Shown here piece after piece: positions 1 to 64,000 of a stretch of 64,000 nucleotides of DNA (position 1 is the first letter of the stretch; every line of letters begins with the position of its first letter). Source of the DNA: an uncultured Planctomycetota bacterium (GTDB lineage Bacteria; Planctomycetota; Brocadiia; CAIUPP01); contig CAIUPP010000088.1 of the NCBI GenBank assembly GCA_903901045.1, positions 39,488 through 103,487 of the forward strand. Reading direction: 5' to 3'. The notes beneath the pieces are model-generated. The model did not search any database. It had not been told where the DNA came from and worked only from the letters and a program-made list of their open reading frames with translations. Position numbers and translations under genes: made by a program.

Positions 1-402
1 GCTGGCCGGGTGGCCGCCGAAGCCGTAACGCTTCATGCCGCCCTGGAACCCCTTGCCCTTGTTGGTTCCGATCACGTCGACGCGCTGGACTTCCTTGAAC
101 AGTTCCACGGTGAGCGTCTGGCCCAGTTCGAGCTTGTCCTTGCCGTCGGCGTCCACTTCGCGGATGAACCGCTGCGGCTCCGCTTTCGCGGCGCGCGCGT
201 GGCCGGACTCCGGCTTGGTGGCGTTCTTGCGGCGGCGGTCATCCATGCCCAGTTGCACGGCGCTGTAGCCGTCGTTCTCCTGGGTTTTGACCTGCATCAC
301 TTTGCAGGGACCGGCTTGAATAACAGTCACCGGCAGGAGCGATCCGGCCTCGTCATAAATTTGCGTCATGCCGAGCTTCCTGCCGAGCAATCCAGCGATC
401 AT
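1..402 (-). CDS. rplC: 50S ribosomal protein L3 (partial, runs off window start)
   Basis: Reverse complement gives MIAGLLGRKLGMTQIYDEAG...VIGTNKGKGFQGGMKRYGFGGHPA; next to rpsJ. Confidence 0.95.
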   Translation of the reverse strand, partial: MIAGLLGRKLGMTQIYDEAGSLLPVTVIQAGPCKVMQVKTQENDGYSAVQLGMDDRRRKNATKPESGHARAAKAEPQRFIREVDADGKDKLELGQTLTVELFKEVQRVDVIGTNKGKGFQGGMKRYGFGGHPAS

Positions 403-421
403 AACAACACTCCTGTAAGGA

Positions 422-730
422 TCAAGCCTTTATCCGGATATCCACCCCGGCGGGCATTTCGAGCCGCCCCAGGGCGTCAATGGTCTTGGCCGTCGGTTCC
501 ATAATATCGATGATGCGTTTGTGCGTGCGGATTTCGAATTGCTCGCGGGACTTCTTGTCGATGTGGGGGGAGCGAAGGACGGTGTAGCGTTCGATGCGCG
601 TCGGGATCGGTATCGGTCCGTTGACACGCGCTCCCGTGTCCTTGGCCGTCTCGACGATTTTGGCCGCCGAGCGATCCAGGACGCGATGGTCGTACGCTTC
701 CATGCGGATGCGGATTTTGTCTTTGCTCAT
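422..730 (-). CDS. rpsJ: 30S ribosomal protein S10
   Basis: [72 protein letters not shown]; start trimmed from the longer ORF. Confidence 0.96.
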
Positions 731-914
731 TGCCTTACACATCCCCGCATACACGCGGACGAGAAAACACGGGTCATTTGATGCATTCTCCCTATACCCT
801 CGATCCGCCAACGGCGGTCCGGGCAGCACAAAATCGTTACGTTCGTGGCGCAAAGACTGGTAATATAACCGTTTCGCATCGTCTTGTCAAACGCATTTCA
901 ACGGAAAAACGGGG

Positions 915-2978
915 TCAAACCACCATTTTGTCATAAATCTTTTGCGGGGCAGGGCGGTAGTCGCTGGGTTCCAGCGTGTACGTGGCCCTTCCCTGCGTCA
1001 TGGAACGCAGCGCGGTGGCGTATCCGAACATCTCCGACAGAGGCGCGAGCGCAACAACGACGCGCGCTTCGTCGCGTTCGAGCACCTGGCTGATTTCCGC
1101 GCGGCGGCTGTTCAAGTCGGCGATGACGTCTCCCAGATACTGCGCCGGGGTGACCGCTTCCAGCGACATGATCGGTTCGAGAAGCAACGCGCCCCCCTCC
1201 TCCACCGCCTTGCGCATGGCGATGGATGCGGCGGCCTCGAAGGCGACTTCGTCGGAGTCGCTGGGATGTTCCTCCGCGTCGGAGGCAATGACTTCGACGT
1301 TGATCAGCGGGTAGCCGGTGACCACGCCGCCGCGCGCAGTCTCGATGACTCCCGCCTCGATCGCCTGCGCGAAACGGCGCTTGATCTTCTGCGTCGGGAG
1401 GTTGTTCACGAATTGAACACCCCCCTTCAGCGCCGCGGGTTTGACGGTGAGCTTCACCACGGCATAGGTGCCGCGCGTCCCCGTCTGCTGGATCAGGCGA
1501 CCTTCGGCCTCCTGCGCGCGCGCGATGGTTTCCTTGTACGCAACGCGCGGCTCGCCGACGTTCGCCCCGATGCCGAACTCATCCAGGAGGCGGTTCTTGA
1601 TGACCTCCAGGTGCAGCTCTCCCATTCCGCTGATGATGGTCTGGCCGGTCTCGGCGTCGTTCCTGACTTCAAACGTCGGGTCCTCGCGCGCGAGGCGCTG
1701 AAGCGACTCTGCGAGTTTGTCGCGGTCGGCCTGGGTGCGCGGCTCGATGGCCATGCTGACCACCGTGTTCGGGAACTGCATCGGCTCCAGGAGGATGGGG
1801 GCGTCGGTTTCGCAGAGCGTGTCGCCGGTGGTGGTATTGCTCAGCCCCCCCACCGCGACGATCTCCCCCGGGCCGGCTTCCTTGACGCTCTCCTCTTTCC
1901 GGTTGGCGTACATATGATAGATGTGCGCGATGGCTTCCTTCTTCTCCCGGCGCGGGTTGAACACCTTGCGCCCCGCGCGCAGCACGCCGGAGTAGACGCG
2001 GACGTAAACTATTTCATCGTAACGGTCTGCGGCCACCTTGAATGCCAGCGCGGTGAGCGATTCCTCCGGACTGTGCCCGCGCCGAATCTTGCGGGAGGCG
2101 TCCTCGGGATCCGTTCCCTCCACGTCCGGAACCTCCTCGGGCGAGGGCAGATAGTCCACGACGGCGTCCAGTAGCGGGTGGACTCCGACGCGCTTGAGGC
2201 TCGATCCGCACAGCACGGGAACGGCGCGGTTGGCCAGGGTGAGTTGGCGGATGCCCGCGCGCAATTCGTCGGCGCTCAGCGTGCCGTTGTCCAGGTACGG
2301 TCCGGCCAGGCTGTCCACGTTCTCCGCGACCGTTTCGCACAGCCGGTCGCGCCACGTCGCCGCCTCGGCGGCGAGATCGGCGGGAACATCGGTCTCGCGA
2401 AGGACGACATCTTTCTCATCCGCGTCGAAGTAGATGGCGCGCATGCGCAGCAGGTCGACGACTCCCTGAAGGGAGCGGTCGCTGCCGATGGGAATCTGCA
2501 CCGGCAGCGGGAGCGCGCGCAGCCGCTGCTGAATCGCCTGGATCACGCGGGGGTAATCGGAGCCGGGACGGTCCAGCTTGTTGACGAAGCAGAGGCGCGG
2601 CACTTTGTAGCGGTTGGCCTGACGCCAGACGGTCTCGGTCTGCGCTTCCACTCCGCCCACGCCGCAGAGCACGATGATGGCGCCGTCGAGGACGCGCAAG
2701 GAGCGCTCCACTTCGGCGGTGAAGTCCACGTGCCCCGGCGTGTCGATGAGCGAGACCATGTGCCCGCGCCATTCGAAGCTGATCGCCGCGGAGGTGATGG
2801 TGATGCCGCGGCGCTGCTCCTCTTTCATCCAGTCCGTAACGGTGGTGCCATCGTCCACTTCACCCATCTTGTACGTGCGCCCGGCGTAGTACAGGATGCG
2901 CTCGGTGGTGGTGGTCTTGCCGGCGTCGATGTGCGCCAGGACGCCGATATTGCGCCGTTTGGCAAGCGGAATTGTCAT
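915..2978 (-). CDS. fusA: Elongation factor G
   Basis: MTIPLAKRRNIGVLAHIDAGKTTTTERILYYAG...; 687 aa EF-G. Confidence 0.97.
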   Translation of the reverse strand: MTIPLAKRRNIGVLAHIDAGKTTTTERILYYAGRTYKMGEVDDGTTVTDWMKEEQRRGITITSAAISFEWRGHMVSLIDTPGHVDFTAEVERSLRVLDGAIIVLCGVGGVEAQTETVWRQANRYKVPRLCFVNKLDRPGSDYPRVIQAIQQRLRALPLPVQIPIGSDRSLQGVVDLLRMRAIYFDADEKDVVLRETDVPADLAAEAATWRDRLCETVAENVDSLAGPYLDNGTLSADELRAGIRQLTLANRAVPVLCGSSLKRVGVHPLLDAVVDYLPSPEEVPDVEGTDPEDASRKIRRGHSPEESLTALAFKVAADRYDEIVYVRVYSGVLRAGRKVFNPRREKKEAIAHIYHMYANRKEESVKEAGPGEIVAVGGLSNTTTGDTLCETDAPILLEPMQFPNTVVSMAIEPRTQADRDKLAESLQRLAREDPTFEVRNDAETGQTIISGMGELHLEVIKNRLLDEFGIGANVGEPRVAYKETIARAQEAEGRLIQQTGTRGTYAVVKLTVKPAALKGGVQFVNNLPTQKIKRRFAQAIEAGVIETARGGVVTGYPLINVEVIASDAEEHPSDSDEVAFEAAASIAMRKAVEEGGALLLEPIMSLEAVTPAQYLGDVIADLNSRRAEISQVLERDEARVVVALAPLSEMFGYATALRSMTQGRATYTLEPSDYRPAPQKIYDKMVV

Positions 2979-3086
2979 CTGGATGATCTCACTAGAAGAC
3001 GACGCCGCCTGGCCACGGGGCCAGGCGGCAAAAGTTGCATCAGCTCAAGGGCGAAGCTTTCGCGCGGTGCAGGGCGAGCGCGCGGC

Positions 3087-3560
3087 TCACCAGGCGAAGT
3101 GCGCGAAGGCCTTGTTGGCCTCGGCCATCTTGTGGACGTTCTCGCGCTGCGTGAACGCCGCACCGGTCTTGTTGTAGGCGTCCACCAGTTCGGCGGCGAG
3201 CCGAATGTCCATGGGCTTGCCCTTGCGGGCGCGGGCCGCCGCGAGAATCCAGCGGAACGCCAGCGCCTGCGCGCGCGGCCGCGGGACTTCCACGGGCACC
3301 TGGTAGGTGGCGCCGCCGACGCGCTTCGAGCGCACTTCGACGGTGGGACGCACGTTCTCGATGCAGGTTTCGAACGCCTTGAGCGGGTCCACGCCGGGGA
3401 CCTTCTGGCCGACGATATCCATCGCGCCGTAGAAGATATCCTCCGCCGTGCTCTTCTTGCCGCCGTACATGAGGCAGTTGATGAACTTGCTCACCAGTTT
3501 GCTCTTGAAGCGAACGTCGGGCTGGAGGAAGACCGACGTGCTGCGGAATTTCAGGGCCAT
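3087..3560 (-). CDS. rpsG: 30S ribosomal protein S7
   Basis: S7 signature, between rpsL and fusA. Confidence 0.95.
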
Positions 3561-3635
3561 CGTCGAATGCGCTCCTTCCTAACTTGGGCTGCAGCCTGTT
3601 TCATGACTGCCAAACCGGCAATGAAACAGCTTGGC

Positions 3636-4007
3636 TTACTTGGGCCGCTTGGCGCCGTACTTGGACCGGCTCTGACGACGCGCCTCGACGCCCGTGGCGT
3701 CGAGTTTGCCGCGAATGATGTGGTAGCGCACGCCGGGCAGGTCGCGCACGCGGCCGCCGCGCACGAGCACGGTGAGGTGCTCCTGCAGGTTGTGCCCTTC
3801 CCCGGGAATGTACGCGATGACTTCGCGCCCATTGCTCAGGCGCACCTTGGTCACCTTGCGCAAAGCCGAGTTCGGCTTCTTGGGTGTGCGGGTCATGACC
3901 TGCAGGCAGACTCCGCGCTTCTGCGCGCAGCCCTGAAGGTCGGGACGCTTGCTCTTGTACTGGACCTTCTTGCGGCCTTTGCGCACCAGCTGGCTGATCG
4001 TTGGCAT
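3636..4007 (-). CDS. rpsL: 30S ribosomal protein S12
   Basis: [14 protein letters not shown]...[37 protein letters not shown]. Confidence 0.97.
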
Positions 4008-4037
4008 CGTACTTGACTCCTGTGCCTGTGCGAGAAC

Positions 4038-8162
<4,125 letters not shown>

Positions 8163-8285
8163 CTCCTTTCCTCGGCCGCAGCCGAAGTAATCCGGCCGGT
8201 TCGTTCAAGGCAAAACCGGCGCAACGACGCGTCGCGGGGTCGCGCGCGATGCTGTGCGCAATCCCGAGCATAGTAGTATAACAAC

Positions 8286-8305
8286 CTGGACGGCCATCCG
8301 TCCAG
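8286..8305. repeat. Perfect 8-bp-stem hairpin in rplL-rpoC gap
   Basis: ctggacgg ccat ccgtccag. Confidence 0.6.
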
Positions 8306-8550
8306 CCGAATGTCAGCCGACATTTCAAGCGCGCCGCTCCCGCCTGGCCCTCTTCCGGCCCGGCGCGCGGCCCGCACTTCACCCCAACGGAGCAATGGGC
8401 AATTACCAAAGGCCCACGGCCAACGGAACGGCCGGCGCCTGCCTGGGCTGCTGCCCGCCGACGCCATTGCCGCTCCCTGGCAATTGGCTATCGGCAATTG
8501 CCCATTGGCAATTAATATGTTTTCCTCGCGCAAAGAGCATGCGCCGGCGG

Positions 8551-8949
8551 TTACTTCAACTCGACCTTCGCGCCGACCTCTTCGAGCTTGGCCTTCATCT
8601 TCTCGGCTTCTTCCTTGGGCACAGCTTCCTTGACTGCCTTCGGAGCGCTGTCCACAACCGCCTTGGCTTCCTTCAGCCCGAGGGTGGTGAACTCGCGAAC
8701 GACCTTGATGACCTGCAGCTTGTTCGCGCCGGCGTTGGTGAGAACCACGTCGAACTCGGTCTTCTCAGCCGCGGGAGCGCCCGCCGCCGCCGCCGGAGCC
8801 GCCGCCGCTGCCGCAACCGGGGCCGCGGACACGCCGAACTTCGCTTCGAACGCCTTCACCAACTCGGCCGCCTCAAGCAACGTCATGCCGGAGACCAGAT
8901 CCAGCACCTGGGCAACCTTCGCAGAGGTCTCAGCCTTTACTTCACCCAT
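8551..8949 (-). CDS. rplL: 50S ribosomal protein L7/L12
   Basis: Ala-rich hinge and C-terminal [41 protein letters not shown]. Confidence 0.96.
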
Positions 8950-9055
8950 TGAATCCTCCTGTTTTCTCTGTAGTCCTGCCCCCCGCAGGGGCGCAACTCA
9001 GAAACCTCCCGGCGCGCCACTCCGAGATGACCGGCGCACGACTCCCGTCAACGGC

Positions 9056-9634
9056 CTAAGCAGCCGCCGGGGCAGGTCCAGAAGCTGCCGTCTCCGGGGA
9101 CGACGGCGGAACACTGCCTTCCTTCTGATTGCGGATGGCCTCCAACGCGCAGGCGAGGCTCCGTGCGATTCCCTGGAACGCCCCGGCCAGCCGAGCGATC
9201 GGCGCCTGGACGCTTCCGGCAAATTTGGCGTGCAACACCGGCAGCGGCGGAATGGCGGCCAGCTGCGTGACGGCCGCGGGGGTCAGGGCCAGCTCGCCCA
9301 TGAGGCCTCCGCGAATGACAACTTTCCCTTCGTACTTCTTCACCAGTTCGGTGACCACTTTGCAGATGTTCGGCATTTCACCTTTGCCGCTCACCAGCGC
9401 GCAGGGGCCGCTGAAGAACTGGGTGCCGCCGCCGATGCCGTTGGCCGTCAGCGCGCGGGTGGCCAGCGAGTTCTTGACCACCTGCAGGCGGATGCCGCTC
9501 TCGCGCAGGAGGCGGCGGAACTCGGTGTTTTGATGGCCGTCGAGCTTCTCGCAGCCCAGAACCAGATAGCCGGTGCCGGCGGGATAACGCTTCGACAACT
9601 CCTCCGAGATCATCAAGTTCAGTTTGCTCGGCAT
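9056..9634 (-). CDS. rplJ: 50S ribosomal protein L10
   Basis: L10-like protein upstream of rplL. Confidence 0.92.
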   Translation of the reverse strand: MPSKLNLMISEELSKRYPAGTGYLVLGCEKLDGHQNTEFRRLLRESGIRLQVVKNSLATRALTANGIGGGTQFFSGPCALVSGKGEMPNICKVVTELVKKYEGKVVIRGGLMGELALTPAAVTQLAAIPPLPVLHAKFAGSVQAPIARLAGAFQGIARSLACALEAIRNQKEGSVPPSSPETAASGPAPAAA

Positions 9635-9667
9635 GCGCCTTTCTCCTTCTCAGCCGTTCCGCGCCGG

Positions 9668-10348
9668 TCAGACCGCCAGGCGGATGGACGGGCTCATGGT
9701 TGACGAGAGGTAGGCGGAGATCACGAACGTCCCCTTCAGCGTCGCGGGACGAGCCGCCTGAATGTGGGCGATGAACGCGTTGACGTTCGCCCGCAAGTCC
9801 TCTTCCGTAAAGCCGACACGCCCGACCGGGGCGTGCAGATTCCCGGTGGCGTCGGTGCGGTATTCGATGCGCCCCGCGCGGAACTCTTTGACCGCGGTGG
9901 CCACGTCTTCGGTGACGGTGCCGCTCTTGGGCGACGGCATCTTCCCCTGCGGACCGAGCACGCGCCCCAGCTTGCCCACGTGGCGCATCATGTCGGTTCC
10001 GGCGACGGCGATGTCGAAGTCCGTCCAACCGCCGGCGACTTTCGCCACCAGCTCTTCTCCGCCGGCCTCGATGGCCCCCGCCGCTTTCGCGGCCTCCGCC
10101 ACGGCGCCGGTGCAGAAGGCGATGACGCGCATTTCCTTGCCGATGCCCTTGGGCAGGCTCGCCGAACCGCGCACGAGCTGGTCGGCCTGTTTCGGGTCGA
10201 TCCCCAGCCGCATGGCGAGGTCCACCGTCTCGTTGAACTTCCCGCCCGGCAGCGTCTTCAGCAGCGCGACGGCCTCTTCCACGGAGTACCGCTTGCTGCG
10301 ATCGATCTTCTTGAGCGCTTCGTTATACCGCTTGCTGTGTTCGGCCAT
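9668..10348 (-). CDS. rplA: 50S ribosomal protein L1
   Basis: KRYSVEEAVALLKT...FNETVDLAMRLGIDPKQADQLVRGSASLPKGIGK. Confidence 0.95.
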   Translation of the reverse strand: MAEHSKRYNEALKKIDRSKRYSVEEAVALLKTLPGGKFNETVDLAMRLGIDPKQADQLVRGSASLPKGIGKEMRVIAFCTGAVAEAAKAAGAIEAGGEELVAKVAGGWTDFDIAVAGTDMMRHVGKLGRVLGPQGKMPSPKSGTVTEDVATAVKEFRAGRIEYRTDATGNLHAPVGRVGFTEEDLRANVNAFIAHIQAARPATLKGTFVISAYLSSTMSPSIRLAV

Positions 10349-10352
10349 GAAA

Positions 10353-10781
10353 CTACTCCACTATGTCGATGCCCATGCTGCGGGCGGTGCCAGCCACGAC
10401 CTTCTCGGCGGCATCCAGGTCGCTGGAATTGAGGTCCTTCGCCTTGGTCTGCGCGATTTCGCGCACTTGCGCGCGCGTTACCTTCGCCACCTTTTCCTTG
10501 TTCGGGACGCCCGAACCTTTGGCGATGCCCGCCGCCTTCTTGAGCAGCACGGAGGCCGGGGGCGACTTGGTGATGAAGTCGAACGAACGGTCCCGGTATA
10601 CGGTGATCTCGACCGGGATGATCACGCCGGCGGCGTCGCGCGTCTTGTCGTTGAACTTGCGGACGAATTCGCCGATGTTGACGCCATGCTGACCCAGCGC
10701 CGGACCGACGGGCGGGGCCGGCGTCGCCTGCCCGCCGGGGCACTGAAGCTTGATTTTCGCGAGAATCGGTTTCCCTGCCAT
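10353..10781 (-). CDS. rplK: 50S ribosomal protein L11
   Basis: [37 protein letters not shown]. Confidence 0.96.
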
Positions 10782-10802
10782 GTGTGCGCTCCGACTGTTA
10801 AG

Positions 10803-11351
10803 TTATACGCGCTCGACCTGCCAGTATTCCAGCTCAACGGGCGTAGGCCGCCCGAAGATGGTCACAATGACTTTCACGGTTCCCTTTGCGGCGGAGACTT
10901 CCTCGACCGTTCCTTCGAAGTTCTCGAACGGCCCTTCCTTGATCCGCACGGCCTCGCCGCCGGAGAAGCCAATCTTGACCTTCGGGGCGGATTCCTTGTG
11001 GTCGGCCGCGCCGAGGATGCGCTCCACGTCCGACTTGGACATCGGGATGGGCTTGCTGCCGTCCCCCAGGAAGTCCCCGATGCCGGGGGTCTCGCGGATG
11101 GTGAACCAGGCGCGCTCGGGGATGTCCATCTTCTCCGGGCCGTCGATCTCCACCATGATGTAGCCGGGATAGATCTTGCGCTCGCGGACGCGCTTCTGCC
11201 CGCCGCGGATTTCGGAAACCCGCTCGCTGGGAACCAGTACGCGGCAGACCACGCTTTCGAGTGCGTCCGCGCGGACCCGACGGTCCAGCGCCTCACGCAC
11301 CTGGTCTTCTTTGCCGCTCTGCACGCGCACGACAAACCAGTTCTTGGGCAT
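10803..11351 (-). CDS. nusG: Transcription termination/antitermination protein NusG
   Basis: MPKNWFVVRVQSGKEDQ...PGYIMVEI...GEAVRIKEGPFENFEGTVEEV; trimmed from a longer ORF. Confidence 0.94.
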   Translation of the reverse strand: MPKNWFVVRVQSGKEDQVREALDRRVRADALESVVCRVLVPSERVSEIRGGQKRVRERKIYPGYIMVEIDGPEKMDIPERAWFTIRETPGIGDFLGDGSKPIPMSKSDVERILGAADHKESAPKVKIGFSGGEAVRIKEGPFENFEGTVEEVSAAKGTVKVIVTIFGRPTPVELEYWQVERV

Positions 11352-11371
11352 GACGACGAGCCGCTCCGATC

Positions 11372-11779
11372 TCAAGACGAAAAGTAGATCTTGTGGAAGC
11401 CCCAGCTGAACAACGCATCCGCCAGGAACAGCACAAGACTGAACAACAGCAGGGTGAAGATGACGACGATGGTCTGGCGCTTCAGCTCTCCCTTGGTCGG
11501 CCAGGAGACTTTGCGCAGTTCCAGTTCGCTGGCGATCAGGTAGTCCGCAAAGCGCGGGATGTTGCAGACCCAGGCGATCAGGGCCATGCAGCCGAGGAAG
11601 ACGCCGCCGCTGACGATGAGCCCCCAGCCGCGGGCGCCCAGCGAGGTCGCCCCGCCGATTTCGCGGGCCGTCATCGCGTCGTACAGCTCGAACGCGCCGA
11701 AGGCGGACAGCGCCCCGAGGGCGATGATCGTCGTCCAGCGCGCTACGTTCCCCTGGCCCTTCTTGTAAATCTCCACCAT
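11372..11779 (-). CDS. secE: Preprotein translocase subunit SecE (long form, extra N-terminal hydrophobic segments)
   Basis: C-terminal ELRKVSWPTKGELKRQTIVVIFTLLLFSLVLFLAD; next to nusG. Confidence 0.92.
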   Translation of the reverse strand: MVEIYKKGQGNVARWTTIIALGALSAFGAFELYDAMTAREIGGATSLGARGWGLIVSGGVFLGCMALIAWVCNIPRFADYLIASELELRKVSWPTKGELKRQTIVVIFTLLLFSLVLFLADALFSWGFHKIYFSS

Positions 11780-11821
11780 GTTTCCTTCCGCTCAAACCCA
11801 TTAACTGCTGACCGGAGCACA

Positions 11822-11897
11822 TGGCAGGCCAGGAGGGAGTCGAACCCCCAACCCTCCGCTTTGGAGACGGATGCTCTGCCAATTGAGCTACTGGCCT
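11822..11897 (-). tRNA. tRNA-Trp(CCA)
   Basis: Cloverleaf AGGCCAG...CTCCAAA...GGTTCGACTCC...CTGGCCTGCCA with encoded CCA. Confidence 0.93.
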
Positions 11898-11928
11898 GCG
11901 CACCCTGCCGCAACCGGACGGAGAACTG

Positions 11929-12078
11929 CTACTTCTTCTTCTCCACGTGCACGGTATGCTTGCGGTCGTGCTTGCAGTATTTCTTAAGTTCCAGCTTCTT
12001 GCCGCCACGCATCTCGCGGCTTGTGCGGTAATTGCGGTTCCCGCACTCTTTGCATTCCAGACTCAGGTCCTCTCGCAT
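11929..12078 (-). CDS. rpmG: 50S ribosomal protein L33
   Basis: MREDLSLECKECGNRNYRTSREMRGGKKLELKKYCKHDRKHTVHVEKKK (49 aa, not in the ORF track). Confidence 0.93.
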   Translation of the reverse strand: MREDLSLECKECGNRNYRTSREMRGGKKLELKKYCKHDRKHTVHVEKKK

Positions 12079-12096
12079 CGTCGTATTCTTCCGTTA

Positions 12097-13299
<1,203 letters not shown>

Positions 13300-13365
13300 T
13301 GCCTTTCTCCTACCTTTAAGTGTTGTCTTCAGCGATCCAGCCGCACAACCGGCTTTACGACTTTA

Positions 13366-13440
13366 TGGAGCTGCCTCTGGGACTTGAACCCAGGGCCTCG
13401 TCCTTACCAAGGACGCGCTCTACCACTGAGCTAAGGCAGC
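13366..13440 (-). tRNA. tRNA-Thr(GGT)
   Basis: GCTGCCT/AGGCAGC acceptor, anticodon loop TTGGTAA, encoded CCA. Confidence 0.92.
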
Positions 13441-13478
13441 TCATCTCCGCCACGCGGCGGTCATCCACACAGGCTCAA

Positions 13479-13552
13479 TGGAGCGGGCGATGGGAATCGA
13501 ACCCACATGGCCGGCTTGGAAAACCGGGGCTCTGCCTTTGAGCTACGCCCGC
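13479..13552 (-). tRNA. tRNA-Gly(TCC)
   Basis: GCGGGCG/CGCCCGC acceptor, loop TTTCCAA, encoded CCA. Confidence 0.9.
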
Positions 13553-13561
13553 CGGTCAAGA

Positions 13562-13646
<85 letters not shown>

Positions 13647-13664
13647 AATCTTTCTGTTGTTCGG

Positions 13665-13736
13665 AGCTAGCGGTGGGAATCGGACCCACAACCTGCGGTT
13701 TACAAAACCGCCGCTCTACCTTTGAGCTACGCTAGC
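13665..13736 (-). tRNA. tRNA-Thr(TGT)
   Basis: GCTAGCG/CGCTAGC acceptor, loop TTTGTAA, no encoded CCA. Confidence 0.88.
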
Positions 13737-13887
13737 AGCTTAACGTGGCGTACACATCCCAGAATGGCGAATTATACCAAAACCGGCGTCTATTTCAACC
13801 CATCCCGGACCACGAAAAACAAAACTCCCCCGCCTGACGCGACAACTCGTCAGGAGTTCACGCCAACTTTGCAGCCGGGGAACCGCC

Positions 13888-13953
13888 CGATTAGCTTGCC
13901 ATGCGCGAGCGCCAACGAACCGATTGGCTTGCCATGAGCGAGTGCCAACGAGT
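13888..13953. repeat. Two tandem 33-bp imperfect repeats beside tRNA-Arg
   Basis: cgattagcttgccatgcgcgagcgccaacgaac / cgattggcttgccatgagcgagtgccaacgagt. Confidence 0.8.
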
Positions 13954-13957
13954 CGAA

Positions 13958-14034
13958 TGGCACCCCCTGTAGGATTCAAACCTACGACCTTCGGCTTCGG
14001 AGGCCGACGCTCTATTCAGCTGAGCTAAGGGGGC
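13958..14034 (-). tRNA. tRNA-Arg(CCG)
   Basis: GCCCCCT/AGGGGGT acceptor, loop CTCCGAA, encoded CCA. Confidence 0.9.
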
Positions 14035-14350
14035 GCTTGATGCAACCGGCGTCCACTTCAGGGAGTTAGATGGTAACATACCCGCGACCCACATGCAAGC
14101 CAACAAATGAATAGCGAATGAGGAATGGCCAAATGCGAATTGCCGACATAACGGCGGTCGCCTTTGCGCTGCGTAAATCGAATAGTGGTTCACTTTGGCG
14201 CGGCGTCATAACGAGGCGCGCGGCGACGAAGCAACCCCTGGGGGCCACAGGAGCCAATGAGTCGCACCAACCGCGCTGTCGTTCCCGCGGTTAATGCGCT
14301 CGCAATGACTTCCTGCGCAAGTGAACCACTCCCGTAAATCGCATTCACGG

Positions 14351-14378
14351 TTGACAAGCCCGGCTCTTCTGTTAGAAT
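14351..14378 (+). promoter_or_regulatory. Sigma70-like promoter
   Basis: TTGACA-N16-TAGAAT upstream of the lipoprotein gene. Confidence 0.6.
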
Positions 14379-14435
14379 ACGCTGACTCAGTCTGGTGGTG
14401 TTGAACTAATTTCCATCTACGGGAGGAGGGCTCAT

Positions 14436-14957
14436 ATGAAATCGCGTATCGCGCTGTTCTGCGCTGCTCTGTTCGGGAGCGTGGTTCTCTGGGGATGCGC
14501 CCCGAAGCCGGCCACGACCTACGATGTCGCGCGCAATCTGGATGACGGCAAGCAGTACAAAGAAGCCATCGCCAAGTACGACGAGTACATGAAGGCGAAC
14601 CCCACCAGCGCCCTGGTCCCCTTCGCCATGTACTTCGAAGGCGTCTGCTACGAAAACCTCTTCGACAAGCAGAACGCGATGGACAGCTACAAGAAGGCCG
14701 TCACGCAGTATCCGCAGACCGACCCGGGCCAGTGGGCCAAGTTGGCGATGGATGATCTCGACAAGCGCACTCTCGTGGCGCCGACCACAACCACCACCAC
14801 GATGAAGCCCAAGCCGACCACCACCACGACGATGAAGCCGACGACGACCACGACTCATCCGAAGCCGACCACGACGACGACCGCCAAGCCCAAGCCGACG
14901 ACGACCACGGCGAAGCCGGTCACCACGACGACAACCCTGAAGACGGTGCCGAAGTAA
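14436..14957 (+). CDS. Lipoprotein with TPR-like domain and Thr/Pro/Lys repeat tail
   Basis: Lipobox-like VVLWGC; YKEAIAKYDEYMKANPTS TPR-like; tail of TTTTT-KPKP repeats. Confidence 0.75.
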   Translation: MKSRIALFCAALFGSVVLWGCAPKPATTYDVARNLDDGKQYKEAIAKYDEYMKANPTSALVPFAMYFEGVCYENLFDKQNAMDSYKKAVTQYPQTDPGQWAKLAMDDLDKRTLVAPTTTTTTMKPKPTTTTTMKPTTTTTHPKPTTTTTAKPKPTTTTAKPVTTTTTLKTVPK

Positions 14958-14975
14958 TACCACCTTCCGGTCCGC

Positions 14976-15018
14976 AAAGGCCCGGCCCCGCGTAACGGGG
15001 TCGGGCCTTTCTCTTTTT
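14976..15018 (+). terminator. Rho-independent terminator
   Basis: aaaggcccggccccg cgtaa cggggtcgggccttt ctcttttt. Confidence 0.9.
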
Positions 15019-15156
15019 GCCTCCCCCCTCTCTTGCTGCATGTTTGCGCGCGCGAAAAGCTTTCTGCTATAGTTGCCCGCGCTCCGGCCGCAATCGCTCG
15101 GACTCACACCGGAGCGGCGCGCTTGAGACAACCTGTTTCTCTGGAAGTAATGGGGA

Positions 15157-17490
15157 ATGCGCCGCTGCCTCATCCTCTATGGATTGACATGCGTCGTCAC
15201 GCTGACGCTGCTGGCGCGGGAGATCGCTCTCCTGTTCGGCGGCGTTGAACTCATTCCCGTCATCGCGCTCGGGGCATGGCTGTTGCTGACCGGCCTGGGC
15301 TGCGGCCTGATGGGAAGGCTCGCGGCCGCGCGGCGGCCCGGCGCTTCAACCTTCGCGCTCTTCCTGGCGCTCAGCGGCCTCCTCGCCCCCCTCACACTGC
15401 TCCTGGTCCGCTTCGCGCCGCGATGCTGGACGCTTCCTCACGACGGCCTCGGCCCGTTGCTCCTGCTCAGCTTCGGCGCGCTTCTGCCCATCGGGCTGGC
15501 CGGCGGGTTCCTCGTGGCCCTCGCGTTCATCATCGGACTCCGGGGAGGGCAGCGGACCAACGCCGCCGTTTCGGAGGTCGCGGGCTTCACCGCCGCCGGG
15601 GCGTTTCTCGGCGGGCTGCTGGTCACCTTCGTGCTCCCGGACCTGAGCGACATGCAGGTGCTGGCGGGCGTCGCCTCGCTGCACTGTCTGGCGGCGTTCT
15701 TCGTCTGGTTCAACGCCCCGCGCCGCACGGAACTGGGCTGGCTGTTCATCCCGCTGGTCGTCACCTGCGCCATCGTCGCCGCCACCTCCATCGGGCCTGT
15801 GCTCGATTTCCTCCTGCAGGCCGGCCTTTATCCGGGGCGCGTGTTGCGCGCGTCCGAGGAGTTGCCGGCGGGGCGCGTGCAGGTGGTGCTCACCCCCGCG
15901 CGCACGGAGTACTACCTCAACGGCGCGCAGGTCGGCGCGCAGGGAGATGCCGCGCCGGTCGAAGCGCGCACGCTCACCGCGCTGCTGGCCCACCCCGCGC
16001 CGCGGCGATTGCTGATCCTGGGGGCCACGCCGAACGACGCGCTGGCGACGGCGCTCAAGCTGCCCTGGCTGCAGGTGGACTTCCTGCCGCTGGATGAGGA
16101 GATTGCGCAGACCGCGAAGCGCTGCGCCCCGCCCGCGCTGCAACCCACGCTGGACTCCCGCCGCATCCGGTTCCTCTGGCGGCTGGATGCCGCGCTCTAT
16201 CTTCAGCAGGCGCGCGGCGCGTATGACGTCATCTGCATGGAGCTTCCCGCCGAAGCGCCCGCCGCTTTCTCGCGATGCATGACCGCGCGATTCTTCAGCC
16301 TGGCCCACCGCGCGCTGACCGACGGGGGAGTTTTCGCGCTGACGGTTTCAGGACGCGGCGTCGAGCCGGACCCGGCGGCCCTCAGCGCCGCCGCCTCCCT
16401 CGCGCGGACGATGGCCGCCTCTTCCGCGACGCTCGTCCCGCTTCGGATGGGTGGAGCGATTCTGCTGCTCAGCACGCCTCAGCGCCTTGCCCGCCTCCCC
16501 GCCGCCGCCGACCTGTCCGCCCGCATGAACAGATGGAACGTGCGCGGGACGGCCTTGCGGGATGCCGACCTTCAGCGCGCGCTGGACCCGAAGCAATTGC
16601 AGCAATTGGCGGGGCAGTTCAAGAACACCCCGGCATCGCTCGGTACGGCGCAGCGCCCCCTCCCCTACCGTTTGGCCGACGCCGGGTGGGCGCGGTCGCT
16701 CCAGGCCAGAGGCATCGGCGCGCTGGCGACGCTGCAGCGAATGGACTTCTTCTCTGTGCTGATCGCGCTGTTGCTCCTGGCCGGCGCGCTGGCGCTGTGG
16801 GCGGCTTTCGCGGGGGATTCACTGCGCGTCGCCTTGCCGGCGTCGCTGTTCTGCTCGGGAGCGGCCGCGGCGATGACGGCAGCGGCTGGTTTCCTGATGC
16901 TCCTGGCGCAGTGGGGAGGCGCGGCTCCCGAACTGGGGCTGCTGATCGGGACCGTCGTGGCGGGCGCGGGACTGGGCGTTCTTATCGGGGAGCGGATGCC
17001 GGAGGGGGAACGCCCCTCGCGCGCGCTCCTCTTGCTGGGGGTGGCGCAGGCGGTTTGCGCAGCGCTCGGCGGCGCGGCATGGCTCCTGATCCCGCTGCTG
17101 GGACCGGCCTCCGTGCACCTTGTGGGACTGAGCCTGCTGCTGGGAATCAGTTGTCTGGGGGGAGCGCTCTTCGGGGCGAACCTGCCGCTGTTCATCTCCA
17201 TGGCGGGCGGAGCGGACGCCTCCACGGGAGGGCGCAAGGCGCTCGGCGCATTCGCCTGGAGTTGCTTCGGCGCGGGACTCGGCGCGCTCTTGTGCGGAAC
17301 GCTGCTCGCGCCGCTGCTGGGGCCTGCGCGCGCCGGCTTTGCCGCCGCGCTCCTCGCGCTGGCGGCGCTGCCTGCTACGGCGCTGGCGTTCCTGAAGGGG
17401 AGGCCGGAACCGGGATATCGTCAATCTTCTGCACCCGGTACCCGCGCGGCTCAATCGGTTCGAACCACTTATCTGGGACGTCTTCGTTAA
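15157..17490 (+). CDS. Multi-TM fused spermidine-synthase-like membrane protein
   Basis: Two blocks of hydrophobic helices around a methyltransferase-like domain. Confidence 0.65.
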   Translation: MRRCLILYGLTCVVTLTLLAREIALLFGGVELIPVIALGAWLLLTGLGCGLMGRLAAARRPGASTFALFLALSGLLAPLTLLLVRFAPRCWTLPHDGLGPLLLLSFGALLPIGLAGGFLVALAFIIGLRGGQRTNAAVSEVAGFTAAGAFLGGLLVTFVLPDLSDMQVLAGVASLHCLAAFFVWFNAPRRTELGWLFIPLVVTCAIVAATSIGPVLDFLLQAGLYPGRVLRASEELPAGRVQVVLTPARTEYYLNGAQVGAQGDAAPVEARTLTALLAHPAPRRLLILGATPNDALATALKLPWLQVDFLPLDEEIAQTAKRCAPPALQPTLDSRRIRFLWRLDAALYLQQARGAYDVICMELPAEAPAAFSRCMTARFFSLAHRALTDGGVFALTVSGRGVEPDPAALSAAASLARTMAASSATLVPLRMGGAILLLSTPQRLARLPAAADLSARMNRWNVRGTALRDADLQRALDPKQLQQLAGQFKNTPASLGTAQRPLPYRLADAGWARSLQARGIGALATLQRMDFFSVLIALLLLAGALALWAAFAGDSLRVALPASLFCSGAAAAMTAAAGFLMLLAQWGGAAPELGLLIGTVVAGAGLGVLIGERMPEGERPSRALLLLGVAQAVCAALGGAAWLLIPLLGPASVHLVGLSLLLGISCLGGALFGANLPLFISMAGGADASTGGRKALGAFAWSCFGAGLGALLCGTLLAPLLGPARAGFAAALLALAALPATALAFLKGRPEPGYRQSSAPGTRAAQSVRTTYLGRLR

Positions 17491-18373
17491 TCTTGATGTT
17501 GGTCAGTTCCACCGTCAGCATCACCCGGTCGCGCGGCCAGAGCAGCATCACCTGCGCGGGCATGAGCACGCGCCCCTTCGGCTTCCTGATCTCCACCGGC
17601 GCGTAGTTGGCGAAGCGCGCCTCGGCGATGATCCTCCCGGCCCCGTCGAAAATCTGATGCACCGAAAGGGTCAGGTCTTCGCGGTTGAACCAGACTTTGG
17701 AGAAGATGCGTTCCGGCGAATCCTCCCGGAGGAAGGTGACGACGTAGAAGTCCGGCCAGGTCTCCATGTACGTCACGATGCCCGGCATGAGCACCTCGTC
17801 GGTGAACAACAGGTCCCAGATATCCTGCGGGCGTATGGAGAGGACATCCGCGCGGCGCGGCGCAACGCGCTGCGATTCGCCGACGTAAATCACTCCGCGC
17901 TTGTCCACGGTCTGCTCGCGCGTCGTGGTGGGCAAGCTCATCCAGAAAGCGTCGTTCTTCCCGATCAACTTCAAGTTCATATCCAGCCCGACGACCGTGC
18001 CGGTGAGATAGACGTCGCGCTCCCCCGCTTCGCCGCGTTTCATCTTCAGCGCCGCGTTCACCTGGCCGCGCTCGAAAATCTTGTTGTAATCCTTCCCGGC
18101 CTTCATGCGCACATTGTCGGCCATTGTCGCGGGCAGGACCACCGATTCGTTGTACGCCCAGGCCTGAGCGTTCGCCGTGATGGAATGAATCTGGACCGCC
18201 CGTTCCTCGATGGTCAGTAGCAGCATCGCGCGCGTCGCTTCCATCCGCGCGGGAGGCGCAACGACGCTCGGAGCCAACTGGGCGCCGCGGAGCCAGGCGC
18301 AGCCGCTCAGCAGCGTCGCCAGCAGCGCGCACGCCAGAGCCATCCCCCATCGCCGCTCATTCAGGACCCCCAT
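17375..18373 (-). CDS. Hypothetical lipoprotein
   Basis: MGVLNERRWGMALACALLATLLSGCAW lipobox; start trimmed from ORF. Confidence 0.65.
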   Translation of the reverse strand: MGVLNERRWGMALACALLATLLSGCAWLRGAQLAPSVVAPPARMEATRAMLLLTIEERAVQIHSITANAQAWAYNESVVLPATMADNVRMKAGKDYNKIFERGQVNAALKMKRGEAGERDVYLTGTVVGLDMNLKLIGKNDAFWMSLPTTTREQTVDKRGVIYVGESQRVAPRRADVLSIRPQDIWDLLFTDEVLMPGIVTYMETWPDFYVVTFLREDSPERIFSKVWFNREDLTLSVHQIFDGAGRIIAEARFANYAPVEIRKPKGRVLMPAQVMLLWPRDRVMLTVELTNIKINEDVPDKWFEPIEPRGYRVQKIDDIPVPASPSGTPAP

Positions 18374-18447
18374 CGCATGCCTGCCTTTCGTAAAGAAGCT
18401 CCGCCGGCGCAAGGAATGACTTCGTTCTCGGCCCGGCGGTTCCCCGC

Positions 18448-18939
18448 TCACGCAATCTTGGTATTCAGTATCTGCCCGATCTCCTCGGTCACCTGCTGAA
18501 TCTGCTCCTCATTCAGGTCGGGATCGGCCACGTGGTAATCGCTCTGGCTCAGGGCGTCGCGCAGGATCAGCATCGCGCCCGCCTCCGTGCGCTTGAACTC
18601 GATGAACTTCAGCGCCTTCTTCCGCATCAACAGCAGCGCCAGGACGTAGCGGAAGTTCTTCTTCAGCGGCTCATCCTGCCCCTCCAGCTTGCGGAAGAAC
18701 TCCAGGACGATCTCGTCGTCCACGAAGCGCTTCACCGGCGCGTCCTTCTTGGGAATGCGCGTCTGCCAGTGGCTGAAGATGGCGGCGCGATCCTGCTGGC
18801 TCCAGCAGCCGTTGCAGAAATCGCGGCGGAGAAATGCCGTCTGCTCGTCATAGAGGGCGGAAAAGATTTCCTGCTCTTCGACGAAGGATTGCTTGCAGGC
18901 GCTGCAGGCGAGGGCGTTGCTTCCTACTTCCCAGTCCAT
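18448..18939 (-). CDS. Conserved hypothetical protein with CxxC pairs
   Basis: MDWEVGSNALACSACKQSFVEEQEIFSALYDEQTAFLRRDFCNGCW. Confidence 0.65.
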   Translation of the reverse strand: MDWEVGSNALACSACKQSFVEEQEIFSALYDEQTAFLRRDFCNGCWSQQDRAAIFSHWQTRIPKKDAPVKRFVDDEIVLEFFRKLEGQDEPLKKNFRYVLALLLMRKKALKFIEFKRTEAGAMLILRDALSQSDYHVADPDLNEEQIQQVTEEIGQILNTKIA

Positions 18940-19053
18940 AGTGCTTTCCGACAACGCAGGGGGAAACGTCAAAGCGACCTTCATTATATACGGTGGCGGG
19001 ATTCTGTCAATGACAACGCGAAGAACCCGGCGCAAAGTTCGCCCGGAACGCCG

Positions 19054-20268
19054 TCACCGCCTGCTCGCCAGCACGGCCTTCAGCCACGCAAACAGCGCGT
19101 CCGCGACCTGGCGCTGGCCCGATGTCACAGGGTGCGCATTCGATTGCCGGCTTCCGGCCTGGTCGCTATGCACATTCCACGGTCCGCTGACGGTCGGATA
19201 CCCGTGCGCGCAGTCGAGGTTGATATCCACCGGCACAACCCAGATGCGTTCTTTCTCCCGCCCCTGGTAGCGGGCGAGGATGCCCTCAGCCAGCCAGCGT
19301 TGATTGCGCTTATGCTGCCAGCGCGTCTTCATGCATCCATAGCTGATCCCGAAGACATTCTGCTCGACCGGCGAAGGGATCTGCGGAAGGATCCCCACCT
19401 GCGTCTTCCCATCGAAATCCAGCACCATCTCAATCAACTTGTCATAGAAACCCAGCACCTGTTCAACGGTTGCGTCAATGGTCTGATCGGTATCGAAGAA
19501 GACATCGTTGCCGCCCAGAAAGATCGTCGCGAAATCGGGCGCTTTGCCCTCGCTGAACTCCCGGCAATAGCGCGCGAAGTCTAGTCTGGGCGATCCTTTC
19601 GCGTCGGGATACAGGAAAGGACTGCCGCGCCGGGTGTGGTCGCCGGGGATTGCGCTCCCCTGGGTCACGAAGCGCTCCGCCGACCATCCGCCGTAACCTT
19701 CATGGCAATTTTCCGGACGCGCCGGGTCCGGCTGATTGCCGCCGATCAGCCTCAACCGGGGATTGCCCGGCGACTTGCACAGCTCCAGCAGATGCCCCGT
19801 GTAGCTATTGAGCGCATGCGTAATGCTATCCCCAATGCAAAGCAACGAGATGGCCTTGCCGCTCCCCGCGTCCGCCGGTACGACGTGCACGAGGGAACGC
19901 CCCCGCGCGACCACCGCGTTCGATTCATCCACCACCTCAATCTGTATCGAGTAGTCCCCGGCCTCTTCTGGTTTCGGCGTCCATGTCCATCGCTCCGATA
20001 GCGCCATCCCCTTGCCGGGGTCATCCCGTTCCTTCCGTTGGGCCGGGCAGGACGCATCGAAGACGTAATTCGCCGGGTTGATCGCCACGACCACGTTGTC
20101 GAAGTAAATATTGCATTCCATTCCGGCGACGGCATAGATATTTTCCGGCAGCGCCAGCCGCACCTTGCCCGGAAAATCAGGCCTGTCCCCTTGCGGGGGT
20201 GGGATGTTCTTGTCTGCCAAGAGTACTTCCTTCAATTGGAACCATCGAAATCGGAGACATAATACCAT
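19054..20268 (-). CDS. SGNH/GDSL-like hydrolase
   Basis: ISLLCIGDSITHALNSYTGHLLELC...ATIFLGGNDVFFD; start uncertain. Confidence 0.7.
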   Translation of the reverse strand: MVLCLRFRWFQLKEVLLADKNIPPPQGDRPDFPGKVRLALPENIYAVAGMECNIYFDNVVVAINPANYVFDASCPAQRKERDDPGKGMALSERWTWTPKPEEAGDYSIQIEVVDESNAVVARGRSLVHVVPADAGSGKAISLLCIGDSITHALNSYTGHLLELCKSPGNPRLRLIGGNQPDPARPENCHEGYGGWSAERFVTQGSAIPGDHTRRGSPFLYPDAKGSPRLDFARYCREFSEGKAPDFATIFLGGNDVFFDTDQTIDATVEQVLGFYDKLIEMVLDFDGKTQVGILPQIPSPVEQNVFGISYGCMKTRWQHKRNQRWLAEGILARYQGREKERIWVVPVDINLDCAHGYPTVSGPWNVHSDQAGSRQSNAHPVTSGQRQVADALFAWLKAVLASRR

Positions 20269-20287
20269 TTTCCAGCACGAGCAAGGT

Positions 20288-21385
20288 TCACTTGGCTGCA
20301 TCCTTGGCCGGTTCGGCCGGCGTGGCAGGCATGGCTTTGTCAGCCTTGAGTTTCTCGGCGCGAGCCTGGGCGAGTTCTTCCAGCCGAGTGATGATCTGCT
20401 TCTCGTCCATCGGCGGGAAGAATTTCTCGTTGCGGTATCCACCGGGCAAGTCCTGTCGCGTGCCGTCGGGACGAACCATTAGCGCAGCTACCACAGGAGA
20501 CGAGACCTCTTGCGACGTAACGATCTCTCCCGTATAGGCGTCCCAACAGGTAGCGGCATCGACGGTGCTTGCCCCGTCCGCTCTCGGTCTGCCATACTCC
20601 CAACACACCATGTCGCGTCCCAAGTCGTGCAAGAGGCGAAGCTTGAAAACGGGCTCAATGGCGCCGCAGTAAATCGGTGCGGCTTTCTCGAAGAGAATCT
20701 TCTTGTCGAGCAGACTTGGCTGAAGAGGCGGAACGGCTTGACAATGCAGGAAGCATCGTGTCACTTGTCCTGTGGTTAGACTGACATCAACCCCAATAGA
20801 CTTCTCGTTACGAAAGTCCGGATGGATTGTCGAATACCCACGCAAGCAATAGGTATCGTCCAACACGCTGTAATCGTCGCGTTCGAGAGACTCTCGCTCC
20901 TTAGCCCGGGGCATGAGTCGCAGAAGCGCCTCTTCAGCTAGGACGGCGGCTCGCTTTTCATCAAGTTCTCGTCTTACCTGACCGGGGAGCAGTCCCCGGC
21001 GCGGTCTCAACAGCATCCACATCCTAGGCTCGGGAAACGAAAGGGTAATCTCCCCGATCGAAGTGCGCAGTATGGTAATGGGCAAGGATCCTCGCCTCGG
21101 CCGCACATCCCAAACGTCTTTAGCGCGCCACGATTCGAAGGACTGCTCGATAGCGTCCCGCGGAGTTTCGGGAAAGGCAGCCACGAAGAAGCGCACCGCC
21201 GCATCGGCGATGTCGTTGCGCACCTCCGGGGGAACGCGCACGGAGACGACGTAGTCCGGGTTGCTTCCGGGGTTTACCGCAGGGGTCGGCTCCTGCGCCA
21301 AGAGGGGCACGCAAAGAAGCCCGCAGAGCAGCAGGACAACAAACGCAGGAGGGGATTGTCCGGACATGACAGTTTCCTCACTCAT
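20288..21385 (-). CDS. Secreted hypothetical protein, PepSY-like features
   Basis: Signal peptide-like N-terminus; CWDAYTGEIVTSQEV. Confidence 0.55.
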   Translation of the reverse strand: MSEETVMSGQSPPAFVVLLLCGLLCVPLLAQEPTPAVNPGSNPDYVVSVRVPPEVRNDIADAAVRFFVAAFPETPRDAIEQSFESWRAKDVWDVRPRRGSLPITILRTSIGEITLSFPEPRMWMLLRPRRGLLPGQVRRELDEKRAAVLAEEALLRLMPRAKERESLERDDYSVLDDTYCLRGYSTIHPDFRNEKSIGVDVSLTTGQVTRCFLHCQAVPPLQPSLLDKKILFEKAAPIYCGAIEPVFKLRLLHDLGRDMVCWEYGRPRADGASTVDAATCWDAYTGEIVTSQEVSSPVVAALMVRPDGTRQDLPGGYRNEKFFPPMDEKQIITRLEELAQARAEKLKADKAMPATPAEPAKDAAK

Positions 21386-21423
21386 GGCCGCGCGCGGCGC
21401 AGCGGGATGGATAGCGGAGTATC

Positions 21424-22365
21424 TTAAAATGGTTCTTCATATTCCACGGAGAGGTACTCATGCCTGATCGCCTGAACTTGAATTGATAAGCTGTCTCCGT
21501 TGGCCGTCGGAACGCTGAGATAGTAGAAAGGCTGAAGGTAGCCCGAAACTCCCGCGCCTCCACCATAGACAAGCTCCATGTGGCCTATCTTTCCACATAA
21601 TTCGTGGTCTCCATCGAATGTTTCAACCTCAACAATTCGTCCTTCCCCCCTGTTGACGGCGGCAATCGCTTCCTCCGGAGTCAGCACAGGATAGTCAGCC
21701 ACAAAGCAGAGTTCAGACCAATCTATCAGGATGCTTCGCAGCGTACCGTCGGGTGAAATATCTACAAGGATTCTGTCGCCAGTCAGGCGGTACGGCAAAT
21801 TGGCGAGCCGGCGTTCGAAAAGGACCGTGTAACAACCGTTCCCTCTTCGATTGTCCAGAACTCGACTTGCTTCAAGTTCTCCATAGTTAAGGTGATACTC
21901 CGTCAACAAGCCCCTGGCTTGAGTTTGAACCTGCGCAATAGCCACGGCGGCATCGGCGTATTCGCGCTTGTTCACAAAAGCTCTGTTCGTAATGTCTATG
22001 ACATGGTTGTCTCGGTCGAATTCCACCAAGAGCGTACCGGGGCCGACCTTCACAAACGTGGAAGCCCCAATGTTCTCAATTGATGCGGCTTTCTTGTCAA
22101 AGACGCAGTCAATAAAAGTCTTAACAAACCGCTTCGAGAAGTCCGGCCGAACCACACGAAACAGGGGCAAGGTATCCGTCTTCAAGGAAGGAAGTCTCAG
22201 GCCTTCAGCCTGTTCGAGCTTGAATGTGAATGACTGCTCCACTTTGTCGGGAGCCGATCCACTTCGGAGAATATAGGGCAAATTCGGGGGCAGAGGTTTG
22301 TTCTGGCACAGAGATTCGCTTTCTATGAGCAATAGCATACTAAGCAATGTTACGAATATGCGCAT
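21424..22365 (-). CDS. Secreted hypothetical protein
   Basis: Signal peptide-like MRIFVTLLSMLLLIESESLCQ; AT-richer than neighbours. Confidence 0.55.
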   Translation of the reverse strand: MRIFVTLLSMLLLIESESLCQNKPLPPNLPYILRSGSAPDKVEQSFTFKLEQAEGLRLPSLKTDTLPLFRVVRPDFSKRFVKTFIDCVFDKKAASIENIGASTFVKVGPGTLLVEFDRDNHVIDITNRAFVNKREYADAAVAIAQVQTQARGLLTEYHLNYGELEASRVLDNRRGNGCYTVLFERRLANLPYRLTGDRILVDISPDGTLRSILIDWSELCFVADYPVLTPEEAIAAVNRGEGRIVEVETFDGDHELCGKIGHMELVYGGGAGVSGYLQPFYYLSVPTANGDSLSIQVQAIRHEYLSVEYEEPF

Positions 22366-22442
22366 GGCATCTCCTTCCAGCCACTATCACTTGAGATATC
22401 CAAAACCGGGGGGATAGCGGATCTGTGGTGAAAATCGGGAAA

Positions 22443-22493
22443 ATCGGGGACATAATACTTATATCCCCGAAGAAATAGTATTATGTCCCCGAT
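22443..22493. repeat. REP/RAYT-like palindrome, perfect 17-bp arms
   Basis: atcggggacataatact N17 agtattatgtccccgat. Confidence 0.85.
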
Positions 22494-22617
22494 ATTTCAT
22501 GTCCCCGATATTTCCCTGCTGTTCTTTGCGCCTTTGCGTCTTTGCGTGACGCGCCGGTTTTGCCGTTGCTGTAACTCCATCCTCTTCCGTCCTTGGCGTT
22601 CTCGGCGCCTTGGCGGT

Positions 22618-24087
22618 TCACTTTGTCGTCGACGTCCCCCGCACCGTGTCCACCCGGTACACCAGCACGGAGTAATCCAGCAGCCGGACGGTCAGCGGGA
22701 AGCTCTTTTCCAGCGTCGCGTGTTCGTCCAGCCAGCGTTGCTGCTCGGCGGTGGGCGCCATGTTGGATACCTGCTCGGTGATGATGTAGAAAGTGGCCCG
22801 CTCTTCCGCCCCGCGTGAAGCGGCATCCGAGCTTTGCGAAGGATCGTACGAACCTTCGCAAGGAGGAATCACCAGCGGCTCGGCCTTTCGCCCGGGGAAT
22901 CCCAGCCTGCGCGCGCAGTAGTCGTACACTTCGGGAGCGGCGGCCGCCACGCGCGCCCCCGGCTCCCCCTTCGACAGGACGTACTCCGTCGCATCCCTCC
23001 AGCGCGGACGCTCCCCCTGCTCCGCCGTAAAGTAGAACGCGTCGCGCAGCCCGGCGCTGACCAGCACCAGCGCCAGCAGCATCCAGGCGACCGTTCGCGC
23101 GCGGTCGCGCGAGAGGTCGATGAACTGGTCCGCCAGGTATCCCGCCAGCAGGAGGAACGGCGGCAGGGCCACCAACCCGAACCGGCTCCCCCCCTCGGCG
23201 AACCCGACGAACAGCGCCGTGAGGAACAGCGGCACACCCGCGAACGCGGCCAACCAGGCCAGCCGCGGGTCGCGAAGCCGCCAGAGCATCCATCCCCCCG
23301 CCACCGCGCATAGCAGCACGGGGACCTCGACCCGGTCCGCCATCTTGATCCAGAACAGCGCGAACCGCGCCGGCGAGAATCCCTCGTGGGCGCGCCAACT
23401 CAGCGCGAAGTGCAAGAGCTGGGGGAACGCCGCCAGCAGCCCCAGCAGCATCGGCCCGAAAAGGATCGCCAGCGTCCAGCCGTTCCGCCGCCAGTCATAT
23501 CCTTCCCGCAGCCGCACAAGCGCATAGATCGCCAGCGCCGGGGCGAGCATCAGCGCGCTCCAGTGCGTCAGCACCGCCAGGGCCAGCAGCGCGACGGAGA
23601 GCGCCGCGTCGCGGCGGCGGTTATGTTCGATCGCCAGGTAGCCGCACCACATCGCTCCGACCCCCAGCAGCATTACCAGGGTGTAGTACCGCGCGAACTG
23701 GCTGAAGAAGAGGTGGTAACTTGAAAGCGCGAGCAGCGCCCCGGCGATGATCCCCGCGCGCTCGCTGAACAGCCGCCGCCCGGTCAGGTAGATGGCCGCC
23801 GGGGTGAGCGACCCGACCAGCGCGGGGATGAACCGCGCCGCGAATTCGCTGTCGCCGAACAGCCTGACGAAGCCCCCGATAAGCGCATAGCCGATGGGGT
23901 AGCCCCGGACGCCGGCGAGGTTCTGCGCGTCGCGCAGCGTAGCCGCCTCGTCGCTCCAGAAGCTCCACGCCCCCAGCTTCGCAAAGCGCAGCAGCGCGGC
24001 CACGACCGCCAGCAGCAGCGCGGTCATAAGCACCTGCCTGGCCTGCGCGCGCAGATCGGCCCGCGCGATGGCGTCGTCGCCGCTCAC
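22618..24087 (-). CDS. Glycosyltransferase family 39-like membrane protein
   Basis: FWSDEAATLRDAQNLAGVRGYPIGYALIGGFVRLFGDSEFAARFIPALVGSLTPAAIYLTGRRLF and many TM segments. Confidence 0.75.
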   Translation of the reverse strand: MSGDDAIARADLRAQARQVLMTALLLAVVAALLRFAKLGAWSFWSDEAATLRDAQNLAGVRGYPIGYALIGGFVRLFGDSEFAARFIPALVGSLTPAAIYLTGRRLFSERAGIIAGALLALSSYHLFFSQFARYYTLVMLLGVGAMWCGYLAIEHNRRRDAALSVALLALAVLTHWSALMLAPALAIYALVRLREGYDWRRNGWTLAILFGPMLLGLLAAFPQLLHFALSWRAHEGFSPARFALFWIKMADRVEVPVLLCAVAGGWMLWRLRDPRLAWLAAFAGVPLFLTALFVGFAEGGSRFGLVALPPFLLLAGYLADQFIDLSRDRARTVAWMLLALVLVSAGLRDAFYFTAEQGERPRWRDATEYVLSKGEPGARVAAAAPEVYDYCARRLGFPGRKAEPLVIPPCEGSYDPSQSSDAASRGAEERATFYIITEQVSNMAPTAEQQRWLDEHATLEKSFPLTVRLLDYSVLVYRVDTVRGTSTTK

Positions 24088-24719
24088 GCGTTGCCGCCTA
24101 TGGCCTGCGCCACTTTCTCAACCGTCGCGCGCGCGTTCGCCGCCCCCTCGCGCGCCGCCTCCTCGATCTCAGCCTGCACCCGCGCCACCACCGCGGCATC
24201 CTTCACCGCCGCCAGGTTGATCTCCACGTTCATCTTCGCCGCGCGCAACGCCGCCTCCCCCAGGAGGGCCGCCACGCCCACGTCGCTGATGAGGTTCGGG
24301 TTCGCGATGTCCACCAGCCTGGCGACCGATTGCAGGAGCTCGCGGCAGCGGCGGACGGTCTGAAGCGGCGGGTCCATCGCCACCAGCAGCGCCTTCTGGA
24401 TCGCCTCAGAGCGAGTCGCCTTCTCCACGCCGCTTTCCTTGGGCAAAGCGTACGCCGCCGACACGGTCGCGTAGCCGAGGGTATCCTCATCCATCAGCCG
24501 CAGCAGCTCCTCGCGCACGCGAAGGCAAGTCTCCAGGTGACGCCGCACCTCCGGCTCGACGCCTTCGAATTTCTTCTTCCCGACGGTGAAATTGGCTGCC
24601 ATACAGGCCATGGAGCTCCCCAGCGCGCCGGCCAGCGCGGCCACGCTACCGCCGCCGGGAGTGGGCTTGCCTGAACTGGCATCCTCCAGATAGGTCCGAA
24701 CCGTGCCGAAAAGGTACAT
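24084..24719 (-). CDS. FTCD-family cyclodeaminase / methenyl-THF cyclohydrolase (FchA-like)
   Basis: YLEDASSGKPTPGGGSVAALAGALGSSMACMAANFTVGKKKF...DVGVAALLGEAALRAAKMNVEINL. Confidence 0.85.
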   Translation of the reverse strand: MYLFGTVRTYLEDASSGKPTPGGGSVAALAGALGSSMACMAANFTVGKKKFEGVEPEVRRHLETCLRVREELLRLMDEDTLGYATVSAAYALPKESGVEKATRSEAIQKALLVAMDPPLQTVRRCRELLQSVARLVDIANPNLISDVGVAALLGEAALRAAKMNVEINLAAVKDAAVVARVQAEIEEAAREGAANARATVEKVAQAIGGNA

Positions 24720-24857
24720 GAATCGCTCCTTGAGAAAACGGGATGGTGCGCCGAGCCGTCGCAACGCGAGGGCATTCTAGCACAAGGATGTTGCCTTTTA
24801 AAGCGCCGTTGCTCTGTTCAAACCATCGTGACAGCGTGTCGTTCTTCCCGTGATCGA

Positions 24858-24902
24858 GGTGGGGACACAAAACTTCCCCTTGGAAAGTATTGTGTCCCCA
24901 CC
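24858..24902. repeat. 45-bp palindromic repeat, copy 1
   Basis: ggtggggacacaaaacttccccttggaaagtattgtgtccccacc; near-identical copy at 57243-57287. Confidence 0.9.
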
Positions 24903-24961
24903 GGCCCCGTGATAGAACCGCTCATGGGGCGCCGCAGCGCCCGAATCCGAACGGAGGAGCG

Positions 24962-25336
24962 ATGGCCATGACAATCAAGCTCAAGCGCGCCTACGACGCG
25001 CCGGCCGCCCGCGACGGGGTGCGGGTGCTCGTGGATCGGCTCTGGCCGCGTGGCGTCAGCAAGGAGCGACTCCACGTGGCCCACTGGATGCGCGACGTAG
25101 CGCCCACGACTGAATTGCGCCAATGGTTCCAGCATGACCCGGCCAAGTGGCCCGAATTCCGAAAGCGATTTCTGGCGGAATTGGCCTCCCGGGACGCCGA
25201 ATTGCGCGAACTCCGGCAATTGGCGCGGAAGCGGGTTGTCACGCTGGTTTTCGCCGCTAGAGATGCAGAACAGTGCAACGCCACGGTGCTGAAGGAGTAC
25301 CTCGAATCCCACCCCGCCCGTAAGCCGCGGAGTTGA
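24962..25336 (+). CDS. DUF488 family protein
   Basis: IKLKRAYDAPAARDGVRVLVDRLWPRGVSKERL. Confidence 0.85.
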   Translation: MAMTIKLKRAYDAPAARDGVRVLVDRLWPRGVSKERLHVAHWMRDVAPTTELRQWFQHDPAKWPEFRKRFLAELASRDAELRELRQLARKRVVTLVFAARDAEQCNATVLKEYLESHPARKPRS

Positions 25337-25441
25337 ACGGTAACGCGGCAGAAGGACTCATTTGCACCCCAATTTCCGCTCTTGCGCAACCCGGCGGTCC
25401 GCTTGCGCACTTTTGGCGCAGAGCCTAGTAAAAATGGGGGT

Positions 25442-25473
25442 TTGACAGACCCGCGCCGTCCTATGCTATAATC
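25442..25473 (+). promoter_or_regulatory. Sigma70-like promoter
   Basis: TTGACA-N19-TATAAT upstream of FHA-HD-GYP gene. Confidence 0.55.
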
Positions 25474-25552
25474 CTGGCATTCATGGCCCTACATCAGTGA
25501 TTAGCACTCCTATGTTGGAGTGTCTCAAGTCCATGTTGCCTGCAGGGATGAC

Positions 25553-27106
25553 ATGAAGACAGAGCTGGTCGCGCTCAAAGGAAAGCTCTACGCCAAGACG
25601 TTCCAGCTTGAGCCGGGCCAGTGTGTCGTCATCGGGCGGGGCGACGATGTGGATATCCAGATCCTTGACTACGGCCTGTCCCGCCATCATTGCAGCATGG
25701 AGCGCCAGGGAGACGTCTTCTTCCTCAATGACCTCGCCAGCCGCAACGGCACCTGGGTCAACGACCGCCGCATTACCCGCGAGCAACTCCAACCCGGCGA
25801 CCGCGTGCGCATCGGGGGGATGGATTTCGAGTTTCGCTGCGGGCCGGACCGCCGCCATATCAACGCCGACCTGATCGCCGCCGTCCCGGAAGGCCCCCAG
25901 GCCTCCCTCAAGGAGCGCGTCAACCTGGACGACAGCGACCTGATGGAACTTTCCTCCAAGTTCCAGAGCATGGAAAATTACCGCCGCATGCAGCGGGACC
26001 TGGCCACCATCTACCGCATCGGCAACCTGATCAGCGGCGAGGCGGACCTTCCGAGCCTTTACACCCGCATTCTGGAAGTGATCCTCGGCGTGGTCAATGC
26101 CGACCGCGGCTTCCTACTGCTCTCCAATGCCGATGGCAAGCTGGAACCTGTCGCCCATCGCGAAAAGTCCGCCGGGGGCGGCGCCGCCGGCATGGAGTTC
26201 AGCCGCACCATCGTCGATGAGTCCTTCCACGAGCGCACCTCCATCATCCGCGCCAACGCCCTCGAAGATGCCCGCTACGGGCATGCGCAGAGCGTCCTGA
26301 TGCAGAACATCCACTCCGTCCTCTGCGCTCCCATCGAAACCCCCGACCGGACGATCGGCGTGATCTACGTGGACACCGTCGCGCAATCCGAGGTGTTCAT
26401 GAAGCACGACCTCGAACTGCTGGTCGCCATCGGCAAGCAGGCGGGCATTGCCATTCAGCGCGTCCATCTCTCCGATCACCTGCGCAAAATGCTGCGCGGC
26501 ACCGTGCGCGCCCTCGCGGCCGCGATCGAAGCCAAGGATGATTACACGCGCGGCCATTCCGAGCGCGTGACGGCGTATTCCCTCCAGATCGGCTCGATGA
26601 TGCAGGTCAATCAGCCGCAGATGCAGGTGCTCGAACTGGCCGGCTTCCTTCACGACGTGGGGAAGATCGGCGTGCCCGAGAACATCCTGCGCAAGGCCGG
26701 CCCGCTGACCCAGGAGGAGTACGAGATCGTCAAGCAGCACGCCCGCCTCGGCGCCAACATCGTGCGCAATATCGAGGGGGCCGACGAGATCGCCGAGGCC
26801 GTGCTCCACCATCACGAGCGATGGGACGGCAAGGGTTATCCCGACGCGCTGCCGCAGAACAAGGTGGGGGTCCTGGCGCGCATCCTGACGGTGGCCGACG
26901 CGTTCGACGCCATGAGCAGCCGCCGCCCCTACCGTGACAAACTGGCGCGAGAGAAAGTGCTCAACACGCTGCGCGAGGCCGCCGGGGCGCAGTTCGACCC
27001 GATGGTCGTCGAGGCCTTCCTGCGCGTGGCCGAGAACGACGAGGGAGTGGAGGAACTCGAAAAGATCTCCTCCACCGAAAAGGCGCTGCCGAAAGTTGCG
27101 GGGTAA
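25553..27106 (+). CDS. FHA-GAF-HD-GYP signalling protein (putative c-di-GMP phosphodiesterase)
   Basis: FHA SRNGTWVN; GAF-like middle; HD-GYP HDVGKIG...HHERWDGKGYP. Confidence 0.88.
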   Translation: MKTELVALKGKLYAKTFQLEPGQCVVIGRGDDVDIQILDYGLSRHHCSMERQGDVFFLNDLASRNGTWVNDRRITREQLQPGDRVRIGGMDFEFRCGPDRRHINADLIAAVPEGPQASLKERVNLDDSDLMELSSKFQSMENYRRMQRDLATIYRIGNLISGEADLPSLYTRILEVILGVVNADRGFLLLSNADGKLEPVAHREKSAGGGAAGMEFSRTIVDESFHERTSIIRANALEDARYGHAQSVLMQNIHSVLCAPIETPDRTIGVIYVDTVAQSEVFMKHDLELLVAIGKQAGIAIQRVHLSDHLRKMLRGTVRALAAAIEAKDDYTRGHSERVTAYSLQIGSMMQVNQPQMQVLELAGFLHDVGKIGVPENILRKAGPLTQEEYEIVKQHARLGANIVRNIEGADEIAEAVLHHHERWDGKGYPDALPQNKVGVLARILTVADAFDAMSSRRPYRDKLAREKVLNTLREAAGAQFDPMVVEAFLRVAENDEGVEELEKISSTEKALPKVAG

Positions 27107-27215
27107 CGGAGCGCCGAGGCCGCACCTGCCCGGTCCGCCGGTTCCGGCGGGTCCGTTAGAACAAACGTTCAGGCACGCGAGGGGTTCTTGCGTGTCATCA
27201 GCTTAAGGATGCAGG

Positions 27216-29864
27216 ATGAGATTCTTCTTACTGTTCGCCGCCGCGCTACTTTTTCCGCTGTGGGCGCGCGCCGCCACGCCCGAACGTTTCGGCGAACGCA
27301 ACGCCACGATCTATGTCTCGGCCCAGGATATTTCCCGCTGGTCTGAGAATGGCGCCACGGTGTTCCATCTCAAGCGCGAGGTGAAGATATACCAGGGGCT
27401 CACGGCCCTGACCGCTCCCGAAGCGATGGCCTGGTTCCAGGAAGCCCCGGTCGACTCGATCGCCGCGGGGACCCTGGTGGTTTACGTGGCCACGGGAAAG
27501 ATCGCGACGGACGGCGTCGAGCGCGAGCTGAAATCGGCCGCGCTGTTCCAGTCCGCCCCCACGCGCGGGATGGTGCTGAAAGGCACCCTCGCCGCCGCCG
27601 GCGACGCCCCCACCGACGTCGCGTTTCTAATCGCCGCAGAGGCTTTCCGTCGCGACGAAACGGTCGACCTGCCGGCGTCAAAGAAGAGGGACAACGTTCT
27701 CGAACTGGTCCGTCCCTCCGCCGAGGACATCTCCGTCTCCGAGTTGCAGAATGGAAACGCCATCATCACCCTCCGCGGCAACGCCCAGATTGCCGGCGAT
27801 AACCTCCTCGTCAAGGCGGACACCATCCGCGCGCGCGTGGTCAGCGCCGAGGTGCCCTCCGGCAAAACGGAGTACCGGCTGCGAAGCATCTATGCCGAGG
27901 GCGCCGTCGAGGTGCACCGCGACACGGAAGAAATCGTGGCCCAATCGCTGTACATGGACCTGCCCAATCAGACCGGGCTGGCGCTGGATGCGCGCGTACG
28001 CGGGACCACCGGCGCCCTGGGCCTCCCGGCCCAGTTCCATGCCGGGGCCGTGCGGCAGATGAGCCAGTACCGCTTTGCTCTCGAAGGGGGAGGCTATTTC
28101 ACCACCTCCACCTTCGCCGACCCGCACTACCGAGTGCAGGGCAGGGACGTCGAAGTGGTCAGCGGCGAACGCGCCCCCGAATCCCCCGGCGACAAGGCTC
28201 AGCCCAGCATGGTCGCTTCCTCCCACCATAACGTCTTCTACGTCGGCTCGGTCCCCGTCATGTACTGGCCGTACATGGCCAAGGATCTGCGCAACGGCGC
28301 TTTCCTCCTCTCCTCGGTGGAGGTCGGCCTGTCGGGCGGGTTGGGCGCGTACCTGCGCCTGAGCTGGGACTTGTACGACCTCTTCTACTACACGAGCAAG
28401 AACAGCTCGCTTTCGCTCCTGACCGACTACTATGTCGGCCGCGGGCCGGGCATCGGGCTGGATTTCCGCTACCACAACTCGGACCGGCGCGGCTGGATGC
28501 GCGCCTACTACGTGCATGACGAAGGGCAGACCGACGAGTCGGGCATCCCCACCCCCCAGGTGGACCGCGGCGAGTTCACCGTCCAGGACCGCGAGTTCCT
28601 CAGCGACAGCCTGCGCCTCGACGTCGAGGTGGGCTACCTCAGCGACTGGCACTTCCTGCACATGTATGACCTGAAGGATCTCGATACGCAGAAGGACCGC
28701 GAAACCGAGCTCTTCCTGCGGAACGTCTCCGACAACGAGATGGCGACCCTGATGGTCCGCGAACGCGTCAACGATTTCCAGAACGCCGAAGACCGCGAGG
28801 GGGGCTCCTGGCATGTCTATGCCGACCAGATCGGCGATTCCCCCCTGGTCTGGACGATGCACACCGACCTGTCCCGCGTGCGCCTGCGGCAGGATGACAG
28901 CCTGGACCTGCCCAGTTCACCCGCGGTAGGCCGCTTCGACACGGCGCACGAGGTGAGCCTCCCCTTCATGGTCGGAACCATCCGCCTCGCCCCCTACTTG
29001 TGGGAGGATGCCACCGCCTACACGCGGACCATCGATGACACCGGCGCCACCGCGCGCCTCGCCAGCGGCGCCGGGTTCCGGGCGGGCACCAATTTCTACC
29101 GCACATTCGACAGCCAGAGCGAATGGCTCGGCATCGACGGCCTGCGCCATGTCGTCACCCCCGTCCTCGACCTCAAGGACATTTACGCTGTCACCAAGTC
29201 CCCCTCCCAGATCGTCCAGAACGACGAACTGGATGCCGTGGAGCGGGCGACATCGGTCACCCTCTCCGTGCGCAACCGCCTGCAGACCCACCGCTTCATC
29301 AACGGCGAGCGCACGCTCGTCGACTTCCTGGTGGCCGATATGGGCTATACCGACCTGCTGAACGGGCACTTCCCGAACACGCAGGCATCCAGCCATGCGG
29401 ACTTGAGCGTCACCTGGCAGGCCAGCGAGAACATCAAGTTGAGCAGCGAGGACAACCGGTACAATACCGACCAGCACCGCCTGGACGCCGCCAACGCGGA
29501 ATTGAGCCTGTACTTCTGGAAGCCCTTCATGCTGGATCTGCTCTACAAGTACTACGTCGAGGCGAATACCGCGGGCGCGCCGATTCATTCGGTGATTTCC
29601 CCCAGCCTCTCCTACCAACCCATCTACAGCCGCTGGAAAATCGAGTTACAGACCAACTACGACCTCAAGGCCAGCAAGGGGAACGGCCACAAACTGGGCA
29701 CCGGGCTGTTCCTCACGCGCCAGCTTGAGGACTGGGCCGTTCGCTTCGGGATACAACTGAACCAGGGGACGGGGAATCAGTCCGTCTTCTCCTTCAGCAT
29801 CCAGACCCCGGGGTCGCACCGCAACGATCATCCCTATACCATGACCAGCCCCTTCTATTACTGA
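27216..29864 (+). CDS. lptD: LPS-assembly protein LptD-like
   Basis: Signal peptide, OstA-like N-terminus, VPVMYWPYMAKDLR and beta-strand-rich C-terminus. Confidence 0.75.
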   Translation: MRFFLLFAAALLFPLWARAATPERFGERNATIYVSAQDISRWSENGATVFHLKREVKIYQGLTALTAPEAMAWFQEAPVDSIAAGTLVVYVATGKIATDGVERELKSAALFQSAPTRGMVLKGTLAAAGDAPTDVAFLIAAEAFRRDETVDLPASKKRDNVLELVRPSAEDISVSELQNGNAIITLRGNAQIAGDNLLVKADTIRARVVSAEVPSGKTEYRLRSIYAEGAVEVHRDTEEIVAQSLYMDLPNQTGLALDARVRGTTGALGLPAQFHAGAVRQMSQYRFALEGGGYFTTSTFADPHYRVQGRDVEVVSGERAPESPGDKAQPSMVASSHHNVFYVGSVPVMYWPYMAKDLRNGAFLLSSVEVGLSGGLGAYLRLSWDLYDLFYYTSKNSSLSLLTDYYVGRGPGIGLDFRYHNSDRRGWMRAYYVHDEGQTDESGIPTPQVDRGEFTVQDREFLSDSLRLDVEVGYLSDWHFLHMYDLKDLDTQKDRETELFLRNVSDNEMATLMVRERVNDFQNAEDREGGSWHVYADQIGDSPLVWTMHTDLSRVRLRQDDSLDLPSSPAVGRFDTAHEVSLPFMVGTIRLAPYLWEDATAYTRTIDDTGATARLASGAGFRAGTNFYRTFDSQSEWLGIDGLRHVVTPVLDLKDIYAVTKSPSQIVQNDELDAVERATSVTLSVRNRLQTHRFINGERTLVDFLVADMGYTDLLNGHFPNTQASSHADLSVTWQASENIKLSSEDNRYNTDQHRLDAANAELSLYFWKPFMLDLLYKYYVEANTAGAPIHSVISPSLSYQPIYSRWKIELQTNYDLKASKGNGHKLGTGLFLTRQLEDWAVRFGIQLNQGTGNQSVFSFSIQTPGSHRNDHPYTMTSPFYY

Positions 29865-29880
29865 ACGGAGCGTGACGGCG

Positions 29881-30378
29881 ATGAAGACGATCATCTATCC
29901 CGGCACCTTTGATCCGGTGACGCTGGGGCACCTCGACGTGATTGCCCGCGCCGCGCGGCTCTTCGAGCGCGTGGTCGTCGGCGTGGGAGACAACCCCGCC
30001 AAGGACGCCCTCTTCACGCAGAAGGAGCGAGTCGAGTTGATCCGCCAGGAAGCGGCGCACCTGCCGAACGTGACGGTCAAGGGATTCAACGGGCTGGTGG
30101 TCGAGTTTGCCCGCGCCGAACAGACCACCCTGATCCTGCGCGGCATCCGCACCGTCGCCGACCTGGAATACGAAGTGCAGATGGCGTTCGCCAACCGCGC
30201 CTGCGCCCAGGTGGAGACCCTCTTCATCGCGCCCAGCCCCGCCTTCGCCAGCGTCAACGCACGCTTCATCAAGGAGATCGCCGCCATGGGTGGCAACGTG
30301 GAGGGGATGGTCTCCCCCGCCGTGCGCGACCGCTTGCTGGCCCGTTACGGGAGCGCGCGCCCGGGGAGCAAACCGTGA
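29881..30378 (+). CDS. coaD: Phosphopantetheine adenylyltransferase
   Basis: MKTIIYPGTFDPVTLGHLDVIARAARLF...FIKEIAAMGGNVEGMV. Confidence 0.95.
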   Translation: MKTIIYPGTFDPVTLGHLDVIARAARLFERVVVGVGDNPAKDALFTQKERVELIRQEAAHLPNVTVKGFNGLVVEFARAEQTTLILRGIRTVADLEYEVQMAFANRACAQVETLFIAPSPAFASVNARFIKEIAAMGGNVEGMVSPAVRDRLLARYGSARPGSKP

Positions 30379-31172
30379 GCCTGCGCGCCCTGCTTATCGG
30401 AGACATCGTCGGCAACCCCGGCCGCGGCATCATCGTCAAGAAACTCAAGCCCTACCGGCAGAAGATGTCCGTGGATTTCTGCATCGCCAACGCCGAGAAC
30501 GCCTCCGGCGGCTCCGGACTCACCCAGGCGAACGCCCGGGAACTCCTCGGCGCCGGCGTGGACGTCATCACCATGGGCGACCACGTCTGGAAGCGCAAAG
30601 AGATCATCCCGATGATGGAGAACGAGCCGCGCGTCCTCCGCCCGCACAACTACTCCCCGCTGGCCGCCGGGGCGGGCTTTGGGGTGTACACGCTTCCCTC
30701 CGGCGTGAAGATCGGCGTGATGAACCTGCTGGGGCGCGTTTTCCTGAAGCCGGTGGATTGCCCCTTCCGCACCGGCGACGAGGCGCTGCGCCAACTCGCC
30801 GCGCAGACCCGCAACATCTTCGTGGATTTCCACGCCGAGGCGACGGCGGAGAAGATCGCCTTCGGCTGGCACGTGGATGGCCGCGTCACATGCGTCTTCG
30901 GCACCCACACGCACGTGCAGACCGCCGACGAGCGCGTGCTGCCCAAAGGCACCGCCTTCACCTGCGACGTGGGGATGACCGGGCCGTACGATTCCGTCCT
31001 GGGCCGCCGCACCGACCGCGTGCTGCAGGCCACGCTGACGCAGATGCCTTTCCCATTCGACGTGGCCACCGGCGACGTGCGCCTCAGCGGCGCCCTGGTG
31101 TCGTTCGACGAAACCACGGGCCGCGCGCTGGCCATCGAACGCGTCCACCTGCGTGAGGATCAGGAGCTATGA
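30375..31172 (+). CDS. ymdB: YmdB-family metallophosphoesterase
   Basis: LIGDIVGNPGRGIIVKKL...NAENASGGSGLT...GTHTHVQTADERVLPKGTAFTCDVGMTGP. Confidence 0.9.
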   Translation: MSLRALLIGDIVGNPGRGIIVKKLKPYRQKMSVDFCIANAENASGGSGLTQANARELLGAGVDVITMGDHVWKRKEIIPMMENEPRVLRPHNYSPLAAGAGFGVYTLPSGVKIGVMNLLGRVFLKPVDCPFRTGDEALRQLAAQTRNIFVDFHAEATAEKIAFGWHVDGRVTCVFGTHTHVQTADERVLPKGTAFTCDVGMTGPYDSVLGRRTDRVLQATLTQMPFPFDVATGDVRLSGALVSFDETTGRALAIERVHLREDQEL

Positions 31173-32428
31173 GCCGCGGCACCGGGTACCTCGATTTCTC
31201 TCCCGCCCCCCGCCGCGCCGCCGACGGCTCTCCCATCTACACCGTCACCGAGCTCACCCGCGAAATCCGCAACGCGCTCGAACGCCACATCGGCACGGCA
31301 TGGGTCACCGGCGAAATCGCCAACTTGCGCCAGCCGGCCTCGGGGCATTGCTACTTCACCATCAAGGATGAGTCCTCGCAGTTGAGCGCGGTGATGTGGC
31401 GCACCATGGCCGAGGTGCTCCCCTTCGAGATCAAAGACGGCATCTCCGTCATCGTGCATGGCGAAATCAGCGTCTACGAGCCGCGCGGACAGTACCAGAT
31501 GGTCGTGCGGCGACTCGAGCCGCTGGGCGTCGGCCCGCTGCAACTGGCCTTCCTGCAACTGCGCGACCGCCTGGCGAAAGAGGGGCTGTTCGACCCGGAT
31601 CGCAAGCGCTCCCTGCCTGCTCTTCCGCAACTGATCGCCATCGTCACCTCCCCCACCGGCGCGGCGATTCAGGACATGATCAAGACGATTCAGACCCGCT
31701 ACCCCCCCGCGCGCATCCTCCTCTGCCCCGCGCGCGTGCAGGGCGCCGAGGCCGCCGCGGAGATCGCCGAGGCCATCCGCATGGTCAACCGGCACGGACA
31801 GGCCGACGTGCTGATCGTCGGGCGCGGCGGCGGCAGCCTGGAGGACCTCTGGGCCTTCAACGAAGAGGTGGTCGCGCGCGCCATCGCCGCGTCGAAAATC
31901 CCCGTCGTCTCCGCCGTCGGGCATGAGACGGATGTCACCATCTCCGATTTCGTCGCCGACGTCCGCGCCCTCACCCCCACCGACGCCGGCAACCTCGTGG
32001 TTCCCGAAATGCGCCAGCTTCTCCTCGACCTCTCCAGCTCCCGCGCGCGGCTGGCAGGCTCCCTCACCGGGATGCTCCAGACCACGCGCCAGCGGCTCGA
32101 CGGCCTCGCGCGCCACTTCCATCCGCGCCACGCCACGGAGATGATCCGCCGCCAGGAGCAGCGCATGGATGACCTCTGCCAGCAACTCCTGCGCAACTCC
32201 CGGCACCTGCTGGACCTCCAGAAGCATCGCCTCCAGGGGGCCTCCGGACGCCTCGAATCCCTCAGCCCGCTCCGGGTGCTCGCGCGCGGGTACAGCGTCA
32301 CGCTCGAAAAGAACGGAAAAGTGCTGAAAGAGGCCTCCCGGCTCAAGCCGGGCGACCGCGTCCGCACCCGCTTGTGGCGCGGATCGTTTGATTCCACCGT
32401 CGAAACCGTGCAAGATACGCAGGACTGA
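31169..32428 (+). CDS. xseA: Exodeoxyribonuclease VII large subunit
   Basis: YTVTELTREIRNALERHIGTAWVTGEIANLRQPASGHCYFTIKDESSQLSAVMWR. Confidence 0.95.
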   Translation: MSRGTGYLDFSPAPRRAADGSPIYTVTELTREIRNALERHIGTAWVTGEIANLRQPASGHCYFTIKDESSQLSAVMWRTMAEVLPFEIKDGISVIVHGEISVYEPRGQYQMVVRRLEPLGVGPLQLAFLQLRDRLAKEGLFDPDRKRSLPALPQLIAIVTSPTGAAIQDMIKTIQTRYPPARILLCPARVQGAEAAAEIAEAIRMVNRHGQADVLIVGRGGGSLEDLWAFNEEVVARAIAASKIPVVSAVGHETDVTISDFVADVRALTPTDAGNLVVPEMRQLLLDLSSSRARLAGSLTGMLQTTRQRLDGLARHFHPRHATEMIRRQEQRMDDLCQQLLRNSRHLLDLQKHRLQGASGRLESLSPLRVLARGYSVTLEKNGKVLKEASRLKPGDRVRTRLWRGSFDSTVETVQDTQD

Positions 32429-32448
32429 AGACCCCGAAGGGAGAACCC

Positions 32449-32718
32449 ATGGCACGAAGCGCCGGAAAAGCAAAGTTCGAAGAGTCCCTCGCGCGGCTGG
32501 AGCAGATGCTGGAGGAGCTTGAGAGCGGGCGCTTGACCCTCGACGAGTCACTTGCTAGATATGAGGAAGGGGTCAAGGCGCTCAAGAAATGCTACGAAGT
32601 GCTTCGGGACGCGGAGAAACGCGTCGAGCTCTTGATCAAGACCGAGGATGACCAGTTGGACACGGCGCCGTTCGAGCCCGAGCCCTCCTCCGAGCAGGAA
32701 ACCGCCGATGGGAAGTAA
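32449..32718 (+). CDS. xseB: Exodeoxyribonuclease VII small subunit
   Basis: KFEESLARLEQMLEELESGRLTLDESLARYEEGVKALKKCYE. Confidence 0.94.
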   Translation: MARSAGKAKFEESLARLEQMLEELESGRLTLDESLARYEEGVKALKKCYEVLRDAEKRVELLIKTEDDQLDTAPFEPEPSSEQETADGK

Positions 32719-32737
32719 GCGAGCCAAGACAGCCGGG

Positions 32738-33577
32738 ATGAAGCCCCAGGTGCTCATCCTGGCGAATTTCGCAAAGCATGGCGTGGCCGACGCCGCCGCC
32801 CTGATCGAGGCGCGCCTCTCCGACCGCTATCGCCTCGCGCGGCGCGACCTCTCCGAGCGCATCGAGAACGAGACCGTACGCGCCGCCTTCGGCATCGTCC
32901 TCGGCGGCGACGGCGCAATCCTCGCCGCCGCCCGGCGCGTCTCGAAAGCGGGCGTCCCGCTGCTGGGAGTGAACCTCGGCAAGCTCGGATTCCTCGCGGA
33001 GATCGGCCCGGCGGAGCTCGATGCAACGCTGGAGAAGCTGCTCCGCCATCTCCCCAGGCCGACCGAATACATGATGCTGCACGCCGAGGTGCGCCGCGCC
33101 GGACGCCTCATCCGCGGCTGCGCCGCCCTGAACGACGTGGTCATCTCGCGCGACTCCTTTTCGCGCGTCATCGGCATGCGCCTGTTCATCGACGGCGAGC
33201 ATGTGAACACCTTCATCGCCGACGGCCTCATCGTCTCCACCCCCATCGGCTCCACGGCGCACAGCCTCGCCGCCGGCGGGCCGATCCTGGCCCCCCATGC
33301 CAACTCCCTCGTGCTCACCTCGCTCTGCCCGCACACGCTGAGCAACCGCCCGCTGGTGATCGAGGACACCTCCATCGTGGAAGTCGAAGTCACCTCCGAT
33401 GCCGCCACGTTCGCCATGACCGCCGACGGGCAGGTGCTCGTCCCGCTGGCCAACGGCGACCGCGTGAAGTTCCGCCGCAACGACTGGCCCGTGCGCCTGT
33501 TGAAAGTCTCCGGACGCAGTTTCTTCCAGACCCTGCGCACCAAACTAGCCTGGGAAGGATCGCCCAAACATGCCTAA
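32738..33577 (+). CDS. nadK: NAD kinase
   Basis: VLGGDGAILAAARRV..GVPLLGVNLGKLGFLAEI; GSTAHSLAAGGPI. Confidence 0.92.
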   Translation: MKPQVLILANFAKHGVADAAALIEARLSDRYRLARRDLSERIENETVRAAFGIVLGGDGAILAAARRVSKAGVPLLGVNLGKLGFLAEIGPAELDATLEKLLRHLPRPTEYMMLHAEVRRAGRLIRGCAALNDVVISRDSFSRVIGMRLFIDGEHVNTFIADGLIVSTPIGSTAHSLAAGGPILAPHANSLVLTSLCPHTLSNRPLVIEDTSIVEVEVTSDAATFAMTADGQVLVPLANGDRVKFRRNDWPVRLLKVSGRSFFQTLRTKLAWEGSPKHA

Positions 33578-33773
33578 GATCCGCGTGCTCGAAAAGTACT
33601 GCAAAGGCTGCGGCCTCTGCGTTCCCGCCTGCCCCAAAAAAATCCTCTACCTCCCCGAGGAAGTCGACCGCCGCGGCGTGCACGTCGTCAAAGTCCACGC
33701 CGAAATCCCCTGCACCGCCTGCCTCAACTGCACCACCATGTGCCCCGACGCGGCGCTGGAGGTGGATGAGTGA
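33570..33773 (+). CDS. 4Fe-4S ferredoxin-like protein (KorD-like)
   Basis: CKGCGLCVPACPKKI...PCTACLNCTTMCPDAALEV. Confidence 0.85.
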   Translation: MPKIRVLEKYCKGCGLCVPACPKKILYLPEEVDRRGVHVVKVHAEIPCTACLNCTTMCPDAALEVDE

Positions 33774-33798
33774 GGTTCCCCACCACGGTGGGGAGAGA

Positions 33799-33843
33799 GT
33801 GCGGAGTGCAGAGTGCAGATTGCAGAGCGCAGAATGCAGAATG
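33799..33843. repeat. 7-bp tandem repeat (consensus tgcagag)
   Basis: gtgcgga gtgcaga gtgcaga ttgcaga gcgcaga atgcaga. Confidence 0.75.
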
Positions 33844-33981
33844 TCGTGCGCGGTACGCCGCGCACTCAGGGTGGAGCGCGCTGTCCCAGCGCGCTTGGCG
33901 AGCTATTCTCTTGTGAAGGCGAACGGCCCCTACGACACACACGCGGGCAAACAGTGACCGTCATGTATTCGTGAGCCTATC

Positions 33982-34656
33982 ATGCTAATCCTTCTTCACA
34001 CTGCGCCGTTGCCCGCCCTCATTGTCACAATCTCCGTCCTCGGCGCGGCGTTCGCCTGCGGCTTCTGGCCCCGTCGCGCTGAGCGGAAACGGCTGAATTC
34101 TATTGAGAAGTGGGCGCTCGAAAACGGACTCCATTTTACGAAGGATGGCCCTCAGCACCTGGTCATTCCCTGTCCCAGCGTCTTCTTCACCGACGGCGAC
34201 ATGTATGTTTACAACTTGACGCAGGGAGAATGGCACGGGCGCGAGTTCATGGGATTCGATTATTCCTGTCGCGTGGGTAAGGTGGGCTGTAGCCTGTCGG
34301 CCGTCGTGATTGGAAGCGACCGCCCTCTCAAGCATCTGTTCATCCGTCCCGAGGGAATCGCCGACCGCGTGTGGAAACCGTACGAGTCCGAGGAGCTCAA
34401 CTTCGAGTCGGCGCAGTTCAACAACGCGTTCTACGTGAGCGCGAACGACCGGAAGTGGGCGTACGATGTCATCCATCCCCGCATGATGGAGTTTCTCCTG
34501 TCCCAGCCGCGCTTCATGATCGCATTCGGCCCGAAGCACGTCATCGTCTTTCACGAGCGGATTTTCACCGTCCCCGAGTTCCAGCAGGCCGCTGAGCTTG
34601 CCAGCGGCATACTCGACCGGCTCCCGGAATACATCGGGGAGGAGAGCAAGGTGTAA
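33982..34656 (+). CDS. Hypothetical protein with N-terminal TM segment
   Basis: 224 aa ORF; hydrophobic N-terminus. Confidence 0.5.
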   Translation: MLILLHTAPLPALIVTISVLGAAFACGFWPRRAERKRLNSIEKWALENGLHFTKDGPQHLVIPCPSVFFTDGDMYVYNLTQGEWHGREFMGFDYSCRVGKVGCSLSAVVIGSDRPLKHLFIRPEGIADRVWKPYESEELNFESAQFNNAFYVSANDRKWAYDVIHPRMMEFLLSQPRFMIAFGPKHVIVFHERIFTVPEFQQAAELASGILDRLPEYIGEESKV

Positions 34657-34702
34657 GAAGTTACTGGTTTCTATGGATCTTTTTGCAGCAGGGCACACTC
34701 GA

Positions 34703-35302
34703 ATGAGCAAATCCATCCTGGTGATCATCGGAAGTCCGAAGAAGGAGGGCAACACCGCCGCGCTGGTGGAATGGTTCGCCGGGGCCGCGAGGGCGGGCGG
34801 GGCGGAGGTCGAGGTAATCAACGCGACAAAGCTCGAAACCAAGGTGAACGGCTGCCAGTCCTGCCGGGCATGCCAGAAACGCGCCGAGTACGGTTGCGTC
34901 TTCAACGACGGCGTGAAGCTGGCGCTTGATAAGATGATGGGCGCGGATGCCATCGTGATGGCGACGCCGCTTTATTTCTTTTCGGCCAGCGCGCAGATAA
35001 AGCACGTCTTCGACCGGATGTTCTCGCTTTACAAGTGGGACAACGCGACAAACACGATGAAGACGTGCCTCAAGGGCAAGATATTCGCGGTGATCGCAAG
35101 CGCCTACGAGGCCCAGGGGTTCGACGCGCTGGAACAGCCGTTCAAGATGACAGCCGAATATACCGGAATGAAGTACCTGTCGCTTCTGGTGCCCGACGCG
35201 GGTGTTTCCGGAGAGGTCAGGAAGAAACCGGGCGTCCGCGAAAAGGCGGAGGCATTCGGGAAGAGAATGGCCGCCATTGTGGCCGCCCCGCCCCCGCCAT
35301 AG
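34703..35302 (+). CDS. NADPH-dependent FMN reductase / iron-sulfur flavoprotein-like
   Basis: ILVIIGSPKKEGNTAALVEWFAGAA...CQSCRACQK...TPLYFFSASAQIKHVFDR. Confidence 0.85.
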   Translation: MSKSILVIIGSPKKEGNTAALVEWFAGAARAGGAEVEVINATKLETKVNGCQSCRACQKRAEYGCVFNDGVKLALDKMMGADAIVMATPLYFFSASAQIKHVFDRMFSLYKWDNATNTMKTCLKGKIFAVIASAYEAQGFDALEQPFKMTAEYTGMKYLSLLVPDAGVSGEVRKKPGVREKAEAFGKRMAAIVAAPPPP

Positions 35303-35344
35303 CGCGTCGCATCGGCAGGTGGGGAAAGCCACCTACCGTTTGCC

Positions 35345-36190
35345 TCACCCCCGCCGCGACGCCACGATGCAGGCAGTCTCGGCGTCGGTGCGGACGCCCG
35401 CGAAACCGAGCTTCACAAGCCGCCGTGAGACGCTGGCATTCAGGTCCACCCGCCGCCCCTTGCTCCCCGGCGCCCCGGTGTAGTGGAGCAGCTTTCCGCC
35501 GGGTTTCAGAATCCGCAGCACCTGCGCGTAGAATGCGTCGGAATACAGTTCGCCGGCCACGGCAAGGGTGGGCGGGTCATGGTTGACGATGTCGTAGGTC
35601 GCGTCGCCAAGGCCGGGGAGGAGTTCCGCCGCGTCGCCATGAATCAGCCGAATCTTCGGGTTCTCGAAAAGCGGCTGCGACCAGGGGTTCAGCCGCGCCA
35701 TGGCGATGACATTCTCATCCTTCTCAATGACCGTCACCGACTGCGCGGTGGACGCGGCAAGGAGGGCGGTATATCCCAGCCCCATGCAAGTGTCCAGCGC
35801 CGCGCCGCGCACGGGGGAGAGCAGCCGCAGTTTCGCCTCGGCATCCTTCCGGGGAGTCGTCCCCGCGATTCGATGCATCAGGATGCCGCTGATCTCCAGC
35901 GCCGGCCAGTCCTTCGTCGGCCGCAGCTTGTACGTCCGGCGGGTCGCCTCGGAGTACCGGATCAGCTTCTCGATCTCCCCCGCCGATACGGCGAAGACGG
36001 CATCCTCCGACTTCGCGATCTTGCGCAGGTCCTCCAGGGATATGCTGACCGCGCCCGCGAGCGACACGCCCCCCTCGCTCAGCGAGACCTCCGCCTCGCT
36101 CCTGCCGAGGTCCAGCGAGACCCGCGCCCGGCTCCCCTGCTGAAACTGCTTCAGCATATCAGACGCTTGAATGCATGAGAGTAGAATCAT
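35345..36190 (-). CDS. SAM-dependent methyltransferase resembling the archaeal COG2521 group
   Basis: LDTCMGLGYTALLA..VTVIEKDENVIAMARLNPWS...NHDPPT; start uncertain. Confidence 0.65.
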   Translation of the reverse strand: MILLSCIQASDMLKQFQQGSRARVSLDLGRSEAEVSLSEGGVSLAGAVSISLEDLRKIAKSEDAVFAVSAGEIEKLIRYSEATRRTYKLRPTKDWPALEISGILMHRIAGTTPRKDAEAKLRLLSPVRGAALDTCMGLGYTALLAASTAQSVTVIEKDENVIAMARLNPWSQPLFENPKIRLIHGDAAELLPGLGDATYDIVNHDPPTLAVAGELYSDAFYAQVLRILKPGGKLLHYTGAPGSKGRRVDLNASVSRRLVKLGFAGVRTDAETACIVASRRG

Positions 36191-36386
36191 GACGCCTCTT
36201 CCCTGCCCGGCTGTTCCCCGGATGATGCAACTCGCCGAATCATACCATCTTTGGACCGGGCATGTCCGTGATGCACGACGCCGCGCCGTTGACAAACAAA
36301 TCATCGGCGACAATAATGGCAACCGTCGTGGCCCATTGTTCTCAGCCCTTCGGATAATTGCTTCAGCCAGGAAAGGCGCTCCCATC

Positions 36387-36803
36387 ATGCCCGCAAAGAA
36401 TGCAACTCGCATCATCAACGGCTTCCACCACGTCGCGATCCGGGTCAAGGACTTCGATGCCACGGTGCGGTTCTACAAGGAAGGTCTCGGGCTGAAAGAG
36501 CGGCTTGCCTGGGGCGAGGGGGATGGGCGCGCCATTATGCTCGACGCGGGCAACGAGAACTGCGTGGAAATCTTCGCGGGCGCGAAGAGCGCTCCAGCGG
36601 AGGGGAGCATCGTCCACTTCGCGCTGTGCGCCGCCGACTGCGACGCCGCGCTCAAGCGCGCAAAGGCCGCTGGCGCGACGGTCACCGCAGAGCCGAAGAC
36701 CGTCGCCATCCCGGCCACCACCGGCCCGCACTCCGTGCGCATCGCCTTCGTCCGCACCCCCGGCGGCGAGATCGTCGAGTTCTTCCAGGACATGCCCGGC
36801 TAG
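36387..36803 (+). CDS. VOC family (glyoxalase-like) protein
   Basis: FHHVAIRVKDFDATVRFYKEGLGLKE...RTPGGEIVEFFQ. Confidence 0.85.
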   Translation: MPAKNATRIINGFHHVAIRVKDFDATVRFYKEGLGLKERLAWGEGDGRAIMLDAGNENCVEIFAGAKSAPAEGSIVHFALCAADCDAALKRAKAAGATVTAEPKTVAIPATTGPHSVRIAFVRTPGGEIVEFFQDMPG

Positions 36804-36823
36804 GCAGCGCAACAACGGCAGGA

Positions 36824-36930
36824 ACCGCCGATGAACGCGGATGGACGCGGATACGGAAGCAGGCCCTGAACGGGTCGAGAAGAGTCCCCTTGTAGTCTCC
36901 ATCGGCGTCCATTTGCGTTCATCGGCGGTT
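36824..36930. repeat. Inverted pair of 26-bp intergenic repeats
   Basis: aaccgccgatgaacgcggatggacgc ... gcgtccatttgcgttcatcggcggtt. Confidence 0.75.
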
Positions 36931-37027
36931 TCCCACCCGCCGCCGTTCCCGGCTTCCCCCCACCGCTTTGCTTTTTCTGCGCCGTCCTATAGAATGCCCT
37001 TACTTGATCCACGGGACAGGAGGCGGC

Positions 37028-38563
37028 ATGCTCGCGAAGGTCATCAGCACGGGGACGTTCGGCATCGAGGCGTATCCGGTCGAGGTGGAGGTCAACGTCT
37101 CCAAGGTGGACTTCACCGGCACTGCGCTGGTCGGCCTGCCCGACGCCGCCGTCAAAGAGAGCCTGGAGCGCGTCCGAGCCGCCGTCACCAACAGCGGCTA
37201 CCATTTCCGCACGCACCGCATGACCATCAACCTCGCTCCCGCCGATATGCGCAAGGAAGGCCCTTCCTTCGACCTTCCCATCGCCGTGGCGATCCTCACC
37301 GCCTCCGAGCAAATCGTGGCCCCCAAGCTGGAGGAGTACGCCCTCACCGGCGAACTCGCGCTGGATGGCCGCCTGCGCCGCGTGAACGGCGCGCTCTCCA
37401 TGGCGCTGCGATGCCGCCAGGAGGGGCGACGCGGCATCATCCTCCCCGAGGAAAACGCCGAGGAGGCCGGCGTGGTCGAAGGGATCGAAGTCATTCCCCT
37501 GCGCACGCTCACCGAAGTCGTCGGCTTCCTCACCGACCACGTGGTGATGGAATCCTACCGGGTGGACCTCGCGCAGGCGCTGGGCGCCAGTTCACATTAC
37601 GAGGTGGACTTCAGCGAGGTGAAGGGGCAAGAGCACATCAAGCGCGCGCTCACCGTCGCCGCGGCGGGGGGACATAACGTCCTGATGATCGGCCCTCCCG
37701 GCGCGGGGAAATCCATGCTCGCGCAGCGCCTCCCCACCATCCTCCCCCCCATGACGATTGAGGAGGCGCTGGAAACGACGAAGGTCTACTCCGTGGATGG
37801 CCTCATGCGCGCGGGCCAGTCGCTCATCGCCACGCGCCCCTTCCGCGCGCCCCACCACACCGTCAGCGAAATCGGCCTGGCCGGCGGCGGCGCGGTGCCG
37901 AAGCCGGGCGAGGTGAGCCTGTCGCACCATGGTGTGCTCTTCCTGGACGAACTGCCGCAATTCGAACGGCGAACGCTGGAAGTGCTGCGCCAGCCGATGG
38001 AGGACGGGCACGTCACCATCAGCCGCGCACGCATGACCGTCACTTACCCCTCGCAATTCATGTTGATAGCCGCGCTGAATCCATGCCCCTGCGGCTACCT
38101 GACCGACCCAAAGAAGGAGTGCCATTGCAGCCCGCGGCAGGTGCAGGCGTACATGGGGCGGATCAGCGGGCCGCTGCTGGACCGCATCGACATTCAGGTG
38201 GAAGTGCCCGCCGTGAACTACCGCGACCTGCGCAACCCCGCCGAGGGTGAGCCCTCCTCCATCATCCGCGAGCGCGTCACCCGCGCCCGCGACCTCCAAC
38301 GCGCGCGGTTCAAAGATACGAAGACCTTCTGCAACGCCCGGATGAACAACCGCTTGCTCAAGAAGCACTGCAAAATCGACGGCCCCGCCGAGACCGTCCT
38401 TTCCAGCGCTATGCAAAGCTTCTCACTCTCGGCGCGGGCGTACACCAAGATACTCAAGCTCTCGCGGACGATTGCTGATTTGGATGGCGCGGAGGAGATA
38501 AGAACTGAGCATGTAACCGAGGCTATCCAGTACAGGAGTTTGGATAGGAATTTGTGGGCGTGA
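37028..38563 (+). CDS. comM: YifB/ComM family Mg-chelatase-like AAA ATPase
   Basis: MLAKVISTGTFGIEAYPVEVEVNVSK...GPPGAGKSMLAQRLPTILPPM; C-terminus SLSARAYTKILKLSRTIADLDG. Confidence 0.93.
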   Translation: MLAKVISTGTFGIEAYPVEVEVNVSKVDFTGTALVGLPDAAVKESLERVRAAVTNSGYHFRTHRMTINLAPADMRKEGPSFDLPIAVAILTASEQIVAPKLEEYALTGELALDGRLRRVNGALSMALRCRQEGRRGIILPEENAEEAGVVEGIEVIPLRTLTEVVGFLTDHVVMESYRVDLAQALGASSHYEVDFSEVKGQEHIKRALTVAAAGGHNVLMIGPPGAGKSMLAQRLPTILPPMTIEEALETTKVYSVDGLMRAGQSLIATRPFRAPHHTVSEIGLAGGGAVPKPGEVSLSHHGVLFLDELPQFERRTLEVLRQPMEDGHVTISRARMTVTYPSQFMLIAALNPCPCGYLTDPKKECHCSPRQVQAYMGRISGPLLDRIDIQVEVPAVNYRDLRNPAEGEPSSIIRERVTRARDLQRARFKDTKTFCNARMNNRLLKKHCKIDGPAETVLSSAMQSFSLSARAYTKILKLSRTIADLDGAEEIRTEHVTEAIQYRSLDRNLWA

Positions 38564-38565
38564 TT

Positions 38566-38618
38566 GTCGAAGGAATCGAGTCATTCGATTGAATCGACTC
38601 ATTCGACTCCTTCTCGAC
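38566..38618. repeat. Imperfect long palindrome directly after comM stop
   Basis: gtcgaaggaatcgagtcattcgattgaatcgactcattcgactccttctcgac. Confidence 0.75.
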
Positions 38619-38634
38619 AGAAAGTAGGCGAGCC

Positions 38635-39381
38635 ATGTTCGGTGGCACGGGCGGCTACTTCTGGCTCGATTCGTGGATTCTGGCCAATGTCGTGCAACTC
38701 GGAACTCAGAGATTCTGCGGATTGTTCTTGAACCGCACGAACGATCCTTGTGGGCGACAGTTCGACCAGATGAACCAGGCCGCACGGTCCGGGTGCGCCA
38801 ACATCGCGGAGGGATCGGCGCGCCGGGCGACTTCCAAAGAAACCGAAATGAAGCTGACGGACGTGGCGCGGTCAAGCCTGGCCGAACTTTCGGGCGACTA
38901 TCTGAACTGGCTCTTGCGGCAGGAGAAGGCACCGTGGGGAAAGAACAGCCCGGAAGCGAGAGCCGTGTACGCCGTCCGGTTGGAGAAGGCCGAGTACGGC
39001 GAGGACGTCGTTCATGACGCCTGCGCGCACATCCTGGCACAGAAACGGAAGTTCGCAAAGTGGCTGGAGTCTGGAAACGATGAAATCATGGCCAATGTCC
39101 TGCTGATCCTCATTGCCAGGGTGATCAACATGCTCAATCACCAGATGGAGACACAGGGCAGGACGTTCCAGAAAGAAGGCGGATTCCGCGAGAAGCTGAC
39201 GAGCCTGCGGGTGGATGCAAGAGCCAGGCAGGAAGCAGCCCCCCTGTGTCCGAAGTGCGGCAAACCAATGACCCGCCGCCGCGCCAAGAGCGGGAGGAAC
39301 GCAGGCAAGGACTTCTGGGGATGCACGGGATATCCCGAGTGCAAAGGGGTGAAGGTGATGCAGCAAGAGGCCGGTCAGTGA
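38635..39381 (+). CDS. Four-helix-bundle protein with C-terminal C4 topoisomerase-type zinc finger
   Basis: QMNQAARSGCANIAEGSARRATSKETEMKLTDVARSSLAELSGDYLNWLL; CPKCGKPMTRRRAKSGRNAGKDFWGCTGYPECKG. Confidence 0.85.
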   Translation: MFGGTGGYFWLDSWILANVVQLGTQRFCGLFLNRTNDPCGRQFDQMNQAARSGCANIAEGSARRATSKETEMKLTDVARSSLAELSGDYLNWLLRQEKAPWGKNSPEARAVYAVRLEKAEYGEDVVHDACAHILAQKRKFAKWLESGNDEIMANVLLILIARVINMLNHQMETQGRTFQKEGGFREKLTSLRVDARARQEAAPLCPKCGKPMTRRRAKSGRNAGKDFWGCTGYPECKGVKVMQQEAGQ

Positions 39382-39448
39382 TGGGAAGCGAGGAAAGGAA
39401 AGTGGGAGGCACGCATCGTTCGAATGACGCTTGGCTCACTCGGTGTGG

Positions 39449-39618
39449 CAATTCGCCCTTAGCGTCCGCGCCTACGGCAAGATCATCGAGCTTGTCCTGA
39501 GCCCGCCGATGGACTCTCCCGGACGCTTGTAGACTTGGATGGCGCGGAGAAAATCCGCACGGAGCATGTGACGGAGACGGTGCAGGTCCGAGGTCTGGAC
39601 AGGCATTTGCGGGCGTGA
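39449..39618 (+). pseudogene. Decayed second copy of comM 3' end
   Basis: QFALSVRAYGKIIEL then a ~20-nt interruption then SRTLVDLDGAEKIRTEHVTETVQVRGLDRHLRA*, matching the comM C-terminus. Confidence 0.85.
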
Positions 39619-39670
39619 CTCGTGCGCGCGCGGATGCGCATATTTCAGGAACATAGAAGGAGTTGGGGCG

Positions 39671-41797
39671 ATGACGAGCAAGCGATTCTGGACGATTGCG
39701 GCCGCGTTTGCGCTTTGGACCGGCGTGGCGCTGGCGCAGGAGAATGCCGAACTTCAGAAGCTGCTGGACCAGTGTGCGCGCGGCGATGCGCGGGCATTGA
39801 ATCCGCTGAGGCGATTCGGGCCCGCCGCCGCGCCGGCCGTCCCCTCCATCATCGCGATTATGAAGAACCATCCGCTCGATGCCGGCGCGCCCATGGAAGT
39901 CTTTGGCGTGCAGAACGACGCCGTCGATACCCTCGGCCGAATCGGGCCCGCCGCCAAACCCGCCATTCCTCTGGTGCTCGCCTTCATGGAAATGGCGCCC
40001 AAACTGCCGCTGCAATCGCCCAATCCCGCCTTGGACGCCGAGATTTGGGGACGGCTAAGGATGGTGCCGCTGATCGTGGCGTCTGAAACTTTGGGCGCTA
40101 TGGGCCCCGGGGCCGATGCCGCCCTGCCGAAGTTGAAGGAACTGACCATGTACCCCGACCCCGCCGTCGCCCTGGCGGCGCACGTGGGGTTGGCCGGAAT
40201 CACCGGCGACCCAAAGGAACTCGACGCTATCGCCGCTGCGCTGAAGAAAGGGGAGGACCAGACGTTGTTCGCCATGGACGCCGCGGTTGAAAATCCCAAC
40301 CTGCATCTGAATTTCTCAAACGAGCGGATCAAGGAGTTCATGGCCGACCCAAACCCTCACGTCAGCGCGATCGGCCAGGGGCTGGCGAAGCTCAACATGA
40401 GCAAGAGCGATGAGCTTGCCCCTTCGCTGGTGCTGGGCTTCACGCACAACGACTCCAGCATAGCTCGGAAGTCTCGCGAAGCCCTGGCGGCGCTCGGTGC
40501 GGAGGCGGTTCCCGCGCTCATCGCGGGCCTCAAGGGACAGTTCGACACAACCGGCATTCCGCCGAACAGCATTGAAAGCGCCAAACACGCCGTCCTGGCC
40601 GAATCGGCCCTGACTCTCGCCATGATCGGGCCGAAGGGGCAGGCCGCCGCCCCCGTCCTGATTCCGATGCTCAAGGACAAGAATATGCCGCGGTACGCCA
40701 TTCTTCAGGCGCTGGCGGAGATGGGCGACGCCGCCAAGCCCGCCATCCCGGACATTCAAGCCATTCTCGCATCGGACGCGCATCTGGCGATCTGGGCTCG
40801 TTATGCACTCTATCGATTCGACGTGGATCGCGAGGCCCAGTTGCAAGCCATTGTGAACGCCGTAGGTTTCACCGGGTATGATTTGACCCCGCGCGATGTC
40901 CTCCAGAAGATCGGCCCCGTTGCCATCCCCGTGCTGATGGCCCGCTTCGACGCCGTCAAGGAGAAGTCCGAAGCGGCCGACCAGGTTGTCAAAGCGCTGG
41001 CATCCTTCAAAACAGAGGCGAAGCCCGCGCTGCCGATGCTTCAGGAGTACATGAAAGCCACCGCCAACGATAAGGGAGCGAACGTTGAGTACATCCGCGG
41101 CCGAGTGAAGGAAGGCATATTCCAGATCGAGTCGGCCATCGAGGAGGAGCGCAAACACACTTCCGCGCGGCCGAACCAGCCCGACGCCCCGGCGCCGCCC
41201 GCGGAAAAGCCCTCCGCGTCCTCCGCGACGCCAACCTCTCCCGTGCAGGGCCACATTGTCCCCACCGAACCGGTGGGCCTGAAGGACCTTCCGCCGGTCG
41301 TGTCCGACCTCGTCAAGGCGGATTTCCCCAACGACGCGATGACCGCGGCCAGCGTGAACAAGACTCCGGGCAATGCCGCGTACAAAGTCGTGCTCCACTC
41401 GCCCGGCGGGACTGACCGCGCCATGGAAATCAATCTCACTCCCCAAGGCGAGGCGGCGTCCACCAAGGTTGCTCTTCTGCAGGAGGAGATTCCGCAGACC
41501 GTCTTGGATGGCGCTAAGGCCGGCTCCGACGGGGGCGACCTGCGCCCGACGTTGGCCAAGACTGTCAATACCGCTCCTGCCGTGAGTTTCATGGCAACGC
41601 GCACGGTGACGTACGTTCTCAACGGAAAAAGGCTCGACAAGCCAACCGTCCTCTATGTGGTGATGCTGAAGAAAGGCGCCATTCCCGGGAACATTTCCGT
41701 TGATGCGGAGGGAAAGGTCGTGACCCCGGCAAAATACCTCCCCCCGAGAAAGCCGGCGACCCCCGCGCCCAGGAGCGGCGCGCCGCAGCAGCCCTGA
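39671..41797 (+). CDS. Secreted HEAT-repeat protein with PepSY-like C-terminal region
   Basis: Signal peptide; repeated GPAAKPAIP/..ALPKLKEL helices. Confidence 0.7.
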   Translation: MTSKRFWTIAAAFALWTGVALAQENAELQKLLDQCARGDARALNPLRRFGPAAAPAVPSIIAIMKNHPLDAGAPMEVFGVQNDAVDTLGRIGPAAKPAIPLVLAFMEMAPKLPLQSPNPALDAEIWGRLRMVPLIVASETLGAMGPGADAALPKLKELTMYPDPAVALAAHVGLAGITGDPKELDAIAAALKKGEDQTLFAMDAAVENPNLHLNFSNERIKEFMADPNPHVSAIGQGLAKLNMSKSDELAPSLVLGFTHNDSSIARKSREALAALGAEAVPALIAGLKGQFDTTGIPPNSIESAKHAVLAESALTLAMIGPKGQAAAPVLIPMLKDKNMPRYAILQALAEMGDAAKPAIPDIQAILASDAHLAIWARYALYRFDVDREAQLQAIVNAVGFTGYDLTPRDVLQKIGPVAIPVLMARFDAVKEKSEAADQVVKALASFKTEAKPALPMLQEYMKATANDKGANVEYIRGRVKEGIFQIESAIEEERKHTSARPNQPDAPAPPAEKPSASSATPTSPVQGHIVPTEPVGLKDLPPVVSDLVKADFPNDAMTAASVNKTPGNAAYKVVLHSPGGTDRAMEINLTPQGEAASTKVALLQEEIPQTVLDGAKAGSDGGDLRPTLAKTVNTAPAVSFMATRTVTYVLNGKRLDKPTVLYVVMLKKGAIPGNISVDAEGKVVTPAKYLPPRKPATPAPRSGAPQQP

Positions 41798-41825
41798 ACG
41801 CGAAAGCGACGCTCGGGCACGGAAT

Positions 41826-42620
41826 TCACGCGATCGAGCGAACCACCCCGCCATCTACTCTGAGCGCCGCTCCCGTCGTCGCCGACGCCAGCGCGCCGCA
41901 GACATAGGCGATCATCGCCCCCACTTCGTCGGGCGTGGCAAACCGCTTGATCAGCGAGGAGGGGCGGCCCGTCTCAAAGAAGTCCCGCTCCACTTTTGCC
42001 CTGTCCACGCCGCGCGACGCGGCCAATTGCTCCACGAACTTGCCCACCCCCTCCGATGCGGTGGGCCCGGGAAGAACGCTGTTGACCGTCACCCCCGTGC
42101 CCGCCAGCGTCTCCGCAAGCCCGCGTGAAACAGCCAATTGCGCTGTCTTCGTCATGCCGTAGTGAACCATCTCGGCTGGAATCTGGAGCCCCGACTCGCT
42201 CGACACAAAAACGATGCGCCCCCAGTTCCGCAACCTCATGCCATGGACGTAGTGGCGCGAGAGTCGCACCCCGCTGAGGACGTTGGTTTCGAAGAAGCGG
42301 ATCCAGTCCTCGTCCGGAATCTCTTCGAACGGCTTCGGCTCGAAAATGCCCAGGTTGTTGACCAGGATATCCAGTTCCGGCAGTTGAGCGAACATCTCCT
42401 TGCACCCCTGCGCGGAGCTCAAGTCCGCGGCGACTCCGCTGACGGACGCGCCGGGCACTTCGCGCTGGAGTTGCGCCACGGCGTCAGCGACTCGCTGAGC
42501 CGTCCGGCCGTTCACGGCAACGCGCGCTCCTTCTCTGGCCAGAGCGCGGGCGGCGGCATACCCGATACCGGCAGTCGACCCCGTCACCAGCGCCCGTTTT
42601 CCCTTCAACCCCAGGTCCAT
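41826..42620 (-). CDS. SDR family oxidoreductase
   Basis: MDLGLKGKRALVTGSTAGIGYAAARALAREGARVAVNGR...NNLG. Confidence 0.88.
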   Translation of the reverse strand: MDLGLKGKRALVTGSTAGIGYAAARALAREGARVAVNGRTAQRVADAVAQLQREVPGASVSGVAADLSSAQGCKEMFAQLPELDILVNNLGIFEPKPFEEIPDEDWIRFFETNVLSGVRLSRHYVHGMRLRNWGRIVFVSSESGLQIPAEMVHYGMTKTAQLAVSRGLAETLAGTGVTVNSVLPGPTASEGVGKFVEQLAASRGVDRAKVERDFFETGRPSSLIKRFATPDEVGAMIAYVCGALASATTGAALRVDGGVVRSIA

Positions 42621-42912
42621 GATATCCCTCCTGACTAAGTCCCGCGCTTCTCGCAGATCCACACCACGGCACGTTGGCCGCATTCACGCCGGCACGGTCC
42701 GGCACATTGATTCTAATCCACCGAACCTTCGTAGTTGAGCCCCCTCCCCGGCAAAATAAGCGCCTGGCTCCCCCATCCGGGCTCAGGCTGTTCCGCCCGA
42801 CGCCCTCCTGCGGTGCATTTTCCAATTGACCCACCCCCCGCATCCCGGATAGCATACTCGCGGTCGCATGCTGATTGGCCCCATTCGCGTTAGCGCAGGA
42901 AAGGGAATCTCC

Positions 42913-43956
42913 ATGCTCAACGCATCGCCGAACCGCGCGCCTGGCCTCGCCATCGCAGCTCTGTTTCTCGCCGGCAGCGTCGCTTTCTCCGCCCCGGTCG
43001 CCCCGGCCGCAGCCCCCGCCCCCGCCGCCGCGCGCCCCCAGATGCCCGCTATCACGCAGCCGGTGATGTTCAATACCCCTGAGGCGGACAAGATTCTCGC
43101 CGCCCTGCAGGTCTTCCCGGCGGACAACCCGTGGAATGAGGATATCTCGCAGAGGCCCGTCCTGAAGAACTCGGTGGAGATGATCTCCCTCATCGGACCC
43201 GGGAAGCGGCTCGCGTACAACCTCGACATGGCGTTCATCTTCGTCCCGGGCGACCAGAAGAAAGTCGATGTGAAGCTGCTCGCCTATCCTGCCGAGTCGG
43301 ACAAGGGGCCGTACCCGATGCCCGACAATGCCCCCGTCGAGGGCTGGCCGCTGGATGGCCGCTCGCTGGCCGCCGCGCAAGCCGGCAAGGAGGACACCGA
43401 CCGGCACGTGATCGTCGTGGACCCGGTCAACCGCATGCTCTACGAGTTCTACCAGGGGCGCAAGACTCCCGCCGGCTGGGAATCCGCCTGCGAGGCGACC
43501 TTCGACCTGAAGTCCAACAGGCTCCGCCCCGACGGCTGGACCTCTTCCGACGCCGCCGGTCTGCCCATCTTCCCCGCCATCATCCGATATGACGAAGTCG
43601 AGCGCGGCATGGTCGAGCACGCCATGCGCTTCACCGTGCACAACACGCGCAACGCCTACGTTTACCCCGCCACCCACCGCGCCAGCAGGAAGACCGACCC
43701 GAACCTGCCGCGCATGGGGGAGCGCTTCCGCCTGAAGGCGAATTACGATATCTCCTCCTTCTCGCCGCACGTGCAGGCAATCCTCAAGGGGCTGAAGAAG
43801 TACGGCATGTTCGTCGCGGACAACGGCGGCGACTGGCGTCTCTCCGTCGCGCCGGACAAACGCATCAAGGGACTGGATGAACTGGGCCGCCTGAAGGGCG
43901 CCGATTTCGAGGTCGTGGAGCCCACCGGGCCGAACGAAGGGCCGCGCGGACATTGA
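42913..43956 (+). CDS. Secreted conserved hypothetical protein
   Basis: Signal peptide-like N-terminus; AGLPIFPAIIRYDEVERGMVEHAMRFTV...KKYGMFVADNGGDWRLS. Confidence 0.65.
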   Translation: MLNASPNRAPGLAIAALFLAGSVAFSAPVAPAAAPAPAAARPQMPAITQPVMFNTPEADKILAALQVFPADNPWNEDISQRPVLKNSVEMISLIGPGKRLAYNLDMAFIFVPGDQKKVDVKLLAYPAESDKGPYPMPDNAPVEGWPLDGRSLAAAQAGKEDTDRHVIVVDPVNRMLYEFYQGRKTPAGWESACEATFDLKSNRLRPDGWTSSDAAGLPIFPAIIRYDEVERGMVEHAMRFTVHNTRNAYVYPATHRASRKTDPNLPRMGERFRLKANYDISSFSPHVQAILKGLKKYGMFVADNGGDWRLSVAPDKRIKGLDELGRLKGADFEVVEPTGPNEGPRGH

Positions 43957-44894
43957 ACAACATCGAGGTTCCCGCGCACACTGTCTCCGTCATCGTCTCG
44001 GCCTATCGCCGCGCCGCGTACCTGAACCAGGCGCTGGAGAGCGTCCGCGCGCAGTCGTTCGCCGACCGCGAGTTGATTGTGGTGGATGACGCCTCGGGCG
44101 AAGAATGCGTCCGCCAGTACAGGCTGCCCCCCGGCGCACGGCTCATCATCCATGAAAGCCGCCGCGGCTCTGCGGCGGCCTCGCGCAACACCGGCCTCAG
44201 CGCGGCGCGAGGAGAGTACGTGGCCTTCCTGGATGAGGACGATATCTGGCTCCCCGGCAAACTCGCGGCGCAGGTCAACGCCCTGGAGAAACAGCCGGAG
44301 GCCGCCTTCACTTACTGTCACTCCCGGGACGTGGATGAATCCCTGCGCCCCTGCGCAAAGCAGGCGCGTTTTCGACCCTGCGCCGATCCCGTAAGAGAAC
44401 TCGTCAAGCGGAATTTCATCAAGACCCCCTCCAGCGTGATGGTCCGCCGCAGCGCCTTGGAGGAATGCGGCTTTTTTGACGAGAGCGTCGCGGGGGCGGC
44501 GGACCGGGATTTGTGGCTCAGGCTGGCGCGAAGGCATCCGCTGGTTGCGCTGTCCGAGCCCCTCGTCCTGTACCGCATGCACCCCGGGCAGTTGCACCAT
44601 CAGGAGCGCCTGACCCGCCCCGGCCGCATCCGGGGTCTCGAAAAGACGCTCGCCTGGACGGAAGCGGAGCGCCCCGATCTGGCGCCGCTGGCGAGGCGCA
44701 CGCTCTCCCACGCGCTGTTCAAGGTCGCGCGCGCCCAATGGTCCGAGGAGAATAGCGCCACCGACGCGCTCGACGCCGTCAGGCGCGCGCGTTCGCTCTG
44801 CCCATGGAACCTCCCCGCCCGCATGCTGGAGTTCCGCATTGCGTTCTCCCTGCGCCGTCCATCAACCCGGACCCCGGCGGAGCGCGTCCAATGA
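43953..44894 (+). CDS. Glycosyltransferase family 2 (TTG start)
   Basis: HTVSVIVSAYRRAAYLNQALESVRAQSFADRELIVVDDAS...AFLDEDDIWLPGKL. Confidence 0.88.
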   Translation: MNNIEVPAHTVSVIVSAYRRAAYLNQALESVRAQSFADRELIVVDDASGEECVRQYRLPPGARLIIHESRRGSAAASRNTGLSAARGEYVAFLDEDDIWLPGKLAAQVNALEKQPEAAFTYCHSRDVDESLRPCAKQARFRPCADPVRELVKRNFIKTPSSVMVRRSALEECGFFDESVAGAADRDLWLRLARRHPLVALSEPLVLYRMHPGQLHHQERLTRPGRIRGLEKTLAWTEAERPDLAPLARRTLSHALFKVARAQWSEENSATDALDAVRRARSLCPWNLPARMLEFRIAFSLRRPSTRTPAERVQ

Positions 44895-45532
44895 CGCAGC
44901 CACTCCTGATCCTTGGCACGCGATGGCTGGCGGAGGAGATGTTCGACCTCATCTCCGAAATCCCCGGATACGAAGTGGCCGGTTTCGTGGAGAACCAGGA
45001 GCGCGAGCGGTGCGCCGCGCCGCTCGAAGGCCGTCCCGTCCTCTGGGTGGATGAAGTTCCCCCCCTCGCGCGCACGCATCTGGCCCTCTGCGGAATCTCC
45101 ACCACCACGCGCGTCGCATACATCCGGCAGGTGGCCGAGATGGGGATGCGCTTCGCCACGCTGGTCCATCCCACCGCCCGCGTCTCCGCGCGCGCCACGA
45201 TGGGGACCGGCTGCTTCATCGGCCCATGCTCCGTCCTCTCGACGCATTCCAGCCTCGGCGATCATGTCTTCGTGAACCGGGGCGTGCTGATCGGCCACCA
45301 CAGAACTATCGGGAGCTACGTGACGCTCCAGCCCGGCGCCAACATCGCGGGGCTGGGGAGGATCGGAGATCAAACGTACGTCGGGATGCAGGCCGCCGTG
45401 CTTGAGCGAATCAGCGTCGGCGCAGGCTGCGTCATCGCCGCCGGGGCGGTCGTCACCGCCGACCTGCCAGACGGCGTGCAAGCCATGGGCGTGCCGGCGC
45501 GCGTCACCAAAACCGGCATCGACCCGAAGTAG
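44891..45532 (+). CDS. NeuD-family sugar O-acyltransferase
   Basis: Rossmann-like start and hexapeptide repeats; GVLIGHHRTIGSYVTLQPGANIAGLGRIGDQTYVGMQAAV. Confidence 0.82.
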   Translation: MTQPLLILGTRWLAEEMFDLISEIPGYEVAGFVENQERERCAAPLEGRPVLWVDEVPPLARTHLALCGISTTTRVAYIRQVAEMGMRFATLVHPTARVSARATMGTGCFIGPCSVLSTHSSLGDHVFVNRGVLIGHHRTIGSYVTLQPGANIAGLGRIGDQTYVGMQAAVLERISVGAGCVIAAGAVVTADLPDGVQAMGVPARVTKTGIDPK

Positions 45533-45538
45533 GAGCGC

Positions 45539-46513
45539 ATGAGCGACAAATTGATCATCAACGTGGCGCTCACGGGCATGGTCCCCACCCGGGAGCAGAC
45601 CCCTCACGTCCCGCTCACTCCCGCCGAGATCGCCGAGGAGGCCAGGCGATGCCGGGACGCCGGCGCGGGCATCGTCCACCTTCACGCGCGCGACGCCGAA
45701 GGCCGCCCCACTTATCGCCGCTCGGTCTATCGGGAGATTCTCCGCGCCGTGCGCGCAAAATGCCCCGACATCGTGCTCTGCGCCTCCGCGAGCGGACGCA
45801 TCTTCACCAGCTTCGAGGAGCGCTCCGAGGTGCTGGAGCTAACTGACCCGGCCCCGGAGATGGCTTCACTCACCCTCGGCTCCCTGAACTTCGCGAACGA
45901 GCCCTCCGTGAACAGCCCCAAGATGATCCGCGACCTCGCGCTCAAGATGCAGGAGCGCGGCATCGTGCCGGAATGGGAATGCTTCGAGCTGGGCATGATC
46001 GAGTATTCGCATTACCTGATCCGCCACGGGCTGCTCCGTCCGCCGCACTACTGCAACATTCTGCTTGGCTCGCTCGGCACGCTCAGCGCCACCCCGCACA
46101 ACCTCTCCTCCGCCGTCGCCGCCCTGCCCCCCGGAGTCACCTGGGCGGCCGCCGGCGTCGGCCGGCATCAGTTCGCCGCCAACTCGATGGCGATTGCCAT
46201 GGGGGGACACGTCCGGGTCGGACTGGAGGACAACCTGTGGTACGACGACGCGCGGACGCGCCTCGCCTCGAACGCCGAGTTCGTGGAGCGCGTCGTGCAG
46301 ATCGGCCGCGCCTCCGGCCGCGAACCGGCCACCCCCGGCGAAGCGCGCCGGATCATCGGCCTCACAACCCCATCCCCTGCGCCCAGCTTCTGCCCAGAAA
46401 CCAACCTACGCCGCCGCGCAGGGGCAGCGGACGGCGCCTGCCTCACACCAGCGGAATCGCCGCCTCCTGCCCCTTCCGCTCATCGGAGAGGTACGCCGCG
46501 TAGATCGCACTGA
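45539..46513 (+). CDS. BKACE-family 3-keto-5-aminohexanoate cleavage-like protein
   Basis: LIINVALTGMVPTREQTPHVPLTPAEIAEEARRCRDAGAGIVHLHARD; HVRVGLEDNLW. Confidence 0.85.
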   Translation: MSDKLIINVALTGMVPTREQTPHVPLTPAEIAEEARRCRDAGAGIVHLHARDAEGRPTYRRSVYREILRAVRAKCPDIVLCASASGRIFTSFEERSEVLELTDPAPEMASLTLGSLNFANEPSVNSPKMIRDLALKMQERGIVPEWECFELGMIEYSHYLIRHGLLRPPHYCNILLGSLGTLSATPHNLSSAVAALPPGVTWAAAGVGRHQFAANSMAIAMGGHVRVGLEDNLWYDDARTRLASNAEFVERVVQIGRASGREPATPGEARRIIGLTTPSPAPSFCPETNLRRRAGAADGACLTPAESPPPAPSAHRRGTPRRSH

Positions 46514-47624
46514 TCGTGTCGCAGGCCAGTTCCAGGCCGGACTGCGGCGCGCGCTTCTCCGCCGCGCAGGTCAGGAAATCCTGCATCTCCGCGATGTAGC
46601 CCAGGGTGATGTTCTCATCCGGGCTGATCGCCGTCCACCCCTCCTTGGTGCTGATCTTCTCGACGGTGTAGATATCCTTGAACTGCTCATTCCTGGGATT
46701 GAACGTGTCCACCATCCCGATCGGGCTGAGGTTGCAGCGGGTGCGGTGATTGTTCGCGAACACCTCGATGTAATTGTAGATGCCCCCCAGCACAATCTCG
46801 CCGCTGATGACGTCGGCCACCGTCCCATCCTCGAAGGTGACGTGCATCCAGCCATGGTCCTCGGTATCGTGGTACTTGGTGCGAATGAAGCCGCGGTCCT
46901 GGTAACCGGGGAGGCGCGTAATCTGCTCGCAGCGGCATGTGACGCTCCTGGGCCGGACAGGCTTGCCGTTGCGTTTGATCCCCTCCACGCGCTTCAGGTA
47001 CAGCGCCGCGGAAAGCGGGTGGCACACCTTGCCCATCAGCGACCCGCCCCCCTGGTAGCGCCAGATTCCGTAGAACGCCGAGCCGGAGCCGTTGTGCGAT
47101 TCCTCTCCCAGGATGCGCAGCACCTGCGCGGCGCTCTTTTCGATGATCTCCCGCTCCTTCTGGATCGCGGGGGCGTAGATGAAATTCTCCGCGTAGCCGA
47201 ACATCACCCCCGAGCGCCGGATGGTGGCGGCGAGTTTCGTCAGCCCCTTCACCACCTTCTCCAGCATCGGCCCCTTGGGGTCCTGGTCGCCCCGGTATTC
47301 CGCGCCGCAGCCCTTCGGCCCGAAGTAGCCCGTGAGCGGCTTCTCGCAGATGATCCCCACCCCCCGTTCGGCGGCCAGGAGCATCCCCTCCTCGTGCGCA
47401 GCCGGCGGCGAGACGATGTCCAGCACATCGACGTGCGGAAGCATCGAGGGGATATCATTGAAGACGGGAATCCCATGCTGCTTGCCGAACGCCTGGCGGC
47501 TCTCGGGGCGCAGCGAGGTCACCCCCGTCATCTGCACCTGCACGCCATGCGCCTGAAGCAGCGATTCCAGATGGAACTTCGCCGCGAACCCTGCGCCCAC
47601 AAGACCCACGCGGATGGTTTTCAT
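46443..47624 (-). CDS. Gfo/Idh/MocA family oxidoreductase
   Basis: MKTIRVGLVGAGFAAKFHLESLLQA...GIICEKPLT. Confidence 0.85.
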   Translation of the reverse strand: MKTIRVGLVGAGFAAKFHLESLLQAHGVQVQMTGVTSLRPESRQAFGKQHGIPVFNDIPSMLPHVDVLDIVSPPAAHEEGMLLAAERGVGIICEKPLTGYFGPKGCGAEYRGDQDPKGPMLEKVVKGLTKLAATIRRSGVMFGYAENFIYAPAIQKEREIIEKSAAQVLRILGEESHNGSGSAFYGIWRYQGGGSLMGKVCHPLSAALYLKRVEGIKRNGKPVRPRSVTCRCEQITRLPGYQDRGFIRTKYHDTEDHGWMHVTFEDGTVADVISGEIVLGGIYNYIEVFANNHRTRCNLSPIGMVDTFNPRNEQFKDIYTVEKISTKEGWTAISPDENITLGYIAEMQDFLTCAAEKRAPQSGLELACDTISAIYAAYLSDERKGQEAAIPLV

Positions 47625-47730
47625 GGTTCCTCCAGTTATTCCATTGCATGAAGGAACCCAATGTAATCGCGAAGGGGGCGCATGTCAAAGGGCAGAGTGC
47701 GGAATGGAACGAAGGCCGGCGCGATTCGCG

Positions 47731-48639
47731 TCACGCGGCGTCAACCCGCGCCAGTTGCCCGCGAAGCCGCTCGTTCTCGGCGGCCAGTTCTTTCAACTGC
47801 CGGCTGAGTTCCTCCGCCTGGGCGCTCTTCTCTTTCTCCAGAAGGATGGCCTCCTCAAGCCCGGCCACGTTCTGCGCTCCGGACGCGAGTTGCCCGTTCA
47901 TCTCTTCCAATTTCACCTTTGCCGTCTGGTTGGCCCAACGGACTTTGGTCAGCTTCTTGAGCAGTTCCGCCTCCTGCGCACGGGACTGCTTCAACTCACC
48001 CGACAGGCGGGAGATCTCGGCGCGCTCCTCCTGCGATTTCGGAGATTCACTCGCCCGCAGCCTTTCCTGAAGGGTCTCGATGCGCCGCTTCATCCGGAAT
48101 GCCAGCCGTTTCAGTTTCTCGTATTCGATTTGGACGCCGATCAGCGAGACGACCTGCTGCTCCATTTCCTTCCGGGAGCCGCTCTGCGCCTCAGCCGACT
48201 TGGCAAGCGTGTCTCGTTCCTCGCGCAACTGCCGGCTCTCCCCCTGCGCGGCGGTGCGCATCTCCGACTCCGAGCGGACTTGAGCCTCGGCAAGCTCCAG
48301 CGCTTTCCGCGTCTGCGTCAGTTCCTCCCGCAGGCGCTGGACTTCCTCATGCGACCGTTGCCCCTGTTCCCGGTTCTCCATGAGCAGCGCCGAAACCTGC
48401 TGTCGTTCGCAGGTGATGTCAGCCAGCCGAAGGGCCAGCTTCGCGCGCTCGCCGTTCGCTATCTCCAGCGCCGCGCGAATTTGCTCAAGCTCTCCGGGCT
48501 CACGCGCCGGATCAGTCTGCCCCAGAATATCGAAGATGGACGGCCACGCGACGTACGTGTCCTCCGGCGCGGGGGTCTGCCCCGGGAGGTTCGTTGCGGG
48601 CGCGCATGCTTCCCTGTTCGCTGTTCCAAAGTCTGTCAT
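47731..48639 (-). CDS. Coiled-coil protein
   Basis: 302 aa, E/K/Q/R/L/A-rich; directly downstream of the PAS-coiled-coil gene. Confidence 0.7.
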   Translation of the reverse strand: MTDFGTANREACAPATNLPGQTPAPEDTYVAWPSIFDILGQTDPAREPGELEQIRAALEIANGERAKLALRLADITCERQQVSALLMENREQGQRSHEEVQRLREELTQTRKALELAEAQVRSESEMRTAAQGESRQLREERDTLAKSAEAQSGSRKEMEQQVVSLIGVQIEYEKLKRLAFRMKRRIETLQERLRASESPKSQEERAEISRLSGELKQSRAQEAELLKKLTKVRWANQTAKVKLEEMNGQLASGAQNVAGLEEAILLEKEKSAQAEELSRQLKELAAENERLRGQLARVDAA

Positions 48640-48648
48640 ATCAGCACC

Positions 48649-51600
48649 TTATCCAGTCGCCCGCGCGACAAATAACGGAACTTCGGGGGGTTCAACAGGG
48701 ACCACGTGGACGGGGGCAGCCCCCTGCGCCGGCGTCGTTTCGCGGCGGAAACGCTCATTCTCCGCCTCGGCATCGCGCCGTCGCCCGATCTGCCGGTCAA
48801 GCGCCAGAATGAGCCGCGATTGCTCGCGCGTGCGCGCCCGGATGTGCTTCTCAAGGGTTGCGTACTTCTTTTCCAGCGTCGAAACGAGGCAGCGAAGATC
48901 GAGGGTCTCCTGCGTCCGGCTCTGGCATGACTCCTGGCTCGCCAGAACCATGGCGGCGGCGGATTCGAGTTGCCCTTTCACTTCGGCCAACTCCCGGGTG
49001 CGCTCAGCGAGTTGTTTCTCGAAGTTCGCTCCATCCGATTCGGCCTTGGCCGAACGCCCGACGGCGAGGCGCAGTTCGGCGCTCAGCCGCTCAAACTCCT
49101 GTTCGGCGAGCTCTCCGGCTGCGGACTGCCGGCGCGTTGCCTGCTCGGCGCCTTCGAGGGCGGCTGTCAGCGTCTGAAGCTTCTGCCGCAACTCGACAAC
49201 CTGCACACGCGCCTCCTTCAGCGCCTGTTCGTTCTCCTGCAGCCTGCTCTGGCTTTCGAGCCGGGTCCGGGCCGCCTCGCAATCGAGGAGTGCGACTCGC
49301 TCCTGATGCTGCGCCAGCGTCGCGCGCACGGTTGCTTCGGATTGCCGCGCGGCTTCGAGGTCCTGTTTCAGCGCGTCGATCGTTTCTTCAGCCCGGGTGC
49401 GCTTCGCCGTCTCGGCATCATGGGAAGAGGTGAACTGCGCCAGCGCATCAGTCCGCGCCTTCAGTTCCTCTTCCAATTGTCTCAGGCCGGCCTGGGCGGT
49501 CGCAGCCGCCCTGGTCTGTTCGGCAAGTTCTTCATGTGCCGCTGCGACCAGCTTCTCAGCGCGCTGCCGCCCGGCCTCGGACTGCTTCAGATGATCTGCC
49601 GCATCGGCGAGCGACTGGACCAGTTCCCGGGCGCGGGACTCCATGACGGCCCGCTCCTGCGCCCACGCAACCTGTCTCTGCTGTGCGCCTTCTGTCTGGC
49701 GCGCCAGGCGACTGCAGGTTTGCGCCAGTTCCTCATTCGACTTGGAGGATGTTTCCTCGCTCCGCGCCAGTTCAGCGCTCACGGCATTCAGCGCCGTGTT
49801 GGCCTGCGCCAGCGCAGCGGCCTGCTCCTTCGATTCTTTCTCCAACCGCCCGAGGTCGGCTTCGGCGGACGCGGCGGCCTTCGCCTGCTCGGCAAGTTTC
49901 TGATGGGCGGTCACCACCTGACCTTGGGCGTGCTGCAGCGCCCCTTCGGATTGCTTCAGCTTATTCGTTGCATCGTCGAACGCCTTGACCGCATGCTGAG
50001 CGCGCGTTTCCAGATTCGCGCGCTCTTCGTCCCAGAGGCCCTGCCGAGTCTGTGCAGCCTCGGTTTGGCGCATCAACTCGGCGCGCGCCTTTTCGAGGGT
50101 GCGGGCGAGCTTCCCGGCTTCCTTCTGAGCTTCGGCAAGCTTCTCACGCACGTCTGCGACTTGCCCCTCGGCGCGCAACCGCGCGGCATCGGACTGCTTC
50201 AGCTTATTCGTTGCATCTTCGAACGCCTTGGCCGAATGCTGAACGCGCGTTTCCAGATTCGAGCGCTCTTCCTCCCAGACGCTCTGCCGCGCCCGCGCAG
50301 CCTCGGCTTGGCGCGTCAACTCGGCGCGCGCCCCTTCGAGGCTCCGGGTGAGCTCTTCGGCTTCCTCCTGAGCTTCAGCGCGGCCCGCCACCTGAGCACT
50401 CAGAGCGACGTTGGCCTGTGCGAGCGCATCGGCCCACTCCTTCGATTCTTTCTCCAACCGCCCGAGGTCAGCTTCGGCGACCTTGACGGCCTCCGCCTGC
50501 TCGGCTAGTTCCTGATGGGCGGTTGCGACCTGACCTTGGGCGTACTGCAGCGCCTTTTCGGACTGCTTCAGCTTATTCGTCGCATCTTCGAACGCCTTGA
50601 CCGCATGCTCAACGCGCGCTTCGAGCTTTGCTCGCTCTTCGTCCCATACGCCCTGCCGCGTCTTCGCAGCCTCGGTCTGGCGCGTCAACTCGGCGCGCGC
50701 GGCTTCAAGGCTCCGGGTGAGCTTTTCGGCTTCCTTCTGAGCTTCGGCGCGACCCGCCGCCTGAGCATTCAAAGAGACGTTGGCCTGTGCGAGCGCATCG
50801 GCCAACCCCTTTGACTCTTTCTCCAACCGCCTCAGATCGACTTCGGCGGCCGCTGCGACCCTTGCCTGTTCGGCAAGCTTCTCGCGGACGTCTGCAACTT
50901 GCCCCTCGGCGCGCAACCGCGCGGCATCGGACTGCTTCAGCTTGTCAGTAGCATCGTTGAGCAATCCATTTGCATGCTGCGCCTGCGCCTCAAGGTCAGT
51001 TCGCTCTTCAGCCCAGGCGCTCTGATTGGTTTGCGCGGACTCCATCTGGCGCGCCAAGTCGCCGCACGCCTCTGCAAGGCGCTGGTTGAGGCTCGCGGCT
51101 TCCTCCTGCGCTTCGGCGCGCCCCGCCGCCTCGGCGTTCAGGTTGGCGTTGGCCCGCGCCAGCGCGTCGGCCTGCGCCTTCGACACTTCTTCCAGCCGCC
51201 TCAGATCGGCGTCGGCAACCGCGGCGGCCTTTGCCTGTTCGCCAAGCTTCTCATGCGCAGACGCGACCTGCTCTTCGGCTCGCTCTCGCGCAGCCTCTGA
51301 GCTCTTCAGCCTCTGGGTCTCGCTGTCGAGTGCCTTTGCGGTCAACTGTGCGCGCGATTCGAGGCCGGCCCGCTCCTTCGTCCATTCCGCCTGAAGTTTC
51401 TGCGCGGCCTCGGCCTGCCGCGCCAGTTCGCTGCGGGTATTCTTCAATTCATGGGAGAGCAGTTCGGCTTGCTGTTGGGTTTTGGCTGCGCGGTCGTGCT
51501 GCTCTTTCGCCGCGCATTCCGCCGTTTGAATCTGCGCGCTCAACCCGGCGCTCTGCTCTTCCGCGCGGAGGCGCAATGCGGCCTCCTCTTGCGCGCGCCG

Positions 51601-53436
51601 CAGAGCAGCCGCGCGCTCCCGCTCGGCCGCGTCGCGTTTGGCCGCCAGCGCTTTGATCTCTTCCTGTGCGCGCGCCAGCGCATCGGCCCGGGCGCGGGAT
51701 TCCTGCTCAACAGTCTCGCGGACCTTCTCCGAGACGGCCTGAGTGTTTTGAAGAAGTTTGACCTGTTGTTGGAACGTCTCCCGTTCCCGTTCGAGCGCCT
51801 GCCGCTGCGCCGCCTCTTTCTCCAATTGCCCGAGGGATTCAACCGCCGCAAGTCGGAGTGCGTCCGTTTCGCGAGCGGCTTCCGCCTGCTTGCCGCGAGC
51901 GACGCCAAGCTCCGCGCAAAGGGACTTGATCTCTTCCGCGAGGCGGCCGCAGCGCTCCTTCTCCGCCTGAAGCTCCCGGCGCGTCTCGCGTTCGTGGGCA
52001 TCGCGCGCCTTCTCGCTCTCAGTGCGGGACTGCTCCAGTTGCGCAATGTCCTGCCGAAGGGCCGTCCCCTCCTTCTCAAGCGCTTGACGACTGGAGGAGA
52101 GTTCCTCCACCTGCCCGCAGGCTTCCGCCCCGGCAAGCCGAAGGGCCTCGGCTTCCCGCGCCAATTCCTGGCTCTTGCCCAGGGCGATGGCCAGGTCGGC
52201 GCGCAGCCGCTCGGCCTCCTGCGCGAGCCTCCCCCGGTCATCCGCGGCGAACTGAGTTTGTCGCGCGACCGACTCGCGGAGCTTCGCCGACTCTTCAGCC
52301 TGCCTGCACGTCAACTCCTGCAGCGCGGCCAGTTCCGCCGCCTGCGCATCCAGTTCGTTTGCCTGATCCACAAGTCCGGCGCTGAGCCGCTCACATTCCT
52401 CTCGCTGCACCTCGCGTCCCTTTTCGGAGGCGTCCATCTGTTCCCTGGCCGCACCGGCCTTGGCGGCAAGCGCAGCAACACGTTGCTCGAGTTCTCCTCG
52501 CGAGGAAGTCAGTTCGCAGATTTTGGCGAGCAATTGCGATTGCTCGGTCTCGCGGGCCTCAAGGGCCTCGCGCGCCTTGCGCGACTCGACCTCCAAGTCG
52601 GCTTTCGCTCCCGATAACTCCTCCTCCAGCGCGCGAGCGCGCTCCTCGGCGGCGCGCCGGAGTTCGTCATCCGGCTGCGTCACTCCCGACGATCGCGCGG
52701 CCTGCAGTTCAATAAGTTGTTCCTGCATCCGCCGGCGCGATTCCTTCAGTTCCTCGCGCACCCGGACAATTGTCGCAAAGTCCTCGCGCAGTCGAGCGTT
52801 GTCCTTCGATTCCCGTTGCAACTCCTGGTTGAGCCGCTCGATCTCCTTCCCGGCCTCGGCCAACCGGTCCGCTTGCTCCTTCAGTTGAGCCTGGAGATTC
52901 TGGAGTGCTTCCGCCCCCGGCGCGTCCGCTTGCGCGGAAGTCCCTGCCGGCGCGGCGGCGGCTTCCACGTCGGCGACCCGCTGGGTGCACAGTCTGTTGA
53001 GAGTGCGGCGGTTCACCGTCAAGTCGCGCTGAAAACGCGTGACCGCAGCCAGGTAGGGTGTCACATCGGTGAGCGAAACCTGGATCGCCTTCTGCCCCAT
53101 CCAGTCGATGCTTGTGAGACGAATCTTGAGGACCAGGTCGTGCCCGTTGGCGAGCTTGAAGCGCACCTGGCTGAGCGCCGCCTTGTCCGGGCGGGTTCGC
53201 AGGTGCGTTTGGAGCCGATTGGCCAACCCGTTGGTGAGGAGTTTGCGCGCCGCCGCATTAAGGAAGCTGATTTTCTGGTTGCCGTTCAGGATAAGAATAG
53301 GATCCTGAAGGACTTCCAGAACGGCCCGGGCACCTTCAAGTGAACGAGTGGACACGGCGCTCGGCGCGCGGTTCACGCGCCGAGGCTCCACGTCCGGCCG
53401 CTGCCCCACTTCGTGATAATCAACGTCTCCCATCAT
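48649..53436 (-). CDS. Giant PAS-domain coiled-coil protein (1595 aa) with 123-aa internal repeats
   Basis: N-terminal PAS-like VLQDPILILNGNQKISFLNAAARKLL...VSLTDVTPYLAAV, then ~1400 aa coiled coil. Confidence 0.8.
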   Translation of the reverse strand: MMGDVDYHEVGQRPDVEPRRVNRAPSAVSTRSLEGARAVLEVLQDPILILNGNQKISFLNAAARKLLTNGLANRLQTHLRTRPDKAALSQVRFKLANGHDLVLKIRLTSIDWMGQKAIQVSLTDVTPYLAAVTRFQRDLTVNRRTLNRLCTQRVADVEAAAAPAGTSAQADAPGAEALQNLQAQLKEQADRLAEAGKEIERLNQELQRESKDNARLREDFATIVRVREELKESRRRMQEQLIELQAARSSGVTQPDDELRRAAEERARALEEELSGAKADLEVESRKAREALEARETEQSQLLAKICELTSSRGELEQRVAALAAKAGAAREQMDASEKGREVQREECERLSAGLVDQANELDAQAAELAALQELTCRQAEESAKLRESVARQTQFAADDRGRLAQEAERLRADLAIALGKSQELAREAEALRLAGAEACGQVEELSSSRQALEKEGTALRQDIAQLEQSRTESEKARDAHERETRRELQAEKERCGRLAEEIKSLCAELGVARGKQAEAARETDALRLAAVESLGQLEKEAAQRQALERERETFQQQVKLLQNTQAVSEKVRETVEQESRARADALARAQEEIKALAAKRDAAERERAAALRRAQEEAALRLRAEEQSAGLSAQIQTAECAAKEQHDRAAKTQQQAELLSHELKNTRSELARQAEAAQKLQAEWTKERAGLESRAQLTAKALDSETQRLKSSEAARERAEEQVASAHEKLGEQAKAAAVADADLRRLEEVSKAQADALARANANLNAEAAGRAEAQEEAASLNQRLAEACGDLARQMESAQTNQSAWAEERTDLEAQAQHANGLLNDATDKLKQSDAARLRAEGQVADVREKLAEQARVAAAAEVDLRRLEKESKGLADALAQANVSLNAQAAGRAEAQKEAEKLTRSLEAARAELTRQTEAAKTRQGVWDEERAKLEARVEHAVKAFEDATNKLKQSEKALQYAQGQVATAHQELAEQAEAVKVAEADLGRLEKESKEWADALAQANVALSAQVAGRAEAQEEAEELTRSLEGARAELTRQAEAARARQSVWEEERSNLETRVQHSAKAFEDATNKLKQSDAARLRAEGQVADVREKLAEAQKEAGKLARTLEKARAELMRQTEAAQTRQGLWDEERANLETRAQHAVKAFDDATNKLKQSEGALQHAQGQVVTAHQKLAEQAKAAASAEADLGRLEKESKEQAAALAQANTALNAVSAELARSEETSSKSNEELAQTCSRLARQTEGAQQRQVAWAQERAVMESRARELVQSLADAADHLKQSEAGRQRAEKLVAAAHEELAEQTRAAATAQAGLRQLEEELKARTDALAQFTSSHDAETAKRTRAEETIDALKQDLEAARQSEATVRATLAQHQERVALLDCEAARTRLESQSRLQENEQALKEARVQVVELRQKLQTLTAALEGAEQATRRQSAAGELAEQEFERLSAELRLAVGRSAKAESDGANFEKQLAERTRELAEVKGQLESAAAMVLASQESCQSRTQETLDLRCLVSTLEKKYATLEKHIRARTREQSRLILALDRQIGRRRDAEAENERFRRETTPAQGAAPVHVVPVEPPEVPLFVARATG
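49390..51570 (-). repeat. 369-bp in-frame repeat array inside the coiled-coil gene
   Basis: Phase marker (cttcga..ttctcca) at 51178, 50809, 50440, 49828, 49459: spacings 369, 369, 612, 369. Confidence 0.88.
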
Positions 53437-53979
53437 TCAACCCCGCACCGACGGCAAGCCACTCCGGGAACAGCGCGCCGTTAGTCCCAAAAAGACGCAA
53501 TGAATTTTCCGCCTGTATTGAAATAGCACACTTTCGCTGCGAATTTGCCTTGGCCAGCCTGTAGGTTCGTCAAACTGGACCCATTTCGAGTCATTGCCAA
53601 GTCGGGCGTTTCCGCGCTTCAACTTCCTGCGCACGCATTTCGTTCTGTTCGACCGCATGAACTTACGTCATAGAGACGCAATTCATGTGCCGCTGCGTGT
53701 AACTTGCGGGCACGTCGCCGCCTGCCCCCTCGGGAGTGGTCCGGAACTGACGTCGGACTTCGGGCTGACGCCGAAAGCTCCTGGGCATTCCCCGGTTTGC
53801 ATTCCCCCCCTGCATCGGCTATGCTTGGACTGAAGCTGAAGTTCGGTTGGCAGCGTGAGAAGCAGGGGCTTGGACGTTCACGCGTTTCTTCCTGGTTTCC
53901 CGCCACCGCCGGCACGATGCCGGACCTCGCCGGCCCAAGATGCGCGGGCCGCGCGGAAACTTCGCTTTGCAGGGCGCCC

Positions 53980-54048
53980 GCAAGGAAATAAGCAGACGGG
54001 CGCAGACGGGGAAAACCCCCTACGGCGTTCGTAGGCCTTTCCATTTGC
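53980..54048 (+). ncRNA. Candidate structured 5' leader of DEAD-box helicase
   Basis: gcaaggaaa...tttccatttgc enclosing ggggaaaacccc and cctacg gcgtt cgtagg. Confidence 0.4.
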
Positions 54049-54115
54049 ACCGGCCGGCCATTCGGCCCGGCCGCGACTCAGGCGCGCGGGCGCCTTTGCA
54101 GAGAGGAGTTCTATT

Positions 54116-55369
54116 TTGATCGCAGGACGAGAACCGCATTTCACCGACTTTCCGCTGCACGCATCCATCCTCAAGGACATCGCCGAGGCGGGCTACGTGA
54201 CCCCGACGCCGATCCAGGCGCAATGCATCGGGCTGGCGCTGGAGGGGAAGGATGTGCTGGGCATGGCCCAGACCGGCACGGGCAAGACCGCCGCCTTCGC
54301 GTTGCCCATCATCCACAACGTCGCGCGCACCGTCGAAATGGCCGCGCTGGTGCTGGCCCCCACGCGCGAACTGGCGCAGCAGATCAGCGCCTCCTTCGTT
54401 ACGCTGGGCAAGTCCAGCGACGTGCGCGTCGCCACCGTCGTCGGCGGCATCCCCATCAAGGAAGATTACCGCGCCCTCCAGGCCTGGCCGAACGTCCTGG
54501 TCGCCACCCCCGGCCGCCTCATCGATCACATTCAGTGCGGCACGGTGGTGCTCAAGGAGATCCGGATGCTGGCGGTGGACGAAGCCGACCGCATGTACGA
54601 CATGGGATTCATGCCGCAGATCAACCGCATCATCGCCGCCCTCCCCACGGAGCGCCAGACGATGATGTTCACCGCCACCATGCCCCCCGACGTCGAAGCG
54701 CTGGTGCGCCACAATATGCGCAACCCGGTGCGGGTGCAGGTCGGGCTGACCGCCCCCGTCGAACGCGCCGAGCAGAAGCTGTACAACGTGGGGGATAAGG
54801 ACAAGATGCCGCTGCTGATGAAACTGTTGGGGGAGACCGAGGGGCGCGTCCTGGTGTTCGTGCGCACCAAGCGCAAGTCGGAGAACCTCTACCGCATCGT
54901 CTCGGCGCGCCATCGCGGCGTCGCCCGGCTGCACGGCGACCGGGAGCAGGCGCAGCGCACCATCGCCATGGACGGCTTCCGCGATGGGAAGTTCCGCATC
55001 CTCATCGCCACCGACATCGCCGCGCGCGGGCTGGACGTGGCGGATATCGAGCATGTCATCAACTACGACTTCCCCGGCAGCGCGGAGGATTATATCCACC
55101 GCATCGGCCGCACAGCTCGCGTGGCCGCCAAGGGATTGGCCAGCAGTTTTGTCACGCCGATGGACAAGCCGGTGCTGCGCCGGCTGGAGAAGTTGATCGG
55201 CACGGAGTTGCTTCCGCACGGCGAAGCAGGGGAAGAAGCGCCGCGCGGCCAGTCCTCCCACGGCGGCGGACGTTCGGAATCAGGCAGAGCGGGTGGCGGC
55301 GGCTCCCGCCGGCGTCGCGGCGGACGCGGTCGCGGCAGCCGCCCCGCCGCACAACCAGCGCCGGGCTGA
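54116..55369 (+). CDS. DEAD-box RNA helicase (TTG start)
   Basis: AQTGTGKTAAFALPI...PTRELAQQ...VDEADRMYDMGF...HRIGRTAR. Confidence 0.93.
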   Translation: MIAGREPHFTDFPLHASILKDIAEAGYVTPTPIQAQCIGLALEGKDVLGMAQTGTGKTAAFALPIIHNVARTVEMAALVLAPTRELAQQISASFVTLGKSSDVRVATVVGGIPIKEDYRALQAWPNVLVATPGRLIDHIQCGTVVLKEIRMLAVDEADRMYDMGFMPQINRIIAALPTERQTMMFTATMPPDVEALVRHNMRNPVRVQVGLTAPVERAEQKLYNVGDKDKMPLLMKLLGETEGRVLVFVRTKRKSENLYRIVSARHRGVARLHGDREQAQRTIAMDGFRDGKFRILIATDIAARGLDVADIEHVINYDFPGSAEDYIHRIGRTARVAAKGLASSFVTPMDKPVLRRLEKLIGTELLPHGEAGEEAPRGQSSHGGGRSESGRAGGGGSRRRRGGRGRGSRPAAQPAPG

Positions 55370-55402
55370 ATTCAGATGGGCGGCGTTTGCGTGGATGTGT
55401 AG

Positions 55403-55422
55403 GGGCAAGGCATGCCTTGCCC
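55403..55422. repeat. Perfect 20-bp palindrome
   Basis: gggcaaggca tgccttgccc. Confidence 0.8.
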
Positions 55423-55430
55423 AATAAGCA

Positions 55431-55486
55431 GGAAAAGGGGTCAGGCTGCTTTTCGCCGTTGCGAAAAGATGCCTGACCCCTTTTCC
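55431..55486. repeat. 56-nt nested palindrome (ggaaaaggggtcaggc type)
   Basis: ggaaaaggggtcaggc tg cttttcgc cgtt gcgaaaag at gcctgaccccttttcc. Confidence 0.88.
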
Positions 55487-55684
55487 ATTCATCACCAGTC
55501 GTGGGGGAGCCGTAGGTGGCGCGGACTATCCCTTCGACAAGCTCAGGGCCATGAGCAACGTCGAATGGCCAGTCCGCGTCTCGCGCCGCAGGCGAGAGAG
55601 AGGCAGCATCGGAAGAAACGCACAATATCCGCGGGTTGGATAACCCGCGCCACTCCGTCTTTTTCTCAGCGCCCGCTTTTTCAT

Positions 55685-55864
55685 TCAATCTCCCCTCTTC
55701 TTTTCGATTGCATGCGTCCGCACCCACCGGCACTTCGGGCACCAGCCGATCGTGTAGGACGTCCCGGCCGCCCCAAGGCGAATTCCGTACTTCCCCCAGG
55801 GCTCGGTGAACCCGCATTCTCTGCAACGGATTTGCCAGCCGGGAGCGCGCTCTTCTGGATTCAC
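55685..55864 (-). CDS. Small protein with paired CxxC (GTG start)
   Basis: VNPEERAPGWQIRCRECGFTEPWGKYGIRLGAAGTSYTIGWCPKCRWVRTHAIEKKRGD; ggagg upstream; not in the ORF track. Confidence 0.55.
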   Translation of the reverse strand: MNPEERAPGWQIRCRECGFTEPWGKYGIRLGAAGTSYTIGWCPKCRWVRTHAIEKKRGD

Positions 55865-55888
55865 TGGGATACCCCTCCAGGCAGGAGG

Positions 55889-56941
55889 TTAGACCGCTTC
55901 TGCGGTCGCGGAGGCGGTTTCGGCGAACTGCGCGCCGAAGACTTCATGGCGGCGGGCGGCGAGGTTGATCAGCACGCTGGCCATTGCGCCGCGCGAGTAC
56001 CCCGCGAGGCGCGCGCCCAGCGTCATGCTGGTCTGGCTGCTGATGTCCGGATTGGGGTTCACATCGAGGACGTGGAAGAGTCCGTCGCGCAGCCGCACAT
56101 CCATGCGCGCGTAGTCGCGGCAACCGATGGCGCGGTACGCGCGGCAGGCGGTCTCCTCCAGCGACTCCTTCTCCTCGGCACTCAGACGCGCGGGGAGGCG
56201 CAATTCGATCTTCTCGTACGCCTCGGATCCCTCGGTGAACTTCGAGTCATACGTGCATACGCGGTCGCGCACGCTGGAGAAAGCCGCGAAGTCCATCTCC
56301 GCAGGAGGCAGCATCTTCAGCGTCCCGTTCCCCCAGACCGTCACGTGGAACTCGCGCCCGTCGATGAAATCCTCCACCAGCGCCGGCTGCTGGAACGCGG
56401 TCAGAACATACTCCAGCCGCTGGCGCATTTCGTCGGGATTCAGCACCACCGCCCCGTGCGTAACTCCATAGCTGCAATGCTCTAACGCCGGTTTGACGAT
56501 GCTGGGGAAACAGTGCCAGCCATCCGGGTCGGCCTTGGAGTAGATGCGCCAGCGCGGGGTGGGGATGTCTCCCTCTTCCAGCAGTCCCTTCACCTTGCGC
56601 TTGTCCCAACTCAGGCGCAGAACGTCGGGGGTCGCGCCGGTGTACGTGAAGTTCATTTCGGAAAGCACTTCGGCGACGCGCGCTTCGCTGTGGGGAAGGC
56701 CGGGGATTTCTTCGCACCAGTTCAGTACGACATGTTCGGAGGGATCGAAACCTTCCAGCGACGACGCAAAGTCGGGGTCGTTCACCTCGACGGTGGTCAC
56801 CGTGTGTCCCAGACGACGGAGCGACGCGCGGAGGGTCCGCACTTCGCGGAGACATTCGGAGATGCTCGACGCGCTCCACGTTCTGTCGAGATTATGGAGG
56901 AGGAGGACGGGCAGGTCCCTGCGGAGCCGATCACACTCCAA
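55889..56941 (-). CDS. D-alanine-D-alanine ligase-like ATP-grasp protein
   Basis: NFTYTGATPDVLRLSWDKRKVKGLLEEGDIPTPRW...YARMDVRLRDGLFHVLDVNPNPDIS. Confidence 0.82.
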   Translation of the reverse strand: MECDRLRRDLPVLLLHNLDRTWSASSISECLREVRTLRASLRRLGHTVTTVEVNDPDFASSLEGFDPSEHVVLNWCEEIPGLPHSEARVAEVLSEMNFTYTGATPDVLRLSWDKRKVKGLLEEGDIPTPRWRIYSKADPDGWHCFPSIVKPALEHCSYGVTHGAVVLNPDEMRQRLEYVLTAFQQPALVEDFIDGREFHVTVWGNGTLKMLPPAEMDFAAFSSVRDRVCTYDSKFTEGSEAYEKIELRLPARLSAEEKESLEETACRAYRAIGCRDYARMDVRLRDGLFHVLDVNPNPDISSQTSMTLGARLAGYSRGAMASVLINLAARRHEVFGAQFAETASATAEAV

Positions 56942-57242
56942 TCATCCACCTCCCCGCGACTCTAACCGTGCGAATGAACTTCACAGAAGCAGCACGCAGT
57001 TCGAATGGCATTATTCTTCTGTTGATATAAAGCAATATGCCTCATCTGTCAATGACATATGGCCCACTTTTGCAGATTTTTTTTACAGCCCCTCTTCTCC
57101 CCTCGCCACCCGGAGGACCGCCCGCGGGGAGATTCCCGGTTGATTCTTCCCGCTGCGCGACCGATAATTGAGTCGGCAAGTGTGCCGCACGGAAGGCGTA
57201 AGTGGCGCGGAGTATCTGGCGAGGTGGGCGAGGTGGCGGCAA

Positions 57243-57287
57243 GGTGGGGACACAAAACTTTCCTTTGGAAAGTATTGTGTCCCCACC
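57243..57287. repeat. 45-bp palindromic repeat, copy 2
   Basis: ggtggggacacaaaactttcctttggaaagtattgtgtccccacc. Confidence 0.9.
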
Positions 57288-57313
57288 GGACCGTGCCGAA
57301 TGAGGAGAAGCAG

Positions 57314-57835
57314 ATGCCCGAACGTCGTGACCGAATCTCCATTGCGCCGATCCGTCGGCGCGCGCTCGCGATGGGCGCGCTGCATGCAAAGCTGCTCCAT
57401 CCGAAGAAGGTCGTCACCGCCGACTGGGTTCGCCTGAAGTGCCAGTATGGTTGCGGCGGGTACGGATCCAGCCTCACCTGCCCGCCCCACTCCCCCACTC
57501 CCGCGCAGACCCGGCGCGTGCTCGATGGCTACCGACGGGCGCTGCTGATCCACGGCGACGAACGCGTGGAGATCAGCAAGGTCGTTATCCCGCTTGAGCG
57601 CGAAGCGTTTCTCGCCGGTTTCTACAAGGCCTTTGCCTTTTCCTGCGGCCCCTGTGATCGTTGCGCAACGTGCGCATTTGACAAGGGTTGCCGCCATGCC
57701 GATGAGGCGCGTCCCTCGATGGAGGCCTCCGGCATTGACGTGTACGCCACCGCCCGAGGCGCCGGGCTGCCGATCGAGGTGGTCACGGGGCCGCAGTGCG
57801 CGCAGAACTATTACGGCCTGTTGTTGCTGGATTGA
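57314..57835 (+). CDS. DUF2284 metal-binding protein
   Basis: CQYGCGGYGSSLTCPPHSPTPAQTR...CGPCDRCATCAFDKGCRHADEARPSMEASGIDV. Confidence 0.85.
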   Translation: MPERRDRISIAPIRRRALAMGALHAKLLHPKKVVTADWVRLKCQYGCGGYGSSLTCPPHSPTPAQTRRVLDGYRRALLIHGDERVEISKVVIPLEREAFLAGFYKAFAFSCGPCDRCATCAFDKGCRHADEARPSMEASGIDVYATARGAGLPIEVVTGPQCAQNYYGLLLLD

Positions 57836-57896
57836 CCGGCCAGCGGGACGCTTCAGGGTCTGGCTCATTTTTTGCGAAGCAATAACCGGAGATCGC

Positions 57897-60287
57897 ATGA
57901 CTGACCCGAAGAAAACCGCCCCGGAGTTGCTCGCCCCCGCAGGCGAAATGGAGGCGCTCCAGGCCGCCGTCGCCAACGGCGCGGATGCCGTCTATTTCGG
58001 CCTCACGCGCTTCAACGCGCGCGGTCGCGCCGTCAATTTCCCGGTGGAGGAACTCCCTCGCATCCTCGACTACCTCCACGACCGTCAGGTCCGCGGCTAC
58101 ATCACTTTCAACACCCTCCTCTTCGACGACGAACTGGCCGAAGCGGCGGCTCTTCTCGAAGCCATCGCCCGGGCCGGCGCGGACGCCCTCATCGTTCAGG
58201 ACCTGGGCGTCGCCCGCCTGGCGCGCCAGCTAGCGCCTGTTCTGCCGCTTCACGCCTCCACGCAGATGACGCTCTCCGAGGCGAGCGGAATTGAATTGAT
58301 GCGGGCCGAGGGAATCCAGCGCATTATCCTCCCGCGCGAACTGACGCTCGACCAGATTCGCGCTCTCCGGGCGGCCACCCCGGCCGAGCTGGAGGTATTC
58401 GTCCACGGCGCGCTCTGCGTCTCCTACAGCGGGCAGTGCCTGGCCAGCTTGACGATGGGCGGGCGCAGCGCCAACCGCGGCGAGTGCGCCCAGCCCTGCC
58501 GCCTCCCCTATCTCCTTTTCCGCGAGGGGCGCGCGCTGGTCCAGGAGGCGCGCCACCTGCTCAGCCCCAACGACCTCTGCGCCCTGCCGCTGGTGCCCGA
58601 ACTCTGCGCGGCGGGGGTTGCAGCGTTCAAAATCGAGGGACGCCTGAAGAGCCCGCACTACGTCGCCTGCGTCACCCGCGCCTACCGCGAGGCGATTGAC
58701 GAGGCGATGGCCGGGCGCGCATTCTCCCCCGGCGAGAGCCGAATGGCCGAGCTCGCGCAGGTCTTCAATCGCGGCGCGGGGACGGGATATCTTGCGGGGG
58801 TGAATCACAAGGAACTGGTGGACGGGGAGTCGCCGAAGCATCGCGGCATCCGGCTGGGGGTGATTCGCCGCAAGGCGGGGTGCCAGATCACCCTGGCACT
58901 GGACCCGGGCCTGCCCCCCGAGGCGCTGCCCAAGCCGGGGGACGGAATCGCCTTTACCGCGCAGGGGGAGGAGGAGTTGGAGGGCGGGCGCATCTATGCC
59001 GTCGGGCCGCTCCGCGCCGGGGAGATGGAGGTGGAGCTCGGCGAGGAGGCGGACCTCGCGCGCGCGAAGCCGGGCACGGCGGTCTGGAAGAGCGACGACC
59101 CGGCGTTGCGAAAGCGGCTTGAACAGACCTGGTCGCAGCCGCGTTTCGACCGTCCCATCCCGCTCCGTGCAACCGTCGCCGCCGCCGTGGGCAAGCCGCT
59201 CCTTCTCACGCTGGCGGATAATGCGGGGCACAAAGTGGAGGTCAAGTCGGAGCAGCCCCTCCAGCGGGCGCAGAAGCACGCCGCCACCGGCGAGATGCTC
59301 CGCGAGCAGCTTGGCCGGCTCGGCGGCACGCCATTCGAACTGGCCGCTCTGGAGTGCGGCGACCTGGGCGAGGCGATGATTCCCAAGAGCGTTCTGAACG
59401 ATATGCGCCGCCGCGGAGTGGAGGAGATTCTGGCTCTTCGCCACGCCGCATCGCGCCACCCCATCGCCGATGCCGCCGCGCTGGAGAGCCAGTTGCGGGA
59501 ACGCCCCGCGCCGCCCCCCCCGCGCGCCCCCGTGCGGCTGCGGCTGCTGGTCCGAACGACAGAGCAGGTGGAGGTCGCGCTGGCTTCCAGGGATGAAATC
59601 TACCTGGACCTTTCCTCCTTCTCCGGGATGGAGGCGGCCGCCCTCAGGGCGCGCGCGACCGGACTGCCCTTCTTCTGCGCCACGCGGCGGATGTACAAAC
59701 CGGGGGAGATGGAGCACGTGGACCGCCTGCTCGCATTGAAGCCGGCGGGGTTGCTTGTGCGCAACCTCGCGGCGCTGGCGTATGCGCGGAAGAACGCGCC
59801 CGGCGTGCCGCTGATCGCCGATTTCTCTCTCAACGCCGCCAACGCCCTGACGCTCGACCAACTCCGCCGCTGGGGGGTCGCGCGCGCAACGCCGAGTTAC
59901 GACGTGGATTCGCCCCGGCTGGAGGAACTTGCCCGCCGCGCCGGCGCGTTCCTGGAGGTGGTGCTGTTCGGCCACACGCCGATGTTCCACATGGAGCATT
60001 GCCCGCGCGAGGCTTTCCACCGGTGCAGCGGGGATCGCAAGGGGAACTGCCGCGCCGAGCCGCTTCACCTCCGCGACCGGCTCGGGGTGGAACATATCCT
60101 CACGGCGGATGATGCCTGCCGCACCACCGTCTGGCACGGGGAGGCCGCAACAGCCGATGTCCCTCTTCCAGCACTGCTGCGCGCAGGGGTGCGCGATTTC
60201 CGCATCGAGTTGCTGACCGAGGACGCCGCGGGAATGCAGCGAATCATCGCGCGGTTCGCTCGACTGCTGGAGCGGCCTCAGGGTTAG
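57897..60287 (+). CDS. U32 family peptidase
   Basis: ELLAPAGEMEALQAAVANGADAVYFGL...FVHGALCVSYSGQCLASLTMGGRSANRGECAQPCR. Confidence 0.93.
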   Translation: MTDPKKTAPELLAPAGEMEALQAAVANGADAVYFGLTRFNARGRAVNFPVEELPRILDYLHDRQVRGYITFNTLLFDDELAEAAALLEAIARAGADALIVQDLGVARLARQLAPVLPLHASTQMTLSEASGIELMRAEGIQRIILPRELTLDQIRALRAATPAELEVFVHGALCVSYSGQCLASLTMGGRSANRGECAQPCRLPYLLFREGRALVQEARHLLSPNDLCALPLVPELCAAGVAAFKIEGRLKSPHYVACVTRAYREAIDEAMAGRAFSPGESRMAELAQVFNRGAGTGYLAGVNHKELVDGESPKHRGIRLGVIRRKAGCQITLALDPGLPPEALPKPGDGIAFTAQGEEELEGGRIYAVGPLRAGEMEVELGEEADLARAKPGTAVWKSDDPALRKRLEQTWSQPRFDRPIPLRATVAAAVGKPLLLTLADNAGHKVEVKSEQPLQRAQKHAATGEMLREQLGRLGGTPFELAALECGDLGEAMIPKSVLNDMRRRGVEEILALRHAASRHPIADAAALESQLRERPAPPPPRAPVRLRLLVRTTEQVEVALASRDEIYLDLSSFSGMEAAALRARATGLPFFCATRRMYKPGEMEHVDRLLALKPAGLLVRNLAALAYARKNAPGVPLIADFSLNAANALTLDQLRRWGVARATPSYDVDSPRLEELARRAGAFLEVVLFGHTPMFHMEHCPREAFHRCSGDRKGNCRAEPLHLRDRLGVEHILTADDACRTTVWHGEAATADVPLPALLRAGVRDFRIELLTEDAAGMQRIIARFARLLERPQG

Positions 60288-61210
60288 TTGTTGCAGTTAC
60301 ACGCTTTCGCTTCCGCGTCCAGCCCGACGGCCTTCCAGATATCCGGCGTTTCCTCGCACAACCCGACGGGACAGATATCCGCGAGCGCGGCAACGGCCCG
60401 GCCGTAGATGCCCAGGCGAACCTCTTTGGGGTAACGCGATAGTCCGCTGGGGCTGGCCGATGCCTCCAGCGCGGAGAAGATGCCGTTGCCGATCCGCCGC
60501 TTCAAGTTGGGTTCGGCCCGCAATGTGCCGAGCGTGACGCGCTCAGGCGCGAGCGCGCGGACTTGTTCGAGCACCCATTCATAGTCGTGCCCCGCGATAA
60601 TCGGATCGATCCGGATGCGCACCCGCCAGCCCTGACGCTTCAACTCCGCCGCCGCCTGCAGCCGGTCTTCGACGCCGGCCGCGCCGTGCTCGTAGCGTGC
60701 GGCGGCCTTTCGGCTGTTGACCGAGAAAGAGATGATGACGTTGCGGCAAGGGCTGCCCTCCAGGAGCGGCTTGCACTCCGCCCGCCCTCCCTTGGTGACC
60801 AGCAGCAGCGCGTGCGGCCGCCCTTTCGCCTCCGCCTCGGTGCGGAACAGTTCAACGAGTTCCCGCACGAGCGGGCGGAACGGCTCGAAACAGAGGCTGT
60901 CGCTCAGGTTGCCGGTGTTCAAGACGTACGACTCCAGGCGCTCCTTCGCAATCCATGCGCGGACTTCGTCGAGCAGCTTCCCGGTGTTCCCGAACGCCTG
61001 CTGCTCCTGCACATGCCAGAGGGCGGATTTCAGGTAGCAGTAGCTGCACTGCGGGGAGAAGGTGCAGCCGTTGGCGTGGGAGAGGACGAAGAAGTTCGGG
61101 CAGACGGTGTCCGTCGGAGTGGTGCGCAGAATATCCACGAAGCGCGTTTTGCGGTCGCGGACAATGCAGGAGGGATGGGAGTTCGGCGCGGCCACGGTTG
61201 GCTCCCTCAC
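60284..61210 (-). CDS. SPL-like radical SAM protein
   Basis: LSHANGCTFSPQCSYCYLKS...LLLVTKGG; GTG start overlapping upstream stop. Confidence 0.8.
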   Translation of the reverse strand: MREPTVAAPNSHPSCIVRDRKTRFVDILRTTPTDTVCPNFFVLSHANGCTFSPQCSYCYLKSALWHVQEQQAFGNTGKLLDEVRAWIAKERLESYVLNTGNLSDSLCFEPFRPLVRELVELFRTEAEAKGRPHALLLVTKGGRAECKPLLEGSPCRNVIISFSVNSRKAAARYEHGAAGVEDRLQAAAELKRQGWRVRIRIDPIIAGHDYEWVLEQVRALAPERVTLGTLRAEPNLKRRIGNGIFSALEASASPSGLSRYPKEVRLGIYGRAVAALADICPVGLCEETPDIWKAVGLDAEAKACNCNN

Positions 61211-61899
61211 TTGAAGATGTAGGAAGCGCCCTTGCCCGGCACAATCAATCCCTTCGGCACGCGGGTGCAGACGTGCGGCAGGAACTTCCCCGCCGCGTGC
61301 TCGGCCAACTCCTCGTCGGTCAGGTGCATCAGGAACGCCCGCGCGGGAGCCACCGCCTCGATGAACTCCACCCACTTGCTCCCCTTCCAGGGGCCGATGA
61401 AGAGCGCATCGAGCGGACGCAACGCCTCCGCATGCAGGCAACCCGTGTCTTCGTTGTCGCCATCATGGAAGAAGCGGAAGCCGTGCAGTTCGACAAGGTA
61501 GGAGTTGTGATGCCGCGAATGCGCCGTGCGGAACGCGGTGATGCGGACGCCGGGGAAGGCCACCGTCACGGAGCCCGCGCGCCCATTCCCCCGTGCCGGC
61601 TCCATCTCGACCAGGGCGATGTTATGCAGCTTGTCCCGCAGCGGCTCGATCGCCGCACGCGGCCCCACCACCAGCGCACCGGTCGCCTTCGCCGCGTGAA
61701 GTACCTTCGCGGGGCTGAAGTGATCGGGATGCGGATGCGTGATGAGTATCAGGTGCGCGCTCTTGACCTGATCGGCCGCCGCGCCCGCCTTGGAGGCCAC
61801 GCCTTTGATGGGGGTGTAAAACGCGTCTATGTAGACACTTGCAGAGGCGGTCACGATATGGAATCCCTCGTTTCCCACGAGGGTCAAGCGCGCGCGCAT
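61207..61899 (-). CDS. MBL-fold metallohydrolase
   Basis: LILITHPHPDHFSPAKVL...FFHDGDNEDT. Confidence 0.85.
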   Translation of the reverse strand: MRARLTLVGNEGFHIVTASASVYIDAFYTPIKGVASKAGAAADQVKSAHLILITHPHPDHFSPAKVLHAAKATGALVVGPRAAIEPLRDKLHNIALVEMEPARGNGRAGSVTVAFPGVRITAFRTAHSRHHNSYLVELHGFRFFHDGDNEDTGCLHAEALRPLDALFIGPWKGSKWVEFIEAVAPARAFLMHLTDEELAEHAAGKFLPHVCTRVPKGLIVPGKGASYIFK

Positions 61900-62047
61900 G
61901 GGCTACTCTCTCAGGATACGTGAAAGCGAAAAAAGCAACTGGACATTTCATTGTACCGCAGCGGCCATAATTTGTGAAGCGTGCTTGCCTGCTGGTATAA
62001 TTCCCGGACTATTTCATGTTTTCCGCAGACAGCGTAAGGAGAAGCAG

Positions 62048-63025
62048 ATGGCGGCGCAAATCATTGACGGGGAAGCCGTTGCAGCGCAGGTGACGACGAA
62101 GTTGAAGGAAGAGGTCGCTCAACTCAAAGCCAAAGGCGTGCAGCCGCGCCTGTCGGCCGTGATCGCGACGGACAACAAGGGAGCGCGCATCTACGCCAGC
62201 AATCAGGCGAAGACCTGCCAGGAGATCGGCCTGGCCTACGATCTGTGCGAGCTGCCCCCCACCAGCACCGAGGCGGAAGTCATCCAGGCGATTCAGAAGC
62301 TCAACGCCGACCCGAAGGTCAGCGGCATCATCATCCAGATGCCCCTTCCCGATGGAGTGGATGCGCGGCGGCTTCAGATGATGATCGCCCCGGGCAAGGA
62401 CGTGGAAGGCATGAACCCGGCCAACCAGGGACGCGTGGTTTACGCCCCGCAGCCCTTCTATCGCAAGCCGAAGGCGGGCGAACCGGGGTTCGACAACTGG
62501 CTGGAAGCCTCCCTCAACTGGCCGCTGCCCGCCCCGGCGCCGTGCACCCCCTCGGGCGCGATGATGCTGATCCGCTCCCTCAAGCAGGACCTTTACGGCA
62601 AGGAAGCCGTCGTCGTCGGACACAGCGAGATCGTCGGCAAGCCGATGGGACTGCTGCTGGTGGCCCATTTCTGCACGACCACCTGGTGCCACATCGCCAC
62701 CAGGGACCTCGCCGCGCACACGCGCCAGGCGGATATCCTGTGCGTCGGCGCGGGCAAGGCGGGGTTGATCAAGGGAGACATGATCAAGCCCGGCGCCATC
62801 GTGATCGATATCGGCATCAACCGCATCCCGGAAGTCGGCGCGGATGGCAAGCCGGTGCTGAATGACAAGGGCAAGCCGAAGATGAAGACCGTCGGCGACG
62901 TGGATTTCGACAAGGCCAAGGAGGTCGCCGGCTGGATCACCCCCGTGCCGGGCGGCGTCGGCCCCATGACCGTAGCGATGCTCCTGCGCAATACGGTGGA
63001 GGCGGCGAAGGCGCAGGCGAAGTAG
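62048..63025 (+). CDS. folD: FolD-like methylene-THF dehydrogenase (variant active site)
   Basis: IIIQMPLPDGVD...GKDVEGMNP...PCTPSG...VVGHSEIVGKPMG...ITPVPGGVGPMTVAMLLRNTV. Confidence 0.9.
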   Translation: MAAQIIDGEAVAAQVTTKLKEEVAQLKAKGVQPRLSAVIATDNKGARIYASNQAKTCQEIGLAYDLCELPPTSTEAEVIQAIQKLNADPKVSGIIIQMPLPDGVDARRLQMMIAPGKDVEGMNPANQGRVVYAPQPFYRKPKAGEPGFDNWLEASLNWPLPAPAPCTPSGAMMLIRSLKQDLYGKEAVVVGHSEIVGKPMGLLLVAHFCTTTWCHIATRDLAAHTRQADILCVGAGKAGLIKGDMIKPGAIVIDIGINRIPEVGADGKPVLNDKGKPKMKTVGDVDFDKAKEVAGWITPVPGGVGPMTVAMLLRNTVEAAKAQAK

Positions 63026-63032
63026 TCCAGGG

Positions 63033-63728
63033 TTAGCTGGAGTGCCGAGAACCTTGCGAAGGCTTGTTCAGTCCTTCGCAAGGTTTTTTTTCGGCGCCGG
63101 ATGCGGTTGAGGCATCTGCCCGATACAGCCCTCGGCGTTGAATGTATTCTTCCACCGCCTGGGGCACGAGGTAGCGTATCGAACGCCCCGCCGCGATGCG
63201 CGCGCGGATGTCCGAAGAGGAGATTCCCATCAGCGGCATGCGTATGCGCCTGCTCAAGATCGCGCGCGCCTCCTCCTCCCCCACCGCCTGCGCCAGCGCC
63301 GCCGCCTCCGGCTCGCGCGCCCCCGGGCGATCCAATGGAACAATCCTGCATCGCACCGCCAGCCGCCTGATCTCGCGCCACGTCCCCAACTCGCTGACGC
63401 TGTCCAGGCCGATCAGGAAGCAGATCTCCGCGCTCTCGCCGTACCGCCGCCGCAGTTCCTCGATGGTGTCGATGGTGAAGGATGGCCCCTCGCGCCGCAG
63501 CTCAATATCAGATGCCTCAAATGCCGGGTTTCCGGCGATGGCCAGCCGCAGCATGTCGAGCCGCTGTTCGGCGGGCGCCAGGGAGAGGGAAATCTTGTGG
63601 GGGGGGATCCGCGCGGGAATGAACAGCACGGTGTCCAATCGCAAAAGTTCGCGCGCCTGCTCGGCCATCATTAAATGGGCCAGGTGAACCGGGTTAAAGC
63701 TCCCCCCCAGCACCGCAATCTTCTGCAT
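63033..63728 (-). CDS. nadD: Nicotinate-nucleotide adenylyltransferase
   Basis: MQKIAVLGGSFNPVHLAHLMMAEQ...GISSSDIRARIAAGRSIRYLVPQAVEEYI. Confidence 0.92.
   Translation of the reverse strand: MQKIAVLGGSFNPVHLAHLMMAEQARELLRLDTVLFIPARIPPHKISLSLAPAEQRLDMLRLAIAGNPAFEASDIELRREGPSFTIDTIEELRRRYGESAEICFLIGLDSVSELGTWREIRRLAVRCRIVPLDRPGAREPEAAALAQAVGEEEARAILSRRIRMPLMGISSSDIRARIAAGRSIRYLVPQAVEEYIQRRGLYRADASTASGAEKKPCEGLNKPSQGSRHSS
63050..63091 (+). terminator. Rho-independent terminator of folD, inside the nadD 3' end
   Basis: aaccttgcgaagg cttgttcagt ccttcgcaagg tttttttt. Confidence 0.88.
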
Positions 63729-63888
63729 GAAATAGCGCCTCCTGTCCGGGGCGATTCTATCCGCCCCCTCCCGTCAATGCAATTCAGAACCTGAGCAGAC
63801 ACGGCGCACCCGTAAAATCGGTAGTGTATCAACTTGACGTTGCGCGTGAGCGAAACACTATTGCACTGTTGAAATCATCCAGCGAACC

Positions 63889-63985
63889 CCCGCAGGGGGT
63901 GATGGATAGTAGCCCACGGCGAGCGAAGCGAGTCGTGGAGAACGAAACGACTTGGGAGTGAAGAGAGCCCCCGAAGGGGGCGACG
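63889..63985. repeat. Intergenic hairpin cluster running toward window end
   Basis: acccccgcagggggt; ccacggcgagcgaagcgagtcgtgg; gcccccgaagggggc. Confidence 0.5.
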
Positions 63986-64000
63986 GAACCTTGGCGGGAG

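Follow-up and report, generated by a model that had tools for sequence, protein, structure and literature searches.

The 3' end of comM in this planctomycete genome is best described by a nested model, to which we assign a probability of roughly two in three: the tail of comM was swapped at a site that is a recurrent target in the class, and the cargo that now lies between the two tails, a gene for a four-helix-bundle (4HB) protein with its hairpin arrays, is a separate unit. By the window we mean the whole stretch of 64,000 nt of DNA that was analysed. In the following, tail 1 denotes the comM tail that is attached to the gene, and tail 2 denotes the copy that is stranded downstream (Table 1).

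Table 1. Features of the comM region, with positions counted from the first letter of the window
Feature	Position	Strand	Remarks
comM/yifB coding sequence	37028..38563	+	codons 1 to ~463 resident, tail incoming
Tail 1, replacement comM tail	38415..38563	+	~codons 463-511; left switch point approximate
5' hairpin array of the 4HB element, imperfect palindrome	38564..38617	.	TCGA cores every 9 nt
4HB gene, 248 aa: S23-like four-helix bundle, 4helix_suffix, C4 zinc ribbon	38635..39381	+	profile matches and model
Probable decayed 3' array (weak), ~67 nt	39382..39448	.	aligns to 3' arrays in L043 and L044
Tail 2, stranded native comM tail, frameshifted	39449..39618	+	105 nt at 75% to tail 1; host-like codons
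Dispersed repeat inserted in tail 2	39492..39515	.	~23 nt

The reading frame is a full-length YifB-type comM, which scores 624 bits against TIGR00368 and contains a complete Mg_chelatase_C domain (111.6 bits). The initial annotation had noticed a decayed second tail about 0.9 kb downstream, and the alignment bears this out: the last 35 codons of comM are copied again at 39514-39618, where 79 of 105 nt agree (blastn E 2.5e-16, tblastn E 6e-16). The upstream part of tail 2 (QFALSVRAYGKIIEL) begins at about 39449, an edge that is defined by weak similarity. The two parts are split by an insert, first estimated at about 20 nt, that shifts the frame and contains GTCCTGAGCCCGCCGATGGAC, a pattern with eight matches in the genome versus one for the reversed control pattern. 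This insert is a small dispersed repeat (GTCCTGAGC..GNCGANGGAC), and related copies are found elsewhere in the genome. Between the two tails lie an imperfect palindrome and the 4HB gene, which encodes a four-helix bundle with a zinc ribbon; it is the only gene there, and, as reported earlier, the interval contains no integrase. A further hairpin, with arms of 10-nt period (GATGAACGCGGATGGACGCGGAT...), is located just 5' of comM at 36822-36945. Its family has 49 matches in the genome, many of which are arm-sized, and its core is similar to a core within the C3 copy of the 4HB family (L038).

The same architecture is repeated in the class. Among 75 class genomes, six besides that of the window (G354, G362, G378, G432, G434, and G438) have a complete comM followed by a stranded tail 0.6-9 kb on and on the same strand, and stranded tails alone are found on separate contigs in G436 and G437. 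The cargoes at these swaps are mutually unrelated, and consist of a cold-shock gene (G362 and G438), a Y1 transposase and a HigB-type toxin (G432), DUF433 and an IS110 fragment (G354), an RHS-like gene (G434), and cytochrome and regulatory genes (G378). Since the tail-to-tail identity ranges from 77% to 95%, the events differ in age. Note that G362, G432, G434, G436, G437, and G438 all belong to one genus (g211) and that G432, G436, and G437 represent one common event, so that independent events are fewer than genomes. These cases show that insertions replacing the tail have hit the 3' end of comM repeatedly in the class, and they support the suggestion of the initial annotation that, in the window too, the tail was replaced by an insertion that kept comM intact, which is the best reading of the locus. 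Broken comM genes are also present in the class: the gene of G322 (L258) is cut at codon 241 and its tail resumes at codon 357, and that of G345 (L259) is without codons ~419-500.

In the window, the insertion probably proceeded as follows. DNA from a fairly close relative, comprising a comM 3' tail and the stretch downstream of it, would have entered the lineage near codon 464 of comM. With the new tail the comM frame would have been completed, and the resident tail would have been stranded behind the cargo and then decayed. The resident comM seems to have suffered no loss, and all of this fits an insertion near codon 464. The junctions at ~38415 and 39449 share no long identical core and are old and decayed; neither a recombinase nor a recognisable att core was found at the window junction.

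Elsewhere in the class, elements carrying a replacement tail may integrate site-specifically. This is suggested by three points taken together: a shared junction codon, an integrase remnant, and the literature. In G354 and G434, which belong to different families, the tails begin at the same PCPCG codon (~355), and in G322 the C-terminal fragment of a serine integrase (phrog_95 integrase, E 3.8e-6) abuts comM at the PCPCG codon. In the literature, magnesium chelatase/ATP-dependent protease, which is taken here to be the comM/YifB family, is the target of 12.4% of predicted site-specific LSRs (Durrant et al. 2022, PMC10083194). The class cases resemble these LSR elements in the target gene, in the position of the insertion inside the 3' half of comM, and in the integrase remnant at one junction codon. 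The window differs from them in that it has no integrase, in that its junction (codon ~464) is distinct from the PCPCG site and lies ~110 codons further downstream, and in that comM is restored by a replacement tail and not disrupted. The type of recombinase at comM is our inference.

Given that no integrase is left at the window itself, homologous single-crossover integration is just as possible there. The window event may thus have been plain homologous recombination, by integration of a circle through a single crossover or by one-sided recombination with transforming DNA, and the cargo would then be merely the neighbours of the donor comM. We place this alternative somewhat short of even odds. 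It agrees with the different cargo found every time, and also with the tails of G434 and G438, which are nearly identical next to the junction. In addition, a comM tail with the RHS-like gene behind it is found a second time in G434, on a different contig (L251 and L250), which speaks for homologous recombination and is also what would be expected if tail and cargo travel jointly. However, the alternative does not account well for the codon shared by G354 and G434, for the integrase fragment at that codon in G322, or for the standing of comM as a leading serine-integrase target (PMC10083194).

In the swap, whichever process brought it about, tail 1 is read as the incoming copy and tail 2 as the native one, as the initial annotation had proposed, and the pattern of divergence, the codon usage, and the synonymous states of a relative all point in this direction. 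The 26 differences in 105 nt are distributed over codon positions 1, 2, and 3 as 11/2/13, and dN/dS is 0.15 (dS 1.1, dN 0.17); this means that both tails were selected as comM ends while diverging, so both were working comM tails during most of their divergence. All 12 of the residue differences put tail 2 off the family consensus, which fits later decay.

The codons of the attached tail had been described as foreign-looking. In host codon usage, tail 1 indeed scores lower than any of the 35 gene ends in the window, tail 2 being unremarkable, and GC3 of the last 48 comM codons is lower than that of every 48-codon window of the comM body. This codon-bias evidence covers 34 codons, and the clear change within tail 1 starts only from codon ~482 on. 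A distant origin does not follow, as tail 1 is not distantly foreign at the protein level: it differs at 2 of 34 residues from the tail of G441, a genome of the same family as that of the window, whose comM is single-copy and 83% identical. At the synonymous differences, with sites sorted by codon, G441 agrees with tail 2 ten times and with tail 1 about four times. The divergence pattern and the codon usage indicate that the donor of tail 1 was a related organism and that tail 2 was functional until recently, and the simplest reading is that another member of the family contributed tail 1 and that tail 2, the resident tail, was displaced recently. The hosts of the closest 4HB genes (Lentisphaerae, Verrucomicrobia) were also considered as donors and rejected, their comM tails being no nearer to tail 1 than those of the class itself.

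A comM without any foreign DNA would result if the tail had been partially duplicated in situ, the 4HB unit had then been inserted, and the outer copy had decayed neutrally. Such a history would explain why the tail 1 protein matches the family consensus and the same-family relative, and why all of the residue differences leave tail 2 off consensus, as expected of decay. It fits worse than a swap, because the changes are too few for a decaying copy (simulated p 0.003-0.04 overall), both in amino acids (p 0.007-0.04) and at second codon positions (p 0.003-0.01). The excess of dS over dN and the occurrence of the odd codons in tail 1, not in tail 2, also count against it, and we regard an in situ duplication as improbable.

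We now turn to the cargo of the swap. The description of the 4HB gene as encoding a four-helix bundle with a C4 zinc finger agrees with profile searches: the protein exceeds the cut-offs of TIGR02436 (26.8 bits, cut-off 24) and of TIGR04258, '4helix_suffix' (61.6 bits, cut-off 40), and its C4 zinc ribbon is of the topoisomerase type (PF01396, 36.8 bits). PF05635 scores 26.2, below its cut-off of 33.8, and no match to Y1_Tnp was obtained in the profile search. The S23 fold is found with E 0.0063 in a profile search, and the predicted structure (pLDDT 85) has the S23-family protein 2gsc as its best PDB match, with a probability of 1.00 but an E value of only 9e-3. The gene is preceded by its own ribosome-binding site, which follows the 5' array.

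The 53-bp palindrome of the initial annotation corresponds to this 5' array; it is real, although not perfect. Positions 38566-38607 are 81% self-complementary versus a maximum of 63% in 3000 random 51-mers of the window, and, as an RNA hairpin, the palindrome is unexceptional when compared with dinucleotide shuffles (z -1.36). In its genome it is the sole array with four perfect TCGA-N5 units. On the 3' side (39382-39448), the array cores are mostly lost and no periodic array was detected. Arrays homologous to that of the window precede the 4HB gene in L043, L044, and L045.

For a broader view, we consider the 80 closest 4HB homologues, which come from Lentisphaerota, Verrucomicrobiota, Bacteroidota, Kiritimatiellota, Hydrogenedentota, Planctomycetota, and Spirochaetota. 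Arrays of at least 4 units with an 8-10-nt period are present in 48% of the upstream and 35% of the downstream flanks of the homologues, versus 1.2% of control windows drawn from these loci. In L047, for example, the upstream and downstream arrays are alike (95% over 92 nt). Some 4HB copies carry arrays inside the variable loop of the gene. In L021 (268-1305) and L036-L039, 9- or 10-nt repeat arrays lie within 4HB reading frames that are unbroken, and in L021 the array spans over 100 codons. GxxExxY (PF13366) genes were tried as carriers of the same arrays and rejected, a 4-unit array being present on either side in only 3 of 26 loci.

The 4-nt core of the arrays depends on the protein clade: it is TCGA in the clade of the window, GTCA in a clade distributed over five phyla, and of the GGAC and GATC types in others. 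With hand-assigned core labels, 14 changes are required on the protein tree versus a mean of 41 for shuffled labels. In an automatic test, protein distance is correlated with array similarity (Mantel r -0.55, p 0.0005; control regions r -0.01), and the correlation holds when only pairs from different phyla are used (r -0.64). The core thus tracks the protein clade, not the host phylum. Both the flanking by arrays and the co-variation between arrays and protein are established by these comparisons, and the co-variation could stem from joint inheritance rather than from binding.

The cargo is best explained as a separate unit, a gene between two hairpin arrays, of which the comM tail is not part. 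Inspection of the upstream genes and downstream flanks of the homologues, which had been proposed as a check, gave no sign of an association with comM: the loci are unrelated, and a tblastn search of comM against the 80 4HB loci hits only L083, 3.6 kb off and on the other strand. Nor is there a clear copy of the tail of the upstream gene beyond the 4HB gene in these loci, the matches being array-derived or marginal. A looser case is the 4HB copy of G256, which has multiple tail copies of its upstream gene. At this locus (L040), on the reverse strand, the tail of a restriction-modification-like gene (EEVRIIEEAGR) occurs four times between small genes including the 4HB gene and DUF433/DUF5615-like genes. 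The proposal of the initial annotation that the comM tail constitutes, together with the palindrome and the 4HB gene, a single mobile unit specific to comM and driven by the 4HB protein is very unlikely, since, although the tails of the window bracket exactly the array-4HB unit and little else and the G256 copy likewise lies between upstream-gene tail copies, comM adjoins none of the 80 homologues, comM swaps elsewhere hold other cargo, and the G256 tails also bracket the DUF433/DUF5615-like genes.

Three known systems resemble the 4HB unit in part. The first is the S23 gene of 23S rRNA intervening sequences (IVSs), such as that of Coxiella burnetii, which is also a small four-helix-bundle gene inside complementary repeats; in the Coxiella IVS, three heptamers are repeated in tandem immediately before the start codon (PMC4990558). 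The 4HB gene shares the tandem repeats just 5' of the start codon and the fold (2gsc), but it is located behind comM and not in 23S rRNA, its product has an additional suffix domain and zinc ribbon, and its arrays are multi-unit with a clade-specific core. The second is the REP/RAYT system (REPtrons; PMC2817692, PMC8266576), in which, as may be the case here, the gene of a nucleic-acid-binding protein lies between cognate hairpins. The hairpins flanking the 4HB gene co-vary with the protein, as in REPtrons, and gene-less hairpins of similar style are dispersed in the genome of the window; the difference is that the protein is an S23-like bundle without a Y1 (IS200-like) transposase domain. The third is the diversity-generating retroelement (DGR) with the four-helix bundle Avd, to which the bundle has a distant similarity (8ub7, weak) and which likewise would have a gene-tail repeat on both sides of the bundle gene. 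We rejected a DGR, with the tail as variable repeat and the bundle as Avd, since the differences show no adenine specificity (of 26, 5 fall at A in tail 2 and 10 at A in tail 1); in addition, no reverse transcriptase was recognised by eye among the neighbouring ORFs.

By analogy with RAYT proteins and REPs, the 4HB protein may recognise the core of its own arrays, and array-gene-array units may spread between genomes. In a more general form, which we put forward tentatively and consider possible but on the doubtful side, TIGR04258 genes and their clade-matched arrays would constitute an undescribed family of mobile elements with a partnership like that of REP and RAYT. The partner that recognises its own array core would here be no transposase but a zinc-ribbon bundle of the S23 type, and with the help of a host enzyme it would spread both arrays and whole array-gene-array units across six or more bacterial phyla. 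Among viral contigs, only one distant relative was found, and an empty-site comparison of 4HB elements in two genera of the class met flanks too divergent to read. Our literature search found no paper on TIGR04258 or on the pairing of arrays with a bundle protein; this pairing looks new, and the comM event is one of a known kind, an insertion at the comM hotspot, made unusual by the replacement tail that preserves the gene.

In the class, a known integration hotspot has been hit repeatedly with the gene kept alive by a replacement tail, and the stranded comM tails are a readable record of past insertions. The S23/4helix_suffix family gains a testable partner: because the hairpin core is particular to each protein clade, binding and specificity are directly assayable. 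The outcome of such assays would bear on how the intervening sequences of 23S rRNA, and bundle genes related to them, move.
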